A stretch of 64,000 nt of DNA from Synechococcus sp. SynAce01 (GTDB lineage Bacteria > Cyanobacteriota > Cyanobacteriia > PCC-6307 > Cyanobiaceae). The stretch is taken from contig NZ_CP018091.1 in NCBI RefSeq assembly GCF_001885215.1, positions 1,116,001 through 1,180,000 of the forward strand. Direction: 5' to 3'. Below, in pieces: positions 1 to 64,000 of this stretch (positions within the stretch are counted from its first letter, which is position 1; every line of letters starts with the position of its first letter). The translations under genes were made by a program, and so were the position numbers. Under the pieces are notes generated by a model. The model searched no databases. It was not told the origin of the DNA and saw only the letters and a program-made list of their open reading frames with translations.

Positions 1-2
1 TG

Positions 3-140
3 CTCCGGGCCCAGCCTGAATCGGTAACGGTGGCAGGGCTCGCCGCCCGCTGGGGATTTCTCAACCCGGGGCACTTCGCCCGGGATTACCAGCGGTTGTT
101 TGGCGTTCTCCCCAGCCAGACCCTGAACGGCCGCGGCTAG
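3..140 (+). CDS. AraC-family transcriptional regulator, C-terminal end only
   Basis: The window opens inside a gene; 45 codons remain before a TAG at 138-140. They read as the second helix-turn-helix of an AraC/XylS DNA-binding domain: an alanine-rich recognition helix, then WGFLNPGHFARDYQRLFG, which matches the family signature (aromatic-x-x-x-x-H-F-x-R-x-[YF]-[KR]-x-x-[FY]-G). The ligand-binding part lies outside the window, so the signal it senses cannot be read. It converges back-to-back with the HAD gene; the two stop codons touch. The family call is firm for so short a piece. Confidence 0.8.
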   Translation, partial: LRAQPESVTVAGLAARWGFLNPGHFARDYQRLFGVLPSQTLNGRG

Positions 141-1220
141 CTAAGGGCAGGGCTGGGCGGTCGCCGTGCTATCCGGATCCGGGAACACCCGCGCCCAGTC
201 GTTGCGCATGCTCACCACGGTCCAGCCGCGCTCCTGGGCCTGATCGAGCGCCAGGTCGAGCTTGCCGACCGGGGAGCGGCGGTCGTAGGCCACCTCCCGC
301 TCGGCGTCGTCATGGCGGATGAGCATCCCCAGGCGGCTGCCGGGCAGGGAGGTCGTCCACTCCAGCATCTGCCGATCGCCATCGGAGTTGCCGAAGGCCG
401 CAATCGGCGGCCGGCCGATCAGCCGCTCGATCGACAAGGGCTTGATCGCCTCATCATTGAGCACCTCCAGTTCGGGCTGCCGCAGAATCATCGGCTTGCC
501 ATCACGGACGACGTAGGTGGTGCGGACGCTGGAGCCGATCACCTGCTCCGGTGGAATGCCGTAGAGCTCCTGGCTGATCGCCCGCAGGAACGCTCCACCA
601 CCGCCGGAAACGATGTAGGTGCGGAAGCCGTTGACGCGGAGCAGCTCGAGCAACTCCAGCATCGGCACGTAGGTGAGGGAGGTGTAGGGCCGCTGAAGGC
701 CGGGATGGCAGGCGGTGTTGAACCACTCGCGGGCCAGGGCTTCGAAGGCCTGGGGGGTCATGCCCGCGTGGGTGATCCCCACGAGCTCCATCAGCCCCTT
801 CGTCCCCATCGCCAGCGCCGCCTCGCCGTTGCCGGCGGCGGCAGCGGCAACCACGGGATTGGCGGCGAGTTCCGGCCGCTCCTGCAGCAGGCGGCGGGCA
901 CGGTCGATGGCAAAGGCCAGCTGGGCGTACATCGGCTGCTCCGACCAGAGCGTGCCGTCGTTGTCGAACACGGCGATTCGCTCGGCCGGAGGCACGTACC
1001 CCTCGCCCCCCTCCGTGGTGACGGTGCGAATGAAGCTGAGCAAACGTTGCCGGGCGGGCCCCTCGCGCCAGGAGGGCAGCAGCGGCTGCTCGATCACCGC
1101 CCCTGCCAGCGGCGCCGACTCCAGGGCGGCTCCCGTGGCGGCACGCACGGGCAAACCCTGGCCCAGCACTGACGAAGCCAGCAGGGCGGCAGCCAACAGG
1201 GGGAGCGATCCGTGGGCCAT
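141..1220 (-). CDS. Exported HAD-family phosphatase
   Basis: A 359-residue protein with an N-terminal hydrophobic stretch ending near residues 28-30, consistent with a signal peptide. HAD motif I is FDNDGT at residues 85-90, with Asp86 as presumed nucleophile and Asp88 as acid/base. Motif II is the Ser in YIVSGGGG, and motif IV is GNSDGDRQM. The insert between motifs resembles the phosphoserine-phosphatase-like branch. It probably hydrolyses phosphomonoesters outside the cytoplasm; the substrate is not readable. Its ATG overlaps the rdgB stop by one base (TGATG), so the two are translationally coupled on the minus strand downstream of a phosphohexomutase gene. Confidence is high for the fold and low for the substrate. 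Confidence 0.8.
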   Translation of the reverse strand: MAHGSLPLLAAALLASSVLGQGLPVRAATGAALESAPLAGAVIEQPLLPSWREGPARQRLLSFIRTVTTEGGEGYVPPAERIAVFDNDGTLWSEQPMYAQLAFAIDRARRLLQERPELAANPVVAAAAAGNGEAALAMGTKGLMELVGITHAGMTPQAFEALAREWFNTACHPGLQRPYTSLTYVPMLELLELLRVNGFRTYIVSGGGGAFLRAISQELYGIPPEQVIGSSVRTTYVVRDGKPMILRQPELEVLNDEAIKPLSIERLIGRPPIAAFGNSDGDRQMLEWTTSLPGSRLGMLIRHDDAEREVAYDRRSPVGKLDLALDQAQERGWTVVSMRNDWARVFPDPDSTATAQPCP

Positions 1221-1843
1221 CAGGGTGGGCTGAGAGGGAACAACATCGCCATTCTGGGGAGCAGCGCCTCAAAGGCCCGGCCGCGATGGCCCAGCCGCCG
1301 CTTCTGATCCGGCTGCATCTCGGCGAAGGTCAGGCCCACGTCCGGAACCAGGAACAGTGGGTCGTAGCCGAAACCACCGGCGCCGCGGGGTTGCTCCAGG
1401 ATCAGTCCCTCACAGATTCCCTCCACCTCCAGCAGCGTGCGGCCACTGGGGTCGGCCACCGCCAGCACGGCGGTGAAACGGGCCCGCCTGTCGCTGCAGC
1501 CGGCCAGCTCCCGCAGCAGCCGGGCGATCCGCTCGGCGTCGGTGCTGGCGTAACGGGCGGAGTGGAGGCCAGGGGCGCCGCCGAGGGCATCGACGCTCAG
1601 GCCGGAGTCGTCGGCGAGGGCCCACTGGCCGGTGAGCCGCGCCACCGCTTCGGCCTTGAGGCGGGCGTTGGCGGCGAAGCTGTCGCCGGTTTCCTCCACC
1701 TCCAGGCCCGGGGGCTGGGGGCGCACGTCGAGGTTCAGGCCCGAGCCCGCCGCGCCCAGCAGGGCCGTGAACTCGCGCAGCTTGCCGGGGTTGCCGCTGG
1801 CGATCACCAGCGGCATGGGCGTGGGTTGGATCCGTTCAGTCAT
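1220..1843 (-). CDS. rdgB: dITP/XTP pyrophosphatase (RdgB/HAM1 family)
   Basis: A 207-residue protein of normal family length. It has the N-terminal substrate-binding motif SGNPGKLREF and the central DDSGL motif that carries the catalytic Asp, followed by GGAPGLHSARYA. The enzyme hydrolyses non-canonical purine nucleoside triphosphates (dITP, XTP) to monophosphate and pyrophosphate, cleaning the nucleotide pool. It sits between the phosphohexomutase gene (4-base gap upstream) and the HAD phosphatase (1-base overlap downstream), so the three read as one minus-strand operon. The ATG at 1843 places the first conserved motif near residue 15, as usual. Confidence 0.95.
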   Translation of the reverse strand: MTERIQPTPMPLVIASGNPGKLREFTALLGAAGSGLNLDVRPQPPGLEVEETGDSFAANARLKAEAVARLTGQWALADDSGLSVDALGGAPGLHSARYASTDAERIARLLRELAGCSDRRARFTAVLAVADPSGRTLLEVEGICEGLILEQPRGAGGFGYDPLFLVPDVGLTFAEMQPDQKRRLGHRGRAFEALLPRMAMLFPLSPP

Positions 1844-1847
1844 CGCG

Positions 1848-3341
1848 CTACGACCCCGCTCCTACCGCCTCGGCGAACTGCTGCGCCCAGGCCAGCACCG
1901 CGGCCACCCGCTCCTGGCTTGGGGCCTCGCAATACAGCCGCAGCAGCGGTTCGGTGCCCGAGAAGCGCAGCATCAGCCAGTGGCTCGGGCCCAGCCGCAG
2001 CTTGAGGCCGTCGGTGTTGCTCGCCTCCAGCACGGGCACTCCAGCCACAACCTGCGGCGGCGCCTCAGCGAGCTGGCGCTCCAGCCGTTCGCGGCTGGCC
2101 ATGTCCTTGAGGCGGAGGTCGAGCCGGTCGTAGGCGCTGCCGCCGCCATGGGCCGCCCGCAGCCGGTCGAGCCGCTCGCCCAGAGGCAGGCCGCCCTCCA
2201 CCAGGGCCTCCACCAAGAGCAGGGCCACCAGCAGGGCATCGCGCTCGGGCAGGTGCACGCCCACGCCCACGCCCCCCGATTCCTCGCCGCCGATCAGCAC
2301 CTCACCCTTGAGCATCTCAGCGGCGATGTATTTGAAGCCCACCGGCTTCTCCACCACCTCGCGGCCCAGCCCCCTGGCCACCAGCTCCATCAGGTCGGAG
2401 CCGCTCACCGTTTTGATCACCATCCCCGGCAGGCCGCGGGCCCGGGCGAGGTGGTCGATCAGCAGGGGCATGAGCAGCTGGGTGCTGCAGTAGCGGCCCT
2501 GTTCATCAATGGCGGCGATGCGGTCGCCGTCGCCATCGAAGACGATGCCCACTGCCGGGCGCCCCGCCGCGGTGGAGGCGCGCACCGCTTCGATCAGCTC
2601 GCCGAGATAGGCGGCTAGCGGCTCGGGGGGATGGCCGCCGAAGAGTGGGTCGCGCTGGGAGCGAATCTCACGGATCGCCTCACCGGCTCCGCCAGATCCA
2701 TCCGCACCGCCGGCGAGCAGGGCGGGCAAGCCGCCGGCAGCGGAGCCATGCATCGGATCGACGATCACCTGCAGCCCCAGCTGCGTGAGGCCCTCCAGCA
2801 GGCGGCTGGTGTCGACCTGGCGGCGCAGGCCGCTGAGGTAGTTCGTCCAGCCATCGAAGCGGGGGGTGACGCCGGGCACCGGCACGGTGAGGCCACCGGC
2901 CTCCAAGCGGCGCTCGACCCGGGCGGTGAAATCGCCTTCCACCGAACCGCCGAAGTGACCCTTGATCTTCAGGCCCAGCCATTCGGGCGGGTTGTGGCTG
3001 GCGGTGATCACCAGGGCCCCGAGGGCGCCCCGCTCGACCACCGCCCAGCTGCAGGCGGGGGTGGGCACGGGCGTGTCGGTGAGCAGGGGCTCAAGGCCGG
3101 CCCCGCGCACGGCACTGCCGATGGCTTCGGCCAGCTCCGGGGCCAGGAAGCGGCGGTCATAGCCGATCACCACCTCCCGACTCGTGAGGCCTTCGGGCGC
3201 GGAATGCTCCAGCTCCCTGGCGGCAGCCGCCGCCACCGGCAGCAGGCGCTCGATGGTGATGTCGACGCCGAGGATGCCGCGCCAGCCATCGGTGCCGAAC
3301 TGGATCGGTCCTGGCTCCAGGGGCAGGGGTGGGGAAACCAT
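1848..3341 (-). CDS. Phosphoglucomutase/phosphomannomutase family protein
   Basis: The reading frame is open much further upstream, but that part is a shadow of the opposite-strand nuclease gene. The ATG at 3341 gives a 497-residue enzyme that begins just before the conserved FGTDGWRG. The active-site serine is in TASHNP (Ser115), the magnesium loop is DGDGDR, and the phosphate-binding loop near the C-terminus is RFSGTEP, so all four alpha-D-phosphohexomutase signatures are present. The enzyme interconverts hexose 1- and 6-phosphates. Substrate preference (glucose or mannose) cannot be decided. It is the first gene of the operon with rdgB and the HAD phosphatase. Confidence 0.92.
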   Translation of the reverse strand: MVSPPLPLEPGPIQFGTDGWRGILGVDITIERLLPVAAAAARELEHSAPEGLTSREVVIGYDRRFLAPELAEAIGSAVRGAGLEPLLTDTPVPTPACSWAVVERGALGALVITASHNPPEWLGLKIKGHFGGSVEGDFTARVERRLEAGGLTVPVPGVTPRFDGWTNYLSGLRRQVDTSRLLEGLTQLGLQVIVDPMHGSAAGGLPALLAGGADGSGGAGEAIREIRSQRDPLFGGHPPEPLAAYLGELIEAVRASTAAGRPAVGIVFDGDGDRIAAIDEQGRYCSTQLLMPLLIDHLARARGLPGMVIKTVSGSDLMELVARGLGREVVEKPVGFKYIAAEMLKGEVLIGGEESGGVGVGVHLPERDALLVALLLVEALVEGGLPLGERLDRLRAAHGGGSAYDRLDLRLKDMASRERLERQLAEAPPQVVAGVPVLEASNTDGLKLRLGPSHWLMLRFSGTEPLLRLYCEAPSQERVAAVLAWAQQFAEAVGAGS

Positions 3342-3443
3342 CAAACTGGCGGGCAATACATAGCTCGTAGCAGCAGCTCCTGGCCTGCGGGACAACAAGG
3401 TGCCGGCCTGGTGGCAGACCACTGGCCGCCCTAGCCTGGGCCG

Positions 3444-5042
3444 ATGCCTTGTGCCGTTGAAGAGCAGGTTGTCACCGACCGATTGCTGCGCAGCTGGCTG
3501 CGTTGCCGTCGGCGGGCCTGGCTTGACCGCCACGGCGACCCCAGCCAACGGCTCTGGAGCGCCCATCGCACCCTGCAGCTCGACGACCAGCAACGCTGTT
3601 TCGTGGGCCTGCTCGGCAAGATTCCCGGTCAGGGCGAGGCCGCTTGCGCAGCCGGCGACGCCGCGGTGGTGGGCCTGCGGCTGGTGGAACAGGTGCCGGG
3701 GGGGCTGCGGCTGGAGGGCCATCCCCCCCTGCTGGTGCGCACCGCCGGCAGCAGCCGCTGGGGCTCCCATGCCTACCAGCCAGCCCTGGCCCGCCAGGGG
3801 CGACGGCTCACCCGGGAGCACCGCTTGATGCTGACCCTCTGGGGCCGGCTGCTGGCCGGCTTCCAAGGGGCTCCTGTGAGCCATGGCCTGGTGGTAGCCG
3901 GCCATGGTCGCCACCAGGAGCGCGAACAGCTGCCGCTCACCGCTGCCCTGAACCGCCAGCTCGACGACGCCCTGCCCAGGCTGGCCGCCGAGCTGGCCTC
4001 TGCGCAGCCACCGCCCCTGGTGAACGACCGCCGCAAGTGCGTGCTCTGCTCCTGGCGCGGAGCCTGCGACCGGGAGGCGGCCGCCGAAGGCCACCTCAGC
4101 GAAGTGAGCGGCATCGGCGGCAAGCGCCGGGAGCTGCTGATCGAGCTGGGCCTGCAGCGGCTCTCCGACCTGGCGGGCGCCGAGCCCGAGCAGCTGGCCG
4201 ATGCCTTGGAGGTGCACGGCGAACAGCACCGGGAGATCGCCGCCCAGCTGGTGGCCCAGGCCCGGGTGCAGCAGCAAGGCACGCCGGTGCGCCTGGAGGC
4301 CAGCCCCGCCCTGGCCGACCTGGAGCGGGCGCCGGGGCTGCTGCTCTACGACATCGAATCTGACCCCGATGCCCGCGACGACTTCCTGCACGGGTTCCTG
4401 AGGATCAAGCGCCAGGCCGATGGCTCCTGGCCGACCACAACCGAGGGCAGCCAGTACCTGCCGGTGCTGGGGCTGCATGAACACGGCGAAGCCCGGCTCT
4501 GGCAGCGGCTGCGCCTGTTGCTCGATCGCCATCCGGGCTGGCCCCTGCTCCATTACGGCGAAACCGAATCGGTGTCGCTCTGCCGGCTGGCCCAGCGGCA
4601 GGGGGAAGCGGAGCGGGAGGTGCAGGCGCTGCGCGGCCGCATGATCGACCTGCACAAACGCGTGCGCCGTCATTGGCTGATGCCGGTGAGCAGCTACGGC
4701 CTCAAGGCGGTGGCGAGCTGGCTGGGCTTCCGCTGGGGCCAGAAGGGCGTGGACGGGGCCCGCTGCCTGCTCTGGTGGCGCCAGTGGCGCGGCGATGGCA
4801 GCGACGCCGGTCGCGGCAGCCGTCACAACCTGCTGAGGATCCTGCGCTACAACCGCGACGACTGCCGGGCCACCTGGGCGGTGGCCACCTGGCTGCTGAC
4901 TCAGGATCCAGCGGTGGCGGCACTTCCGGCACCCACCGGTGGGGCGCTGAACCCGGCTGGAAGCGAGATCTCCAGCGATTTTTCTGGTGATGGCTCGCCT
5001 GATGGCTCGCCCACCAGCAGCCGCTCCGCGCCTAGCGCCTGA
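3444..5042 (+). CDS. TM0106-type RecB-like nuclease with RNase H-like domain
   Basis: A 532-residue protein. The N-terminal half carries an arginine-rich RecB-like region (SWLRCRRRAWLD) and a cysteine group, KCVLCSWRGAC. With the N-terminal Cys this could hold a 4Fe-4S cluster, as in other TM0106-type proteins. A helix-hairpin-helix stretch (VSGIGGKRRELLIELGL) follows. The C-terminal half is an RNase H-like exonuclease domain with acidic motif LLLYDIESDPDA and a late YNRDDC motif. The family is predicted to act on nucleic acids, but its role is not established. The last ~47 codons are low-complexity Ser/Gly/Pro and overlap the end of convergent ygfZ by 142 bases. Confidence 0.85.
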   Translation: MPCAVEEQVVTDRLLRSWLRCRRRAWLDRHGDPSQRLWSAHRTLQLDDQQRCFVGLLGKIPGQGEAACAAGDAAVVGLRLVEQVPGGLRLEGHPPLLVRTAGSSRWGSHAYQPALARQGRRLTREHRLMLTLWGRLLAGFQGAPVSHGLVVAGHGRHQEREQLPLTAALNRQLDDALPRLAAELASAQPPPLVNDRRKCVLCSWRGACDREAAAEGHLSEVSGIGGKRRELLIELGLQRLSDLAGAEPEQLADALEVHGEQHREIAAQLVAQARVQQQGTPVRLEASPALADLERAPGLLLYDIESDPDARDDFLHGFLRIKRQADGSWPTTTEGSQYLPVLGLHEHGEARLWQRLRLLLDRHPGWPLLHYGETESVSLCRLAQRQGEAEREVQALRGRMIDLHKRVRRHWLMPVSSYGLKAVASWLGFRWGQKGVDGARCLLWWRQWRGDGSDAGRGSRHNLLRILRYNRDDCRATWAVATWLLTQDPAVAALPAPTGGALNPAGSEISSDFSGDGSPDGSPTSSRSAPSA

Positions 5043-5968
5043 CGGCGGACCAGGGCCAAGCCGATCCAGCACGCGGGCTGATCCGCACGGGCCGGCAGCC
5101 GCTGGCAGGAGGTGATCCGCCCGGCCCGTTGGCCGTTGGCGTCGTGAAGCTGGGTTCCGGTCTCAAGGCCAGCCCCTGCAGCGGCCGCAGCCTGGTCGGG
5201 GCACCAGAACCAGCGTCTGAGCTGTTGTTTGACGCCGTCGTAGGTGGCGAGCTTGGCCAGGGTTTCCTGGCCCACGTAGCAGCCCTTGTTGAGACTGACC
5301 CGCTCCGCCAGCCCGAGCTCGAAGGGATTGAGATCGTCATTGATCTCGGCCGGCGCCTGGGGCCGGCCCTGCTGCAGCCGCCAACGCTCCAGCTCCGCTG
5401 CTGAGAGCTCGCTGCGGGCCGCCAACCAGGGCGCCAGCGAGGCCGGCTCCGCCTGATCGGCGAGCAGCAGCAACCGCTCCGGCCCAGCCAGCCGCCAGCC
5501 AGCGCCGGGTTCCGGACCCAGACGCTCCCAGCTGCCGGCTGCCGGCTCGCTGCCGGGCAGACCCGGATCGCCCTCGGCTCCCAGGGCCGTGATCAGCCGG
5601 GCCGGCTGCAGGGCGCCCAGCACCACCTGATCGGCGGGGAACAGCACCCGATCGAGCGCCTGGTGAATCGCGCCGCTGTAGCCGGCGGTGATCACCAGCC
5701 AGGCCCCACTGGCGTCGACGAGCACCTCGGCGAGCCCCCGCAAGCGGGCGGTGGAGGTGATGCAGCAGGTGGCCAGGCACTGGCCGGGGCGGGCACGCTC
5801 CAGGTCCTGGCTGGTCTGGCCATGCAGGAAGCGCAGCACCCCGGCGCCATCCAGCCGGATCACTGCCGCCGCTTGCTCCCAGCGGCAGGGCAGCGGCGGC
5901 TGCCACTGCCAGGGATCATCGCGGCGGGAATCGCCCAGGGCTGGGCTGCTCAGGACAGGGCTGCTCAA
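4901..5968 (-). CDS. ygfZ: Folate-binding protein YgfZ (iron-sulfur cluster assembly/repair)
   Basis: A 355-residue GcvT-like protein. The diagnostic YgfZ signature KGCYVGQE is present about two-thirds in, and the N-terminal FLHGQTSQDL motif is typical. YgfZ proteins bind tetrahydrofolate and help build or repair certain Fe-S clusters; the signature Cys is the functional residue. The last ~45 residues (after WIGLALVRRQALGAERLL) are a Ser/Pro/Ala tail that overlaps the 3' end of the convergent nuclease gene. It follows pyrE by 24 bases on the same strand and is probably co-transcribed with it. The start at 5968 is the first ATG, and the conserved domain begins about 30 residues later. Confidence 0.9.
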   Translation of the reverse strand: MSSPVLSSPALGDSRRDDPWQWQPPLPCRWEQAAAVIRLDGAGVLRFLHGQTSQDLERARPGQCLATCCITSTARLRGLAEVLVDASGAWLVITAGYSGAIHQALDRVLFPADQVVLGALQPARLITALGAEGDPGLPGSEPAAGSWERLGPEPGAGWRLAGPERLLLLADQAEPASLAPWLAARSELSAAELERWRLQQGRPQAPAEINDDLNPFELGLAERVSLNKGCYVGQETLAKLATYDGVKQQLRRWFWCPDQAAAAAGAGLETGTQLHDANGQRAGRITSCQRLPARADQPACWIGLALVRRQALGAERLLVGEPSGEPSPEKSLEISLPAGFSAPPVGAGSAATAGS

Positions 5969-5992
5969 GGCAAAGCAAACGGGACGTTGACC

Positions 5993-6598
5993 TCAGCCTT
6001 GCAAATCCCTGGCCGTGCTGGCGATCTCCTCCAACAGATACAGAGCGCGCAGCTCCAGCCCGGCCGCCGTCATCGCCGCGAGCCCCCCCTCCTGACGATC
6101 CACGATCGTGACCACCCGCTCCACCACATAGCCCGCCTGGCGCAGCTGATCCACCGCCTTGAGCGAAGACCCGCCCGTGGTGACCACGTCTTCAAGCACG
6201 GTGATCCGGCTGCCGAGCGCCGGCAGGGGACCCTCCAGCCAGGCGCCGGTGCCATGGCCCTTGGCCTGCTTGCGCACGATCAGGGCATCGAGCGACCGTC
6301 CCGCCAGGGCGGCGGCCATCGCCACCCCCGACACCAGCGGATCGGCCCCCAGGGTCAGGCCGGCCACGGCACTCGCCTCCGTCTCCACCTGCTCCAGCAT
6401 CAGCAGCGCCAGGGCCGCCAGACCCGGACCGCTGAGGCTCACCGGCTTGCAGTTGATGTAGTGGTCGCTGCTGCGCCCAGAGGCGAGGGTGAAGCGACCA
6501 TGGCGGTAGGCGCGCTCCGCCAGCAGGCTGAGAACCGTGGCGCGGGGCGTGGCGCCGGAGAGGGCGGTTGCTGGGGACGAAGACATGGAGGGCGGCAA
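5993..6598 (-). CDS. pyrE: Orotate phosphoribosyltransferase
   Basis: A 201-residue cytoplasmic enzyme of pyrimidine biosynthesis that makes orotidine 5'-phosphate from orotate and PRPP. The PRPP-binding loop is [14 protein letters not shown]. The substrate region [16 protein letters not shown] and the [14 protein letters not shown] segment match the family. Two in-frame ATGs (6598 and 6586) are possible; the first is used here, and the conserved domain starts well after both. It is the first gene of a minus-strand pair with ygfZ and is divergent from the secreted hypothetical at 6711, so 6599-6710 should hold both promoters. Confidence 0.95.
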
Positions 6599-6710
6599 GG
6601 GCTCGTCGTGACCCCAGCGTCGCCGACGACTGGGCTGTGGAGGAGCAGCTCCTGGGCAAAGCAGGGATCAGCGGCCTAAATTCAAAATCATCCGTTGCCG
6701 GTTGCCCAGC

Positions 6711-7244
6711 ATGGGTTCCATCCTCGACCTGCGGCGCTGCGCGGCCAGCACCGCCGCCGGCCTGCTGGCCTGGACGGCGGCACCGGTGGCCGCCGCACCG
6801 GTGATCTGCACAACCACCCTGGAGGCTCCGCCGTTGGCCATTCACGGCAACAGGCCGATGGGGCCGGTGGAGGTCACCCGTTGCGGCGTGGTGGAGAGCA
6901 CCGATGCCCTGATGGACCGGCGGGCCTCCACCTACCGAAGCAGCTTCGCCCGCGGCGTCAGCCTCACCCACCAGATCACCGATCTATTCGGCATCGCCAT
7001 GGGCGGCGTAGGCGGCAACCGGATCATGGGCCTGGGCTTCCCCGACCAGGCGATCGTCTGGGATGGCTCCAGCATCGGCAACACCACTGAAGCCCTGCTT
7101 GAAGAGCAGAGCGCCCCGATCCCCTGGCGCAGCGGCGACCTTCCCAATCAGCTCACCAGCAGCCTCCAAGCCGAAGCCGAGCTATTAGCACCACTGAAGG
7201 GTGATTTCAGCCCCGACATGGGCGCTGTCAGGGGGCTGTGGTGA
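6711..7244 (+). CDS. Secreted protein of unknown function
   Basis: I do not recognise the family. The ATG at 6711 gives 177 residues that begin with basic residues and a hydrophobic Ala-rich stretch ending near residue 26 (AAPVAAAPV), a good signal peptide. The mature part has Cys pairs early on (VICTTT, VTRCGVVE), no transmembrane segment and a glycine-rich centre (GIAMGGVGGNRIMGLGF). The central phrase about a dinucleotide-like glycine loop should not be over-read. The gene ends five bases before a tRNA on the same strand, so the two may share a transcript. Codon use looks like that of the neighbours. Confidence 0.75.
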   Translation: MGSILDLRRCAASTAAGLLAWTAAPVAAAPVICTTTLEAPPLAIHGNRPMGPVEVTRCGVVESTDALMDRRASTYRSSFARGVSLTHQITDLFGIAMGGVGGNRIMGLGFPDQAIVWDGSSIGNTTEALLEEQSAPIPWRSGDLPNQLTSSLQAEAELLAPLKGDFSPDMGAVRGLW

Positions 7245-7248
7245 GCGC

Positions 7249-7321
7249 GGGGGTCTAGCAATCTGGTGAATGCAGCGGGCTCATAATCCGCCTTAGCCGA
7301 GTTCGATCCTCGGGACCCCCA
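7249..7321 (+). tRNA. tRNA-Met, elongator type (anticodon CAU)
   Basis: The cloverleaf can be folded by eye. The acceptor stem is 7249-7255 with 7314-7320 (GGGGGTC/GACCCCC), discriminator A is 7321 and the D arm is 7258-7273. The anticodon stem is 7275-7279 with 7287-7291, around loop CTCATAA (anticodon CAU). The T arm is 7297-7313 with loop TTCGATC. CCA is not encoded. The paired first acceptor position (G1-C72) argues against initiator tRNA. A CAU anticodon could also mean tRNA-Ile2, where C34 becomes lysidine; the call as Met is the more likely reading. Confidence 0.88.
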
Positions 7322-7416
7322 TCAACCAATACCCCTTCGGCATAACGTATTTTGGGCTTAGCTTGTTTTTTGCCAAGATCTCTATTCCTCTATTTGTCTA
7401 TATCGGCAGTTCATGA

Positions 7417-7813
7417 TCTAATCAGCACCACCAATTGATAGCCCAAGAAGCACAGCGAGATAGAGTTGCGACGGAATACATCAAGGCAATAAAGTCGCTC
7501 CTGCTTGACAATCAGCAGCGCTCATCAGATCAAGATTCTGAAGTCAGAGGGGTCGCGCTCCCTAACTCTTTCTTCCCTGTCGCAATTAGCAGGGGGCCGT
7601 GGTGGCCGCAAAGGCCTACTGATTCATTTTCTGCTCGACTCGTGCTTGAATACGAAGCCGAACAAGCTCTTCGACCGCAGCGGGGCCAATCTCAGGCATG
7701 CCAACCTCAGCGGTATTCAATGGGATGCCTTGACGCAGCGCCCATCAACTGACCAGCTTGATGGCACCAAAAATAAGCAACCAGAGTTGAAGCAACACCT
7801 GAAGCTGAACTAG
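7417..7813 (+). pseudogene. Frameshifted remnant of a pentapeptide-repeat protein
   Basis: Two overlapping frames together read like one gene. Frame 1 (7417-~7555) ends with YIKAIKSLLLDNQQRSSDQD and SEVRGVA. Frame 2 (from ~7553 to the TAG at 7811-7813) continues as RSLTLSSLSQLAGGRGGRKG, then LLIHFLLDS and the pentapeptide-like GANLRHANLSG. This order (linker helix, R-S-DSEVR-A, R-TLT-L, G-RKG-L-FL, then A-N-L-x-x repeats) is what I know from cyanobacterial pentapeptide-repeat proteins. A single shift near 7550 joins the halves. The N-terminus (stop at 7414-7416) and most repeats are missing. The stretch is visibly less GC-rich than its surroundings. Confidence 0.6.
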
Positions 7814-7863
7814 TGGCCTCAAGATAATTCTCCTTGAAGCCCTCCACTGAGGGAATCTTGCAC

Positions 7864-8058
7864 TCAGCGCTGCAGCAGCCAGCGTAAAAACGAGAGGGCA
7901 ATGATCAGGCCGATGCCGGCGTTCCAGATCAGCGAGGGCCGCTCGGACAGCCGCTGCAGCCAGCGCGGCAGCCGATCCCTCCCGTGCTCCAGCAGCAGGG
8001 TAAACATCAGCAGCAGCGCCACGGGGATACCGATGGCCAACACCAGTTCTCGCGCCAT
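7864..8058 (-). CDS. Small two-helix membrane protein, unknown function
   Basis: A 64-residue ORF from an ATG at 8058. It begins with a hydrophobic helix (ELVLAIGIPVALLLMFTLLL), has a basic loop rich in Arg (GRDRLPRWLQRLSERP) and ends with a second helix (LIWNAGIGLIIALSFLRWLL). This hydrophobic-basic-hydrophobic plan predicts a hairpin with the loop in the cytoplasm. Codon use with G/C third positions fits the genome. I recognise no family. It lies next to degraded sequence (7417-7813), so it could be one of the few live genes in that stretch. Confidence 0.55.
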   Translation of the reverse strand: MARELVLAIGIPVALLLMFTLLLEHGRDRLPRWLQRLSERPSLIWNAGIGLIIALSFLRWLLQR

Positions 8059-8322
8059 GGGCCCCTATTCCACCAAGTGATCAGCGTATCGAGACTCCTC
8101 AGCGCTTGGACAAACACCGCTGCGAAGTTGAAGCGAGGGCATGCCGCGCCTGCGGGGGACGGGGCCTCGGCACAGCCTCAGAAGCCGGAGAGCGCAAATG
8201 ATCCGAAGTCCTGCAGTCGCAAACAGTCACACAAGAGTGCTTGCGGTCGCCTAGAAAGCGCCCCGCAGAGCCACGGCCATCCAAGGGGCGCACCTAATCT
8301 CCACAAGTTACAAATCTTATCC

Positions 8323-8335
8323 CGCGATAATCGCG
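8323..8335. promoter_or_regulatory. Perfect palindrome before the fasciclin gene
   Basis: CGCGAT-A-ATCGCG is a perfect 6-bp inverted repeat around a single base, ending 7 bases before the ATG at 8343. A plausible -10 (TATCCC-like) lies just upstream. The position would allow a repressor to block initiation; the factor is unknown. It could instead be a short mRNA hairpin near the ribosome site. Confidence 0.35.
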
Positions 8336-8342
8336 TTTGCCA

Positions 8343-8852
8343 ATGTTAGTTCTCAATCGTTCGCTACGCATCGGTGTCGCTGCACTCTCCCTGAGCTGCT
8401 TGGCTTCAACCAGCGCCTTTGCAGGTAGCCCGCCGATGCCGACAAAGGACATCGTCGATACCGCTGTTTCTGCAGGCAGTTTCAAGACACTCACCACCGC
8501 GCTCACAGCGGCCGGACTCGTTGACACGCTCAAGGGCGAAGGTCCTTTCACCGTGTTCGCTCCCACCGACGAAGCCTTCGCGAAGCTGCCAGCCGGCACG
8601 GTGGAGTCACTTCTGATGCCCGCGAACAAGCAGAAACTCACTTCGATTCTCACCTATCACGTGGTAGCCGGAGATGTGAAAGCCGCCGATGTCGTCAAGC
8701 TCTCAAGCGCGAAAACACTGAACGGCCAGTCGGTCAAAATCAAGGCCAAGGGCAGCAAGGTCATGATTAACGGCGCCACCGTCGTCACGGCTGACATCGC
8801 AACAACCAACGGCACGATCCACGTGATCGATACCGTGTTGATGCCAAAGTAA
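8343..8852 (+). CDS. Secreted fasciclin (FAS1) domain protein
   Basis: The ATG at 8343 gives 169 residues: a classical signal peptide ending at STSAFA-G, then one FAS1 domain. The H1 motif ([20 protein letters not shown]) and the later YHVVAGDV and H2-like [13 protein letters not shown] are all present. FAS1 proteins are extracytoplasmic adhesion or polymer-binding modules; single-domain bacterial forms are often stress-induced, but the ligand is not known. The gene stands alone with its own palindrome upstream and a hairpin terminator downstream. Codon use is slightly less GC-biased than in the housekeeping genes. Confidence 0.92.
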
Positions 8853-8861
8853 TCCTCAATC

Positions 8862-8890
8862 GGGCGCTCAACGACGGGCGCCCTTTCCGT
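8862..8890 (+). terminator. Rho-independent terminator of the fasciclin gene
   Basis: A 6-bp all-GC stem, GGGCGC (8862-8867) with GCGCCC (8878-8883), and a 10-base loop are followed directly by TTT. It starts 10 bases after the stop codon. The T run is short. Confidence 0.6.
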
Positions 8891-9056
8891 GGATACCGCT
8901 TGGCGATGCCATTTTCGATACAGCTTACTAATACCTTTTAATGATTGTCTCTAATATTCTTTTTTAGCATTCTTGTTTAGATCTTTGATTTACTACGAAA
9001 CAAGCAAGTTCGACTTCAGAGAGAGCAAGCATTGCAATTCCCGGCCCAGCACAAGT

Positions 9057-9416
9057 TCAACCAGCACTCTTTGCTGCCTCTACACCACGTTCAAGATAGG
9101 CGGAAAGATGCTTGGTGGTGATATCGCTGATCTGCCTGAGCTTGATATGGCGCCGACCTTTTCCCTTCCCTTCAAGAAAGCCAAAGGCATCGGTGATCAG
9201 TGCACCTTTGCTGAACTCAACGCTGACATGCTGCTTGTAGGCAAAAACGCCACCAAACTGGATCTCGGAAGAGAAGAGAATACCGCCGTACTTGACCTCC
9301 TCCGATAGGGGATGGATCGTCTGCTTCACCAGGGTGCGTACAGCCTCTACGACCAGAAATTGCTCTTCTCCGAGTAATTGGATGTCTTCCAGAAGGGCTT
9401 CAATTGTCTTGGGCAT
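9057..9416 (-). CDS. DUF1801 domain protein
   Basis: A 119-residue soluble protein. It reads as the YdhG/YjbR-like DUF1801 fold: an N-terminal helix (ALLEDIQLLGEEQFLVVEAV), the conserved VKYGGILF segment, then strand phrases (GVFAYKQHVSVEFSKGALI) and the RRHIKLRQISDI motif near the end. The family has no firm function. It is divergent from fetA, with 66 bases between starts. The region around it (8900-9420) is less GC-rich than the average of the window, which may mean recent arrival. No operon partner is visible. Confidence 0.8.
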   Translation of the reverse strand: MPKTIEALLEDIQLLGEEQFLVVEAVRTLVKQTIHPLSEEVKYGGILFSSEIQFGGVFAYKQHVSVEFSKGALITDAFGFLEGKGKGRRHIKLRQISDITTKHLSAYLERGVEAAKSAG

Positions 9417-9482
9417 GGAGGGTTTCCTTGGCGACGTGACGAGGAGCTGTGACTGTCACCTCGCCAGCAGCGATCAAAGTGA

Positions 9483-10154
9483 ATGCTGCCGTCTCCCCCC
9501 GCCTTGGACCGCCCCCTGCTCCTGCGCGCTGAGCAGCTCAAGCGTCAGTTGGGGGATCGACTCCTCTGGAGCCAGCTGGATCTGGAGCTGAGAGCCGGCG
9601 AGCGCCTCGGGTTGGTGGCGCCCTCGGGAGCGGGCAAAACCCTGTTGCTGCGCGCCCTGGCCCTGCTCGATCCGCTGCAAGCCGGCACGATTCATCTGCA
9701 GGGCCGCCCGCCGGCGTCGTGGGGTCTGCCCCGCTGGCGCTCGCTGGTGCTTTATCTCACCCAGCGGCCCGTCGCCCATGGGGGAACGGTGGAGGCGAAC
9801 CTGCGCTCACCCTGGTCATTCCAGGAGCGGCGCGGGCGGGGGGGCTGGCGGCGCGAGCGGATCACGGATTGGTTGGCGGCCCTGGGGCGTGATCCATCGT
9901 TCCTGGCCTACGACGCCGAGCGGCTCTCAGGCGGCGAGCTGCAGCTGTTGGCGCTGCTGCGGGCCCTGCAGCTCGATCCAATCGTGCTGCTGCTGGATGA
10001 ACCGACGGCCTCCCTGGATGGGGCCACCACCGGCGCCGTTGAGGCCCTGCTGATCGCCTGGCTCGGCGCAGGCCCGCGCGCCGCCGTGTTCACCAGCCAT
10101 GACAGTGAGCAGATCCAACGCTTCGCCAGTCGCACCCTGGAGCTCGCCCGATGA
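9483..10154 (+). CDS. fetA: ABC transporter ATPase, FetA-like
   Basis: A 223-residue ATP-binding subunit with Walker A APSGAGKT, the ABC signature LSGGELQLL, Walker B VLLLDEPTASLD and the H-loop TSHD. The next gene, overlapping by four bases (ATGA), is a UPF0014/FetB permease, which identifies this ATPase as FetA (YbbL). In E. coli FetAB exports iron and protects against oxidative stress; metal export here is inferred from that. It starts at an ATG (9483). The P-loop variant APSGAGKT, with Ala-Pro instead of Gly-Pro, is acceptable for the family. Confidence 0.88.
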   Translation: MLPSPPALDRPLLLRAEQLKRQLGDRLLWSQLDLELRAGERLGLVAPSGAGKTLLLRALALLDPLQAGTIHLQGRPPASWGLPRWRSLVLYLTQRPVAHGGTVEANLRSPWSFQERRGRGGWRRERITDWLAALGRDPSFLAYDAERLSGGELQLLALLRALQLDPIVLLLDEPTASLDGATTGAVEALLIAWLGAGPRAAVFTSHDSEQIQRFASRTLELAR

Positions 10155-10969
10155 CGCCAACCAGTTCGGGGGCTCTGACGATCAGCGATGGCCGCCTGGC
10201 GCTCTCCGCCCTGCTGATCCTGGTGAACGTGGCGCTCTCAGCAGCGTTGCGCCTGGGCCTGGCGCGCAGCCTGCTGGTGGCGTCGGTGCGGATGGTGGTG
10301 CAGCTGCTGCTGGTGGGCTTCGTGCTCGAGTGGCTGTTCCGCCAGGACAACGCGCCGCTGATCGTGCTGTTGGGGGCGGCGATGGCGATGATCGCCGGGG
10401 TGTCGGCCGTGCAGCGCACCCGGCGCCGCTTTGCGGGGATCTATCTCAACAGCCTGCTGTCGGTGATGGCGGCGGCGGCCTTGGTGACCGGTCTGGCGGT
10501 GACAGGGCTGATCCAGCCCCAGCCCTGGTACAACCCCCAATATCTGATTCCCCTGCTGGGGATGGTGCTGGGCAACACGCTCAACGGCATCTCCCTGGGG
10601 CTCGATCGCTTCATGGAGGGGTTGCGCAGCGGCCGCGATCGGGTGGAGACGGCCCTGGCCCTCGGGGCCACCCGTTGGGAGGCCTGCCAGGAGGTGGTGC
10701 GCGACGCCATCCGCGTGGCGATGATCCCCACCATCAACTCGATGATGGTGATGGGGCTGGTGAGCCTGCCGGGAATGATGACCGGCCAGATCCTCCAGGG
10801 AGCCGCGCCGGCAGCAGCCGTTCGTTATCAGATTGTGATCCTGTTCATGATCGCTTCTGCCACGGCTCTGGGGGTGTTCGGCGTGGTGGGCCTGGCCTAC
10901 AGGCGGCTCACCAGCGCCGACCATCAACTGCGGCTCGATCGCTTGACCAGTGTTAGCAAGCAGGGGTGA
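10151..10969 (+). CDS. fetB: ABC transporter permease, FetB-like (UPF0014)
   Basis: A 272-residue integral membrane protein with about seven hydrophobic segments. It carries the UPF0014 hallmarks LLGMVLGNTLNGISL and a central cytoplasmic loop (ETALALGATRWEAC) that is the coupling helix for the ATPase, plus the phrase LPGMMTGQILQGAAP. It pairs with fetA through an ATGA overlap. Putative role: export of iron or another transition metal across the plasma membrane. Just after the stop lies a G-rich repeat able to form a quadruplex. Confidence 0.9.
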   Translation: MTPTSSGALTISDGRLALSALLILVNVALSAALRLGLARSLLVASVRMVVQLLLVGFVLEWLFRQDNAPLIVLLGAAMAMIAGVSAVQRTRRRFAGIYLNSLLSVMAAAALVTGLAVTGLIQPQPWYNPQYLIPLLGMVLGNTLNGISLGLDRFMEGLRSGRDRVETALALGATRWEACQEVVRDAIRVAMIPTINSMMVMGLVSLPGMMTGQILQGAAPAAAVRYQIVILFMIASATALGVFGVVGLAYRRLTSADHQLRLDRLTSVSKQG

Positions 10970-10978
10970 GCTGAGGGT

Positions 10979-11263
10979 GTGTGGGTATGGGTATGGGTAT
11001 GGGCGGATGGAGGAGCCCATGCTGGCAATGGGGCCATCGTTCTCCCGCAGATAGAATCAAGGGAAACAACAGTTGAATCTCACTTGAAGAAACTTATTGG
11101 GCCACTGCGCAGAGCGTTGTTCTATGGCGTGATTAGCTATGGCGGGCTTGTTCTGATTAACAACTCAGAACTGAACCTCCCCAACATGTGGATTGCCTAT
11201 CTGCCGATGTTTATCGGTGTCTACGTGCTGACGCAGTGGATCGATCAGAAGATTGGGAGTTGA
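10979..11263 (+). CDS. Small membrane protein, uncertain start
   Basis: The frame is open from a GTG at 10979, but the first codons are the G-rich repeat and would give alternating Trp-Val, which is unlikely to be protein. A later start, for example the TTG at 11084, gives about 60 residues: a basic amphipathic start (KKLIGPLRR), a hydrophobic segment (ALFYGVISYGGLVLI), a polar turn and a second hydrophobic segment (MWIAYLPMFIGVYVLTQWI). No family is recognised. It is less GC-rich than fetB. Coding status is moderate, the start poor. Confidence 0.45.
   Translation: MWVWVWVWADGGAHAGNGAIVLPQIESRETTVESHLKKLIGPLRRALFYGVISYGGLVLINNSELNLPNMWIAYLPMFIGVYVLTQWIDQKIGS
10983..11003 (+). repeat. G-quadruplex-type hexanucleotide repeat
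   Basis: Three perfect copies of GGGTAT followed by a fourth GGG. Four triple-G tracts with three 3-base TAT loops meet the textbook G4 pattern. A further GGG lies upstream at 10975-10977. It starts 14 bases after the fetB stop codon, on the coding strand. Confidence 0.85.
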
Positions 11264-11440
11264 GCTGAATCCGGCTGCCAGGCGAAGGGCAACGGCAGTG
11301 GCCTGTTTCTTGCTCGAGCGAGCTTTGGCTTGAGCAGACCAGCAGGTGGCCGAACCCTTGCCATCGCGCCGGCCGGCCTCTCCCCCATGGCAATCACAAC
11401 AGTTCTGTCATGTTTGCAAAATTGCTACATGGTCTTTTAG

Positions 11441-11458
11441 TATCACGATGTCGTTATG
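11441..11458. promoter_or_regulatory. Candidate regulatory site upstream of the hemerythrin-cyclase pair
   Basis: On the minus strand this reads CATAACGACATCGTGATA. It matches the site at 13986-14003 upstream of heme oxygenase with the shared pattern CATAACGAyAyCGyGATA. It ends 10 bases before the ATG at 11469, where a repressor would block initiation. The regulator is unknown; in Synechocystis the equivalent operon is controlled by the MarR-type ChlR, but I cannot say that this is its site. Confidence 0.4.
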
Positions 11459-11468
11459 ACAGCAATCG

Positions 11469-11903
11469 ATGTCACTGGCTTTGGCGCCTCCGCCTGCTCC
11501 CCTTGCCGAGACCAAGGCTCGGGTTCGCACCAGTAGGTCCCGCCGCTGGCCGCGGCTCTGGACTGAGCAGAGCCTGTTGCTGGAGCGCCAGCATGAGCGC
11601 ATCGAGGCCTTGCTGGAGCAGCTGATCGACGGCCATGGCGTGTCCTCAGAGCACTGCTGCCGCCTGGTGCGGTCCCTCGGCCTTCACCTGCGGCTGGAGG
11701 AGCGCTGGCTGGATCAGGCGGGCTGCCTCTGCCCAGGCCATCGGGTGGCGCACCGGCAGGCCGCCGCCCTCGCGGCCACCATCCCGGCTGGAGCCAGTGA
11801 ACGGCTTGGCTGGCTGATGGACCTGCAGCAGTGGTTCCAGCACCACCGCTTCGGCGCCGATGCCGTGGCCTATGCCCGCGCCTCGCTGAGCGACCAGCCA
11901 TGA
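11469..11903 (+). CDS. Hemerythrin-like diiron O2-binding protein
   Basis: A 144-residue protein. The candidate ligands fit the hemerythrin pattern in order: His42 (RQHERIE), His73 and Glu77 (HLRLE), His91 and His95 (HRVAH), His126 and Asp131 (HRFGAD). The H-x3-E, H-x3-H and H-x4-D spacings equal those of classical hemerythrin, and the wider gaps differ by only a few residues. Such proteins bind O2 at a diiron site and act as sensors, carriers or scavengers. Its stop overlaps the ATG of the oxidative cyclase gene (ATGA at 11900), so the two are co-translated; the cyclase needs O2 and iron. The first ~30 residues are basic and Pro/Ala-rich, without a signal peptide. No output domain is present. 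Confidence 0.72.
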   Translation: MSLALAPPPAPLAETKARVRTSRSRRWPRLWTEQSLLLERQHERIEALLEQLIDGHGVSSEHCCRLVRSLGLHLRLEERWLDQAGCLCPGHRVAHRQAAALAATIPAGASERLGWLMDLQQWFQHHRFGADAVAYARASLSDQP

Positions 11904-12916
11904 CCGCCACCCCAGCCGCCCCCCACCTGCGCGAAGACCTGCTGACGCCGCGTTTCTACACCACAGAAATCAACAAGGCGGCCCGCACCGATCTGGAGCC
12001 CCAGCGGCCGGCCTTCGAGGCGATGCTCGCCGAGATGGAGGCCGATCACAACCGCGACCATTTCGAGCGCAAGGCGCCGCTCGATCGTTTGTGCGCCCTG
12101 GGCCCCGAGGAGAAGCAGGCCTACGAGAGCTACCTGGTGCGCTCCTGTGTTTCGGAGTTCTCCGGTTTCCTGCTGTTCAAGGAGCTCTCACGGCGCCTGT
12201 TCATGGCCGATCGCTCCGAACTGGGTCGCCTGTTTCAGCTGATGGCCCGTGATGAGGCCCGCCATGCCGGTTTCCTCAACCGGGCGTTGGTTGCCGAGGG
12301 CATTGAGATCGATCTACCAAAACTGAGCACGAAGCGGCCGATCACCTGGTTCCCACTCAGCTGGGTGCTTTACAGCGTCTTCCTGTCGGAAAAGATCGGC
12401 TACTGGCGTTACATCCTGATCGACCGGCACCTCAAGGCCCATCCCGACAACGCCTTTGTGCCGCTGTTCGATTTCTTCGAGCCTTGGTGCCAGGACGAGA
12501 ACCGCCACGGCGACATCTTCAACCTGCTGATCCGCTGCTGGCCAGGCCTGAAGCAGGGCTTCCGCGGCAAGCTGCTCAGCCGTTTCTTCCTGTGGTCGGT
12601 GTTTCTCACCCACAGCCTCACCGTCTGCGAGCGAGGCAATTTCTACCGGATCCTGGGCATTGATCCGCACCTGTTCGACGCCGAGGTGATGCGCCAGACC
12701 AACCGCACCGCCCGCCGCGCCTTCCCCTGGGTGTTCGACCTGGAGAACAGCCGCTTTCTGGACCTGCGCGACCGGCTGGTGGCCTGCTTCCAGGAGATTC
12801 AGGCCGCCAAAGCTGGGCGGAGTTCCCCGCTGCAGCAGCTGGGCCTGAAGCTGCACTTCGCAGGTCTGCTGCTCCGTCAGTTCACCCAGCCGATGCAGCA
12901 GGCAGAGGGCGGATGA
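11900..12916 (+). CDS. acsF: Mg-protoporphyrin IX monomethyl ester oxidative cyclase (AcsF/ChlA type)
   Basis: A 338-residue diiron enzyme that makes the fifth ring of chlorophyll (to divinyl protochlorophyllide) using O2. Diiron ligands are visible in E-x-x-H motifs (DEARH and DENRH). EMEADHNRDHFER and the long conserved block KRPITWFPLSWVLYSVFLSE fit AcsF. The ATG at 11900 is chosen because it follows the hemerythrin stop and matches the family start. Cyanobacteria often have two cyclases; the one clustered with heme oxygenase and hemN is the low-oxygen form (ChlAII in Synechocystis). That assignment rests on neighbourhood. Mg is already inserted in the substrate, so the iron is catalytic. 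Confidence 0.92.
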   Translation: MTATPAAPHLREDLLTPRFYTTEINKAARTDLEPQRPAFEAMLAEMEADHNRDHFERKAPLDRLCALGPEEKQAYESYLVRSCVSEFSGFLLFKELSRRLFMADRSELGRLFQLMARDEARHAGFLNRALVAEGIEIDLPKLSTKRPITWFPLSWVLYSVFLSEKIGYWRYILIDRHLKAHPDNAFVPLFDFFEPWCQDENRHGDIFNLLIRCWPGLKQGFRGKLLSRFFLWSVFLTHSLTVCERGNFYRILGIDPHLFDAEVMRQTNRTARRAFPWVFDLENSRFLDLRDRLVACFQEIQAAKAGRSSPLQQLGLKLHFAGLLLRQFTQPMQQAEGG

Positions 12917-12962
12917 GCCACGCCCGTATCCGCCTCTATCCAGCGCTGCGGCGCTCTTCGCC

Positions 12963-13679
12963 ATGACCGTTCCAATCCCCGAGACCCCACGTGTGTTCAT
13001 CGGCTATGACCCGCGCGAGCGGGTGGCCGTGAATGTGCTGGCCGATTCCTTCCAAGCCTGCTCAAGCCTGCCGCTGTTGATTGGCCAGGTTCGGCTCGAT
13101 CAGCTGGGCGGCATCTACGACCGCGAACACCACCCCAAACAGAGCACTGATTTCTCCTTCTCGCGCTTCTTGGTGCCGTGGCTGGCGGGCTATCAGGGCT
13201 GGGCACTGTTCATCGACGCCGACATGCTCTGCCTGGCGGATATCGCCGAGCTCTGGGCCCTGCGTGACGAGCGCTTCGCGGTGCAACTGGTGAAACACCA
13301 GCACGACTGCGAGGCAGGCAGAAAGTTCCAGGGCATGCCCCAGACGCCCTACGGCCGCAAGAACTGGTCGTCGGTGATGTTGTTCAATTGCTCCCGTTGC
13401 CGGGCACTCAGCCCGGCCTACGTGAACACCGCCACGGGCCTGGAGTTGCACCAGTTCCACTGGCTGGCGGATGCCGAGATCGGCGAGCTGCCACCGGAAT
13501 GGAACGTGCTTGTGGGCGTCCAGCCGCTGCCGCCCTCACCCAAGATCGTCCACTACACCCTGGGCGGTCCCTGGTTCGACGACTGCCTCGACATGCCCGC
13601 CTCGGACCGTTGGCTGGCCGCCCGCGCCGCGATGAACCACCCGCTGGAGTCCGCGCTGGCCGTTCACCACGAGGCCTAG
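12963..13679 (+). CDS. Glycosyltransferase, GT8-like nucleotide-sugar fold
   Basis: A 238-residue soluble protein. It starts with VFIGYDPRE, a phrase of GT-A transferases, and has the metal-binding D-x-D in LFIDADMLCL, with a later NCSRC segment and C-terminal HYTLGGPWF, which resembles the GT8-type His-containing metal loop. It should transfer a sugar from a nucleotide sugar; donor and acceptor are unknown. It follows the cyclase by 46 bases on the same strand, inside the tetrapyrrole cluster, and is separated from heme oxygenase by a 374-base spacer. A link to pigment metabolism is only positional. Confidence 0.8.
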   Translation: MTVPIPETPRVFIGYDPRERVAVNVLADSFQACSSLPLLIGQVRLDQLGGIYDREHHPKQSTDFSFSRFLVPWLAGYQGWALFIDADMLCLADIAELWALRDERFAVQLVKHQHDCEAGRKFQGMPQTPYGRKNWSSVMLFNCSRCRALSPAYVNTATGLELHQFHWLADAEIGELPPEWNVLVGVQPLPPSPKIVHYTLGGPWFDDCLDMPASDRWLAARAAMNHPLESALAVHHEA

Positions 13680-13698
13680 GGGCGCATGAGCCGATGGG

Positions 13699-13944
13699 TC
13701 AAAGCGCCACTGCCGCCAGAGGTGCCTGGGGTGGCAGGCCGCTAGCCCGGGAATGGAGCAGCTCTGGCTCCAGAAGGGCCGTGCTCACCGTGCCACCGAA
13801 GCGGAGCTGAAGCCAGGTGATCACCGCCGGATCGCCGGCGACAACCGCTTCTTGGCCCAACGCCAGGGATGGCAGCAACCGGGCCACCTCAGCGGGCGGC
13901 AGCAGATGCAGGGCAGGCGGCGCGGGGAAGGACGCAGAAGCCAT
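13699..13944 (-). CDS. Possible small protein of unknown function
   Basis: The minus-strand ATG at 13944 opens an 81-codon frame in the space between the glycosyltransferase and heme oxygenase. The product is Ala/Leu/Pro-rich (ALHLLPPAEVARLLPSLALG) and has no recognised motif, no signal peptide and no transmembrane segment. Codon bias is compatible with coding. It is divergent from ho2, and the palindrome at 13986-14008 lies between the two starts. It could equally be noise in a GC-rich genome. Confidence 0.35.
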   Translation of the reverse strand: MASASFPAPPALHLLPPAEVARLLPSLALGQEAVVAGDPAVITWLQLRFGGTVSTALLEPELLHSRASGLPPQAPLAAVAL

Positions 13945-13985
13945 GGGCAGGGCGTTGCAACGAAATAGCAACGGCGTAACAACTA

Positions 13986-14008
13986 CATAACGATACCGCG
14001 ATAGCGTT
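13986..14008. promoter_or_regulatory. Imperfect palindrome upstream of heme oxygenase
   Basis: Bases 13989-14008 form a 20-bp near-palindrome of pattern AACGnTAnCGCGnTAnCGTT (16 of 20 positions symmetric). Its left part, from CATAACGA at 13986, is shared with the site at 11441-11458 in front of the hemerythrin gene. It lies 45 bases before the ATG of ho2. A dimeric regulator common to both units is the inference. Confidence 0.45.
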
Positions 14009-14053
14009 GATTCGTTCGTCTCACCCGGCCCTTCGCGTCCGATCGCGTTCACC

Positions 14054-14746
14054 ATGACCACCACCCTCCCAGCCCCGATCTCCGACCACGCCAACCCCCG
14101 CGACGAGGCTGCCCGTAAGGGCTTCGGCCCCCGGGTGCGCCGCCTGCATGCGCGCATCGGTGCCGCCCACCACCAGGCCGAAGGCATGACCTTCTCCCGC
14201 GCCCTGCTTGACGGGCAGGCCAATCCACTGCAATTGGCGGCCCTGATCCGCGCCCTGGGCCCCGGCTACGCCCTGATCGAGCAGCACGGCCCCGAACTGG
14301 CAGCCGCCCTCGGTGCGGCCGATCTCCCCTGGGCGCACCTGGCTCGCAGCAGCGCCCTGGCCAAGGACACGGCAGCCCTGGCCGTCGCGCCGGCAACGCC
14401 CCCCTCAGCCGCTGCCGTCGTCTGGCAGGAGCACCTGCGCACCCTGGCCCAGCAGGAGCCCCATCGCTTCCTGGCCCACGTGTACGTCCGCTATGGCGGT
14501 GACCTTTCCGGCGGTCAGCAGCTGGCTGAACAAGCCAACGCCATCCTGGCGGCCCACGGCCTGCCCCTGGTCACCTTTTGGAGTTTCGATCGGCCGATCA
14601 CGGAGCTCAAGCAGGCCCTGCATGACGGCTTTGAGCAGCTTGAACTCAGCGAGGCCGAGGAGGCCGAACTGCTCGAGGAGACCGTGGTCGCCTTCCAGGA
14701 CACCCAGCGCCTGCTGGCCGAACTGGCACAGGTGGGGAGAGCCTGA
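14054..14746 (+). CDS. ho2: Heme oxygenase (biliverdin-producing), low-oxygen paralog by context
   Basis: A 230-residue enzyme that opens heme to biliverdin IX-alpha, CO and Fe2+, supplying phycobilin synthesis; it uses O2 and ferredoxin. The proximal heme ligand is His39 in AAHHQAEG. The distal-helix signature YVRYGGDLSGGQQL is complete. Its first ~20 residues are an extra hydrophilic tail. It is followed 55 bases later by hemN on the same strand and preceded by the palindrome at 13989. In other cyanobacteria ho2, chlAII and hemN form a microaerobic cluster; the same trio is found here, which favours the ho2 name over ho1. Confidence 0.92.
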   Translation: MTTTLPAPISDHANPRDEAARKGFGPRVRRLHARIGAAHHQAEGMTFSRALLDGQANPLQLAALIRALGPGYALIEQHGPELAAALGAADLPWAHLARSSALAKDTAALAVAPATPPSAAAVVWQEHLRTLAQQEPHRFLAHVYVRYGGDLSGGQQLAEQANAILAAHGLPLVTFWSFDRPITELKQALHDGFEQLELSEAEEAELLEETVVAFQDTQRLLAELAQVGRA

Positions 14747-14801
14747 GCTGATCACGTCCGCAGCCCACGCCCCCTGACCCGTCCGCCGCTTCCGCCACTC
14801 C

Positions 14802-16181
14802 ATGACCGCCACCACTCCTGAGCGTCTCGATCCGTTGCAGTTGTTGCTCAAGCACGACAAGCCCGTTCCCCGCTACACCAGCTACCCCACCGCCGCCAGC
14901 TTCCACACCGAGGTGGGAGCGGCAGAGCTGGCAGCGGAGCTGGGGAGACCCAGCACGGACGACGTTTCCCTTTACGTCCACATCCCCTTCTGCCGCCACG
15001 CCTGCTGGTACTGCGGCTGCAACCGGATCACCAGCCAGGCAGGCGCCAAGGTGGTGGGCCCCTACCTGCAGGCTCTGGCCCGGGAACTGGAGCTCATCGG
15101 GCAGTGCTCCGGCCAGCGCCGGCGGCTAGGCCAGCTGCACTGGGGCGGCGGCACACCCAACTACCTCAGCCTGGCCGAACAGGCCCAGCTCTGGGCCCTG
15201 ATCGAGCAGCACTTCGACCTGGCCCCCGACCTGGAGGCCTCGATCGAGGTGAACCCAGAGTTCCTCAGCCGCGATGAGGTGCAGGGCCTGCGGCGGCTGG
15301 GGTTCAAGCGCATCAGCTTCGGCATCCAGGACGCCGATCCCCAGGTGCAAGCGGCCGTCAACCGGATTGTGCCGGTCGATCAGCTGCGCCGGGCGATGGC
15401 CTGGATGCGGGAGGCGGGCTTCGAGAGTGTGAATGTGGATCTGATCTGCGGCTTGCCACTTCAGACTCCGGAGCGCTTCGCCACCACGATCGCCCTAGTG
15501 GAGGGACTGCAGCCGGATCGGGTGTCGCTGTTCAGCTTCGCCTACCTACCCGGGCAGCTGCCATTGCAGCGCAAGATCGCCGCCGATGATCTGCCCAGCC
15601 AGCGAGAGCGGTTGCGGATGCTGCAGGGCGCCTACGAGGCCTTCACCAGCGATGGCTACATCGCCATCGGCATGGACCATTTTGCCCTGCCCGGCGACAG
15701 CCTGGCAGCGGCGGCAGGCCAAGGACGTCTGCACCGGAATTTCCAGGGTTACACCACCGGAGGTGAGCTTGATCTGCTCGCGATCGGCGTCACGGCGATC
15801 AGCCAGTACCCCCGCTTGTTCAGCCAGAACCAGCGGGATCTCAAGGGCTACTACGCCGCCCTCGCGGCCGGCCAGCTGCCGGTGGAGAGGGGCCTGGTTG
15901 TTCAGGATCCAGAGGTGTTGCTGCGCCGCCAAATCATTCAGCGGCTGATGTGCGATTTCCGGATTGACTTCGACAGCTTGAGCCTGGAGGGACCGCTGGA
16001 TGGCCCCCGCCGCTTTGCCGCCGAATGGGAGGATCTAGGGCAACTGGAGGTGGATGGCCTGCTGCGGCTGGAGCCCAATGGCTTGACGGTGAGCCATGAG
16101 GGCCGCTGGCTGATCCGCACGATTGCCGCCGTGTTCGATCCCCAGCAGCGCCAACGGGCCAGCGGTTCACGGCTGGTTTAG
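14802..16181 (+). CDS. hemN: Oxygen-independent coproporphyrinogen III oxidase
   Basis: A 459-residue radical SAM enzyme that converts coproporphyrinogen III to protoporphyrinogen IX without O2. The 4Fe-4S motif is CRHACWYCGC, i.e. C-x3-C-x2-C-x-C, the HemN-specific form with the extra cysteine. Upstream PRYTSYPTA is the family N-terminal signature, and the glycine-rich GGGTPNYL and IEVNPEFL follow. Length and the C-terminal HemN domain (VLLRRQIIQRLMCDF) are normal. As the last gene of the low-oxygen cluster it replaces the O2-dependent HemF when oxygen is scarce. Its stop converges on the methyltransferase-like gene 7 bases away. Confidence 0.96.
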   Translation: MTATTPERLDPLQLLLKHDKPVPRYTSYPTAASFHTEVGAAELAAELGRPSTDDVSLYVHIPFCRHACWYCGCNRITSQAGAKVVGPYLQALARELELIGQCSGQRRRLGQLHWGGGTPNYLSLAEQAQLWALIEQHFDLAPDLEASIEVNPEFLSRDEVQGLRRLGFKRISFGIQDADPQVQAAVNRIVPVDQLRRAMAWMREAGFESVNVDLICGLPLQTPERFATTIALVEGLQPDRVSLFSFAYLPGQLPLQRKIAADDLPSQRERLRMLQGAYEAFTSDGYIAIGMDHFALPGDSLAAAAGQGRLHRNFQGYTTGGELDLLAIGVTAISQYPRLFSQNQRDLKGYYAALAAGQLPVERGLVVQDPEVLLRRQIIQRLMCDFRIDFDSLSLEGPLDGPRRFAAEWEDLGQLEVDGLLRLEPNGLTVSHEGRWLIRTIAAVFDPQQRQRASGSRLV

Positions 16182-16188
16182 CGGCTGC

Positions 16189-16731
16189 TCAGGCTGAGCG
16201 CCAATCCAGCCACGGCAGGTGGGGAATGATCGCCGCGGTGGAGGCCCGGTAAGCGGCGTAGCTGGGATGGACCGCAAAAAGCCTGGCCTCCTCCCGCCGC
16301 GCCTTGTTGCCTAAAACCACCACAAAAGCAAGCAGCAGCCCCAGGTGCAGCACGCTGCCGAGCGCAATGGCGACACCCAGGGAGCAGATCAGCAGCGATT
16401 GGTAGAGGGGATGGCGACAGCGCCCGTAGGCACCCTCCGTCACAAGAACGGCGCCTGGCATCGGCTCCGGTAGGGGGCTGAGGCTGTCGCCCAGGTTGAA
16501 GGTGCCCTGGGCGCCCAGGACAAGGCCCACCACCACAGTGATTCCGCCGACGAGGCGCAGCGTTACCGGCCAATGAATCCCGAGCGCAGCCGGGGAAGGC
16601 ATGGGCGGTAGCCAATGGGCGGCGATCAGCAGCATCTGGGCCAGAAGCCACCATTCACCATGGCGGTTGTCACGCAGGCCCTGCCAGGAGAACCCCCAGG
16701 CCTGCAATCGTTCGCCCAAAACGTTCCCCAT
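16189..16731 (-). CDS. Isoprenylcysteine methyltransferase-like (ICMT/PEMT fold) membrane protein
   Basis: A 180-residue polytopic protein with four to five hydrophobic segments. The C-terminal third carries the family signature: GAYGRCRHPLYQS, then a hydrophobic helix, then EEARLFAVHPSYAAYRAST. In ICMT and phospholipid methyltransferases this part binds S-adenosylmethionine. Bacterial homologs have mostly unknown substrates. It is convergent with hemN and upstream of a 370-base spacer; no operon partner is visible. Function as a methyltransferase is inferred from the motif. Confidence 0.8.
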   Translation of the reverse strand: MGNVLGERLQAWGFSWQGLRDNRHGEWWLLAQMLLIAAHWLPPMPSPAALGIHWPVTLRLVGGITVVVGLVLGAQGTFNLGDSLSPLPEPMPGAVLVTEGAYGRCRHPLYQSLLICSLGVAIALGSVLHLGLLLAFVVVLGNKARREEARLFAVHPSYAAYRASTAAIIPHLPWLDWRSA

Positions 16732-17101
16732 GATCGGCTCGCCTGAATGGGCCAGTTTCTCCTCTTATGCTACTAGCGGCATGAAGACATGGCGGTTGGC
16801 AGTGGGTCGTCATGGCCGCGCCTAACTGCAATTCCCCGCTATGCACCGGGAAGTGAGCGGGGAGATGGAGCTGAACCTGGCGATGCCGAATCAGCCGGCC
16901 CCAAGACTTTCGTGGCGTGAGAACATCAACGCGATCCGATGCTGATTCTGGATCCGTTCCTGGAGGCTGCCGGTATCTCAAGGGCAGTGGTGATGGGAAA
17001 GCCGGCGTCAATCTGCGCCGCTGAGATGACGGCGAAGCGAGCCATTGCCATCGATGGCGTCTTCCCTTCCGCTATATTAATTGCATTGTTGCTCGACATC
17101 G
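16732..17101. other. Intergenic spacer before cyAbrB
   Basis: No convincing gene. Several short frames exist but none has a recognisable motif. A candidate promoter for the cyAbrB gene is the AT-rich stretch around 17071-17090 (TATATTAATT), 15-30 bases before its ATG; this is the only AT-rich island in the spacer. I see no terminator or known RNA. Confidence 0.4.
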
Positions 17102-17479
17102 ATGGCCCTTACCGGACCTGATCTACTCGCCAAAGTCAAGGAGCTTGGAGATGTTTCCAAGTCTGATCTGGTACGCGCCGCCGGCTACGTCAGCACCAAG
17201 AAGGATGGCAGCGAACGGCTGAATTTCACGGCCTTCTATGAGGCGCTGCTGGAAGCCAAGGGCGTCAGCCTTGGTGTTGGCGGTGGCAAAGCCATCGGCA
17301 AAGGTGGTCGCAGCTTGAGCTACACCGCCAAAATTCAGTTCAACGGCAACCTGCTGGTGGGCAAGGCTTACACCGCCCTGCTTGACCTCAAGCCCGGTGA
17401 TGAGTTTGAAATCAAATTGGGTAAAAAGCAGATCCGCCTGATCCCCGCTGGCGCTAGCGACAGCGACGAAGACGAGTGA
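17102..17479 (+). CDS. cyAbrB-type transcriptional regulator
   Basis: A 125-residue protein. The ATG at 17102 is preferred over an upstream alternative because [20 protein letters not shown] is the usual cyAbrB start. The N-terminal half is the cyanobacterial helical region ([10 protein letters not shown]). The C-terminal half is the AbrB-like strand domain ([19 protein letters not shown] then [18 protein letters not shown]). The protein ends in an acidic tail. cyAbrBs are global regulators of carbon and nitrogen balance, and most cyanobacteria carry two. Which one this is cannot be told. A strong hairpin follows the stop at 17490. Confidence 0.92.
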
Positions 17480-17489
17480 TCCACACGCT

Positions 17490-17520
17490 CACCTCTGTGG
17501 CCCGCTGGGCCACAGAGGTG
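17490..17520 (+). terminator. 14-bp perfect hairpin between cyAbrB and thiD
   Basis: Left arm 17490-17503 and right arm 17507-17520 are perfectly complementary over 14 bp, with loop GCT. It starts 11 bases after the cyAbrB stop. No T run follows on either strand (ACAAAAC follows), so it is either a cyanobacterial-type hairpin terminator or an mRNA-stabilising end. It also lies in the leader of thiD. Confidence 0.6.
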
Positions 17521-17541
17521 ACAAAACAAGGAAAAACGGCG

Positions 17542-18345
17542 ATGGCCCCGATTGCCGTGACCATCGCCGGCTCTGACAGTGGCGGCGGCGCCGGCATCCA
17601 AGCCGATCTCAAAACGTTTTCGGCATTGGGGGTTTACGGCGCCAGCGTGGTCACGGCCCTGACGGCGCAGAACACCTGCGCCGTGACGCTTGTTGAACCT
17701 GCCAGCCCCGCGATGATCGCGGCACAGATTGCGGCAGTATTCGCTGATCTTGATGTCCGGGCCGTCAAAATCGGCATGCTGGGCGACACCGCCGCGATCG
17801 ATACCGTGGCAGACAGTCTGGCCGGTTGTTCGCTGCCGATCGTGCTGGATCCGGTGATGGTGGCGAAGTCAGGGGATGCTTTGTTGTCAGCGGATGCTTT
17901 TTCCTGCTTACGCAGGCGCCTGTTGCCCATGGCGTCTCTCCTCACTCCCAACCTGCCCGAAGCGGCGGTTCTGCTGAACGTTCCGGTGGCCACAACCGAG
18001 GTCGCGATGTTGCAACAGGCGAAGGCCCTGGTCGGCTTCGGCGCGCGCGCGGTTCTGTTGAAAGGTGGTCATGCTGATGGCGCCGAATGTGTAGATCTTC
18101 TCGTCACAAACAGCACTGTTCTGCGCCTGACGGCGCCACGTCAGGTGACCACCAACACCCACGGCACAGGCTGCACGCTCTCAGCCGCCGTTGCCGCAGG
18201 TTTGGCGCAGGGGATGGATCTGGCCGGCGCCGTCAGCCGCGCCCATGCCTATCTGCAAGGTGCGATCGCCGCGGCGGATGGTCTGCACGTCGGGCATGGA
18301 CACGGACCGGTGCATCATTTCCATAACGTCTGGCCCCTTGTCTGA
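17542..18345 (+). CDS. thiD: Hydroxymethylpyrimidine/phosphomethylpyrimidine kinase
   Basis: A 267-residue ribokinase-fold kinase of thiamine synthesis that phosphorylates HMP and HMP-phosphate to HMP-PP. The N-terminal [18 protein letters not shown] is the diagnostic HMP-binding motif, followed by [12 protein letters not shown]. The anion-hole and base motif near the end is [13 protein letters not shown]. The ATG at 17542 is chosen, since upstream codons fall inside the hairpin at 17490-17520. No TPP riboswitch (CUGAGA core) is seen in front. thiO, another thiamine gene, lies far away at 56019. Confidence 0.95.
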
Positions 18346-18967
18346 CGTGCAGGTGGATGTGATCAGACTCTTCCTGCCGCTTCCCGCACAGCAGCTCGCT
18401 CCCAGACGCACCACCAGAACCGAAAACAGTTTCGGTAGCGCCCCTCCGTGTGATGTTCAATCTCACCGCCCGTCATCTGGATGATCACCTCGAAACTTCA
18501 CCTTTCTTGGATAGATCGTCATCGCCAGTGGTCGCTTTCACCTGCCTTTGTTGTCACCTGGAGTTTCAATCCCAAGGACGATTGGACCGCAACCCATCAG
18601 ATATCAGTGAATGGCCAGCGTGATCATTTCAATTGCGCCGATTTCGAAGTCATTGGCGGTACGCCCACGCTTTGTGGCGGATGCGGGTGTCCCTGAGGTC
18701 ACCTGGAATGAGTCAGAACAGCTATCAACAGCTATCACCTGAGCCTCCTTCAGCCCTGCACCGCCTACGCCTGGCCTCCAGAAGCAACGGCTTGTTCTCA
18801 CTATGTCCAGCCTGATGAGCTCAAGCGTGGGTGCAACGTGGCTTTTCTGACCCTGCAGGCGGGGGCTGTACAGCGATAAGATGCTATGGTTAAAAATGCT
18901 TTGCTCAGGACTTGCACAGAGGCGAGGTAAAGCCTCTCTGAAGCATCCAACGCGAATTGTAGCGCCG
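18346..18967. other. Intergenic spacer between thiD and the GH13 pair
   Basis: 622 bases without a gene I can support. A small hairpin, CCGAAA (18420-18425) with TTTCGG (18430-18435), may end the thiD transcript. A 71-codon frame at 18481-18696 (IDRHRQWSLSPAFVVTWSF in part) has no known relatives that I recognise and codon use unlike the neighbours; it is at best a decayed gene. The AT-rich stretch around 18880-18900 may be the promoter of the glucosidase genes. Confidence 0.4.
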
Positions 18968-20725
18968 ATGAGCACGAAGGGTGATTCACCCGGCACCAAC
19001 GTCAGCCCACGGCTATGTCCCTGGTGGCGATGTGATCCTTCGCCCGGTCGCCCCTGGTGGAAGGATGCAGTGATCTACCAGATCCTGCCCTGGAGTTTCC
19101 TCGATACCAGCGGCACCGGTATTGGTGATCTGCAGGGAATCATCCGTCGACTTGATTATGTTGCCTCCCTCGGGGTAGATGCCATCTGGCTGACTCCTTT
19201 TTACGAGTCACCCATGAAGGATTTGGGCTATGACATCACGGACATGCTCGACATCGACCCCCTATTCGGGGTGATGAAGGATTTCGAGGAACTCCTATCC
19301 ATTGCCCACGATATGGGGCTCAAGGTGTTGATCGATCAGGTCTGGAATCACACCTCCCAGCTGCACCCATGGTTTGTGGAGAGCGCCTCCAGCCGTACCA
19401 ACCCCAAATCAGACTGGTATGTCTGGCATGACCCACGCGACGATGGCTCCCCGCCAAACAACTGGCTTTCGGCCTTCATGGGACGCAGCGCCTGGCAATG
19501 GCATCTGGGGCGCCGCCAGTACTACCTCGCCAACTTTCTGCCCTGTCAGCCAGAACTCAACTGGCATAACCCGCAGGTGCTGGAGGCCGTGCTCGATCTG
19601 GCCCGCTTCTGGCTGGACAAGGGCGTCGATGGTTTCCGCATCGACGCCGTGAACTTCTTCGTTGAGGACCCTGCTCTTCGCGATAACCCGGAGCGCACAC
19701 CGGAGATGGGACTTCCTGACGGGATCTCGCCCGATAATCCGATGGTCCGCCAGCAGTTTGTGAACAGTTTCTGTCGCCCTGAGGTGTTCGAGCGGCTGCC
19801 TGCCATCCGGGCACTGTTGGATGAGTATCCCAACGTCGTGAGCCTGGGCGAGGTGACTCTCGCTGAGGATTCAATCTCTCTTTCTGGTGCCTATGTACAG
19901 GGTGACAACCGTCTGCACCTCGCCTACAACAGCTCTCTGCTGCAGGACTGCCCCCTGTCGATGACGATGCTGCGAGAGGTGATTGAGCGCACCCTCAGCA
20001 ACTTTCCCGACCAGGGGCAGTGCTGGATGGTGGGAAATCACGACTATGGCCGGTTCCGCTCGCGCTGGACTGGCACCGATCAGCACGGCCAGCCCTATCC
20101 GGAAGTCGCGTATCACATGATGGCGGCTCTGCTGACCTGTCTCCCCGGAGCCCTCTGCCTCTATCAGGGCGATGAGCTGGGTTTGCCGGAAGCTCGGATT
20201 CCCGCCGACATCCCCGAGGACCGGATCCGGGACTCGTTCGGCAAGGCGCTCTATCCGGTTCTGCCTGGTCGTGACGGCTCCCGCACACCGATGCCCTGGG
20301 TGTCCAGGGCTCCCCAGCAGGGTTTCACCACTGGCGGGCAGCCCTGGCTGCCGATTCCACGTCGGCACAGGGCTCTGGCGGTGGACCTCCAGACGAACGA
20401 TCCCAGCTCCCTGCTCAACACCTGGCGCCGGCTGCTGCACTGGCGCCGGGAACAGCCCGCCCTGCACAGCGATGCAATCACCGTTCTGGAGACAGGGGAG
20501 CCCTTGCTGGCCTTCCTGCGCGGCGACTCCGGGGGACGCAGTGTGTTCTGCCTTTTCAATACCAGTGGGCGCTGGGCCGACTTCCATCCCTCACGGCATG
20601 GTCTGGTCGATTGCCCCCTGCAACCCTCCTTGGTGATCCACGGCTTGAACGCCTTCGGCGAGGATCATGTTTGTGGCGGGGTTCTGCGATGTCCCCCCTA
20701 CGGAGCCCTTGTGATGGAGCGATGA
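18968..20725 (+). CDS. GH13 alpha-glucosidase-family protein, first of a tandem pair
   Basis: A 585-residue glycoside hydrolase family 13 enzyme with an (alpha/beta)8 barrel. Catalytic residues are in place: nucleophile Asp226 (GFRIDAVNF), acid/base Glu295 (LGEVT) and third carboxylate Asp359 (NHD). Barrel start WWKDAVIYQILPWSFLDTSG and the GVDAIWLTPF strand match oligo-1,6-glucosidase/alpha-glucosidase relatives. No signal peptide, so cytoplasmic. The ATG at 18968 adds about 27 residues before the barrel. It overlaps the second GH13 gene by four bases (ATGA). It probably cleaves or transfers alpha-linked glucose; sucrose, maltose or glycogen-derived sugars are possible substrates. Confidence 0.88.
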   Translation: MSTKGDSPGTNVSPRLCPWWRCDPSPGRPWWKDAVIYQILPWSFLDTSGTGIGDLQGIIRRLDYVASLGVDAIWLTPFYESPMKDLGYDITDMLDIDPLFGVMKDFEELLSIAHDMGLKVLIDQVWNHTSQLHPWFVESASSRTNPKSDWYVWHDPRDDGSPPNNWLSAFMGRSAWQWHLGRRQYYLANFLPCQPELNWHNPQVLEAVLDLARFWLDKGVDGFRIDAVNFFVEDPALRDNPERTPEMGLPDGISPDNPMVRQQFVNSFCRPEVFERLPAIRALLDEYPNVVSLGEVTLAEDSISLSGAYVQGDNRLHLAYNSSLLQDCPLSMTMLREVIERTLSNFPDQGQCWMVGNHDYGRFRSRWTGTDQHGQPYPEVAYHMMAALLTCLPGALCLYQGDELGLPEARIPADIPEDRIRDSFGKALYPVLPGRDGSRTPMPWVSRAPQQGFTTGGQPWLPIPRRHRALAVDLQTNDPSSLLNTWRRLLHWRREQPALHSDAITVLETGEPLLAFLRGDSGGRSVFCLFNTSGRWADFHPSRHGLVDCPLQPSLVIHGLNAFGEDHVCGGVLRCPPYGALVMER

Positions 20726-22419
20726 GCCCTCAACAGCAGTGGTGGCGTTCCGCGGTGATCTACCAGATCTATCCGCGTAGTTTCATGGACAGCAGCGGCA
20801 ACGGTGTTGGCGATCTTAGAGGCATTATCCAGAAACTTCCCTATGTCGCTTCCCTTGGCGTCGATGCGATCTGGGTGTCCCCGTTCTACCTATCGCCGAT
20901 GAAGGACTTTGGCTATGACGTCAGTGACTATCGCCAGGTCGATCCTCTCTTTGGAACTCTTGAAGATGTTCGTGCGCTCCTCGATGAAGCCCACAGCCAT
21001 AGCCTGAAGGTGATCATCGATCAGGTCTGGAGTCATACCTCCGACCAGCACCCCTGGTTTCTCGAGAGCAGAAAGAGTTGCCATAATCGCCACACTGACT
21101 GGTATGTCTGGCATGATCCTGGCCCCGATGACCAGCCTCCCAGCAACTGGCTGTCCACCTTCGGCGGCTCGGCCTGGACATGGGAACCCCAGCGCCGCCA
21201 GTACTACCTCCACCATTTCCTCAAGGAGCAGCCCGCCCTCAACTGGCGGAATCAGGAGGTTCAGGAGGCCATGTTGGACGTGGGGCGCTACTGGCTCGAC
21301 ATGGGCGTCGACGGTTTTCGTTTCGACGTCATCAACTTTCTGGTAGCCGATCAGAACTGCCGCGACAATCCACAGCGGCTTCCAGGTATGGCCCTGCCCG
21401 ACGGGGCCTTCGGAGAGGTCCCCTTCTTTCAGTTCGTGAACACCTACAACCAGGGCCGGCCGGAGTCCGTGGAGATAGTGGAACGCATTCGGGCCTTGCT
21501 CGACAGCTATCCGGAACGCACCAGCCTGGCCGAGGTGTCGTGCGCCGAGGACGCGATCGCCGATGCGGCTGCCTACGTGGACGCTCCCGACAAGCTGCAC
21601 ATGGCCTACAACTCCTCCCTGATGAGCGAGGAGCCCCTTGATCGCGCCCGGCTCACGGGCATCATCGAGCGGGTGCAGGCCCAATTCAAGGGCGGAGTCC
21701 TTTGCTGGACCGCCGGAACCCACGACTTTCCCCGCCTCGCCTCCCGCTGGCACGGGGCTCTGATGGACGAACACTTCAGTCAGGAGGCCTTCGACCATCA
21801 GCTCGCCGCGCTCCTGATCAGCCTGCAGGGCAGCTGCTGCATCTATCAGGGTGACGAACTCGGGTTGCACCAGGCCGAGATCCCCCGCGAGCGGATGCAA
21901 GATCCCTTCGGGATTCGGGGCTATCCGCTGGTGCTGGGTCGCGATGGTTGCCGCACCCCCATGCCCTGGACGATTGAGGGCGATCAGGCCGGGTTCACCA
22001 CGGCGCCGGAGGCCTGGCTGCCGCTCCCACGGGAACATCGCCGCATGGCGGTGGAGGCCCAGGAGCGCGACCCCCAGTCACTGTTGAACAAATACCGCCG
22101 TCTGATCCACTGGCGCCGGCGGCAGGAGGCCCTCACCGATGGTGACCTGCAGTTGCTTCCCAGCGAAGACCCTGTGCTGGCCTTCTGTCGTCGGGCCGCC
22201 AGCCAGACCCTCCTGTTTGCGTTCAATTTCGACAGGGTGCCGGTCTACCAGTCCCTGGAACATTGGCCGGCCTGCCGTCAGGCCGATGAACTGGATTTTC
22301 AGGTGAGGTGTTTCGAGAGCACAGTCGAGATCCCCGGTTTCGGAGTGTTCATCGCTGTTGCCGAGCCTGTGACCTCGTCCATCCATCCGATCGCAGGGTC
22401 TCCTGGTCTCCTCCGGTGA
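20722..22419 (+). CDS. GH13 alpha-glucosidase-family protein, second of a tandem pair
   Basis: A 565-residue paralog of the preceding gene, sharing whole phrases (GVDAIW, SPMKD-GYD, DWYVWHDP). Catalytic residues are Asp202 (GFRFDVINF), Glu271 (LAEVS) and Asp335 (THD). The third motif is TAGTHD rather than the usual NHD, so the residue before His is Thr instead of Asn, which may affect subsite -1. It is translationally coupled to the first by ATGA. The two probably arose by gene duplication and then diverged. Substrate unknown; no carbohydrate-binding domain or signal peptide. Confidence 0.88.
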   Translation: MSPQQQWWRSAVIYQIYPRSFMDSSGNGVGDLRGIIQKLPYVASLGVDAIWVSPFYLSPMKDFGYDVSDYRQVDPLFGTLEDVRALLDEAHSHSLKVIIDQVWSHTSDQHPWFLESRKSCHNRHTDWYVWHDPGPDDQPPSNWLSTFGGSAWTWEPQRRQYYLHHFLKEQPALNWRNQEVQEAMLDVGRYWLDMGVDGFRFDVINFLVADQNCRDNPQRLPGMALPDGAFGEVPFFQFVNTYNQGRPESVEIVERIRALLDSYPERTSLAEVSCAEDAIADAAAYVDAPDKLHMAYNSSLMSEEPLDRARLTGIIERVQAQFKGGVLCWTAGTHDFPRLASRWHGALMDEHFSQEAFDHQLAALLISLQGSCCIYQGDELGLHQAEIPRERMQDPFGIRGYPLVLGRDGCRTPMPWTIEGDQAGFTTAPEAWLPLPREHRRMAVEAQERDPQSLLNKYRRLIHWRRRQEALTDGDLQLLPSEDPVLAFCRRAASQTLLFAFNFDRVPVYQSLEHWPACRQADELDFQVRCFESTVEIPGFGVFIAVAEPVTSSIHPIAGSPGLLR

Positions 22420-22487
22420 GGTTGTTTCTGCTGGATCCCAGCGCGTTGGACGTTCTCCCGGGCCATGAGTGAAGCGATCCCATCGGC

Positions 22488-24179
22488 TCATTGAGGATCA
22501 AGCCCACCTCGGCGGCCCAAGTAAGAGGCCACGGCCGCCGGCAGCGTCGGGAAAAACCAGGCGGCTCCGACCAACTCCACGATGCCGGCACGATGGAGTT
22601 GGTTGTAGAGATCCTGCTTCACCCGCGCCATCCCGAAGGCGATGCCGTGGTCGGTGAGCTCCTGGTAGAGATCCTGCAACACGTCCACGGCAGTGATGTC
22701 GATCTCCACGATCGCCTCGGCGTTGAGCACGAACCACTCCACCGGTGCCTTTTCTCTCGCCACCGCTTCAAGGGCGCGACAGCGGAAGTCCTCCGCGTTG
22801 GCGAAGCAGAGCGGGGCGTCGTAGCGGTAGAGCACGAGGCCGGGATAGCTGCTGGCTCCCTCCCAGTCGCTGACGTCGTGAAGGCCGGCGAGTTTGGGCA
22901 CCACCCCCATCACCGCGTCATGGGGGCGTACCAGGCGGGCGAACAGATCGACCACGGAGAACGCCACCGCGAGCCCGACCCCTACAAGGATGTCCGTGAC
23001 CAGCACGCCGAACAAGGTGATCAGGGCGAGCCCGAACTCGCTCTTGCGGAAGCGTCGCAGCCGCTGGAACTCGGGGATGTCAATCAGCCGCATGGCGGCG
23101 TAGATCACGATCGCCCCCAGGGCCGCCTTGGGGAACAGCGCCAGCAGCGGCCGCAGGAACAGCAGCACCAGCAACACCACCGCAAAGGCCACCAGTGAGA
23201 ACAGCTGCGAGCGGCTGCCGAGCGACTCACCGATGGCGGTGCGGCTGCCGCTACTGCTCACCGGAAAACCCTGCAGCAGGCCATTGCCCACATTCACCAC
23301 CCCCAGCGCCAGCAGCTCCTGGTTGGCATCGATGCGATAGCCACCCCGGGCGGCAAAGGAGCGAGCAGTCAGCACGTTGTCGGAATAGCCCACCAGGGCG
23401 ATCCCCACCGCTGTTGAGACCAGATACTTGAGCTTCTCCGGCGCCACCCCCTGCGGCAGGGAGAAACTTGGCAGGCCGGCCGGGATCATGCCGATTACAG
23501 CGACGCCGGCGTGGTCGAGATGCCAAACGGCCACGATCGTGGTGGCCAGCAGCACCGCCAGGAGCGGACCTGGGGCGGTAGGGAAGCGCCGCTGCACCCA
23601 GAACAGGAACAGCAGCGTCCCGCTCGCCAGCAACAGCGTGGGCAGGTGGATCTCGCTCCGCTGGGCCATCAGCTCGCCCATCTGGCCCAACAGAGACTCC
23701 GACTTAAAGCTCACCCCGCTGATCTTTCCGATCTGGCTGGTGATCATGATCACCGCCACACCAGCCATGTACCCCACCAGGATCGGCTTGGAGAGCAGAT
23801 CGGCCAGGAATCCCAACCGTGTCACGGCGCCAATGCAGCACACGAGGCCCACGGTCAGCGCCAACAGGCTGGCCAAGGCGGCGTAGGTGGCTGGATCACC
23901 GGCAGCGATCGGACCGATCGCTGCGGCCGTCATCACGGCGGTGGTGGATTCGGGCCCTACTGATAGCTGGGGGGAGGAACCGATCAGGACATAGAGCAGC
24001 ATCGGCGGCAAGATCGCCCACAGACCAGTGATCGGAGCCAGCCCCGCCAGCTCCGCATAGGCCATGCACTGCGGCACCAGATAGGCCGCCACGGTGCTTC
24101 CAGCCAGGACATCTCCTCTCAGCCAGGCTGGCTGGTAATGGCGGAGGCGCTGTAGGCCCGGGAAGGATGGGATCTGCAT
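22488..24179 (-). CDS. SulP-family anion transporter with STAS domain
   Basis: About 563 residues from the ATG at 24179 (another ATG at 24188 adds three residues); the longer open frame upstream is not believed. The SulP domain has 10-14 hydrophobic segments with the signature region GSTVAAYLVPQCMAYAELAG near the N-terminus and VGPESTTAVMTAA. The C-terminal ~130 residues are a STAS domain (VEWFVLNAEAIVEIDITAVD, with a conserved Asp-Ile-Thr loop). Relatives move sulfate, bicarbonate or other anions, usually with Na+ or H+. The sequence does not look like the BicA bicarbonate carrier at its start, so the substrate is left open. It converges with the GH13 pair. Confidence 0.88.
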   Translation of the reverse strand: MQIPSFPGLQRLRHYQPAWLRGDVLAGSTVAAYLVPQCMAYAELAGLAPITGLWAILPPMLLYVLIGSSPQLSVGPESTTAVMTAAAIGPIAAGDPATYAALASLLALTVGLVCCIGAVTRLGFLADLLSKPILVGYMAGVAVIMITSQIGKISGVSFKSESLLGQMGELMAQRSEIHLPTLLLASGTLLFLFWVQRRFPTAPGPLLAVLLATTIVAVWHLDHAGVAVIGMIPAGLPSFSLPQGVAPEKLKYLVSTAVGIALVGYSDNVLTARSFAARGGYRIDANQELLALGVVNVGNGLLQGFPVSSSGSRTAIGESLGSRSQLFSLVAFAVVLLVLLFLRPLLALFPKAALGAIVIYAAMRLIDIPEFQRLRRFRKSEFGLALITLFGVLVTDILVGVGLAVAFSVVDLFARLVRPHDAVMGVVPKLAGLHDVSDWEGASSYPGLVLYRYDAPLCFANAEDFRCRALEAVAREKAPVEWFVLNAEAIVEIDITAVDVLQDLYQELTDHGIAFGMARVKQDLYNQLHRAGIVELVGAAWFFPTLPAAVASYLGRRGGLDPQ

Positions 24180-24189
24180 GGATCGCATG

Positions 24190-24565
24190 AACCACTGCGG
24201 CTGGGGGCTCTCAAGCTCCAGCAACCGACGGGCAACATTCAGCCTTTCGATCGAGCATGGCATCGAAACAATCCAGCGGCACGGCCAGCGGCCGCCTGTT
24301 GTCAGGCTTAACCACGAACGTGTTCGCGCTGTCGGCAGACGGCAAGGAGCAATCCGCTGCAAACCACCACCCTGCTTCAGGCGATTCAGGGCCTGGATGC
24401 TGATGGTCTGGTGAGCCTTGAGCCTTGACTCTCTAGCCGCTACAGGATCTTTGATGGGTTCACTGCCCCAAGCCCCATGCGCAAGCACCAGCACGCCCCT
24501 GCGCCCAGCCTTCCGGCCCAAGCACCGACGGGCAGTGCATCAAAACGGACGTTTCGTTCTCTTCG
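24190..24565. other. Spacer upstream of SulP and of the ATPase remnant
   Basis: 376 bases between the SulP start and the broken P-type ATPase. Minus-strand frames run through it but show no conserved motif. It probably holds the SulP promoter. I see no insertion-sequence inverted repeats that would explain the decay next door. Confidence 0.3.
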
Positions 24566-25380
24566 ATGGACTGCGCCAGCGAAGAGAACGAAATCCGCCA
24601 CGCCCTGCGCGGCCTGCCGCAGAGTTGGTCAATGGTTTCGCGCCTGAGGCTCTCGGCCACGAGCCGGTGGAGATGGGGCTGGCGATCGGTGCGATCGCAC
24701 TGGTGGGCCTGTCGATCTACCGCAAGGGCATCGCCGCCCTGCGGCAGGGCCGGCTGAACATCAACGCGCTGATGAGTGTGGCTGTCAGCGGTGCCTTTCT
24801 GATCGGGCACCGTCAACCAGAGCGGAGCCCTCGAGATCCGGGTGAGTGCCCCGGCCTCGCAGAGCACCCTGGCGCGCATCCTCCAGCGGTGGAGGAGGCC
24901 CAGGCCGCGCGCTACACGCCGGCGGTGTTTCTTCTGGCCTGCGCCGTGGCTGTACTGGTGCCGTTCCTGCTGGGCGTTGCGCCCCTTGAGGCGGCGATCC
25001 TGGTTCAGGAACGTCAGGGCCGCAGTGTCTCGCTCCTAGCCGACACGACCACGGTGCTGGCGATGGTCCCCGTGGCCGATACCGTCAAACCCTCATCCAG
25101 GCAGGCCATTGCAGCGCTGCGGGCCCTGGTCGTGCGGCCCAGGCCGGCAGCGACACAGCGATGGAAGTGGCCGATGTGGTGATCATGAACGACGATCTGA
25201 TGCGGCTACCGGAGACCATGGCCCTTTCGCGCCGCACGTTCACGGTGCTGTGGCAGAACATCACCCTGGCGCTTGGCTTCAAGGCCATTTTCCTGGTGCT
25301 CACGGTGGTGGGCCGCACCAGCATGTGGGAAGCCGTGTTTGCCGACATGGGCACCAAAAGCTGGGGATTCATGCACCCAG
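24566..25380 (+). pseudogene. Heavy-metal P1B-type ATPase, multiply deleted
   Basis: Pieces of a Zn/Cd/Pb-exporting ATPase (ZntA/CadA group) appear in order but in different frames. The heavy-metal domain CxxE core MDCASEENEIRHALRGLP is at 24566-24620. First transmembrane pieces (IYRKGIAALRQGRLNINALM, then SVAVSGAFLIG) are at ~24650-24810. The end of the actuator part is GTVNQSGALEIRVSAPAS, with frameshift into AVEEAQAARYTPAVFLLACA at ~24890-24960. ADTVKPSSRQAIAALRAL is at ~25076-25130, and the hinge and last helices (MEVADVVIMNDDL...SRRTFTVLWQNITLALGF) are at 25161-25350. The CPC metal motif and the DKTGT phosphorylation site are gone, so it cannot be functional. Confidence 0.82.
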
Positions 25381-25420
25381 CTGAGAACTCTCCGGATCGA
25401 CCTACGATCCACCGACAGGG

Positions 25421-25885
25421 TTGGATCGGCGCCGATGCTGGCCATCTGCGCCGCTCTGCTCCAGCTCAAGGGCGCTCCCCTGTCCAGGAGTGGATGGGGT
25501 GCTGGGGGCGCCGCTATTGAAACGCCTGCCCGTCTGGATCGACCCCGTAGGCCAGCGCCTTCGCCTTGGGGATGGAGCCGTGGCATTCGCGGACACCGGC
25601 GCCGAGGGTTTGTTCCTCAGCCCTGCCATAGCCACGCGTCTGGGGCCGATCGGGCCGGAGGAACCGGTGCGGCTGGTGGGCTTTGGCGGCGAGCAACAGG
25701 TGAAACGCCAGCGTTTTGCTGGGTTGGGGCTCGGGTTGGGCCCGGCCCGCGTCGAGGGCATCGTCACTGCCAATCCGATTTTTGCTGAACTTCAAGTGGA
25801 GGCGATCGTTGGCCAGGAGCTGCTGCACACGCACCGCCAGCTCTGGCGGCTTGATCAGAGGCCACCCACGCTCAGCCTGTGGTGA
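25421..25885 (+). CDS. Retropepsin-like aspartic protease domain protein, probably truncated
   Basis: 154 codons with an uncertain start. The central part reads ADTGAEGLFLSPAIATRLG, the D-T-G-[AS] active-site motif of retropepsin-like proteases. The end (VEAIVGQELLHTHRQLWRLD) resembles the I-[LV]-G-x-x-[LF] strand that closes such a domain. A similar closing phrase, VDGVLGAPLLKRLPVWIDP, comes before the DTGA, as if a first half-domain had lost its own DTG part. A possible signal start (MLAICAALLQL at 25435) lies in another frame, which also suggests deletion. Its stop overlaps the start of the CPBP gene. Confidence 0.5.
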   Translation: MDRRRCWPSAPLCSSSRALPCPGVDGVLGAPLLKRLPVWIDPVGQRLRLGDGAVAFADTGAEGLFLSPAIATRLGPIGPEEPVRLVGFGGEQQVKRQRFAGLGLGLGPARVEGIVTANPIFAELQVEAIVGQELLHTHRQLWRLDQRPPTLSLW

Positions 25886-28374
25886 AGTCATTCACGGCTC
25901 TCCTGGCGTGGTCGCTAGCCCTGGTGCTGGCGCTCGCGGCCCTGTTCAGCCCAGCCCTGGCGACGATGGGAGCAACCTCCCCCGGCATCGGCACCCCCAG
26001 CGCCCCCTTGCCGCTCTCCAATGATGCCCTCAGCGAACGGGCCCCGTTCAACCAGAGCGCCCACTACCCCCTGGGCCTGCGCCCCGATCCCGCCCTCTAC
26101 AAACCCCACGCCGACTGGATCGGCAGATTGATCCTGCCCAGTGAGCGCGAGCTGGCCGAGGCCCCGGGCACTCCGGGCCAGGACTGGACCTGGATCGAAC
26201 TCGAACAGGTGCCAGCGCCGCAGGCGTCGTTGCTGGGCCAGCGCCTACGGCTCGGCTGGAAGGACAACCCACCTCTGACGAACCTGGTGCGCGCGGTCAC
26301 CACCGACATCCGTCTGGATGCCGCCGCCCGCTCCGCCAGCACCGATGGCAACGTGGTGCCCGTGCGCCTCAATGGACGCCGGCGAGTGGGGCCGCTGCAG
26401 TCCCTGGCGGGCGCGCGCCCCCGCGATGACGTGATCGTGGAACTGCAAGAGGTCGCCGTGGCGCCTGCCGATGGGCTCGCCGCTGCGGGCGCCCCATCTC
26501 TGCGCATCGGCCGGCCGCCGATCCAGACCACCGGCCGCTGGGTGGCGCTGGCGCAGATCCTGGGCCCCGCCCCAGCTGTTGGCGGCGGTTCAGCCTCCGA
26601 TCGCTACCGGGTGCAGCACTACGACAGCGAGCGGGGGGCGTTCAGTGGGCCGATCACCACCGTGCGCGTCCCCCAGCAGCCCCTCAACCGCAACGGCCGC
26701 TGGATGTCCAGCCCCTTGGGCCTGGTGAGCAACCCCATCGGCGAGCAGGGCTGGTATCTCTATGGCGCCCCCGATGCCACGGGGCTGTTCACGGTCCAGG
26801 CCCTGCGGCCCCGGGCCTTGTTTCAGCTCATGGCCGACCAGCTGCAGCACGGCCGCGACGCCAGCTTGCGCTACCTGCAGCGCGGCAGCTGGGCCCCCAC
26901 CAGCCTCCAGCGCGGAAGTTTCTCGCGGGTCGAGCTTGCCGCGAAAACTCCGGTGCCCTGGGTCCTGGGGGACCGCGGCCTGCTGATCCACCTGTTCGGG
27001 GGCATCGGTGGCCGCCAGGCAGAGCCCATCGCTTTTTTCACCGTGACCGGCCACTTCGCCTTCGGAGAGGCGGAGGTGGTGCGCGACCCCTTCACCGGCG
27101 AGCTTCAGTTCGCCCTGCGTTACCACCAGATCTATGCCAACAATCCCGATGGGATCGTGGCCGGCACGCAGGACTGGAGCGCCTATGCCGGCGACCTGCG
27201 CCGGGGCTGGCTGGGCACACGGCCCTTCTCTGATCTGCTGGTCAAGCTGGATCGCTTCGACGAGCCCGCCCGCTCCGATTTCGGCGCTGGCGAATCCCAG
27301 TTGTCGTTGTTGAGGGAACTGCAACTGCAGGCGGAGGTGTTGATGGCCCGCTACCGCAGCGGCGATGGCACCGGCTTCAACGGCGTGGGCGCGGCGATCT
27401 CCTGCGTACAGGACTCCAGCCAGGCCCTGGCGATTGCGGTGGAGCGCCTGCGCCTGCGGCTCGCGTCTGCCACCAGCCAAGGACCTGGCTCAGGCCCCGA
27501 CGCCGAGCGGATCCAATCCCTCGAACGCCTCACCCGCTCCCTCGATGGCCTGCTCACGCCCTTTGGACAGATGCGCGCCGATTGGCGCCGCAATGCGGCC
27601 GTGGTGGAACAGTCGTCCCAGGGGATGGACGAGGGTGCGGCCTTCCGCCGCAGCACCGGTCTGCGGGTCACGTTGCTGAGCTGGCGCACGATGGTGCCCC
27701 GCAGCGGCCACGACAATCTGGCCCAGCTGTTCCTGAACCAAGGCGCCCAGCTGCATGTGCTGCGCACCAACCAGATTCCTGGCGGGGATGGGCGGATCAC
27801 TCCTTTGGCCCCCACCGATCTGCTCGGTCAGCTGCCGCCCGTGGCCTCCCTGCTGCGCCGGATCGCCTCTGCCCTGTTCATGGCCGTCGGTTGGCGAACC
27901 GTGGCCATGACCCTGGCGATCCTTGTGCCCTACGCCCTGCTGGCTCTGGCCCTGGGACGACGCTCCGGTTTCCTCCATGCGCAGGTGCGCTGGGGACCGC
28001 CACTCCCCCTGTTGCGCCGATCCCTTGGTTGGTTGCTGATGCCCGCCTTGGTGGAAGAACTGTTGTTTCGCGTCGCCCTGCTGCCCCATCCGCTGGAGGG
28101 GGAAGGCCTGGCGGGCACGCTCGCCTGGGGCTCCTTGAGCCTGGGGCTGTTTGTGATCTACCACCCCCTGGCGGGGCGCACCTGGTACCCCAACGCCAAG
28201 AGGGTGTTCCATGACCCACGTTTTCTGGTGCAGTGCACCCTGCTGGGGTTGGCCTGCCTTGTCGCCTACAACCTCAGCGGCTCGATTTGGCCGCCACTGC
28301 TGATCCACTGGCTGGCGGTCACGGTCTGGCTAGGGCCCCTGCAGGGACACCGGCGCCTACGGCCAGCACGGTGA
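25879..28374 (+). CDS. CPBP-family intramembrane protease with a long N-terminal extracytoplasmic domain
   Basis: An 831-residue protein with a GTG start (25879 or 25882). A signal-like hydrophobic helix covers residues ~5-30. A ~630-residue region follows without transmembrane segments, probably on the outer face of the membrane. The last ~170 residues are polytopic and carry the CPBP (Abi/Rce1) motif EELLFR with Glu726-Glu727, the second-motif His in IYHPLAG and the third in LIHWLAVTVW. CPBP proteases cut within or near membranes. The large domain is conserved in cyanobacteria as far as I recall, but its role is unknown. It is coupled to the retropepsin-like gene by overlap. Confidence 0.82.
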   Translation: MVKSFTALLAWSLALVLALAALFSPALATMGATSPGIGTPSAPLPLSNDALSERAPFNQSAHYPLGLRPDPALYKPHADWIGRLILPSERELAEAPGTPGQDWTWIELEQVPAPQASLLGQRLRLGWKDNPPLTNLVRAVTTDIRLDAAARSASTDGNVVPVRLNGRRRVGPLQSLAGARPRDDVIVELQEVAVAPADGLAAAGAPSLRIGRPPIQTTGRWVALAQILGPAPAVGGGSASDRYRVQHYDSERGAFSGPITTVRVPQQPLNRNGRWMSSPLGLVSNPIGEQGWYLYGAPDATGLFTVQALRPRALFQLMADQLQHGRDASLRYLQRGSWAPTSLQRGSFSRVELAAKTPVPWVLGDRGLLIHLFGGIGGRQAEPIAFFTVTGHFAFGEAEVVRDPFTGELQFALRYHQIYANNPDGIVAGTQDWSAYAGDLRRGWLGTRPFSDLLVKLDRFDEPARSDFGAGESQLSLLRELQLQAEVLMARYRSGDGTGFNGVGAAISCVQDSSQALAIAVERLRLRLASATSQGPGSGPDAERIQSLERLTRSLDGLLTPFGQMRADWRRNAAVVEQSSQGMDEGAAFRRSTGLRVTLLSWRTMVPRSGHDNLAQLFLNQGAQLHVLRTNQIPGGDGRITPLAPTDLLGQLPPVASLLRRIASALFMAVGWRTVAMTLAILVPYALLALALGRRSGFLHAQVRWGPPLPLLRRSLGWLLMPALVEELLFRVALLPHPLEGEGLAGTLAWGSLSLGLFVIYHPLAGRTWYPNAKRVFHDPRFLVQCTLLGLACLVAYNLSGSIWPPLLIHWLAVTVWLGPLQGHRRLRPAR

Positions 28375-28395
28375 CGCCGATGACCGCCAGGGCGA

Positions 28396-28509
28396 TCAGC
28401 ACCAGGCCCTGGGCCCACGGCCACCGACTGAAATCGAGCTCAGGCCGCTCTTGGCAAAGTTGAAGCGGAGGGGGCCAAGGCGGGCGGAGCGGCGGAAGCG
28501 GAAGGGCAT
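28396..28509 (-). pseudogene. DUF4236 protein remnant
   Basis: A 37-codon frame from the ATG at 28509 starts with MPFRFRRSARLGPLRFNFAK followed by SGLSSISVGGRG, which is the conserved N-terminus of DUF4236 proteins. It then breaks off. In another frame a hydrophobic helix (LVLIALAVIGVTVLAVGAG) follows and ends inside the CPBP 3' end. The middle of the gene is deleted and the reading frame shifted. This explains part of the 327-base space between the CPBP and glycosyltransferase genes; the rest shows nothing. Confidence 0.55.
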
Positions 28510-28701
28510 GGCGATCAGCGGATCATGAAGCGCTTGCTCCCGGAACTGAGTCAGCCCAATGGATGCGCCATGAAGACCACCAGCCTGCCGGGCCAACAAC
28601 CTGTTGGCACTACACAGCCAGATCACACCTAACCCCATCCGATCCGGTCCGTCGCCGGTAGTCCCTGCATCCCCTATCGCAGCGGTCAGCATCGTTGGAT
28701 C

Positions 28702-29466
28702 GTGACGACGCAAGCCACACCAATGAGCAGGCCATCCCGGGCGCCGCGGCCGGATCCGCTGCCTCGCGCCCTGCCGACCACGGCTGGAGGAGAAGCCACG
28801 ATCAGCGTGGTCATCCCGGTGCTGAATGAAGCCGGCCTGCTGGAATCGGCCCTGCCCCACTGGCACAGCCTCGAGCGCGGCGGGGCGGAGTTGATCGTGG
28901 TCGACGGCGGCAGCAGCGATGGCACGGCCGAGCGGATCCGCCAGCAAGGCTTCGCGCTGGTGCAGGCAGAGCGGGGCCGCGCCCGCCAGATGAATGCCGG
29001 TGCCGGCCACAGCAGCGGCGCGCTGCTGCTCTTTCTCCACGCTGACACCCGCCTGCCTATGGGCGCGCTCGCCCTGGTGCGGCAGGCCCTCTCGGCCGGC
29101 CCCGGCTGGGGTCGCTTTGATGTGGAGCTCTCGGGCGGCGGCGCGCTGCTGCGGCTGGTGGCCGCCTCGATGAACCTGCGCTCGCGGCTGGGCGGCATCG
29201 CCACCGGCGATCAGGCGATTTTTCTGAGCCGCACCTGCTTCGATCGCGTCGGCGGCTTTCCTAACCAGCCGCTGATGGAAGACGTCGAACTCTCGGCGCG
29301 GCTGCGGTCCCTGTCCGCCCCCGTCTGCCTGCGGGCCCGGGTGGTCACCTCAGCGCGGCGCTGGCATCGCTACGGCATCGTGCCGACGATCCTGACCATG
29401 TGGGGCTTGCGACTGGCCTATGCCTGCGGCGTTCCGGCCCAGGCGTTGGCACGGTTCTACCGATGA
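28702..29466 (+). CDS. Arsenosugar-type GT2 glycosyltransferase (TIGR04283 family)
   Basis: A 254-residue GT-A enzyme. The motif order fits the arsenosugar-associated family: ISVVIPVLNEAGLLESALPH, IVVDGGSSDGT, LLFLHADTRLP (D-x-D equivalent) and GDQAIFLSRTCFDRVGGFP, ending with HRYGIVPTILTMW. In arsenosugar clusters these transferases act after the radical SAM step, when dimethylarsenical ribosides are built. The next gene overlaps by four bases (ATGA). A Met-rich start is uncertain; the domain begins about 30 residues in. The operon continues through two more transferases and a DUF547 lipoprotein. Confidence 0.87.
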   Translation: MTTQATPMSRPSRAPRPDPLPRALPTTAGGEATISVVIPVLNEAGLLESALPHWHSLERGGAELIVVDGGSSDGTAERIRQQGFALVQAERGRARQMNAGAGHSSGALLLFLHADTRLPMGALALVRQALSAGPGWGRFDVELSGGGALLRLVAASMNLRSRLGGIATGDQAIFLSRTCFDRVGGFPNQPLMEDVELSARLRSLSAPVCLRARVVTSARRWHRYGIVPTILTMWGLRLAYACGVPAQALARFYR

Positions 29467-30236
29467 ACGCCAACCGCGCAGGCCGCTTCACCACCGTTGA
29501 CGGCACCGTGGGCGACACCGTCATGGTGATCATTCCAGTACTCAACGAGCAGGACACCCTGGCTGCGGTGATCAACCAGCTGCAAGCGATCGGCCTGCCT
29601 CACATCCGGGTGGTCGACAACGGCAGCAGCGATGCCAGCGCTGCGGTGGCCACGGCCGCCGGCGCCGCGTTGCTGCGCGAACCGGTGGCCGGCTACGGCC
29701 GGGCCTGCTGGCGCGGGCTCGCCCAGCTGCCCGAGGCGATCGACTGGATCCTCTTCTGCGATGGCGACGGCAGCGACGACCTGGCCTCGTTGCCGGGCTG
29801 GAGCAGCCGGCTGGCCGACCACGACCTGATCCTGGGCAACCGGGCCGCCACAGCAGCAGGCCGCCGGGCGCTCACACCCGTGCAGCGCTTCGGGAACCGC
29901 CTGGCGACCAGCCTGATCCAGCTGGGCTGGGGCCGGCGCTACCAGGATCTCGGCCCGCTGCGGTTGGTGCGCCGCAGCAGCCTGCCAGCGCTGGAGATGG
30001 GCGATCGCGGCTTCGGCTGGACGATCGAGATGCAGGTGCGGGCCATCGAAGCTGGCCTGCGCATCTGCGAGTTGCCGGTGCCGCACCATCCCCGCCGCGG
30101 CGGCCACTCCAAAATCTCCGGCACCGTGGGGGGAAGCGTTCGGGCCGGGCTGGCCATCCTCAGCACCCTGGCTCGCCTCTACGGCCAACGGCTGCGGCGG
30201 AACCGGTTCGTGCAATCGCGCAGCGAATCGTCCTGA
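29463..30236 (+). CDS. GT2 glycosyltransferase, dolichol-phosphate-mannose-synthase-like
   Basis: The ATG at 29463 overlaps the previous stop. 257 residues with VMVIIPVLNEQDTLAAVI, VVDNGSSDASA and FCDGDGSDD (the D-x-D metal site), then the family phrase RYQDLGPLRLVRR and the C-terminal RRGGHSKISGTVGGSVRAG. This resembles GT2 enzymes that use or make polyprenyl-phosphate sugars (DPM1/UgtP type). Two bases separate it from a GT-C membrane transferase, which would use such a lipid-linked sugar; the pair thus forms a logical unit in the arsenosugar operon. Confidence 0.87.
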   Translation: MNANRAGRFTTVDGTVGDTVMVIIPVLNEQDTLAAVINQLQAIGLPHIRVVDNGSSDASAAVATAAGAALLREPVAGYGRACWRGLAQLPEAIDWILFCDGDGSDDLASLPGWSSRLADHDLILGNRAATAAGRRALTPVQRFGNRLATSLIQLGWGRRYQDLGPLRLVRRSSLPALEMGDRGFGWTIEMQVRAIEAGLRICELPVPHHPRRGGHSKISGTVGGSVRAGLAILSTLARLYGQRLRRNRFVQSRSESS

Positions 30237-30237
30237 A

Positions 30238-31551
30238 ATGGAACGTCCTCCCGCCTCGCCAGCTTCCACACCGCCGGCTCCCGCCTGGATCCTCCCCACC
30301 AGCGCCGCCCTGCTGATCATTGGCGCCGCCGCGATGGCCCCGAACGGGCAGCTGACGGATCCAGCCGTGCTGCAGCACTTCTTCCTGGCAGCGGCCGTGA
30401 TGCTGGCGGGCTTCGCCCTCACCTGGCAGCTGAAAACGGTGGGGGCGGCCTGGTTCTGGGGCGTGGCGCTGGCCGCCCGGCTGCTGCTGCTGCCGATGGA
30501 GCCCGGCGACGACATCTGGCGCTACCTCTGGGAAGGGCACATCCAGACCCTGGGCTTCAATCCGTTCGAGCTGGCGCCCGACGCCGCCGCGCTGGTTCCC
30601 TTGCGCACCCCCTGGTGGGGGCTGATCAACCACCAGGACGTCTCAGCGATCTACCCGCCGCTGACCCAACTGCTGTTCCGGCTGCTGGCCTTGGGCGGCC
30701 CCAGCGTGCTGGCCGTGAAGCTGGCGATCGTGGCGGCCGATCTGGGGGTCTGCGCGTTGCTGGCGCGCCACTTCGGCCACGGCCCGAGCCTGCTCTACGC
30801 CTGGAACCCCCTGATCCTCACTGTCTTCGCGGGGAGCGGGCATTTCGACAGCTGGTTCCTGCTGCCGCTGGTGGCGGCCTGGTTCCTGATCGATCCAGCC
30901 CAGGGCGATCGGCGTTGGCTGGCGGGCGCCCTGCTGCTGGGCGTGAGCATCGCGATCAAGTGGATCTCCCTGCCGGTGCTGGGGTTCCTGGCCTGGCGGT
31001 CGCTGCGGGCGCGGCGCCCCGGGCTGGCCCTGTTGGTGGGGGCGCTGGGGCTGATGCCGATGGTGGCGTCGGCGTTGGTGTTCTGCGAACCAACCAGCTG
31101 CCCGCTGGTTCCCACCGGATCGTCCTTCGTGCGTTACGGGCGCAGCGCCGAGCTGTTGCCCCATCTGGTGGGCGCCGTCTGGAGCGCCTCGCGGAGCTGG
31201 AACGCCCTGTTTCTGCTCGCCCCACTGCCGGTGCTGGCGCTGCTGACGTTGCGGGCCCGCAGCGTCGCCCAGTTCTGCCGCTGGTGGTTCCTTTGCCTTT
31301 TCTTCACATCCCCGATCATCCATGCCTGGTACTTCAGTTGGCTGATCCCCTTCGCGGTGCCGAACAGGCACTGGGGGGCGCGGCTGGTCAGCGGCTCCGC
31401 CTTCCTCTACTTCGTGCTCCCATCCCGCCTGCCGGTCTGGGAACTCAGCGATCCCGAACGCCTGCTGCTCTGGGGCCCCCTCCTGTTCGGCACCGCCCTG
31501 AGCGCCCTCGCTGGCACCGCTGACCCCGTTGAACTTCCAGAAAACGCCTGA
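30238..31551 (+). CDS. Polytopic GT-C glycosyltransferase (GT87/mannosyltransferase-like)
   Basis: A 437-residue membrane protein with about ten to twelve hydrophobic segments. The acidic loop MEPGDDIWRYLWEGHIQ and the phrase NPFELAP in the first large loop are typical of polyprenyl-phosphate-sugar-dependent GT-C enzymes, where the Asp pair is catalytic. FDSWFLLPLVAAWFLI and AIKWISLPVLGF occur later. It starts two bases after the GT2 gene, so both are in one operon. Donor and acceptor are unknown; by context it could complete a glycoside on an arsenosugar or arsenolipid. Confidence 0.78.
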   Translation: MERPPASPASTPPAPAWILPTSAALLIIGAAAMAPNGQLTDPAVLQHFFLAAAVMLAGFALTWQLKTVGAAWFWGVALAARLLLLPMEPGDDIWRYLWEGHIQTLGFNPFELAPDAAALVPLRTPWWGLINHQDVSAIYPPLTQLLFRLLALGGPSVLAVKLAIVAADLGVCALLARHFGHGPSLLYAWNPLILTVFAGSGHFDSWFLLPLVAAWFLIDPAQGDRRWLAGALLLGVSIAIKWISLPVLGFLAWRSLRARRPGLALLVGALGLMPMVASALVFCEPTSCPLVPTGSSFVRYGRSAELLPHLVGAVWSASRSWNALFLLAPLPVLALLTLRARSVAQFCRWWFLCLFFTSPIIHAWYFSWLIPFAVPNRHWGARLVSGSAFLYFVLPSRLPVWELSDPERLLLWGPLLFGTALSALAGTADPVELPENA

Positions 31552-31623
31552 ATCAGATCCCTTCTGAATCCCGACGGCCTCTGACCGCACGGCCTTCTGA
31601 CCCGACTGTCTCCTGAACCCGCC

Positions 31624-32529
31624 ATGCTCCGCCCGTCCCTCTCCAGGCCCAGCCTGCCGTCGTTGCTGGGCCTGCCGGCCCTGATCGGCAGCTTGATCCT
31701 GCTGCCCGCCTGCGGCCTGCTGCCCCAGTTCTCCGGCCCGTCCGGTGGCCTGGGGGGGCTGGCGGGGCTGGCCAGCTCAACGGCCACGCCGGCCCCACTG
31801 CTCGATAACAGCGCTTTCACCGAAGTGCTGGAGCGCTTTGTGGATGCCGAGGGTCTGGTGGATTACCGCGGCCTGCAGCAGAACCCCAAGGCGCTCCAGG
31901 CCTACGTGGACCAGCTCGCCGCCCTTCCCGCCGCCAGCTTCGCCAGCTGGAGCGAAGCGGAGCAGATCGCTGTGCTGATCAACGCCTACAACGCCCTCAC
32001 CCTGGTCGCGATCATCGAGCACGACCCGCTCAAGGCCAGCATCCGCGACATCCTCGGGGTGTGGAACCTGAGGCGCCACAGCGTGGCCGGCCAGTCGATG
32101 ACCCTCGATCACCTCGAGCACGGCATCCTGCGCAAGGACTACAACGAACCGCGCATCCATGCCGCCCTCGTCTGCGCGGCGGTGAGTTGCCCGCCCCTGC
32201 GCCGCGAGCCGTTCAGCGGCGAACAGCTCGATGCCCAGCTCGACAACCAAGTGGACCTCTGGCTCAGCGGACCCCACGGCCTGCAGATCGATCGCGCCAC
32301 CAACACCGTGGCGATCTCGAAGATCTTCGAGTGGTTCGCCGAAGACTGGGACCGCACCTACAAAACTGACAAGGTGTTCGGCGGCAACCCCAAGCAAAGC
32401 GCCGTGCTCAATTTCATCAGCCAACACAGCCCCCCGGCCGACCGCGTCTACCTCAACGACGCCACCTACCGCTTCACCTACCTCGACTACGACTGGGCCC
32501 TGAACAGCCAGAGAAAGCCAGATGGGTGA
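31624..32529 (+). CDS. DUF547 lipoprotein
   Basis: A 301-residue protein. An N-terminal hydrophobic segment ends in a lipobox-like LLPACGL (Cys near residue 31), predicting a lipid-anchored protein outside the plasma membrane. The DUF547 domain follows: LINAYNALTLVAI, the loop HAALVCAAVSCPPLRREPFS with its conserved Cys residues, ISKIFEWFAEDW and YLDYDWALN. DUF547 is a papain-like-fold prediction with no proven activity; it commonly lies near arsenosugar genes. It ends 4 bases before the end of convergent arsM. Confidence 0.88.
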   Translation: MLRPSLSRPSLPSLLGLPALIGSLILLPACGLLPQFSGPSGGLGGLAGLASSTATPAPLLDNSAFTEVLERFVDAEGLVDYRGLQQNPKALQAYVDQLAALPAASFASWSEAEQIAVLINAYNALTLVAIIEHDPLKASIRDILGVWNLRRHSVAGQSMTLDHLEHGILRKDYNEPRIHAALVCAAVSCPPLRREPFSGEQLDAQLDNQVDLWLSGPHGLQIDRATNTVAISKIFEWFAEDWDRTYKTDKVFGGNPKQSAVLNFISQHSPPADRVYLNDATYRFTYLDYDWALNSQRKPDG

Positions 32530-32533
32530 ACGC

Positions 32534-33634
32534 TCAGCAGCAGCTGGCAGATTCTGAAGTGAGGCTGCCGTCAGGGGAGCAAACAGAGCCTGCATCGGCA
32601 AGGTCAAAAGGAAGGCCGCCACCGCAGCCGGGGAAGGGGCCGTAGTGGCGATCGAAGCTGCCGATGAACTGGAAGTGGGGCGCGTGGCGGCTTTCGGCCA
32701 GCATCCGGAAGGTGTTGCCGCAGACGGGGAACACCCGGCCCGCCTCGATGCGGTGGTGCTTGTCGAAGGGAAAGACGTGAGGGTGGGCGGCGATTCCGCC
32801 CTGGTAGATCACGGCCTGGCCGTGGTCTTCGCAGGCTTCTTCGAGCCCGTCGATGGCGAACAGGCGGTGGGTGGCGGAGAAAAAGCGCAAGGGGCCGGTG
32901 CGCGCGCTCAGGTCTGGATCGGTGATCGCCAGCGGCCGGTCGCTCACCAGGCGCGGATCGGGGAAGCCGGCACGGCGGGCCAGCTGCTGGAAGTCGCTCC
33001 AGTAGAGGGCGCCGCTGAGGCATTCGCCGTAGAGCACCGGGTCACGGAGCAGCGCTTCGGGTACGCGCCGATCGGCGTAGACATCGGCGAAATAGAACTC
33101 GCCACCGGGCTTGAGCAGGCGCCGCACCCCGGCCAGCACGGCCAGCTTGTCGGTGCAGAGGTTCACCACACAGTTGGAAACCACCAGATCGAAGCTGGCC
33201 GGCACCAGGGGCAGCTCGCCCAGGGTCTCCAGGGTTCCCTCCAGGAACGAGACGTTGGCGTAGCCGAAGCGCTCGGCGTGGAAATCGCGATGGGCCTCGG
33301 CCACCTCCAGCTGCTGGGGGGTCATGTCGATCCCCACCACCGAGCCGGTCGGCCCCACCAACTGGGCGAGCAGGTAGACGTCGCGGCCGCTGCCGCAGCC
33401 GAGGTCGAGCACGCGGGCACCCTCCAGCAGTTCCGGCACCACCAGGCCGCAGCCGTAGTAGCGCGAGAGCACCTCGGGATGGATGCGGGCCAGCAGCGGC
33501 CGCAGAGCGGCGGGCACCGCCGAGGCATCACAGCAGGCGTCGGTGCGCAGGTCGGCGCTGCTCGCCAGGGTGCTGCCGTAGTACTCCTGAACGCCCTCCT
33601 GGAGGGTGTTGGGCTGGGTGCTGGTGCTGGCCAT
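32534..33634 (-). CDS. arsM: Arsenite methyltransferase
   Basis: A 366-residue SAM-dependent enzyme that methylates As(III). The ATG at 33634 is used because MASTSTQPNTLQEGVQEYYG is where homology should begin; upstream codons look non-coding. The SAM loop is VLDLGCGSGRD. Thiol ligands for As(III) are in DACCDA (Cys34/35), SNCVVNLC and YGECLSG. The C-terminal half is an ArsM-type tail that ends in a Cys pair. Product dimethylarsenite is the substrate for ArsS. It is the third gene in an operon after arsS and the reductase fusion, 50 bases downstream of the latter. Confidence 0.95.
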   Translation of the reverse strand: MASTSTQPNTLQEGVQEYYGSTLASSADLRTDACCDASAVPAALRPLLARIHPEVLSRYYGCGLVVPELLEGARVLDLGCGSGRDVYLLAQLVGPTGSVVGIDMTPQQLEVAEAHRDFHAERFGYANVSFLEGTLETLGELPLVPASFDLVVSNCVVNLCTDKLAVLAGVRRLLKPGGEFYFADVYADRRVPEALLRDPVLYGECLSGALYWSDFQQLARRAGFPDPRLVSDRPLAITDPDLSARTGPLRFFSATHRLFAIDGLEEACEDHGQAVIYQGGIAAHPHVFPFDKHHRIEAGRVFPVCGNTFRMLAESRHAPHFQFIGSFDRHYGPFPGCGGGLPFDLADAGSVCSPDGSLTSESASCC

Positions 33635-33684
33635 GGCGCTGGGGAACGAAGGATGGAGGGTGGGAGAAGGACGGAGGTGGGCGA

Positions 33685-35841
33685 TCAGCCGCGGCGCCAG
33701 TCGTGGAAGCGCTTCAGCAGTTGCAGGGCCCGTTGCGGAGCATGGTTTCGCTTCCATTCTCCGGCCACGTATTTGTTGGCCTCAGCAAGGGTGGGATACG
33801 CATGGATGCTGCCGAGGATCTTGCCCAGGCCCAGGCCCCACTTCATCGCCAGCACGAATTCAGCCAGCAGTTCACCGGCATGTTCACCCACGATCGTGAC
33901 CCCCAGGATCTTGTCGCTGCCAGGCGGGGTGAGCACCTTCACAAAGCCGGCGCTGGCGCTTCCCGCAGTGCCACCTTCAATGATGGCCCGATCGAGTTCG
34001 GCGAGCGAAAAGCGGGTGACCTCCACCGCCTGAGCTGCAGCGGCCGCCTCCTGTTCCGTGAGCCCCACGCTGGCCACCTCGGGATCGCAGAAGGTGGTGC
34101 GGGGAATCACGCGGTTGTCCACCTGGAAGCGGCGCAGGTCGCCGAACAGGGCGTTGACGGCGGCATACCAGGCCTGGTGAGCGGCCGTGTGGGTGAACTG
34201 GTAGGGCCCGGCCACATCGCCGGCGGCATAGATGTTGGGGTAGAGCGTCTGCAGGTGGGCGTCAGTTTCGATCGTGCGGCCGGTGGGGATGCCGAGCTCC
34301 TCGAGGCCGAAGCCATCCAGCCGCGCCTGGCGGCCGATGGCGCAGAGCAGGCGGTCAAACCCGATCCGCTCGATCACCCCGCCGCTCTTCACGAGGGCTT
34401 CGCCGTTCTCAAACGCCTGCAGGCTGGCGTTGCTGAGCACCCGCACGCCATCGGCTTCGAGGGCAGCACGCACCAGGGCAGACACCTCGGCGTCCTCGCG
34501 CCTGAGCAGGCGATCGCCCCGTTGCAGCAGGGTGACGCGGGCGCCGAGCTGGGCCAGGGCCTGGGCCAGTTCACAGCCGATCGGGCCGCCCCCCAGCACC
34601 AGGATCCGCGGCGCGGCCAGCTCGCACTGGCGCAGGTTCTGCCAGAGGGTCTCGCTGGTGAGCGCCCCCACCGCCTCGATGCCGGGAATCGAGGGCAAGA
34701 TCGGCCGGGCGCCGGTGGCCAGCACGATCGCGCGGGTTGTCAGCCGCCGCTCGCTGCCGTCGGCCGCGGTCACCGCCACGGTCCAGGGGTCGAGCAGGCG
34801 GGCATGGCCGCTGAGCACCTCCACCCCCAGGCCCTCGTAGCGCTCGACGCTGTCGTGGGGGGCGATGGCCTCCACCTTGCGGAACACCCGCTCCAGCACC
34901 GCCTGCCAGGACACCTCGGGATCAGCGGCCGTCAGGCCATAACGGTCGGCGCGGCGCATGCGGGCAGCCAGGCGGGCGGAGCTGATCAGCGCCTTGCTGG
35001 GCACGCAACCGGTGTTGAGGCAATCGCCGCCCATGCGATCGGCTTCGATCAGGGTCACCCGCGCCTTCACGGTGGCGGCGATGTAGGAGGTGACCAAACC
35101 GGCGGCGCCGGCACCGATCACGATCAAGTTGCGCTCAAAGTGCTGCGGCCGCGGCCAGGGGCGGTACAGACGCCAGCGCTGCCAGCGGCCCAGCAGCAGC
35201 TTGACGATCCAGGGGAAGGCGGCCAACAGGGCGAGCGAGCCCAGCAGCGGCGGCGAGAGGATTCCGTCGAGGCTGCGCAGCGCCGCCAGCTGGGTGCCGG
35301 CGTTCACGTACACGATCGTGCCGGGCAGCATGCCGATCTGGCTGGTGAGCGTGTAGGGGAGGGCCCGCATCGGCGTCAGACCCATCACCAGATTGATCAG
35401 AAAGAACGGAAACACCGGCACCAGCCGCAGGCTGAGCAGGTAGAGCACGCCATCACGGCGCACGCCCGCCTCGATCGGCGCCAGCTGGGCGCTGAAGTTG
35501 CGCTGCACCAGATCGCGCAACAGTGTGCGGGCCAGCAGAAAGGAGAGCAGGGCGCCAGCGGTGGAGGCGAACGACACCAGCACCGTGCCCTGCGCCAGCC
35601 CGAAGATGGCGCCGCCTGCCAGGGTCATCACCGCCGCGCCAGGCAGCGACAGCCCGGTCACCAGCACATAGGCCGCCGCATAGATCAGCGCCGCCAGCAG
35701 GGGCGAGCCAGCCCGCCAGGTCTGCAACGAGTCCTGGGCCGAACGCAGGGCCTCCAGGTTGAGGAAACGCTGCAGATCCAGCGCAAAGAACAGGCCCACC
35801 AGCAGGGCGACGGCCAGCAGCAACAGCAGGCGACGGATCAT
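33685..35841 (-). CDS. TVP38/TMEM64 membrane domain fused to a mercuric-reductase-like flavoprotein
   Basis: 718 residues with two domains. Residues ~1-225 form a DedA/TVP38-type membrane domain (GLSLPGAAVMTLAGGAIFGL, then RLVPVFPFFLINLVMGLTPM). From ~235 a pyridine nucleotide-disulfide oxidoreductase begins: FAD loop VIGAGAAGLVTSY, redox-active disulfide GGDCLNTGCVPSK, NAD(P) loop VLGGGPIGCELAQ, second FAD motif NIYAAGDVAGP. Unlike MerA there is no terminal Cys pair and no heavy-metal domain. It may reduce thiols or disulfides needed for arsenic methylation. Its ATG overlaps the arsS stop (ATGA at 35838). Confidence 0.88.
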   Translation of the reverse strand: MIRRLLLLLAVALLVGLFFALDLQRFLNLEALRSAQDSLQTWRAGSPLLAALIYAAAYVLVTGLSLPGAAVMTLAGGAIFGLAQGTVLVSFASTAGALLSFLLARTLLRDLVQRNFSAQLAPIEAGVRRDGVLYLLSLRLVPVFPFFLINLVMGLTPMRALPYTLTSQIGMLPGTIVYVNAGTQLAALRSLDGILSPPLLGSLALLAAFPWIVKLLLGRWQRWRLYRPWPRPQHFERNLIVIGAGAAGLVTSYIAATVKARVTLIEADRMGGDCLNTGCVPSKALISSARLAARMRRADRYGLTAADPEVSWQAVLERVFRKVEAIAPHDSVERYEGLGVEVLSGHARLLDPWTVAVTAADGSERRLTTRAIVLATGARPILPSIPGIEAVGALTSETLWQNLRQCELAAPRILVLGGGPIGCELAQALAQLGARVTLLQRGDRLLRREDAEVSALVRAALEADGVRVLSNASLQAFENGEALVKSGGVIERIGFDRLLCAIGRQARLDGFGLEELGIPTGRTIETDAHLQTLYPNIYAAGDVAGPYQFTHTAAHQAWYAAVNALFGDLRRFQVDNRVIPRTTFCDPEVASVGLTEQEAAAAAQAVEVTRFSLAELDRAIIEGGTAGSASAGFVKVLTPPGSDKILGVTIVGEHAGELLAEFVLAMKWGLGLGKILGSIHAYPTLAEANKYVAGEWKRNHAPQRALQLLKRFHDWRRG

Positions 35842-36821
35842 GCCGCCAGCGCACCGCCGCAGCTGGAGCCGCTGCCGGCGGTGCAGCCGAAGCAGTGGGC
35901 GGCCACCTGGATCGGATCACCGGCGGGATCGCGCTGCAACAGATCGCGCAGGTGGCGGCCGCCGGCGGGCAGGCCCAGCTGCTGGTTGAAGTCGCAGTCG
36001 TAGAGCCAGCCCTGCCAATCCACGCTGATCAGCTGGCGGCACATCACCTGATCGAGATTCGCCGGCCGGTGGCTGGCGCGCAGCAGGGCGAGGTAGTCGT
36101 CGAGCTGGCCGCTGGCGGCGAGCGCCGCCGAAAACCGCTGGATCGGCATGTTGGCCAGGGCGTAGAGCCGGTTGAAAACAACGCCGTACTCCTGCCACAG
36201 CACCCGCCGGTAATCGGCCTCCAGGGCCTGCTGGGGCGGGGGCAGCGCCGCCCCCTGCGGGTTGTAGACGAGATCCAGCTCGAGGCCGCTGTCAGGCTGG
36301 CCGTAGCCCAGAGCGTTGAGCCGCCGCAGACCCTCGATGCTGCGGGCAAACACGCCGCCGCCCCGCTGTTTCTCGACGTTTTCTTTGAGATAACAGGGCA
36401 ATGAAGCCACCACCGTGACGCCTTCGGCGGCCAGGAACGCAGCCAGATCCTCCTGGCCCGGCTCCAGCAGGATGGTCAGGTTGCAGCGATCGATCACCTG
36501 CACGCCGAGCCGCCGGGCGGCGCGCACCAGCCCCCGGAAGCCAGGGTGCAGCTCCGGCGCACCACCGGTGAGATCCAGGCAACCCAGGCCACGGGCCTGC
36601 AGCACCGACGGGATCAGCGCCAGGGTGGCGTCGTCCATGCTTTCGGTGCGGCTGGGGCTGGCATCCACGTGACAGTGGGAGCAGGCCTGGTTACAGCGGT
36701 AGGTGATGTTCACCTGCAGGGTGCGCAGATCAAGCCGCCGCAGGCTGGGGAATCCAGGCGACGTGCCGAGGTCAGTACCCGTTGGGGTGGAGATGGTCGG
36801 AGTGGAGGCGGGGAGGCTCAC
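35838..36821 (-). CDS. arsS: Arsenosugar biosynthesis radical SAM protein ArsS
   Basis: A 327-residue radical SAM enzyme. The cluster motif is C43-x3-C47-x2-C50 (YRCNQACSHCHVDASPSRTE), with the TGGAPELHPGFRGLV and LPCYLKENVEKQRG segments characteristic of ArsS. The C-terminal Cys group (AHCFGCTAGSGSSCGG) fits a second cluster or thiol site. ArsS adds the 5'-deoxyadenosyl group to dimethylarsenite, the first committed step to arsenosugars. It is the first gene of arsS-reductase-arsM. Upstream, a 39-base gap separates it from the anti-sigma gene on the same strand. Confidence 0.92.
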   Translation of the reverse strand: MSLPASTPTISTPTGTDLGTSPGFPSLRRLDLRTLQVNITYRCNQACSHCHVDASPSRTESMDDATLALIPSVLQARGLGCLDLTGGAPELHPGFRGLVRAARRLGVQVIDRCNLTILLEPGQEDLAAFLAAEGVTVVASLPCYLKENVEKQRGGGVFARSIEGLRRLNALGYGQPDSGLELDLVYNPQGAALPPPQQALEADYRRVLWQEYGVVFNRLYALANMPIQRFSAALAASGQLDDYLALLRASHRPANLDQVMCRQLISVDWQGWLYDCDFNQQLGLPAGGRHLRDLLQRDPAGDPIQVAAHCFGCTAGSGSSCGGALAA

Positions 36822-36860
36822 GGAGCAGCTGCGGGCTGGGAACGGTGTAGCGGACGCTGA

Positions 36861-37628
36861 TCAGATGGTGCTGGACAGAACAGTGGGACCGTGGGGGCCG
36901 CTGCCGGGTGCATCAAGCGCTTCGAGGCTGACGGTGAGGCTGCTGGCCTGGCTGGTGGGTTCCGGCGGGATCGGCATCGACACCGTGCCGTTGGCGTCGG
37001 GCACGAAGTGGACACAGCCCACCTCCTTGCCGTTGACCCGCGCCCAGAGCCGGTAGGCGTGGCGGGGCGGCGGAGCCGGCAAACCTTCCAACCGCAGCAT
37101 GTTGTAGGGCTGGCTGCCGCTTACCTGAACTGCACCGCTGATGCGGTGGGCGGCATCCATGCTGCGCAAGGGCAGGCTGCGGCTGACCCGAAGGCCGGCG
37201 TCGCCTGTATCTCCAGGGAGCTGGGAGGGTGTGGCCTCGTAACGGGCCAGCTGGCTGCGGGTGCGCCACAGCTCGCCGCCGGTCACCAGCAGCCCCAGGG
37301 CCAGGGCCACGGGGATCCACCAGCGCTGGCCTGGGCCGGCCGCCGCTGGGGCGCGGTCATCCGCATTCAGCGACGGCACCGCCGGATCGAGCAACAGACG
37401 GCGCAGGCGAGGGGGAGGGACCGCGGCCTCGTTGAGGGCTAAGGGCAGCAGATGGAGGGTGCTCTGGAACTCCTCCAGCCGGCGGTTCAGCTCAGGTGCC
37501 TGCTGCAGCCGCAGCGTGAGCCGATCGCGTTCTGCGTCGTCGAGATCACCGAGCGCGAAGCCTGCGAGCAGCTCGTCGTCGAGGGATCCGGAGGTATCGC
37601 GGTCGTCGGCGGGGTTGGGCAGGGTCAT
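36861..37628 (-). CDS. Anti-sigma factor (RskA-like)
   Basis: A 255-residue protein. The N-terminal ~75 residues are a zinc-less anti-sigma-like region (LLAGFALGDLDDAERDRLTL) without an HxxxCxxC zinc motif. One transmembrane helix (WWIPVALALGLLVTGGELW) lies near residues 103-121. The C-terminal half is the extracytoplasmic RskA/anti-sigma-K domain (YRLWARVNGKEVGCVHFVPD). It should hold the sigma factor encoded just upstream at the membrane until a signal releases it. The genes overlap (ATGA at 37625-37628). Confidence 0.85.
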   Translation of the reverse strand: MTLPNPADDRDTSGSLDDELLAGFALGDLDDAERDRLTLRLQQAPELNRRLEEFQSTLHLLPLALNEAAVPPPRLRRLLLDPAVPSLNADDRAPAAAGPGQRWWIPVALALGLLVTGGELWRTRSQLARYEATPSQLPGDTGDAGLRVSRSLPLRSMDAAHRISGAVQVSGSQPYNMLRLEGLPAPPPRHAYRLWARVNGKEVGCVHFVPDANGTVSMPIPPEPTSQASSLTVSLEALDAPGSGPHGPTVLSSTI

Positions 37629-38188
37629 GGCTGGGCAGCAAAATCGTTCAACAGGGTGCGCAGGCGGATCAGCCCCTGGCGCGCATGGGTTTTGACGGTG
37701 CCGAGGGGCAGCTGCAGCTGGCTGGCGATCGCCGACTGGCTGAGCCCCTCGTAGTACGCCAGCTCGAGCACCTGGCGTTGGCGGGGGGGGATGGTGTCAA
37801 GGGCGGCCCGCACCCGCTCGGCCAGGTTGTCGGTCTCGGCGCATTCCTGCGGACCGCGGGAGGTCCTGGGCAGCAGCTGGCTCGACCACTGCTGAACTTT
37901 CTGCCAGCGCGATTGCCGCTGACTGAGGCGATTGAGGGCCATCGAGCGGGTCAACAAGAGCAGGTAGGCCACCACCGGCCCGCGGGCCGGGTCGTAGCGG
38001 CCCTGGCGCCAGTAGCGGAGGTAGACGTCATGGGTGAGATCCTCCGCTTCCTGGGGGGAGCGACACAGCTTCAGCGCCAGTCGGTAGACGGCCGGGCTGG
38101 TGGCGTCGTACAGGCTGGCCAGATCACCATGAAACTGTTGCGCCAGCTCCATCGGAGTGAGCCCTGTGGTCTCTTCACGGCGCGTCAT
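37625..38188 (-). CDS. ECF-type RNA polymerase sigma factor
   Basis: From the ATG at 38188 the product has 187 residues; earlier in-frame starts to 38284 exist. Sigma region 2 includes LYDATSPAVYRLALKLC and DLTHDVYLRYWRQG; region 4 includes IPPRQRQVLELAYYEGLSQS, AIASQLQLPLGTVKTHARQG and ends in RLRTLL. This is the SigK/SigG-like group paired with RskA-type anti-sigma factors. It directs RNA polymerase to stress genes. It lies in front of its anti-sigma gene. Likely targets include itself and perhaps the cupin gene upstream; neither is shown. Confidence 0.92.
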   Translation of the reverse strand: MTRREETTGLTPMELAQQFHGDLASLYDATSPAVYRLALKLCRSPQEAEDLTHDVYLRYWRQGRYDPARGPVVAYLLLLTRSMALNRLSQRQSRWQKVQQWSSQLLPRTSRGPQECAETDNLAERVRAALDTIPPRQRQVLELAYYEGLSQSAIASQLQLPLGTVKTHARQGLIRLRTLLNDFAAQP

Positions 38189-38431
38189 GGCCACGGGTAG
38201 GACGGGCACAGGGGCGGCAGGGGCCATGGGATGGCCGGGAGGGAGGGCGGTGGAGCGGGCATCAATCGTGCAACGGCACACCACAGGTACCGGCCACCAC
38301 GGCGATTGGATGTGCCTCGCTCGCGCGGCTCGGTCGTTCCATGCAGCAGATCAGCACTTTGGGGGCCGATCTCTTCAGCTGAGATTGAGATTCAGCTCAC
38401 TTCTGCATACAGGAATCTAGAGACATTGCCC

Positions 38432-38962
38432 TCACCAGCTCACGCCATGGAGCTTCGGCAGCGGTGCGGTCTGGCTGGTGGTGGCGAACAGCCGGGGGAT
38501 GCGGTTGCTGTTGTAGACCCTGAATTCCTCCACCAGGCTCACTCCTTCCTTGCGGACCGCCTGGTTGAGCACCAGAGAGCCATCGGGATCGGAGACCGAG
38601 CGGTGGAAGGTGCCCGGCGGGATGCGCAGGATGTCGCCACCGGTGTCGAGCCGGACGATGTGGAACGGGTAGTTCCAGCCCAGATTCACCAAAAAGAAGG
38701 TGCGGCCACCGTGCATGGCCAGCAGGTTGTCCTCCTGGTGGGGATGCAGGTAAAACTGCCAGGCTCCGGATTCCGGATCATCCGGGGGGCTCACCGCCGG
38801 CCCGCTGTGAACCACCAGGTCGCGGGCGTTGGAGGTGGGAACGGTGATATCGAAGAAGCGCACCGAAGGGGTGTCGCGGAACTTTTCGTAGGGGATGAGC
38901 TCGAACATCGGCGCCGGACGGGGCACTCTTGACTCGCTCGGCTGGAGGACGGAGCTGGACAT
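38432..38962 (-). CDS. Cupin-fold protein of unknown function
   Basis: 176 residues from the ATG at 38962. A beta-rich single-domain cupin is suggested by WQFYLHPHQEDNLLAMHGGR (H-x-H-x3-E-like metal triad), TFFLVNLGWNYPFHIV and IPPGTFHRSVSD, with a later His in the second cupin motif. This resembles a RmlC-like/cupin_2 fold, here with possible metal ligands His, His, Glu and His. Its substrate is unknown. It is upstream of the sigma/anti-sigma pair on the same strand with a 243-base spacer to the sigma start. Possible chemistry: a dioxygenase or sugar-nucleotide epimerase, not decidable. Confidence 0.72.
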   Translation of the reverse strand: MSSSVLQPSESRVPRPAPMFELIPYEKFRDTPSVRFFDITVPTSNARDLVVHSGPAVSPPDDPESGAWQFYLHPHQEDNLLAMHGGRTFFLVNLGWNYPFHIVRLDTGGDILRIPPGTFHRSVSDPDGSLVLNQAVRKEGVSLVEEFRVYNSNRIPRLFATTSQTAPLPKLHGVSW

Positions 38963-39181
38963 CGGAACAACGCCGTCAGGGAAGAGACGCTTGAAAGTGA
39001 TCCACCTAACCGGAGGAGTTCGGCCAGCAGCCGTGCGCACCGCTACGGAAGCCCGCGCTGGTGTCGAAAAGCAATCCGGCTGATGGACTTAGGCGGTTGT
39101 TGAGCTTACAAGCGCGCAAGCTTCAACTCCCCAGCAGAACCGGTCTGGCGGCCATTGCTTTAATGCGGGGAATACCCGTTG

Positions 39182-40051
39182 ATGGAGCCCGAAGTCATGG
39201 CCGATCGCTCCCCTGCCGTTCTGCGCCTGGCGGCCGTGCTGGTGGCCGCCGGCCTGGGCCTGCAGACCTTGCCTGCTCTTGCCCAGACAGGCCGCTCCGC
39301 CGGCAGGCCCACCGTGTCGGTGCCCAACTTCAAGAACACCGTGACCCAGCAGGCCTGGTGGTGGCAAGGGCCGGTGGCAGAGGATCTCGCCGCCATGCTG
39401 GCCAATGAGCTGGCGGCTGAAGGCGATCTGCAGGTGGTGGAGCGCAGCAATCTCAAGGACGTGCTCTCGGAGCAGGAGCTCACCGACCTGGGAATCGTGC
39501 GCCAGAGCCCGAATGCGGCCCAGCGGGGCCAGATGACCGGCGCCCGCTACATCGTGCTCGGCACCGTGAGCTCCTACGACTCCAACGTGGAGAACACAAG
39601 CTCAGGCAGCAATTTCGGCCTGCTCGGCTTCGGCACCAAGAAGCAGCAGGTGGAAACCAAGGATTACGTGGCGATCGACATCCGTGTCGTCGACAGCACC
39701 ACCGGTGAGGTGGTGGGACGCCGCACCGTGGAAGGGCGAGCCACCAGCACCGCTGAAGCCAGGGAGCAGGGGGGCAGCCTGCTGCCGTTGGCCGCCGGCG
39801 CCCTGCTGCTGGCCCCGAACATGGGCCGCACCGGTCAGGTGCTCACCGGCGCCGCCGGCACCTTGAACTTCGGCTCCAACGAAGCCCAGTCGCAGCGCAC
39901 CCCGGCGGCCAAGGCCATCCGCGCCGCCCTGATCGACGCCTCCGACTACGTGAACTGCCTGCTGGTGCCCCGCGGGAACTGCATGGCCGCCTTCGACGCC
40001 CAGGACCAGCAACGTCGTCAACGTACCCGCGGCACACTTCAACTGGAGTGA
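39182..40051 (+). CDS. CsgG/HfaB-type secreted protein
   Basis: 289 residues with a signal peptide (hydrophobic core LRLAAVLVAAGLGLQTLPAL then AQ). The mature domain shows the CsgG pattern: TVSVPNFKNTV, VAEDLAAMLANELAAEGDLQ, VVERSNLKDVLSEQ and ARYIVLGTVSSY, then VAIDIRVVDSTTGEVV. In curli systems CsgG is an outer-membrane secretion pore, but single CsgG-like proteins elsewhere have unknown roles. No lipobox is seen, unlike true CsgG. It stands alone, divergent from the cupin gene and convergent with cobA. Its start may also be the Met at 39197. Confidence 0.82.
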   Translation: MEPEVMADRSPAVLRLAAVLVAAGLGLQTLPALAQTGRSAGRPTVSVPNFKNTVTQQAWWWQGPVAEDLAAMLANELAAEGDLQVVERSNLKDVLSEQELTDLGIVRQSPNAAQRGQMTGARYIVLGTVSSYDSNVENTSSGSNFGLLGFGTKKQQVETKDYVAIDIRVVDSTTGEVVGRRTVEGRATSTAEAREQGGSLLPLAAGALLLAPNMGRTGQVLTGAAGTLNFGSNEAQSQRTPAAKAIRAALIDASDYVNCLLVPRGNCMAAFDAQDQQRRQRTRGTLQLE

Positions 40052-40088
40052 ACCGGCGCCAGTAGCCGGCCTGACCCTGGGCAAAGAA

Positions 40089-40889
40089 TCAGAACGGGAT
40101 CGGCATTTCGGCATCAGCCGGCTCTGGCGCGCACTGCGGAATCCGCTCCTCCACCACCTGGCCGATCACCACAATCGAAGGGGAACCAAAGCCTTCGGCC
40201 TCCACCCGATCGGCCAAAACCCCCAGGTAGCTCACCAGGTCGCGCTGACCACGGACCGTGCCCTGCTGGATCACCGCCGCTGGCGTTTCCTCGGCCAGGC
40301 CACCGGCGATCAGCTCCTCGCAGATCCGGCGCAGGTTGTGCAGGCCCATGTAAATCACCAGCCCGTCGCTGCTGCGGGCCAGCCCCCGCCAGTCGACCCC
40401 GGGGCGGTCCTTGTCGATCTCCTCATGGCCGGTGACGAAGGTGACGCTGGAGCCAGCGCGGCGATGGGTGACCGGCAGGCCGATGTAGGCCGGAGCGGCG
40501 ATTCCGGCGGTCACCCCGGGCACCACCTGCACCGGCACCCCGGCCGCCACCAGGTGGGCGGCCTCCTCGCCGCCGCGGCCGAACAGAAAGGGATCGCCAC
40601 CCTTGAGCCGCACGATGCAATCGCAGCGCTGGGCCAGGTCCACCAGCACGGCATTGGTGCTCGGCTGGGGCACCGAATGGTGGCCGCGCCGCTTGCCAAC
40701 GAAATGGCGCTCACAACCTGCTGGGGTGAGATCAAGCAAGGCCCGCGGAACCAGAGAGTCGTAGACGAGCGCATCACACTGGCGCAGCAGACGGTGGGCC
40801 TTGAGGGTGAGCAGCTCCGGGTCACCAGGTCCGGCTCCCACCAGGTACACCGTGCCGGTCACGGCAAGGCCACCAAGGGCAGACCCCAC
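40089..40889 (-). CDS. cobA: Uroporphyrinogen-III C-methyltransferase
   Basis: A 266-residue SAM enzyme that twice methylates uroporphyrinogen III to precorrin-2, the branch to siroheme (for nitrite and sulfite reductases) and cobalamin. Signatures: YLVGAGPGDPELLTLKA, VRLKGGDPFLFGRGGEEA and VVPGVTAGIAAPAYIGLPV, then the PVTHR segment. The stand-alone form lacks the CysG dehydrogenase/ferrochelatase domains. It stands at the edge of the nitrate genes, consistent with siroheme demand in nitrite reduction. Its promoter region, shared with the TrpD2-like gene, contains three TGAGGTCA repeats. Confidence 0.95.
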   Translation of the reverse strand: MGSALGGLAVTGTVYLVGAGPGDPELLTLKAHRLLRQCDALVYDSLVPRALLDLTPAGCERHFVGKRRGHHSVPQPSTNAVLVDLAQRCDCIVRLKGGDPFLFGRGGEEAAHLVAAGVPVQVVPGVTAGIAAPAYIGLPVTHRRAGSSVTFVTGHEEIDKDRPGVDWRGLARSSDGLVIYMGLHNLRRICEELIAGGLAEETPAAVIQQGTVRGQRDLVSYLGVLADRVEAEGFGSPSIVVIGQVVEERIPQCAPEPADAEMPIPF

Positions 40890-40977
40890 GCCTGAGTCAG
40901 GTTGTCCGTGCGGGTCGCCAGCTTCCGGTCCTTCACATCTGCAGCAGTGTATGGAGTGGTTCAGCCACTCGCCTTGC

Positions 40978-41028
40978 TGACCTCATGGAGCGGGTGATGT
41001 GAGGGGCTGAGGTCAGGGGGTGAGGTCA
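40978..41028. promoter_or_regulatory. Triple TGAGGTCA array between cobA and the TrpD2-like gene
   Basis: TGAGGTCA occurs three times: inverted at 40978-40985 (as TGACCTCA), direct at 41008-41015 and direct at 41021-41028 (the latter two 13 bases apart). A weaker copy (GGACCTCA) lies near 41075. Perfect 8-mers repeated in both orientations in a divergent promoter look like an operator for a dimeric regulator; the regulator is unknown. This is not an NtcA box. Confidence 0.45.
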
Positions 41029-41156
41029 AGGAGAAGGTCTGAAGATCAATCATTCCTAAGCTCGGTTTTTACGGGGACCTCACCACGACCTCGTTGCCAC
41101 TGCCACGCAAGGCCGACTGGGGGCGGAGCCCTTCTGAACAGGCCAGACGGCCGGCG

Positions 41157-42200
41157 ATGGCTGCCGATGCCCTGCGTTTTCGTGAGTTGCTCGCCAAGGT
41201 GGGCAGCGGTGAGCACACCAGCAAGGGCCTGAGCCAGGCCGAGGCCCGTGAGGCGATGGACCTGATGCTGGCCGGCGAGGTGGGGGAGGCCCAGCTCGGC
41301 GCCTTTCTGATCGCCCATCGGATCCGGCGGCCTTCGCCGGTTGAGCTCGCCGGCATGCTCGACAGTTACCGCGCCCGCGGCCCGGTCTTGCGCAGTCCGG
41401 TGTTGCTCAGTCCGGGGAAGAAGCCGCTCTGTTTTGGGGTGCCCTACGACGGCCGCAGCCGCACGGCGCCCCTGCTACCCCTGCTGGCGCTGATGCTGGC
41501 GGCCGCCGGCCAGCCGGTTGTGCTGCACGGCGGCGATCCGATGCCGGTGAAGTACGGCATCACCCTCGCCGAGCTGTTTGCGGCCCTGGGGATCGAATGG
41601 CGGAACCTCAGCCTGCCGGCGGTGCAGGCCAGGCTGGAGACGCACAACCTGGCCCTCACCCACCAGCCCCTGCACTTCGCCGCCGCCGATCGCCTGCTGC
41701 CGGTGCGCGACGCGATCGGCAAACGCCCGCCGGTGGCCAGCCTGGAGCTTCTCTGGACTCCCCATCAAGGGGAGCACCTGCTGGTGAGCGGCTTCGTTCA
41801 CCCCCCCACCGAGAACCGGGCCTGGGAGGCCCTCGCCATGGCAGGCGAACCCGACCTGCTCACCGTCAAAGGGCTGGAAGGCTCCACCGACCTGCCCACA
41901 TCCCGGGCGGGCATCACCGCTCGGGTGCGCGATGGCGTGATGACCCGACTCCTGCTCCATCCCCGCGACCATGGGATCAGCAGCCATGAACAGGCCTGGG
42001 AGAACCTCGAGCAATGGCGAGAGGATGCACTTGCGGCCCTGGTCGGGGAGGGGCCCCTGGCCGAAGGCCTGCTCTGGAATCTGGGGGCCTACCTCTGGCT
42101 GGCCGATCAGTGCAGCAGCCTCGAAGCCGCCCTGGACCAGGCCAGGGCCCTGCTGCTGGCCCGTAGCGGCGAAAAGCTTCGCCAGGAGCTGGCGGCATGA
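41157..42200 (+). CDS. TrpD2-like (anthranilate phosphoribosyltransferase-family) protein
   Basis: The ATG at 41157 gives 347 residues. The N-terminal helical domain (KGLSQAEAREAMDLMLAGEV) and the glycosyltransferase 3 domain are those of the TrpD family, but active-site phrases differ from true TrpD: PYDGRSRTAPLLPLLALMLA in place of the PRPP-binding GTGGD loop, and HGGDPMPVKYG. TrpD2 proteins bind nucleic acid or unknown ligands and do not make tryptophan. It overlaps the nitrate-reductase-associated gene by four bases (ATGA), so a role near nitrate assimilation is inferred. An upstream TTG (41094) would add 21 residues. Confidence 0.85.
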   Translation: MAADALRFRELLAKVGSGEHTSKGLSQAEAREAMDLMLAGEVGEAQLGAFLIAHRIRRPSPVELAGMLDSYRARGPVLRSPVLLSPGKKPLCFGVPYDGRSRTAPLLPLLALMLAAAGQPVVLHGGDPMPVKYGITLAELFAALGIEWRNLSLPAVQARLETHNLALTHQPLHFAAADRLLPVRDAIGKRPPVASLELLWTPHQGEHLLVSGFVHPPTENRAWEALAMAGEPDLLTVKGLEGSTDLPTSRAGITARVRDGVMTRLLLHPRDHGISSHEQAWENLEQWREDALAALVGEGPLAEGLLWNLGAYLWLADQCSSLEAALDQARALLLARSGEKLRQELAA

Positions 42201-42658
42201 ACCAACACAACCATTGCTTTGGCTTCGAGGCCGATTTCGTCGCCTCCCTGCGCTGCCTGCCGATGGCCGTGCGGCGCAAGCTCGATCTCGCCGGCGTCAA
42301 GCTCAAACTCAGCCACTGGCACGCCTTGAGCAACGACGAGCGGCTACAGCTGTTGGAGTGGGCCGATCAGCCTGACGCGATCACCGCCCTGCGGCAGTGG
42401 CTGAGCGGGCGCACCGCCGCCATGGCCGATGGACCGGCCAAGCCCCTGGAGCCAGCACACGCCGAGAGCTGGCAACAAAGCGAGCAGCTACCCGATCGGC
42501 TGCGCCTCTCTTGCGCGCAATTGGGCTGCTCAATCCCCTTGGCGGCCTGGGCGGAGCTGGGTGAACTGCAACGCTTCGCCTTAGTCAAACTCAGCCACCC
42601 TGGCCACGAACACCGCAACCTACCTGGGGCCATTCGCGAGTTCGGGCTTGGCGATTAG
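42197..42658 (+). CDS. Nitrate-reductase-associated protein
   Basis: 153 residues matching the small cyanobacterial family found beside narB: FGFEADFVASLRCLPMAVRR, VKLKLSHWHALSNDER, then LRLSCAQLGCSIPLAAWAEL and KLSHPGHEHRNLPGAIREFG. It is soluble, without signal peptide. The conserved Cys and His could bind a metal, but this is not shown. Family function is unsettled; co-occurrence with NarB is the only clue. It is translationally coupled to the TrpD2-like gene and converges on narB, 134 bases away. Confidence 0.9.
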   Translation: MNQHNHCFGFEADFVASLRCLPMAVRRKLDLAGVKLKLSHWHALSNDERLQLLEWADQPDAITALRQWLSGRTAAMADGPAKPLEPAHAESWQQSEQLPDRLRLSCAQLGCSIPLAAWAELGELQRFALVKLSHPGHEHRNLPGAIREFGLGD

Positions 42659-42792
42659 CCATGACCTCAAGGACCTCGGGCACCCGGTGGCGACGCTGAC
42701 CCAAGCCTGATGACCAGCAAAGCCAATGAATCTCAATCCAGACTGCTGGGATGTAGAAAACGTTGATCAGAAAAGCTTGCTGAGGATGGTTA

Positions 42793-45003
42793 TTAGGCCC
42801 GGCGCTCGATCGGCAGAATCACCGCCGCGGCAGCCTCGACGCGAACCGCCGCCGCCTTCAGCTCCGGCTGGCCGGAGATCGGGCAGGCCAACTCATGCAT
42901 GAGCGCGTTGGCCTCGCAGGCCAACTCCTGCCTGAACCCCCAGTGCATCGGCAGAAACACCGTGCCGGCGCGGATGCGATCGCTGATCGACAGCCGGGCC
43001 GTGATGCTGGAGCGTCTGGAGGTGATCCGGGCCAGCGCGCCGTCCGCCAGGCCCAGATCAAGAGCGTCCACCGGATGCATCTCCAGCAGAGGCTCGGGAT
43101 GCATGGCCACCAGCCGAGGAACCTGGGCCGTGCGGGTCATCGTGTGCCACTGGCCCAGATAACGCCCAACAGTGAGTACAAGGGGATAGCCCTCCGAGAT
43201 CGGCTCGCCCAGGCCCAGCGGCAGATCGGCGCAGAAACGGGCGCGGCCGTTGGCGGTTGGGAAGAGCAGATCGGTGTAGAGGCGTTTCGCTTCGGTCGTT
43301 GGTGCGCTGCCTTTGGGAGCGGGCCATTGCTGCGGGCCGTGGCTGGCCAGTAGCTCGTGGCTGAGGCCGGAGACGTCGCAAAGGCGGCCGGCCGAGAGTT
43401 GGGCGTGCTCTGCATAGACCTCGGCTGCGCTGGTGTAGGTGAACTGATGCTCGAAACCCAGCCGCCGTCCAACAGCGGCGAAGATCTCCCAGTCGGGACG
43501 GGCCTTGCCTGGGGGGCGGCGGAAGGCCGGACAGAAGGTGACCCGCCGCTCGGAATTGGTCATCGTTCCCTGCTTCTCGCTCCACTGGGCGGCCGGCAGC
43601 AGCAGGTGGGCGTAATGCGCGGTTTCGGTACCGGCATAGGCCTCACTGAGCACGATCAATGGGCAGAGGGCCATGGCGGCCTTGACCCGTTCCAGGTTGG
43701 GCATACTCACCAGAGGGTTGGTGGCCGCCACCCACCACAGATCAATCTCGCCGCGCTCCATGGCCTCCAGCTGCTGCCATGCCGCCAATCCAGGCCTTGG
43801 GGCGATCGAGCCCGGCGCCAGATCCCAGGCACGCTCCACCTCGTCACGGTGCCCGGCATCATTCACATTGCGGTAGCCAGGCAGCAGGTGGGCCAGACCG
43901 CCAGCCTCCCGGCCACCCATGGCATTGGGCTGGCCGGTGAGAGAGAAGGGTCCCGCCCCGGGCCGGCCGATCTGACCGGTGAGCAGATGCAGGTTGATCA
44001 GGCCCGCCACCGTAGCCGTGCCCTCCACGCTCTGATTGACCCCCATCGACCAGAGGCTGAGCGCGGCCCCGGCGCCTCCCCAGAGCTCGGCCACCCGCCG
44101 CAGCTTGTCCTCGCTGACGCCACAGATGGCAGCAACCTTTGTTGGCGTCCACTCCTTCAGCACGGCGGCGAAGGCGGGAAAGCCATCGGTGGCCTCGTCG
44201 ATGAACTCGTGATCGATGGTTCGCCGGGCCAGCAAAAGATGGGCAAGGCCATAGAGAAGTGCCAGGTCGGTACCGGGCTGAATGGCCAGATGAAGATCAG
44301 CGGCGTCTGAGGTGGCTGTGGCTCGCGGATCGACCACAACGATCTTGAGCTGCCTGGGGTTTTTCTTGCGACGTTTAACTAGTCGCTGGAACAACACCGG
44401 ATGACAGGCAGCCGTGTTGGTGCCGATCAAGAAAGCCAGATCGCAATGATCAAGGTCGTCGTAACAACAGGGAGGGCCATCGGAGCCAAGGCTGCGGGCA
44501 TAACCGGCAACGGCTGAGCTCATGCACAGCCGAGAATTGGCATCGAAATTATTGGATCCGATCGCTCCTTTGATGAGCTTCTGGGCAACGTAATAGTCTT
44601 CCGTATGGAACTGCCCTGAGCCGTAAAGGGCGATGGAATCGGATCGCTGCCTGGCGAGGCTGTTTTGAATCTGGCCAGCGATGAGATCAAGCGCCTTCTC
44701 CCAGCTGATCGGCTGGAAGGGCTGATCCAGGGTGGGGCGGTAGAGAGGTTCCAGCAGGCGGGATCGATCGAGCGTTTCCCCAACCGTGGCCCCCTTGATG
44801 CAGACCTGCCCCAGGCTGGATGGATGACCGCGATCCCCCTTCACCCCCCAGATCGGCAGGCCGTCGACCCCGCGACGGGTCGCTTGATTGGGGGCTGCTG
44901 GCGGCAGCATGGTGAGACCACAACCCACACCGCAGTAGGGGCACTGGGTGTTAACGGCAGAGGCTTCGGTTGTGGCCGGGGAATCGCCCATCTCGGCCAC
45001 CAT
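42793..45003 (-). CDS. narB: Ferredoxin-dependent assimilatory nitrate reductase
   Basis: A 736-residue Mo-bis-MGD enzyme that reduces nitrate to nitrite in the cytoplasm with electrons from ferredoxin. The single 4Fe-4S cluster is held by Cys21, Cys24, Cys28 and Cys68 (QCPYCGVGCG...GQVCIKG). The Mo ligand is in SRLCMSSAVAGYARSLG. Conserved cofactor contacts include FLIGTNTAACHP, the block GRPGAGPFSLTGQPNAMGGR, and C-terminal VFLPMHWG. Its ATG overlaps the nrtP stop by one base (TGATG), so nrtP-narB form one operon driven by the NtcA site at 46669. mobA and moaA, which supply its cofactor, lie upstream on the other side. Confidence 0.96.
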   Translation of the reverse strand: MVAEMGDSPATTEASAVNTQCPYCGVGCGLTMLPPAAPNQATRRGVDGLPIWGVKGDRGHPSSLGQVCIKGATVGETLDRSRLLEPLYRPTLDQPFQPISWEKALDLIAGQIQNSLARQRSDSIALYGSGQFHTEDYYVAQKLIKGAIGSNNFDANSRLCMSSAVAGYARSLGSDGPPCCYDDLDHCDLAFLIGTNTAACHPVLFQRLVKRRKKNPRQLKIVVVDPRATATSDAADLHLAIQPGTDLALLYGLAHLLLARRTIDHEFIDEATDGFPAFAAVLKEWTPTKVAAICGVSEDKLRRVAELWGGAGAALSLWSMGVNQSVEGTATVAGLINLHLLTGQIGRPGAGPFSLTGQPNAMGGREAGGLAHLLPGYRNVNDAGHRDEVERAWDLAPGSIAPRPGLAAWQQLEAMERGEIDLWWVAATNPLVSMPNLERVKAAMALCPLIVLSEAYAGTETAHYAHLLLPAAQWSEKQGTMTNSERRVTFCPAFRRPPGKARPDWEIFAAVGRRLGFEHQFTYTSAAEVYAEHAQLSAGRLCDVSGLSHELLASHGPQQWPAPKGSAPTTEAKRLYTDLLFPTANGRARFCADLPLGLGEPISEGYPLVLTVGRYLGQWHTMTRTAQVPRLVAMHPEPLLEMHPVDALDLGLADGALARITSRRSSITARLSISDRIRAGTVFLPMHWGFRQELACEANALMHELACPISGQPELKAAAVRVEAAAAVILPIERRA

Positions 45004-46559
45004 CAGGGCACTTCAGCCAGTATCACTTCTCCCTCGTGGAGATCATCGAAGGAACCCTTTGGTTCCTTGAGGAAGAAGTAACACATCAGGCCCACCACCA
45101 GCCCGGCCACACCCAGAACCTGGAAGAAGGCACTGTTGGATGCCGCCACTACCGCCGGAGACGGATCACCGGATGCGTCACCGATCCAGACGGGCAGCAG
45201 GCTGTAGATGGTGAGATAGGCCACGGCTCCCACATTTCCATAAGCCCCGACCATGCCGGCGATCTGGCCTGTGACCCGGCGCTTCACCAACGGAACAATG
45301 GCATAGGTGGATCCTTCTCCAGCCTGTACAAAGAAGGAGCAACCCATGGTGAGCACCAGGGCCAGCAGGATGCCGGCCGTACCCACGAAAGTTCCCGGTT
45401 TAATCATGCTCATCACCAAGTAACCGATACCCAGGCCCACGGTCAGAAAGCCCATTGTCTTGCGGCGCGATCCCAGACGATCGGAAATGAGTCCACCACC
45501 CGGGCGGGCCACCAGGTTGACGAACGCAAAGGAGGCGGCAAGGATACCGGCAGTCGCCTTCGGCAACAGGAAGGTAGTTTCAAAAAAGGTGGGCAACATC
45601 GACACCACAGCCAGTTCTGAGCCGAAATTCACCACATAGGTGAGCTCCAAAATAGCCACCTGCTTGAACTCATAACGATCGTCTTTGGGATACACTTTCG
45701 TACCCTTGATGAGATCCATATTTGTGCGGATGATGCCCAGGGTTTGGGCCACGAAAAAGGCAAGCACCAGCAACAGGGCGATCGTGTATCCCGTGTCATT
45801 GAGAAAGTTAACCTTCTGAAGCCGCCAGGCCAGCACGCTGAGAATGGCTGCAAACGGAACGTTCATGCCGAGCAGCCCCCAGAAGTCGCGCATGGAGGTC
45901 ACCTCTAACCCAGCCGCTTTAGCGGGCTTTTGATAAACCCTTCCCGGTGGAGTATCGGAAACATTGAAAAAATAGAAGATGCCGTAGGCTGCAGCGATCA
46001 GTCCAGTTATGGCAATGGCGCCGCGCCAGTTGAGCACCACATCACCGATCTGAGCTCCGCCGGCAAACGAAAGCCAGCCCGCCACGATCACCATGGTAAG
46101 GGCCGAAAAGGCCGAGCCGAAATTCCCCCAGCCGCCGTAAATCCCTTCCGCCAGTCCAATCTCCTTCGGCGGAAACCATTCAGCCACCATGCGGATTCCG
46201 ATCACGAAGCCTGCACCAACAATGGAGAGCAACAGCCGGGCAATCACCAGTTGATTGAAATCCTGGGCGCTTGCAAATAGCAAGCAAGGAATGGCTGAAA
46301 ATACCAGAAGTGTGGAATAGGTGATTCGAGGTCCGTACTTATCGAGCACCATCCCAATCAGGATGCGGGCTGGCACCGTGAGAGCCACATTGCAGATCGC
46401 CAACGTACGGATCTGGGACAGCGAGAGACCCAAGTCCTCCTTGACCGTGGTGGCCAGTGGAGCGAGGTTGAACCAGACGACGAAGGTGAGAAAGAAGGCA
46501 AACCAGGTGAGATGCAGGGTTTTGTATCTCCCCTGGAGAGACCAGAGTTCGGCAAGCAT
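45003..46559 (-). CDS. nrtP: Nitrate/nitrite permease of the MFS (NrtP/NapA type)
   Basis: A 518-residue, 12-helix major facilitator protein that brings nitrate and nitrite across the plasma membrane. NNP-family signatures are clear: the first IYGGWGNFGSAFSALTMV (nitrate signature GxxxNxG) and the second QAGEGSTYAIVPLVKRRVTG. The N-terminal WFAFFLTFVVWFNLAPLA is typical of NarK/NrtP. A single-component permease (instead of the ABC NrtABCD) is the usual state in marine-like picocyanobacteria. It is less GC-biased in codon use than narB. It is first in the operon and starts 110 bases downstream of the NtcA box. Confidence 0.95.
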   Translation of the reverse strand: MLAELWSLQGRYKTLHLTWFAFFLTFVVWFNLAPLATTVKEDLGLSLSQIRTLAICNVALTVPARILIGMVLDKYGPRITYSTLLVFSAIPCLLFASAQDFNQLVIARLLLSIVGAGFVIGIRMVAEWFPPKEIGLAEGIYGGWGNFGSAFSALTMVIVAGWLSFAGGAQIGDVVLNWRGAIAITGLIAAAYGIFYFFNVSDTPPGRVYQKPAKAAGLEVTSMRDFWGLLGMNVPFAAILSVLAWRLQKVNFLNDTGYTIALLLVLAFFVAQTLGIIRTNMDLIKGTKVYPKDDRYEFKQVAILELTYVVNFGSELAVVSMLPTFFETTFLLPKATAGILAASFAFVNLVARPGGGLISDRLGSRRKTMGFLTVGLGIGYLVMSMIKPGTFVGTAGILLALVLTMGCSFFVQAGEGSTYAIVPLVKRRVTGQIAGMVGAYGNVGAVAYLTIYSLLPVWIGDASGDPSPAVVAASNSAFFQVLGVAGLVVGLMCYFFLKEPKGSFDDLHEGEVILAEVP

Positions 46560-46668
46560 GGGTCACGAAAGAGGAACCCTGGCTTCGGAAAAAAGCGCTC
46601 AGGACTGAAAATCGGCGCACCATGCTGACCGAGACACAAATAAGAGCATCCGGAGCACTCCTTCCTCT

Positions 46669-46682
46669 GTAGTTGTAGATAC
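46669..46682 (-). promoter_or_regulatory. NtcA-binding site of the nrtP-narB operon
   Basis: GTA-N8-TAC is matched perfectly (GTAGTTGTAGATAC, 46669-46682). It is 110 bases upstream of the nrtP ATG, and about 25 bases beyond it, reading toward nrtP, is an AT-rich TTATTT that could serve as the -10. NtcA (2-oxoglutarate-responsive CRP-type activator) drives nitrate genes under ammonium shortage. Confidence 0.75.
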
Positions 46683-46836
46683 GAATCCTGTCAGGCCTTG
46701 CCTTGGTCCGCTGGTGCCCCCTTCTCCAGACCAATCAAAACCCACGCCATTCACAATACAAAACTCCGGCGAGGCTCTCCCCTGCGATCCCGAGCCTTGT
46801 GAATAGGCAAGGCAAGGAGCCCCGCGTCAGCCTTGA

Positions 46837-47322
46837 TCAGCCTGCTTCGCTCTTTAATTTCTCAACGAGAATCGAATCATTTTTCTTGTAGAGCTTTGCC
46901 TCGGCCTCAATGAAAATGTTTGCGAGGGCGTTGTAAGCCTCGCCCCAGGCATCGATAACTTGATCTGTAGCAGCTTCTCCCAGCACATCTTTCATCGCCT
47001 CAAGCAGCTTGGCGCCGATGAGGGAGTATTGCTCGGGCAGGATTCTGGCCTCCACATGCTTGTGAGCAATTCGCTCGACGGCTGAAGCAAGTTCTTCGAG
47101 GCGGTCAATATGAGTGGCATAGGCATAGACAGAGGCGGCCAGCTTCTTGGCTTGACCGTTGCCATGGGCATCCACCATCCAGGTATTTTCAAAGCCCAAT
47201 CTATAGTCGGGACGCTCTGCAAAGGCAATTTCATACATTCGAGAGGTGATCTTTTCGCCGTGCTCTTTAACCGCCGGAGCAGTTGCCTTGACGATGTCTA
47301 TCGTCTGCTGCGAAATTGTCAT
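46837..47322 (-). CDS. Flavohemoglobin-type single-domain globin
   Basis: 161 residues that align by eye with the globin domain of E. coli Hmp. The B10 Tyr (RMYEIAF), the E7 Gln (NGQAKKLAASVYAYA) and the proximal F8 His (ERIAHKHVEARILPEQY) are in place, with the C-terminal WGEAYNALANIFIEAEAKLY motif. There is no FAD or NAD reductase domain. Such globins bind O2 and NO and can detoxify NO if reduced by a partner. It lies upstream of nrtP in the same direction, 277 bases away, beside nitrate and nitrite metabolism, where NO arises. A -10-like TATGGT lies 30-40 bases before the ATG. Confidence 0.88.
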   Translation of the reverse strand: MTISQQTIDIVKATAPAVKEHGEKITSRMYEIAFAERPDYRLGFENTWMVDAHGNGQAKKLAASVYAYATHIDRLEELASAVERIAHKHVEARILPEQYSLIGAKLLEAMKDVLGEAATDQVIDAWGEAYNALANIFIEAEAKLYKKNDSILVEKLKSEAG

Positions 47323-47857
47323 TCTTCACTGTCCCAGAACTTCTTGACCATACCACGATTTGCTTGATTGATTTGCTGCGAGCGTACTGTTATTGCTTCC
47401 CCTTGCTGTCTGAGTCACTATGCTATCCCCTATTGATGAAGGGACTGGAGTCCTGCGCCGCTTCAACTCCAGTAGAGCGTGCAATGGCGCCTGATCGTTG
47501 CTGCTTCTTGGTTGTGCGTCCATCAGCGGATGCAAGGGCCCTCTTCACCTCGGAGCCCACACCCTTCGAGTGCTGATCGGAAGGATGGCTCGGGGCCAGC
47601 TTTCAAACACTGCCTCGAAACATCGAGCTTGAGTCACAATCCTCGTTGAAGACCCACCTGACTGAGCAAGAGGATCGAGTCTCACGAAGGTTTCAATCAC
47701 TTGACAGGACTTTCACTGTAAAAAAAGGGATTAGGGCGACAAAGAACCGACCTGACGACCCAGCCGACGCTGTTCTGGAGACCATGCCTAAAACTGGACC
47801 CTGATAGATGCAGGCAGTTCAACCAGCGCAGCATGGCCTGGCTGAGAGCATGGGGTA
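47323..47857. other. Spacer between the globin and mobA promoters
   Basis: 535 bases between divergent genes; no gene supported. It holds the globin promoter (TATGGT near 47352-47357 on the minus strand). An inverted repeat ACTGGAGT (47444-47451) / ACTCCAGT (47466-47473) with a 14-base loop is present and may be a leader hairpin or operator. An A-rich run at 47720-47726 is the most AT-rich point. No NtcA box is seen here. Confidence 0.4.
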
Positions 47858-48457
47858 ATGGCCGTCTCCATCCGGTTCTGCCCCTGTCTGCTGAGCGGCG
47901 GTGAGAGTCGGCGGATGGGCCGCGACAAAGCGCTGCTTCCCCATCCAGCTGGCGGCACCTGGTTGGAGCAGGCCCTGCGCCTGCTGGCCCAGCTGCAGCA
48001 GCCCGTCACCCTGCTCAGCCGCCACCCGTCCCACGGGACGATCGCCCGTCAACTTCAGCAGCGCGAGGGGTTCGAGCTAGAGGTGATCGTGGAGCCACCG
48101 CCCCAGGAGGGCCCCCTGCTGGCCCTGACCCGGCTGATGGCCCATCACCGCGGCCAGCGACTGCTACTGGCGCCAGTGGACATGCCCTGGCTGCAGCCAG
48201 GCACCCTGAAGCAACTGCTGAAGGCCGGCGCGGCGGAGCCGGAGCGGATTCTTGTGGCCCACGACGGCCAGCGGCTTCAGCCCCTGCTCGGTCTCTACCC
48301 CGCCAGCGACCCCTCCCGTCAGTCCGCCGAAACGTTCACCGGCCAAGGAGGCCGCAGCCTGCTGCGCTGGCTGAATCAAACCCAGCGCTTCAGTTCGGTG
48401 CCGCTGGACCCACTGCAGCTGCGTAACGCCAACCTGCCGGCCGACTGGGCGCCCTGA
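47858..48457 (+). CDS. mobA: Molybdenum cofactor guanylyltransferase
   Basis: 199 residues. The nucleotidyltransferase start LSGGESRRMGRDKALLPHPA is the MobA GTP-binding motif, here with Ser in place of Ala of LAGG. The metal-binding Asp is in LAPVDMPWLQPGTL. It links GMP to molybdopterin to give Mo-MGD, the cofactor form used by NarB and the YdeP-type enzyme nearby. It precedes moaA by 63 bases on the same strand, forming a cofactor operon. The ATG at 47858 directly precedes the domain. Confidence 0.92.
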   Translation: MAVSIRFCPCLLSGGESRRMGRDKALLPHPAGGTWLEQALRLLAQLQQPVTLLSRHPSHGTIARQLQQREGFELEVIVEPPPQEGPLLALTRLMAHHRGQRLLLAPVDMPWLQPGTLKQLLKAGAAEPERILVAHDGQRLQPLLGLYPASDPSRQSAETFTGQGGRSLLRWLNQTQRFSSVPLDPLQLRNANLPADWAP

Positions 48458-48520
48458 GCAGCCAATCCGAACACTGCCGCGCCAGGCTTGGCGCCCGGCA
48501 GCAAACCAGAGGAGGTTGTG

Positions 48521-49627
48521 ATGGCTGAACCGGCCTCCCTGCGTGATCGCCTCGGACGCCCACCCGGCGTGTTGCGTCTGTCGCTGACGGCCCGTTGCAA
48601 TCTGGCCTGTCCCTATTGCTGCCCGGATTCCCAGGAACCACCTGAGCTGCTCAGCCTGACGGAGCGTCTGCAGCTGGTGGCCGCCGCCGTGGATCTGGGC
48701 TTCGGCACGCTGCGGCTCACCGGCGGTGAACCGTTGCTGAACCGGGATCTGGAGGCCTTGATCGGCGGTCTCCAAGCCCTTCGTGATCCTTCCAGCCGCC
48801 CCCGCGGCCCGTTGCAGGACATCGCGCTGACCACCAACGGGGCGCTGCTGGGGGCGGAGCGGGCCCGGGCCCTGAAGGCCGCCGGGCTCGATCGGATCAC
48901 CATCAGCCTCGATGGCACCGATGGCGAGAGCGTGGCGCGGATGGCGGGTCTGCTGGCGGGGCCCAGCGCCGGGGAAGCCCTGCTGGCCAAGGTGCTGGCG
49001 GCTGTGGAGCACGCCCGTGCCGCCGGCTTCGACCCGGCCGCAGGCCAGCTCAAGCTCAATGCCGTGATCGCCCGCGGCCGCAACGACGATCAGCTGCTGC
49101 CGTTGGCGGCGCTGGCGCGGCGGCTGGGGGTGGAGTTGCGCCTGATTGAGTTCATGGATGTGGGCAACCGCAACGGCTGGAACCTCGAGCAGGTGGTGCC
49201 AGCGGCCGAGATGCTGCAACGGATCGGCGCCGTCTGGCCGCTGCAGCCGGTGGGACGTGCCAGCGCTGCCACCGCCAACCGCTGGCGCTACCGCGACGGC
49301 GGCCTGGAGGCGGCTTCCGGTGGCGGGCAACTGGCCGTGGTGGCCTCGATCAGCGCCCCCTTCTGCGGCGACTGCAACCGCCTGCGCATCACCGCCGATG
49401 GCGTGGCCTACACCTGCCTGTTCGCCTCCAGCGGCTTCGACCTCAAACCCTGGCTGCGGCCAGGCGGGCGCCCGGGAGCTGACCGGGCTGGGCTGGATGC
49501 GGCCCTGCGCGGCCTCTGGCGCGAGCGCCAGGATCGCTACAGCGAAGAACGGGGGCCCGAGGCTGGCTCCGCCGAGCCCAGCACACCGGCAGCGGCCCAC
49601 GCCGAGATGGCCTACTTGGGCGGTTGA
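48521..49627 (+). CDS. moaA: GTP 3',8-cyclase (molybdopterin synthesis)
   Basis: 368 residues from the ATG at 48521, which has a good GGAGG ribosome site at 48511. The radical SAM motif is RCNLACPYCC. A second 4Fe-4S site lies in the C-terminal part (APFCGDCNRLRITADGVAYT, followed by CLF). It converts GTP to the 3',8-cyclic intermediate, the first step of molybdopterin synthesis. The usual terminal Gly-Gly is absent: the protein ends in YLGG followed by the stop, which in fact supplies the two glycines. Downstream it converges on the YdeP-type gene with a 9-base gap. Confidence 0.92.
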   Translation: MAEPASLRDRLGRPPGVLRLSLTARCNLACPYCCPDSQEPPELLSLTERLQLVAAAVDLGFGTLRLTGGEPLLNRDLEALIGGLQALRDPSSRPRGPLQDIALTTNGALLGAERARALKAAGLDRITISLDGTDGESVARMAGLLAGPSAGEALLAKVLAAVEHARAAGFDPAAGQLKLNAVIARGRNDDQLLPLAALARRLGVELRLIEFMDVGNRNGWNLEQVVPAAEMLQRIGAVWPLQPVGRASAATANRWRYRDGGLEAASGGGQLAVVASISAPFCGDCNRLRITADGVAYTCLFASSGFDLKPWLRPGGRPGADRAGLDAALRGLWRERQDRYSEERGPEAGSAEPSTPAAAHAEMAYLGG

Positions 49628-49636
49628 GCTGCCCGG

Positions 49637-51928
49637 TCAACCTGCTGGGGGAAAAGCGCCGCGCACCAGCACCGGCACCCGTTTGAAGGCCGGCGTGCCG
49701 CTGCGGGCATCCACCTTGGTGCGGATGATGGCGTTCACCTCGGGATAGAACATCAGAGCCGCCCCTTCGCGGATCTCGCCGGGGATGATCTCGATGTTGG
49801 TAAGCACGCCGGCTTCGCCCTGCACCGACACCCGCTGGTGGGCGCTCAGGCCGGAGCGGGCCAGATCGCCGCGGTTCATCAGGATCGTCTGGCGGTGCGG
49901 CATGCCCCGGTAGGCATCGCCGGCTTTGTAGACCACCGTGTTGTGCTGGCCGTAGCTGCGGGCTGTGATCAAGGCCACCACCAAGCCGTGCTCGCCCGGC
50001 CCCAGGTCACCGAAGTGGGCCGGCTCAGGCAACTCCAGCGCCGGCAGGGGCGTGGCCTGCATCCGTGCTCGCCCCGATGGTGTCGGGAAGCGGGGCTGCT
50101 CGAACAGCCGCCCCTCCACGCTGAATTCCCCGTTATTGGCATCGATCCGGGCGATCGGCCCATAGCCGGGCACGGTGCGGGCGATCAACTGGCGCACGTA
50201 CACCGGATCCTGCAGGCGTTCCCAGTCGATTGGATCGCGGCCCATCAGCCGCATGGCCAGCTCGGCGAGAAAGCCCACCTCGCTGATCAGATCGGCGCGC
50301 TTGAGGTGGCTGCTGCCGGGTTCGTTGAGGCGCACAAAATTGTTGCCCGATTCAGTCGTGGTGCGGTGTGGTGTTTCGAAGCGGTTGAACACCGGCAACA
50401 CCAGGGTGGTGCGGGCCGCCAGGCCGTGGAAATGTCCCTGGTTGGGCTTGGTGGCGAGATAGAAGATCGTGTCGATGCGGCCCAGGGCCTGCCGGGCCTG
50501 CTCGGAATCGGGGTTGGCCCCCCAGAGATTGCCCCCCAGGCAGAGCAGGCTGTCGACGGCTCCGGCCTCGGCCGCCTCGATCAAGGCGCGGGTGTCATAG
50601 CCGGGCACCCGACTGAGCGGACGGCCCAGCAGGGTTTCCAGGGCTTTTTGCATCTCGGCGCGCAGCTTTACGGTCACGCCCATCGAGCCGAAGCCCTGCA
50701 CGTTGGAGTGGCCGCGGATCGGCATCGTGCCCGCCCCCGGACGTCCGACGTTGCCGCTGAGCAGGGCGGTGTTGGCGATGGCATGCACATTGGCCGTGCC
50801 GTTGGCCTGGTGGGTGATGCCCATCGCCCAGGCGAACACCACCCCCTTGGCCCGGCCGATCACGGCGGCGGTCTCCTCCAGCTCTTCGCGGCTGAGGCCG
50901 CAGCAGCTGGTGATCGCCTCCCAGGAGGTTGACTTCAGCGCTTCCACCACGGCCTGCCAGCCCTCGGCGTGGGCCTTGAGGAAGTCGAACTTGATGCTGC
51001 CGGCCTCCAGCAGTGCCTTCTGGAGGCCCAGGAACACGGCCGTGTCGCTGCCGGGAATTGGCTGCAGGAACAGCGAGGCGATCGTCGAGCCCCGCAGCAT
51101 CGACTTGATCGGAAAGGCCGGCGAGCCGAACTTGAGCAGCCCCACCTCCAGCACCGGATTGATCACGATCACGCTGCCGCAGCGCTCCCGCAGGTGGATC
51201 AGCTCATTCATCAGCCGCGGGTGGTTGGCCGGCGCGTTGGAGCCCACCAGCACCACGCAATCAGACTGCTGCAGGCTCTCCAGGCTCACCATCGAAGTGC
51301 CCGAGCCGAACACCTCGCCCAGCCCCACGGTGGAGGGGGCATGGCAGAGGTCGGAGCAGTCGGCCAGGTTGTTGGAGCCCCAGGCCCGCAGCAGCAACTG
51401 CAGCAGATAGGCCGCCTCGTTGGAGGAGCGGCCGGAGCTGTAGGAGGCCACCCGCTCCGGCGGGCGCTGGAAGGCGGCTTCAGCCAGCTCAAACACGTCG
51501 TCCCAGCCGAGGCGCTCGTAATGGCTTCCGCCCTCACGCAGGATCAGGGGATGGCTGAGGCGACCGAGGCGATCGGCCTCCATCGAACTCAGGCGCTGCA
51601 GTTCCGCCAGGCTGCGCTGCGCGAACACCCCCTCAGACACGGCCGGTTGCAGTTCCGCCGCAATCGCCTCGACGCTCTTGAGGCAGCGCTGCAGCGGTTG
51701 CCCCAGCTCATCGCGGAAGCCGCCGTTCTGGCCGCCTGTGCCCCAGGCACAGGACAGGCAGGCGCTCTTGTGCAGCAGTGTTTGCCAGAGCAGCGGGCCT
51801 TTGGGCGAGAGGGTCGCCTTGGCCCAGCCATCGATCACCGGCCAGCCGCCACCTACGGCCGGGGTGCCGGGATCAGCAGGGGAAGGTTCTGGAGTGGTTT
51901 TGGCGGAAGCGGAGACCCTGTCACCCAT
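49637..51928 (-). CDS. FdhF/YdeP-family molybdopterin oxidoreductase
   Basis: 763 residues, close to YdeP-family length. An N-terminal CLSCAWG motif plus a further Cys suggests a 4Fe-4S site. Mo-bis-MGD contacts follow: VASYSSGRSSNEAAYLLQLL, NLADCSDLCHAPSTVGL (possible Mo-ligand Cys), GRPGAGTMPIRGHSNVQGFG and the C-terminal SYGQHNTVVYKAGDAYRGMP. YdeP of E. coli aids acid resistance, and other members resemble formate dehydrogenase; the substrate here is unknown. It stands alone, convergent with moaA, which with mobA makes its cofactor. An FdhD-like sulfurtransferase is not in the window. Confidence 0.85.
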   Translation of the reverse strand: MGDRVSASAKTTPEPSPADPGTPAVGGGWPVIDGWAKATLSPKGPLLWQTLLHKSACLSCAWGTGGQNGGFRDELGQPLQRCLKSVEAIAAELQPAVSEGVFAQRSLAELQRLSSMEADRLGRLSHPLILREGGSHYERLGWDDVFELAEAAFQRPPERVASYSSGRSSNEAAYLLQLLLRAWGSNNLADCSDLCHAPSTVGLGEVFGSGTSMVSLESLQQSDCVVLVGSNAPANHPRLMNELIHLRERCGSVIVINPVLEVGLLKFGSPAFPIKSMLRGSTIASLFLQPIPGSDTAVFLGLQKALLEAGSIKFDFLKAHAEGWQAVVEALKSTSWEAITSCCGLSREELEETAAVIGRAKGVVFAWAMGITHQANGTANVHAIANTALLSGNVGRPGAGTMPIRGHSNVQGFGSMGVTVKLRAEMQKALETLLGRPLSRVPGYDTRALIEAAEAGAVDSLLCLGGNLWGANPDSEQARQALGRIDTIFYLATKPNQGHFHGLAARTTLVLPVFNRFETPHRTTTESGNNFVRLNEPGSSHLKRADLISEVGFLAELAMRLMGRDPIDWERLQDPVYVRQLIARTVPGYGPIARIDANNGEFSVEGRLFEQPRFPTPSGRARMQATPLPALELPEPAHFGDLGPGEHGLVVALITARSYGQHNTVVYKAGDAYRGMPHRQTILMNRGDLARSGLSAHQRVSVQGEAGVLTNIEIIPGEIREGAALMFYPEVNAIIRTKVDARSGTPAFKRVPVLVRGAFPPAG

Positions 51929-52011
51929 CTGCGCGACCGGCGAAGGAAAATCACGCTAACGACCACACCCCTGATTACGGTCAAGACAATCCACTCGCAT
52001 CAGTTCAACCG

Positions 52012-52521
52012 ATGAAATCGAGCCGTTTCGCCATCCACTTGGGATTCGCTGTGGCATTCGGCTTTGCCGTGGCGGGGTTATCGAGCTGTGCAGGGCCCGA
52101 GGCCAACCAGGGGAGCCTCTCCAGCCCACCAGCGCAGGATGCCAGCCTTGCCACGAAGTCTGAGCCTTTGCTGATCCGCTCCGGCGATTTTGTTTCCGGC
52201 GAGCATCCCACCAAAGGCTCTGCACAACTGGTGAAGGAGAACAACCAGCATCGCCTGGAATTGGATCAGGATTTTTCAACTTCAACATCTGGCCCTGACC
52301 TGGTTGTGGTCTTGCATCGCAAGGCCGATGTGATTGCCTCCACCACGCCACCAGCTTTCCCGCTTAACGAAGGTGATTACGTACTGCTTGCTCCCCTGAA
52401 GAGCTTCAGCGGCGCCCAGATGTATCCGATTCCAGAGAGCGTCAATCTCGAAGAGTTCAGATCAGCAACAATCTGGTGCCGGCGATTCAATGCCACGTTT
52501 GGTTCTGCCACATTGCAATAA
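52012..52521 (+). CDS. DM13-domain lipoprotein
   Basis: 169 residues from the ATG at 52012; the open frame upstream is a shadow of the YdeP gene. The signal peptide ends in a lipobox LSSCAG (Cys near residue 24). The DM13 domain shows SGDFVSGEHPTKGSAQLVKE, PDLVVVLHRKAD, YVLLAPLKSFSGAQMYPIP and the late IWCRRFNATFGSATL. DM13 is predicted to be a redox (DOMON-like) module with a conserved Cys. Probably lipid-anchored at the periplasmic side. No operon partner; it is divergent from the YdeP-type gene, with 83 bases between starts. Confidence 0.87.
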   Translation: MKSSRFAIHLGFAVAFGFAVAGLSSCAGPEANQGSLSSPPAQDASLATKSEPLLIRSGDFVSGEHPTKGSAQLVKENNQHRLELDQDFSTSTSGPDLVVVLHRKADVIASTTPPAFPLNEGDYVLLAPLKSFSGAQMYPIPESVNLEEFRSATIWCRRFNATFGSATLQ

Positions 52522-52626
52522 GTGATCTCTGGCGTCCTTCAGTTGGGGGCAGTGGAAACGTGCCACCGTTGAGTTCAGCGCTTAGCTTTGATTTTGCGCG
52601 AGGTCTCGGTTTCGCACGTGGACCTG

Positions 52627-53250
52627 ATGGCTGATTCGATCACCCCAGCCTTGCAGCGTCGCATCGGCCTCACCGGGGGCATTGCCAGTGGCAAAAGCAG
52701 TGTTGGGCGGATTCTTAGCGGCAGCTACGGGCTGCCCGTGCTGGATGCCGACGCCTACGCCCGCGACGCGTTAGCCCCGGGTACAGCGGCGACGCAGGCC
52801 GTGCAGGCCCGCTACGGCAACCTTGATCGAGCCGCCCTGGGGCGCATCGTGTTTGCCGATCCAGCCGAACGGCTCTGGCTTGAGCGCTTGGTGCACCCCT
52901 TGGTGCGCAGCCGCTTTGAGCAAGCCCTGGCACAATTCGCTGGGGCACCCTGCCTGGTGCTGATGATTCCGCTGCTCTATGAAGTGAATCTGCAGGGGCT
53001 CTGCAGCGAGGTCTGGCTGGTGGACTGCGACGAGGAGCAACAACTCCAGCGCCTGATCCAGCGTGACGGCTACAGCAGCGGTGAAGCCCGCGCCCGCATC
53101 AACGCCCAGTGGCCACTGGCCCGCAAGCGTGAGCTGGCCGATGTACTGATCAACAACCGCGGCGGCGAGGCCGAGCTGATCGAGCAGGTGCAGCGTCACT
53201 GGTTCTCGGCAAGCTGCCGTGATCCCTTCCCTCCAGCCGTCTCGCCATGA
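52627..53250 (+). CDS. coaE: Dephospho-CoA kinase
   Basis: 207 residues from the ATG at 52627. P-loop GLTGGIASGKSSV, substrate motif LDADAYARDAL and the lid region YSSGEARARINAQWPLARKR identify CoaE, which phosphorylates dephospho-CoA to finish coenzyme A. It overlaps the hydrolase gene by four bases (ATGA at 53247). In many cyanobacteria coaE lies near gatB or argJ, and gatB is 1.2 kb downstream on the other strand. Length and motif order are normal. Confidence 0.95.
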   Translation: MADSITPALQRRIGLTGGIASGKSSVGRILSGSYGLPVLDADAYARDALAPGTAATQAVQARYGNLDRAALGRIVFADPAERLWLERLVHPLVRSRFEQALAQFAGAPCLVLMIPLLYEVNLQGLCSEVWLVDCDEEQQLQRLIQRDGYSSGEARARINAQWPLARKRELADVLINNRGGEAELIEQVQRHWFSASCRDPFPPAVSP

Positions 53251-54407
53251 CACGAACAATTCGCTTCTTCGCCACCAACCGCGACCGGGAGCAATTGGGC
53301 CAACGCTTTGATCGCAATCAGCGAATCAAGCTGCAGAGCAGTGGATATCACTGGGTCGACACCCATATCTGCATGGGCCACTACCTAGCCACCACCAATC
53401 CCAACACCATTCCCGTCGATGCGGTGATTTCGCCCTCCACCGAGCGGGTGTTCGACAAATTCCTTGCCAAGCCTGAAATCAGAAAGGTGGTGATCGGCAT
53501 CCATGGCTTCAATGTGCCGTTGCATGGCGCCATCACCTCCTTTTCCCTGTTAGCTGAAGCCCTGGCCGCCACCCTTGAGGCCAGGGGCCTTTCCCTGGTG
53601 CTGGATCCCGAGCCAGCAGCAACAACCACTGGCGTGAGCCCTCCACCAGCCGCCGCCGCTCCGGGCCGAGCTGTGCAAAAGGATCAGATCGCCTTCGTGG
53701 GGTTCTCCTGGCCTTCAGACGGCCGCCTGCTGGCCTACCAATCCGACCGGCTGGAGGCGGCCCAGTCGGCGAACGCCCTGGCCAACCTGATCGCCAACAT
53801 CCGCGCCGCCAACGACAGCGTCGAGGTGGATGTGATCGCCCACAGCATGGGCAGCTATCTGGTCTGCAGCATGCTCAAAAGCCTGGTGGACCGCTCTGCC
53901 TGGCCCTACCGGGCCTGGGAGAACAACGCGATCGGCCGCTCGATCGCCCAACGGCTGAAGCGGCGCGACGATGCCGGTAGCAGTTCGTTCATCGATCGCC
54001 TGATCCTGCTGGCTCCCGATGTGGAGCGCCGCGAAGTCACCCAGTGCCACAACATCAACATTAACTCCGAGCTGTTGGACTACAACGGGCCGTTCCACGA
54101 CGGTTTGAAGCATCTGGTCGGCCATACGTACCTGTTCTATTCGCGGAATGACTCCGCCCTGAAAGCCTCAGTGCTCGAAAAAGATGCCCTGCGCGAACCC
54201 TTCCAGAAGGTGAAAGAGCTTGTGGCCGGCGCCGACATCGACAAGCGCTGGGAGAGCAGCCTCGGCCTCAACCCGCTGCCCTCGCTTGCTCCAGCCAACA
54301 TGACCGGCTTCAACGCCACCATGCTCACCAACCGCTCCATCGACCACGGTGATTATTTCGACGCCCCCCAGATCATCGAAACGATGGCCCAGCTGCTGGC
54401 GGATTAG
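53247..54407 (+). CDS. Alpha/beta hydrolase (DUF900-like)
   Basis: 386 residues with no signal peptide. The start RTIRFFATNRDREQLGQRFD and VVIGIHGFNVPLHGAITSF are typical of DUF900-type hydrolases. The nucleophile elbow is AHSMGS (Ser in H-S-M-G). Candidate Asp (LLAPDVERRE) and His (RSIDHGDY) complete a triad. A Pro/Ala-rich insert (~residues 118-138) breaks the domain. It is coupled to coaE by ATGA. Substrate is unknown: esterase or lipase-like. Confidence 0.8.
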   Translation: MTRTIRFFATNRDREQLGQRFDRNQRIKLQSSGYHWVDTHICMGHYLATTNPNTIPVDAVISPSTERVFDKFLAKPEIRKVVIGIHGFNVPLHGAITSFSLLAEALAATLEARGLSLVLDPEPAATTTGVSPPPAAAAPGRAVQKDQIAFVGFSWPSDGRLLAYQSDRLEAAQSANALANLIANIRAANDSVEVDVIAHSMGSYLVCSMLKSLVDRSAWPYRAWENNAIGRSIAQRLKRRDDAGSSSFIDRLILLAPDVERREVTQCHNININSELLDYNGPFHDGLKHLVGHTYLFYSRNDSALKASVLEKDALREPFQKVKELVAGADIDKRWESSLGLNPLPSLAPANMTGFNATMLTNRSIDHGDYFDAPQIIETMAQLLAD

Positions 54408-54433
54408 CCGTGTGGTTCCAGCAGGTTGTTGCG

Positions 54434-55915
54434 CTAACCCTTCAGCTTTTCGGCCAGAATCCGGTTGGCGAGCTTGGGATCGGCGCGGCCGCCGGTGCGT
54501 TTCATCAGCTGGCCCACGAAGAAACCCTGCAGCTTGTTTTTACCGCCTCGGAACGCCTCCACCTCGGCTGGATGGGCCGCCAGCAGCTCCGCCACGATCG
54601 CCGTGATCGCCGCTGGGTCGCTGATCATGCCCAGACCGCGGTCGGCCACGATCGCCTGGGCGGAACCACCCTGCTCCAGCAGCTCCGGCAGAAGATCTTT
54701 GGCGATCTTGCCGCTGATGGTGCCGTCGTCGATCAGCTGCACCAATTCCGCCAGCTGCGCAGGCTTGAGGGGCAATTCGGTGATCGACATCTTGCCGGCA
54801 TTGAGATGGGCGGCGATGTCGCCCGTGACCCAGTTGGCCACTCCCTTGGCGTCGGCACCAGCCGCCACGGCGGCTTCGAAGTATTCGGCCATGGCGCGCT
54901 CATCGGTGAGCACCCGGGCGTCGTAGATTGAGAGCCCTAGGGCATCGGCGTAACGATGGCGCTTGGCGGCAGGCAGCTCGGGCAGCTCGGCGCGCCAGCC
55001 CTCGCGCCGCTCGGCACTCACCTCAATCGGTCCCAGATCCGGCTCGGGGAAGTAGCGGTAATCGCTGCTGCCCTCCTTGCTGCGCATGCTGCGGGTGTGC
55101 TGCTTGCTCTCATCCCAGAGGCGTGTTTCCTGAAAGATCGGCTCGCCGGCCTCGATCGCCTTGATCTGACGGGCGATTTCGTGGTCACAGGCCTTCTGGA
55201 TCGCCGAGAAGGAGTTCATGTTCTTGATCTCCACCTTCACGCCGAAGGGATCGTTGGGTCCGCGCCGCACCGAGATGTTCACATCGCAGCGCAGGGATCC
55301 TTCCTGCATGTTGCCGTCGCTGACGCCCAGATAACGCATGATCCGGCGGATTTCTGAGGCGTATTCGGCCGCCTCCCGGCCCGTGCGCAGATCGGGCTTG
55401 GAAACAATCTCGGCTAGGGCCACACCGGCGCGGTTGTAATCCACCAGCGAATGGGTGCTGCCGGCCAGACGATCGCTGCCGGCATGCACAAGCTTGCCGG
55501 CATCTTCTTCCATGTGCAGCCGCTCGATGCCGATCGTCTTGAGGTAGGTGTCTTTTCCCTTTTCGGCCACTTCCACCTCGATCCAGCCGTTTTCGGCGAT
55601 CGGCTGATCGAACTGGGAGATCTGGTAGTTCTTGGGCAGGTCGGGATAGAAATACTGCTTGCGGTCGAACTTGCTGTGCTCGGCCACCTGCAGATTGAGG
55701 GCCAGAGCCGCCTTCACCGCATACTCGAGCACCTTCTGATTCAGCACCGGCAGGGTGCCGGGCAACCCCAGCACCACCGGATCGATGTGGCTGTTGGGCT
55801 GGTCGCCGAAGTTGGTGGAGGCGGCGGTGAAGATCTTGCTGGCCGTACCCAGCTGCACGTGGGTTTCCAGGCCGATCACGGCCTCCCAGCCCTCATGTCC
55901 AATCGCCGAAGCCAT
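54434..55915 (-). CDS. gatB: Aspartyl/glutamyl-tRNA amidotransferase subunit B
   Basis: 493 residues from the ATG at 55915. It is the tRNA-binding subunit of GatCAB, which converts misacylated Glu-tRNA(Gln) and Asp-tRNA(Asn) to the amides. Motifs: EAVIGLETHVQLGTASKIFT, DPVVLGLPGTLPVLN, YFYPDLPKNYQISQ and EGSLRCDVNISVR, ending with the YqeY-like tail (GKNKLQGFFVGQLMKRTGG). Earlier Mets to 56035 are rejected as they add non-conserved residues. It is a single gene, converging with the hydrolase and divergent from thiO. Confidence 0.96.
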   Translation of the reverse strand: MASAIGHEGWEAVIGLETHVQLGTASKIFTAASTNFGDQPNSHIDPVVLGLPGTLPVLNQKVLEYAVKAALALNLQVAEHSKFDRKQYFYPDLPKNYQISQFDQPIAENGWIEVEVAEKGKDTYLKTIGIERLHMEEDAGKLVHAGSDRLAGSTHSLVDYNRAGVALAEIVSKPDLRTGREAAEYASEIRRIMRYLGVSDGNMQEGSLRCDVNISVRRGPNDPFGVKVEIKNMNSFSAIQKACDHEIARQIKAIEAGEPIFQETRLWDESKQHTRSMRSKEGSSDYRYFPEPDLGPIEVSAERREGWRAELPELPAAKRHRYADALGLSIYDARVLTDERAMAEYFEAAVAAGADAKGVANWVTGDIAAHLNAGKMSITELPLKPAQLAELVQLIDDGTISGKIAKDLLPELLEQGGSAQAIVADRGLGMISDPAAITAIVAELLAAHPAEVEAFRGGKNKLQGFFVGQLMKRTGGRADPKLANRILAEKLKG

Positions 55916-56018
55916 TCCGCTCTCCCGGCTTGCGCCTGTTGTGGAAACGATCCTATGCAGGGGACTGTTGGGCGCGGCCGCCATCACCCCGCTGCTGGCG
56001 CTTGGATAGTTTGAGTCC

Positions 56019-57248
56019 ATGACAGGCCTGCGCACGGATCAAGTCTCGGCAAGCCGGTCCTTTGCAGAAGGCGACGCTGATCCGGTGCTGGTTCTCGGTG
56101 GCGGCCTGATCGGTCTGGCGATCGCCCACCAGCTGGCCCGTCGCGGCGAGTGTGTTCGGGTGCTGAGCCGCCGCCGCAACGAGGCGGCGGGCTTTGTCGC
56201 CGCCGGCATGCTCGCGCCCCATGCCGAGGGGCTGGAGGGGGCCATGCTCGCCCTGGGTCAACGCAGCCTGGCGTTGCTGCCCCAGTGGGTGGGCCAGCTC
56301 GAAGCCGACAGCGGCCTGCCCTGCGGCCTGCTGCGCTCAGGGATCGTGGTGCCCTTCACCACCAGCGCCGAGCGAGGGGCCTACCCCACCGCTTCGCTGG
56401 GGCAACCGCTCGATCGCGCCGAACTGGAAGCCGAAATCCCGGGCATCGGCGCAGACTTTTGCTGCGGGCTGCTGTTCGCCCAGGACGGCCAGATCGACAA
56501 CCGCCGCCAGTTGATGCGCGCCCTGGAGCGGGCTTGCGTCGAGCGGGGCGTGGCCTTCGCCGAGGGCACCGAGGTGCTGGAACTGATGAGCGATGGCCAG
56601 CGGGTGCTCAGCGGGGTGCGCCTGATCGGCGCCGGTGGCCTGGTGCGCAGCCTGGCCTGTCGCCGGGCCGTGTTGGCCTGCGGGGCCTGGAGCGCCAGCC
56701 TGCTGCCCGGCTTGCCGGTGGTGCCGATCAAGGGGCAGATGCTCTCCCTGCAGGCCCCCCGCCGGGCCCTGCGCCGGGTGCTGTTCGGGCCCGGCACCTA
56801 TCTGGTTCCCCGCGAGGACGGCCTGATTGTGGTGGGAGCCACCAGCGAACCGGAGGCCGGCTTCGCCGCTGGGCTCACGCCCCGGGGCCAGCAGCAGCTG
56901 GAGGCCGGCCTCACCGCCCTGTTGCCGGCGGCGGCCAGCTGGCCGCCGATGGAGCGCTGGTGGGGGTTTCGTCCGGGCACGCCCGATCAGGCTCCCTTGC
57001 TTGGCCCCAGTCCGATCGAGGGGTTGTGGCTGGCCACCGGCCACTACCGCAACGGTGTGCTGCTCGCGGCTGTCACAGCAGAGCTGATCACCGCCCAGGT
57101 GAGCGGCGATCAAGCCAGGGATGGATCAGGCGAGCCAAGCCGACGCAGCGTTTTGTCGGCCGCCAACGCCGCTTTGTTGGCCAACTTCCGCTTCGACCGC
57201 TTCGCTGTTCAGCCGCAAAGCGCTCAGGGCTCCACGCGCCAGACCTGA
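56019..57248 (+). CDS. thiO: Glycine oxidase ThiO
   Basis: 409-residue DAO-type flavoprotein. The FAD loop is [20 protein letters not shown], with [13 protein letters not shown] next, then the central [13 protein letters not shown] and the C-terminal substrate loop [20 protein letters not shown], ending in [12 protein letters not shown]. It oxidises glycine to iminoacetate for thiazole synthesis of thiamine. thiG is not in the window. Its first ~20 residues are non-conserved. The 3' end overlaps the convergent ndk by 25 bases. Confidence 0.9.
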
Positions 57249-57682
57249 TCGGCGGGCGTCCAGTCGCTCAGCTCGGAGGGCTCGAACCAGAGGCCGATCT
57301 CAAAATCAGCGGTTTCAGGGGCATCGGAGCCGTGGATCACGTTGCGACCGATGTTCACCGCCAGATCGCCGCGGATCGTGCCGGGCTCGGCCTCCAGCGG
57401 CTTGGTGGCGCCGATCAGCTTGCGGGCACTGGCGATCACACCATCGCCTTCCCAGACCATCGCCACCACGGGACCACTGGTGATGAACTCCACCAAGCCG
57501 GCGAAGAACGGCCGCTCGCTGTGCACCCCGTAATGGCTTTCAGCCAGCTCACGGCTGGGCACCAGCTGCTTGAGGCCCACCAGCTTGAAGCCCTTGCGCT
57601 CGAAGCGGCCGAGGATCTCGCCCACCAGCCCCCGCTGGACGCCATCGGGCTTGATGGCAAGGAAGGTGCGTTCGACGGCCAT
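57224..57682 (-). CDS. ndk: Nucleoside diphosphate kinase
   Basis: 152 residues from the ATG at 57682; upstream in-frame codons are not conserved. [20 protein letters not shown] is the NDK start, and the phosphohistidine is in [13 protein letters not shown] (N-x-x-H-G-S-D). It equalises nucleoside triphosphate pools using ATP. A conserved [15 protein letters not shown] (Kpn loop) precedes it. The end overlaps the end of thiO; neither conserved domain is affected. Confidence 0.97.
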
Positions 57683-57900
57683 GGAAAGAGCGTTGGTGTG
57701 AGCCCCCATCGTCTGCGGCAGGGCCGCCCATTGGCAAGCCGAGCGCAGGGCTTCCCCAGCCACTCAGCCTGAGAGGGGCCAATCCAGACCCATGGGGAGA
57801 TCGGGGAATGGAGGGGGCTGGCCCGTTGAGCGTGTCCAACGAGGTTCTGCGGACCGCCTCATTAGATTTCGGGTTCGTCCCCACGCACCGCCGCGCACCG

Positions 57901-59853
57901 ATGGTGCTTGCCGATTCGCTTCCCCCCTCCGCGTCCGCCTGGTGCGCCGCCGACGGCGCCGCTCTCTATGGCGTAGACGGCTGGGGCGATCCCTATTTCA
58001 GTGTCAGCGAGCGCGGCCATGTGATGGTGCAGCCCCGCGGCGAACGCGGCGGCGCCCTCGATCTGGTGGAACTGGTGCGGGGGCTGCAGGGCCGCGATCT
58101 CTCCCTGCCGCTGCTGATCCGCTTCGACGACATCCTCGAAGACCGGCTGGAGCGGCTCCACGCCGCCTTTGAGAGAGCGATCGCCCAGTACGGCTACGCC
58201 GGCCGCTACCAGGGCGTTTTCCCGGTGAAATGCAACCAGCAGCGCCACGTGGTGGAGCAGCTGATGGAAAGCGGCCGCCGCTGGCACTTCGGGCTCGAGG
58301 CCGGCAGCAAGGCCGAACTGCTGATCGCCCTGTCGCTGCTCGACGACCCCGAGGCCCTGCTGATCTGCAACGGCTACAAAGACCAGCGCTACATCGAGAC
58401 GGCGATCCTGGCCCGCCGGCTCGGCCGCCAGCCGGTGGTGGTGATCGAGCAGGCCGATGAGGTCGAGCCGATCATTGCCGCCAGCCGGGCCCTCGGCTCA
58501 GCGCCCTTGATCGGCGTGCGGGCCAAGCTCTCGAGCCGCAGCACCGGCCGCTGGGGCAGTTCGGTGGGCGAGCGGGCCAAGTTCGGTCTCTCGGTGCCCG
58601 ACCTGCTGGCCACCCTCGACACCCTGCGCCAGGCGGATCTGCTCGGCGAATTGCGCCTGCTGCACTTCCACGTGGGCAGCCAGATCAACGACATCGCCGT
58701 GCTCAAGGACGCCCTGCAGGAAGCCGGTCAGATCTACGTGCAGCTGGCCCAGCTCGGTGCTCCGCTCGGTTACCTCGACGTGGGCGGCGGCCTCGGCATC
58801 GACTACGACGGCAGCCGCACCGCCACCGCCGCCTCCACCAACTACTCGCTGCAGAACTACGCCAACGATGTGGTGGCCACCGTGCGCGAGTGCTGCGAGC
58901 CCCACGGCATCCCCCTGCCCACCCTGGTGAGCGAGAGCGGCCGTGCGATCGCCAGCCATTTCAGCGTGCTGGTGTTCGACGTGCTCGGTGCTGGCCAGGT
59001 CAGTGGCGCGGTGCCGCCGCTGAGCGAGGGCGAACCACTGATTGTGCGCAACTTGCGCGACACCCTCTCGGCGATCGAGGCCGGCGCCGAGGCCAGCAGC
59101 GGCGACCACCTGCAAGAGGGCTGGAACGACGCGATCAAGTTCAAGCACGACGCCCTCTCCGCCTTCCGTCTCGGCTACCTGACCCTCACCGAGCGGGGAG
59201 CCGCCGAACGCCTCTACTGGGCCTGCTGCGAATCGATCGCCAGCCAGCTGGCCCGCTGGCCGGCCAGCGCCGCGATCCCCGATGAGCTGCGCACCCTGCC
59301 GGCGGCCCTGGCCAGCACCTACTACGCCAACTTCTCGGTGTTTCGCTCCGCCCCCGACACCTGGGCGATTGACCAGCTGTTCCCGGTGCTGCCGATCCAT
59401 CGCCTCAACGAACGCCCCAACCGCCTGGGCAGCTTCGCTGACCTCACCTGTGACTCCGACGGCAAGCTGGCCCGCTTCATCGATGCCGGCCAGGTGAAAC
59501 CGCTGCTCGAGTTGCATGACCTGCAGCCCGATGAGCCTTACTGGATCGGCCTGTTTCTCGGCGGCGCTTACCAGGAGGTGATGGGCAACCTGCACAACCT
59601 GTTCGGCAGCACCAATGCAGTCCATATCCGTCTTGGTGCCAATGGCAGCTACCGGGTCGAGCATGTGGTGAGGGGCAACACCAATGCCGAGGTGCTCGAA
59701 GCGATGGAACACGAACCCGACCAACTGCTTGAGCGTCTGCGCCTGGCCAGTGAGGCGGCCATCGACCGGGGCGACCTGCCAATCCGCGATGCCCAGCGGC
59801 TGATGGCCCACCTGGAAGGCAGCCTGCGCCAGACCACTTACCTGCAGACCTGA
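57901..59853 (+). CDS. speA: Biosynthetic arginine decarboxylase
   Basis: 650 residues from the ATG at 57901; a GTG at 57829 and an ATG at 57808 are alternatives. It makes agmatine from arginine, the first step of spermidine and putrescine synthesis, with PLP. The PLP lysine is in QGVFPVKCNQQRHVVE; HFHVGSQINDI and YLDVGGGLGIDYDG hold cofactor and barrel contacts, and the C-terminal domain has ELHDLQPDEPYWIGLFLGGA, followed by YQEVMGNLHNLFG. The family's large form is normal here. The cyclic-nucleotide-binding gene starts 14 bases downstream and may be co-transcribed. Confidence 0.95.
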   Translation: MVLADSLPPSASAWCAADGAALYGVDGWGDPYFSVSERGHVMVQPRGERGGALDLVELVRGLQGRDLSLPLLIRFDDILEDRLERLHAAFERAIAQYGYAGRYQGVFPVKCNQQRHVVEQLMESGRRWHFGLEAGSKAELLIALSLLDDPEALLICNGYKDQRYIETAILARRLGRQPVVVIEQADEVEPIIAASRALGSAPLIGVRAKLSSRSTGRWGSSVGERAKFGLSVPDLLATLDTLRQADLLGELRLLHFHVGSQINDIAVLKDALQEAGQIYVQLAQLGAPLGYLDVGGGLGIDYDGSRTATAASTNYSLQNYANDVVATVRECCEPHGIPLPTLVSESGRAIASHFSVLVFDVLGAGQVSGAVPPLSEGEPLIVRNLRDTLSAIEAGAEASSGDHLQEGWNDAIKFKHDALSAFRLGYLTLTERGAAERLYWACCESIASQLARWPASAAIPDELRTLPAALASTYYANFSVFRSAPDTWAIDQLFPVLPIHRLNERPNRLGSFADLTCDSDGKLARFIDAGQVKPLLELHDLQPDEPYWIGLFLGGAYQEVMGNLHNLFGSTNAVHIRLGANGSYRVEHVVRGNTNAEVLEAMEHEPDQLLERLRLASEAAIDRGDLPIRDAQRLMAHLEGSLRQTTYLQT

Positions 59854-59867
59854 CTGGAGCTGATGCC

Positions 59868-60434
59868 ATGTGGGGAGATGAATCGCAGCTGAAGATCGTG
59901 CGCGAGCGCATCAAGCTGCTGCTGAAGATCCACTACGCCGATCTGGCGCCGGTCCAGCGCCTCGCCAGCCAGGGGGACCTGCTGATGCGTCAGGGAGATC
60001 CCGCCACCAGCCTGATGCTGCTCACCAGCGGCAAGGTAGCGGTCCAGATCCAGTTGCTTGAGCCCAGGCCCCACACCCTGGCGGTGCTCGAAGCGGAGGA
60101 ACTCCTCGGTGAAATGGGATTGTTCGGCACCGGCATCCATTCCGCCGACGTGCGGGTGGTGGAGGGACCGGCCGAGCTGATTGAAGTCAGCGGCGACAAC
60201 TTCCTCAAAACCCTGCTCTTCGACGTCGACCTGGCCATGGAGATGCTGTCGCTGGTGAGCCAGCGCTGCAAGTCGGGCAACAGGGTGATCGGCCTGCTCC
60301 TTGATGGCATCGCCGCGGCCCACCGGGGCGACACGGCCCAGCTGGCGGCCATCGCCAGCGCCATCCGGCCGCTCGATCACTGCCTGAGCCTGGCTGGCGA
60401 TCGGCTGGTGGAACTGGGCGAGAGACGGGCCTGA
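59868..60434 (+). CDS. Cyclic-nucleotide-binding-domain protein
   Basis: 188 residues. Residues ~25-125 form a Crp-like cNMP fold: LASQGDLLMRQGDPATSLML, SGKVAVQIQ and LAVLEAEELLGEMGLFGTGI (the phosphate-binding cassette is G-E-x-G/A-L-F; here GEMGLFG without the classical RSA), with SADVRVVEG next. There is no helix-turn-helix, so it is not a DNA-binding Crp. It could be a simple cAMP/cGMP sensor or have lost binding. 14 bases after speA suggests an operon. Role unknown. Confidence 0.82.
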   Translation: MWGDESQLKIVRERIKLLLKIHYADLAPVQRLASQGDLLMRQGDPATSLMLLTSGKVAVQIQLLEPRPHTLAVLEAEELLGEMGLFGTGIHSADVRVVEGPAELIEVSGDNFLKTLLFDVDLAMEMLSLVSQRCKSGNRVIGLLLDGIAAAHRGDTAQLAAIASAIRPLDHCLSLAGDRLVELGERRA

Positions 60435-60439
60435 ACCAT

Positions 60440-61150
60440 TCAGTTGGCGCAGAAACGCACCAGCAGTTCGAGGCGGTCGGTGGGGGCCGCCAGTTCGGCC
60501 GGATCAAACGGGGCCGCCTCATCAGCCATCGCTGTGCGAAACACCCTCGGCCCCATCCCTCCTTCGATCTGCACCTCCAGGGGGTTGAGGGCCCGCAGGC
60601 CGATCACCTCGGCAATGGTGAGGGCCTGACTGCGGGCCTCTTGATAGGCCGACCGCAACAGCTGGCGGCGTACGTCGGCGTCGGCAGCAGGGTCGGCCTC
60701 GGTGGTCACCGGGGACAGACGAACCCCCGGCAGGCTGCCCACCTGGCGGATCATGCCCTGGAGCTGGGGAGGCTGCAGCTGACCGTTCAGGCGCAGGCTA
60801 GCCTTCACCAGCTCGGGCCTGTCCTTGCTGCGCGGCTGCTGCCAGGTGGACGGGGAGCCCACCTCCAGCTCGCTCACCTGCAGCAGCTGCAAGGCCGTGC
60901 GCACGGCCGCCAGCCGTTCCTGCAGGGCTGGCAGGGCCAGCTCGGCGGTGGCGGCCTCAGCCTCCAGCCCCAGCGAGAAGCGCAGCCGCTCGGTGGTCCG
61001 TTTGACCTCGGCATTGCCGCGCGCCTCCAGCAGGGTGCCGTCGCAGCGGAGCTGAACCTGCTGGGAGAGCGCCGGCAGGGGCAGGAGCGCCAGGGACAGG
61101 GGCCATAGACCCAGCGCTGAGAGCCAGCACGCGGGAGGAAGGGGACGCAT
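60440..61150 (-). CDS. SIMPL-domain (DUF541) secreted protein
   Basis: 236 residues with a signal peptide (PLSLALLPLPALSQ). The domain fits SIMPL/DUF541: GNAEVKRTTERLRFSLGLEA, ALQERLAAVRTALQLL, RLNGQLQPPQLQGMIRQ and QEARSQALTIAEVIGLRAL. Family members are periplasmic or outer membrane-associated and of unclear function (BP26, oxidative-stress protein YggE). It converges on the cyclic-nucleotide-binding gene. alaS follows downstream on the same strand direction 63 bases upstream in position; they are not likely in one operon. Confidence 0.85.
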   Translation of the reverse strand: MRPLPPACWLSALGLWPLSLALLPLPALSQQVQLRCDGTLLEARGNAEVKRTTERLRFSLGLEAEAATAELALPALQERLAAVRTALQLLQVSELEVGSPSTWQQPRSKDRPELVKASLRLNGQLQPPQLQGMIRQVGSLPGVRLSPVTTEADPAADADVRRQLLRSAYQEARSQALTIAEVIGLRALNPLEVQIEGGMGPRVFRTAMADEAAPFDPAELAAPTDRLELLVRFCAN

Positions 61151-61213
61151 CGGCCAGGTTGCGACGAGACCCCAGACTGCCCCGCCGCGGGTCAGGCTCC
61201 CTGGCCGCTCCGT

Positions 61214-63898
61214 TCAGGAACCAGCCGCAGCCAACGCCGAGACCAGCTCCGCCCTGGCCTGCTCCAACGCACCATCGAGCGCCGCGCCGTCCTTGCCGCC
61301 GGCCTGGGCCAGGTTGGGGCGACCGCCACCGCCGCCGCCACAGCGCTTGGCCACACCACCGATGAAGGCCCCGGCCTTGGGACCCTTGGCGATCACCGCC
61401 TTTCCGAAGGCCGCCACCAGGATCACCTTGCCGCTGTCAGCCGGGTCAGGCAGGCCGCCCAGCAGCACCGCCGCCCCGTCACCGAGCTGCTGCTGCAGTT
61501 GCTGGGCGGCGCCCTGCAAACCGGCGCCCTCCACCCCGTCGAGGCGGGCCACCAGCAGCTGGAAGGCGCCCAGCGTTTCGGCCTCAGACACCAGCGCTGC
61601 CGCCTTGGCCAGGGCCAGTTCGCTGCGCACCGCGCCCAGCGCCTTGTTGCTCGCCTTGAGTTCCTCCTGCAGGGCGCTCACCCGCTCCACAATCTCGCCC
61701 GGCTGGGCCTTGAAACGCTCGCCCAGGTCGCGCACCACCTGCTCGCGGGCCTTGAGGTAAGGCAGCAGCGCCGGGCCGGCCACCGCTTCGATCCGGCGGA
61801 TGCCTGCGGCCACGCCGCTTTCGCCGGAGATCTTGAACAGACCGATCTCGGCGGTGTTGGCCACGTGGGTGCCGCCGCAGAGTTCCATCGACACACCGGG
61901 CACGTCCACCACCCGCACCGTCGCGTCGTATTTCTCGCCGAACATGGCCACGGCTCCGGCGGCCCTGGCCTGCTCCAGCGCCATCTCCTGCACCTCCATC
62001 GCGTGAGCCGCTTCGATCCAGCCGTTGATCAGGTCCTCGATCCGCTCCAACTCCTCGCGGCTGAGCGGGCGCGGGCAATGGAAGTCGAAGCGCAGCCGAT
62101 CGAAATCCACCAGGGAGCCGGCCTGGCTGATCGCGGGGTCCACCACCTGCTTGAGCGCCGCCTGCAGCAGGTGGGTGGCGGTGTGGTGGGCCTGGGCCCG
62201 GCGCCGGCAGCGGCGATCGACCCGGGCGTTGAGCTGGTCACCGAGCTGCAGCACGCCCCGCTCAATCCGGCCGTGGTGAACAAACAACTTGCGCAGGCGG
62301 CTCACCGCCTCGATCTCAACGATCAAGTCCTGGCCGACCAGCAGGCCGCGGTCACCGATCTGGCCACCGGATTCGCCATAGAACGGCGTGGCATCGAGCA
62401 CCAGCTGCACCGCGTCGCCGGCCACCGCCCGCTGGCCCGGCGCGCCGTTCACCACCAGCGCCATCACCTGGCTGGGATGCTCCAGGGCGCCATAGCCGTG
62501 GAAATCGGTGTCGGCCAGATCGGCGGCGATCGCCTCAATGGCGCCCTGGACGGTGAGATCCACGCTCACCGCTGCCGCCTTGGCCCGCTGGCGCTGGGCC
62601 TCCATCGCTGCCTCGAAACCGTCGCGGTCCACCGTCAGACCATGCTCTTCGGCGATCTCTTCGGTGAGCTCCAGCGGGAAGCCATAGGTGTCGTAGAGCT
62701 CGAAGGCCTGGGCGCCGCTGATCCGCTGGGGTCTGGCGGCCAGCAGCTCAGCCAGCAGCTTCTCGCCCCTCTCGAGGGTTTCAAGAAAGCGGGCCTCCTC
62801 CCGCTCCAGCTCCGCGGTGATCGCCCCCCGGCGCTCCAGCAACTCGGGGTAGGCCGGCGCCATCAAGCTGATCGCCGCCTCGCCCATCGCGTGGAGGAAG
62901 GGCCGATCGATGCCGATCAGCCGCCCGTGGCGCACGACCCGGCGCAACAGACGCCGCAGGATGTAGCCCCGGCCCAGGTTCGAGGCACTCACCCCATCGC
63001 CGATCAGCTGGGTGATGGCTCGGCTGTGGTCGCCGATCACCTTCAACGACGTCTGAGCCTTGGTATTAAGACCGGGATAGGTGAGGCCAGCGAGGCCAGC
63101 GGCCGTTTCGATCAGCGGGTAGATCAGATCGGTTTCGTAGTTGTTCGGCACTTGCTGCAGGATCTGGGCCATGCGCTCGAGTCCCAGGCCCGTGTCGATG
63201 TTGCGGTTGGCCAGCGGCGTGAGCACACCAGCGGCATCGCGGTTGAATTCCATGAACACGAGGTTGTAGAACTCGATGAATCGGCTGTCGTCCTCCAGGT
63301 CGATGCCGTCATCGCCCAGTTCGGGTTTGAAGTCGTAGTAGAGCTCCGAGCAGGGACCGCAGGGACCAGTAGGACCCGACACCCAGAAGTTGTCGGCCTC
63401 ATCGAGGCGCACGATCCGCTTGGGGGTAACCCCCACCGCGTCACGCCAGATCGCCGCGGCCTCGTCGTCGTCACGGAACACGCTCACCACCAACCGGGCC
63501 GGATCGAGGCCGAACAGCTCGGTGGAAAGCTCCCAGGCCCAGGCAATCGCCTCAGCCTTGAAGTAGTCGCCAAACGAAAAGTTGCCGAGCATCTCGAAAA
63601 ATGTGTGATGCCGCGCCGTGCGGCCCACGTTCTCGATGTCGTTGGTGCGGATGCATTTCTGGGCTGTGGTGGCCCGCGGCGCCGGCCTCGGAGACTGCCC
63701 CAGGAACACCGGCTTGAACGGCAGCATCCCAGCGATGGTGAGCAGCACCGTGGGGTCGTCGGGAATCAGCGAGGCACTGGCCAGCCGCTGGTGGCCCCGA
63801 GCCGCGTAGAAAGCGAGGAAGGCTTCGCGGATCTCCGCGCCGCTGCGCGGGCGGGTGGCGCCGGTTGGGAAGTGGCGGGAATCTGGAGCGGCAGCCAT
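61214..63898 (-). CDS. alaS: Alanyl-tRNA synthetase
   Basis: 894 residues from the ATG at 63898. Class II core: SGAEIREAFLAFYAARGHQR, VLLTIAGMLPFKPVFLG, ARHHTFFEMLGNFSFGDYFK and the motif-3 region NIDTGLGLERMAQIL. The editing domain has the zinc site HHTATHLLQAALK (H-x3-H) and CGGTHVANTAEIGLF (Cys and His). The end is the oligomerisation C-Ala domain with a Gly-rich AKRCGGGGGGRPNLAQAGGK (DHHA1-type). It charges tRNA-Ala and corrects Ser and Gly errors. An in-frame Met at 63952 would add 18 residues and is judged too early. Confidence 0.97.
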   Translation of the reverse strand: MAAAPDSRHFPTGATRPRSGAEIREAFLAFYAARGHQRLASASLIPDDPTVLLTIAGMLPFKPVFLGQSPRPAPRATTAQKCIRTNDIENVGRTARHHTFFEMLGNFSFGDYFKAEAIAWAWELSTELFGLDPARLVVSVFRDDDEAAAIWRDAVGVTPKRIVRLDEADNFWVSGPTGPCGPCSELYYDFKPELGDDGIDLEDDSRFIEFYNLVFMEFNRDAAGVLTPLANRNIDTGLGLERMAQILQQVPNNYETDLIYPLIETAAGLAGLTYPGLNTKAQTSLKVIGDHSRAITQLIGDGVSASNLGRGYILRRLLRRVVRHGRLIGIDRPFLHAMGEAAISLMAPAYPELLERRGAITAELEREEARFLETLERGEKLLAELLAARPQRISGAQAFELYDTYGFPLELTEEIAEEHGLTVDRDGFEAAMEAQRQRAKAAAVSVDLTVQGAIEAIAADLADTDFHGYGALEHPSQVMALVVNGAPGQRAVAGDAVQLVLDATPFYGESGGQIGDRGLLVGQDLIVEIEAVSRLRKLFVHHGRIERGVLQLGDQLNARVDRRCRRRAQAHHTATHLLQAALKQVVDPAISQAGSLVDFDRLRFDFHCPRPLSREELERIEDLINGWIEAAHAMEVQEMALEQARAAGAVAMFGEKYDATVRVVDVPGVSMELCGGTHVANTAEIGLFKISGESGVAAGIRRIEAVAGPALLPYLKAREQVVRDLGERFKAQPGEIVERVSALQEELKASNKALGAVRSELALAKAAALVSEAETLGAFQLLVARLDGVEGAGLQGAAQQLQQQLGDGAAVLLGGLPDPADSGKVILVAAFGKAVIAKGPKAGAFIGGVAKRCGGGGGGRPNLAQAGGKDGAALDGALEQARAELVSALAAAGS

Positions 63899-64000
63899 GG
63901 CCCAAAACAGCGAAACAACCCTGGAAAGGGCATGATCGCCCAGCACAGGCACCAGCGACGCCGTTGTCTTCCACCGAGCAGCGCCATCAGTTGCGGCTCC

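Follow-up and report, generated by a model that had tools for sequence, protein, structure and literature searches.

The window considered here is a stretch of 64,000 nucleotides from a single-contig picocyanobacterial genome of 2.75 Mb. It carries a cluster that begins with hly, a gene for a small hemerythrin-like protein (Hly), followed by acsF2, which encodes a ChlAII-like cyclase, and then by ho and hemN (Table 1). The preliminary description of this DNA had called the hemerythrin-like protein translationally fused to the cyclase. The stop codon of hly and the start codon of acsF2 do share ATGA (11900-11903), as it reported, but the reading frames differ and the genes merely overlap. The overlap may allow translational coupling, with no fusion protein.

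Table 1. Features of the hly-acsF2 cluster, with positions counted from the first nucleotide of the window.
Feature	Position	Strand	Remarks
Operator-like palindrome ATCACGATGTCGTTAT, conserved, 5' of hly	11442..11457	+	Perfect match to ATNACGNTGNCGTTAT
hly, hemerythrin-like protein, 144 aa	11469..11903	+	Predicted ligands H42, H73, E77, H91, H95, H126, D131
acsF2, ChlAII-like Mg-protoporphyrin IX monomethyl ester oxidative cyclase, 338 aa	11900..12916	+	NF010172 and TIGR02029 above cut-off
Glycosyltransferase-8-like gene, in the acsF2-ho interval	12963..13679	+	Frequent, not constant, cluster member
Second operator-like site, weaker, 5' of ho	13987..14002	+	
ho, heme oxygenase, same cluster as acsF2	14054..14746	+	PF01126; synteny
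hemN, oxygen-independent coproporphyrinogen III oxidase, same cluster	14802..16181	+	TIGR00538 above cut-off; synteny

Among homologous loci, overlaps of -4 (ATGA) or -1 (TGATG) are common at the hly-acsF2 junction but not universal, and the remaining pairs are separated by 8 to about 140 bp. The gene order in relatives is a pentapeptide-repeat gene, a divergent arsR, hly where present, acsF2, a glycosyltransferase gene in some, ho, and hemN, the last of which lies several kb away, or outside the fetched stretch, in many loci. In nearly all relatives (L063-L093, L098-L120), the pentapeptide-repeat gene and arsR are oriented divergently from acsF2. A pair of FetA/FetB iron-exporter-like genes (window 9483-10969) lies directly 5' of the hly promoter. 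These neighbours were rejected as members of the system, as they are not conserved even in the closest relatives. Two adjacent, overlapping genes of the alpha-amylase family are found further along (window 18881-22419).

The palindrome ATCACGATGTCGTTAT is located 5' of hly, or 5' of acsF2 where hly is absent. It occurs in 94% of Hly loci and in 2.5% of random stretches, the pattern having been derived from those same loci, and within the genome the degenerate pattern ATNACGNTGNCGTTAT is matched perfectly at one place, the window copy. No operator-like site was found in the 3' part of hly, and it is therefore likely, judging from sequence, that one promoter serves both genes; a sigma-70 promoter scan returned no match. 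The ArsR-family protein of the relatives matches PF01022 and contains no cysteine. The arsR ortholog of the window genome is located elsewhere (C1:2428829). The idea that Hly substitutes for the ArsR regulator was rejected, since most Hly loci have both.

The identification of Hly as a hemerythrin begins with its ligands. All seven diiron-site positions named in the preliminary description are present in the places it gave (His42, His73-x3-Glu77, His91-x3-His95 and His126-x4-Asp131). Five histidines, one glutamate and one aspartate form the diiron ligand set of O2-binding hemerythrin (PMC9388753), and Hly has this set with classical spacing. Conservation among close homologs bears this out: across an alignment of 35 Hly homologs the seven ligand columns are invariant, with H73Q in one homolog as the sole exception, while the non-ligand histidines (56, 62 and 125) are all variable. 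The Pfam hemerythrin profile (PF01814) matches residues 37-136 of the window protein weakly (E=0.0013, 19.6 bits), under a curated cut-off of 25.3 bits that is a detection threshold and no property of Hly itself. The match is real across the family, being found in 26 of 30 homologs at E<=0.1, with a best E of 2.2e-5. Searching the PDB directly with the Hly sequence gave nothing credible.

Compared with single-domain hemerythrins and bacteriohemerythrins (DcrH-Hr, 2awc; Methylococcus Bhr, 4xpx; myohemerythrin, 2mhr), Hly shares the 5-His/Glu/Asp set, a C-terminal W-x3-H-x4-D motif and, as predicted, the four-helix fold. Its ligand spacing (H-31-H-4-E-14-H-4-H-31-H-5-D) is near-identical to that of myohemerythrin (29/4/15/4/29/5), whose ligands we take to be numbered H25-H54-E58-H73-H77-H106-D111. 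In an independent profile alignment with a myohemerythrin sequence identical to 2mhr, H126 and D131 of Hly correspond to H106 and D111, and F123 to L103. Hly differs from the hemerythrins in its sub-threshold Pfam score, in a proline-rich N-terminal extension that is modelled with low confidence, in its fixed linkage to a chlorophyll cyclase, and in this phenylalanine, which stands three residues before the last ligand histidine in 29 of 30 Hly homologs where myohemerythrin has leucine. With this substitution, the O2-binding pocket could be altered and O2 bound poorly; a phenylalanine at this pocket position warns specifically of possibly unusual O2 handling.

An AlphaFold2 model of Hly, built on 35 homologs, contains helices at 31-54, 60-83, 89-102, 109-127 and 130-141, with pLDDT of about 95 across most of the helical part. 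When the model was compared with known structures using VIA-align, ranks 1 to 12 were all O2-binding hemerythrins (Z 12.2-13.3), among them DcrH-Hr (Z 13.3, rmsd 2.3 over 109) and myohemerythrin (Z 12.6); helical bundles can give such Z-scores by chance, so that the weight rests on the specificity of this list and on the ligands. Foldseek gave nothing at E<=0.001, and hemerythrins emerged only with VIA-align and the profile. In the confident four-helix model, each predicted ligand sits in the same helix as its myohemerythrin counterpart. Together, these results support Hly as a protein of predicted hemerythrin fold with a classical 5-His/Glu/Asp site.

The partner of Hly is a true cyclase by NCBIfam (NF010172, TIGR02029) and has two ExxH diiron motifs, EARH (119) and ENRH (200). 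In the AcsF tree, the solitary acsF of the genome groups with ordinary ChlAI, while AcsF2 falls in a long-branched clade. The acsF2, ho and hemN genes form one cluster apart from ChlAI, as in Synechocystis and Synechococcus 7002, where a chlAII-ho2-hemN cluster is induced by ChlR under micro-oxic conditions (PMC4500134). Both arrangements combine a second cyclase, a heme oxygenase and hemN, with a solitary ChlAI-type acsF elsewhere. The window cluster differs in having hly inserted first and in the strong divergence of the acsF2 clade, and the cluster of its relatives differs in having a divergent regulator of the ArsR family and, often, a glycosyltransferase gene between acsF2 and ho. The preliminary description had called AcsF2 a low-oxygen cyclase. 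Its linkage to ho and hemN is the basis on which we infer this label by analogy; against it, an enzyme of the AcsF2 clade is the sole AcsF of Prochlorococcus-like genomes. In these genomes (the name is inferred; L094, L095 and L168) that enzyme is 65% identical to AcsF2, and Hly is absent.

The association between Hly and AcsF2 was surveyed in 300 genomes of the family Cyanobiaceae, with AcsF2 counted at >=70% identity. Hly was present in 33 of the 72 genomes with AcsF2 and in none of the other 228 (Fisher p 3e-24, kinship ignored); the 33 include one genome (G220) in which a contig end truncates the gene, and they leave out two weak matches. At all 30 inspected loci, hly was directly 5' of acsF2 and never beside the solitary acsF, a distribution that the preliminary description had proposed to survey. 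Of 34 named loci in Cyanobium, Synechococcus and Vulcanococcus, which were retrieved by querying contigs with an alignment (a single-protein query gave none), nearly all have the same order. The pairing is broken in two metagenome contigs only: in L150 a deletion brings hly next to the end of hemN, and in L139 a membrane-fusion-type gene follows hly. A cyanobacterial arsR-hly-acsF2 locus also occurs in a metagenome bin labelled Bifidobacterium breve, on a contig (L153) that is mis-binned.

When 386 genomes of the phylum were searched with a profile, Hly was confined to Cyanobiaceae. Hit lists from 136 of the phylum's genomes, compared by eye, placed every PF01814 gene more than about 50 kb from any acsF. 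Hly as a companion of every acsF was rejected, because the solitary acsF lacks it and the acsF genes of the other cyanobacterial genomes surveyed have no PF01814 gene nearby. About half of the genomes with the AcsF2 cluster have no Hly, which indicates that AcsF2 does not need it and that Hly is accessory. Conservation of the hly-acsF2 pairing in many freshwater picocyanobacteria suggests that Hly helps AcsF2, most likely when O2 is scarce.

The divergence of Hly correlates with that of AcsF2 (Mantel r 0.66, 0 of 2000 permutations). Mapped onto the AcsF2 tree, the presence and absence of Hly require about 11 changes, at least 8 of them on well-supported branches. In one genome (G029; contig C14:18250, locus L160), a stop-truncated remnant of hly persists behind an operator-like sequence, which is evidence of loss. 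The changes on the tree, the fixed position of the gene and its co-divergence with AcsF2 fit an old acquisition followed by repeated loss, which is probably the history of hly; transfer is possible too. Such patchy loss suggests that Hly is a condition-dependent helper.

What Hly does for AcsF2 is most likely to act as a local O2 buffer or donor, a reading to which we assign a probability of roughly 0.4. It is favoured by the strict pairing, by an intact site of the O2-binding type and by a context presumed to be micro-oxic. Hly, as a single-domain hemerythrin with a four-helix bundle and a presumably iron-occupied 5-His/1-Glu/1-Asp site, would be made with AcsF2 from one transcript and induced together with the acsF2-ho-hemN cluster, presumably at low O2. 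When O2 is scarce, it would bind the gas reversibly and keep it available, perhaps by physical delivery, beside AcsF2, which would consume it at its own diiron centre. The parallel is bacteriohemerythrin, which has been proposed to serve methane monooxygenase in this way: in purified form, Methylococcus Bhr was able to provide pMMO-enriched membranes with O2, although overexpression of Bhr in another methanotroph aided respiration and not methane oxidation (PMC12607906). The absence of Hly from about half of the AcsF2 genomes, the phenylalanine at the pocket and the H73Q homolog also count against an O2 donor.

The best-placed alternative, although a doubtful one, is that Hly is a partner in assembly, iron loading or stabilisation, holding iron and passing it to the AcsF2 diiron site or protecting that site. 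Strict pairing with one enzyme, the stop/start overlap and co-divergence would fit a subunit or chaperone no less than an O2 donor, and auxiliary subunits are a known requirement of cyclases (PMC7319587). The iron-exporter-like genes just 5' would also fit, in this window only. Hly would then have a role comparable to that of the auxiliary subunits Ycf54 or BciE, with no likeness in sequence: no Pfam match to PF10674 (Ycf54) was found in it. The analogy, a possible one only, is that of a small protein dedicated to an O2-dependent AcsF; unlike Ycf54 and BciE, Hly is dispensable across relatives, and the many AcsF2 genomes that lack it weigh against assembly. The genome encodes its own Ycf54 (C1:414070), so that the Ycf54 role is already filled, and Hly as a replacement for Ycf54 was rejected on this ground. 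Furthermore, the site is of the O2-binding type and not of the carboxylate-rich iron-storage type.

It is less probable still that Hly senses O2 or redox state and thereby adjusts expression of the cluster, possibly via the divergent ArsR-family regulator. Several bacteria do use hemerythrin domains as O2 or redox sensors (PMC9388753), the absence of cysteine leaves ArsR with no evident Fe-S or thiol sensor, and hly sits immediately behind the regulated promoter, where an autoregulator is typically encoded. However, Hly has neither a DNA-binding nor an output domain, an arsR-acsF2 pair with the same operator is found in about half of the genomes that lack Hly, and arsR has moved away in the window genome.

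Of similarly low probability is a detoxifying diiron protein, acting on peroxide, NO or stray Fe/O2 chemistry and shielding O2-sensitive HemN or the cyclase. A mycobacterial hemerythrin-like protein has NO peroxidase activity (PMC8913304), a Campylobacter hemerythrin-like protein is described, in work cited in PMC4660385, as protecting Fe-S enzymes, and hemN is a member of the cluster; yet hly is first in the operon and linked to acsF2, with hemN often kilobases away or off the fetched stretch. Finally, a metal-free, degenerate four-helix bundle with a chance seven-residue pattern is very improbable: the sub-threshold Pfam score and the high Z-scores that bundles produce as such would allow it, but the family alignment, with ligands conserved and other histidines variable, led us to reject a chance pattern, the best structural matches are specifically hemerythrins, and dN/dS was below 1 for every pair tested (0.25-0.84).

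Taken more broadly, the chances are evenly balanced that Hly is a dedicated hemerythrin partner of a chlorophyll cyclase, for O2 supply or assembly, and so a further accessory class besides Ycf54/BciE that is restricted to freshwater picocyanobacteria. The conserved hly-acsF2 pairing seems to be undescribed. In the open-access literature searched, no paper combined hemerythrin with Cyanobium, and acsF and hemerythrin appeared together in one paper only, on methanotrophs. The supply of O2 or iron to diiron oxygenases close to anoxia is an open question, and hemerythrin delivery of O2 to specific enzymes has so far been argued mainly for methane monooxygenase. Gene order links Hly, a protein of predicted hemerythrin fold, to a single enzyme with an easily measured substrate (Mg-protoporphyrin monomethyl ester) and product, and sister genomes with and without Hly occur naturally. 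Consequently, the question can be tested directly in a photosynthetic organism.

The window genome also holds a broken remnant of acsF, ~100 residues long and with 67% identity to acsF2 (C1:504404-504822, minus strand; locus L003). It adjoins a membrane-fusion-type gene, and in genus g36 such a gene neighbours arsR-acsF2. This remnant is probably what is left of the ancestral acsF2 locus after decay, suggesting relocation or regain of the operon in the window.
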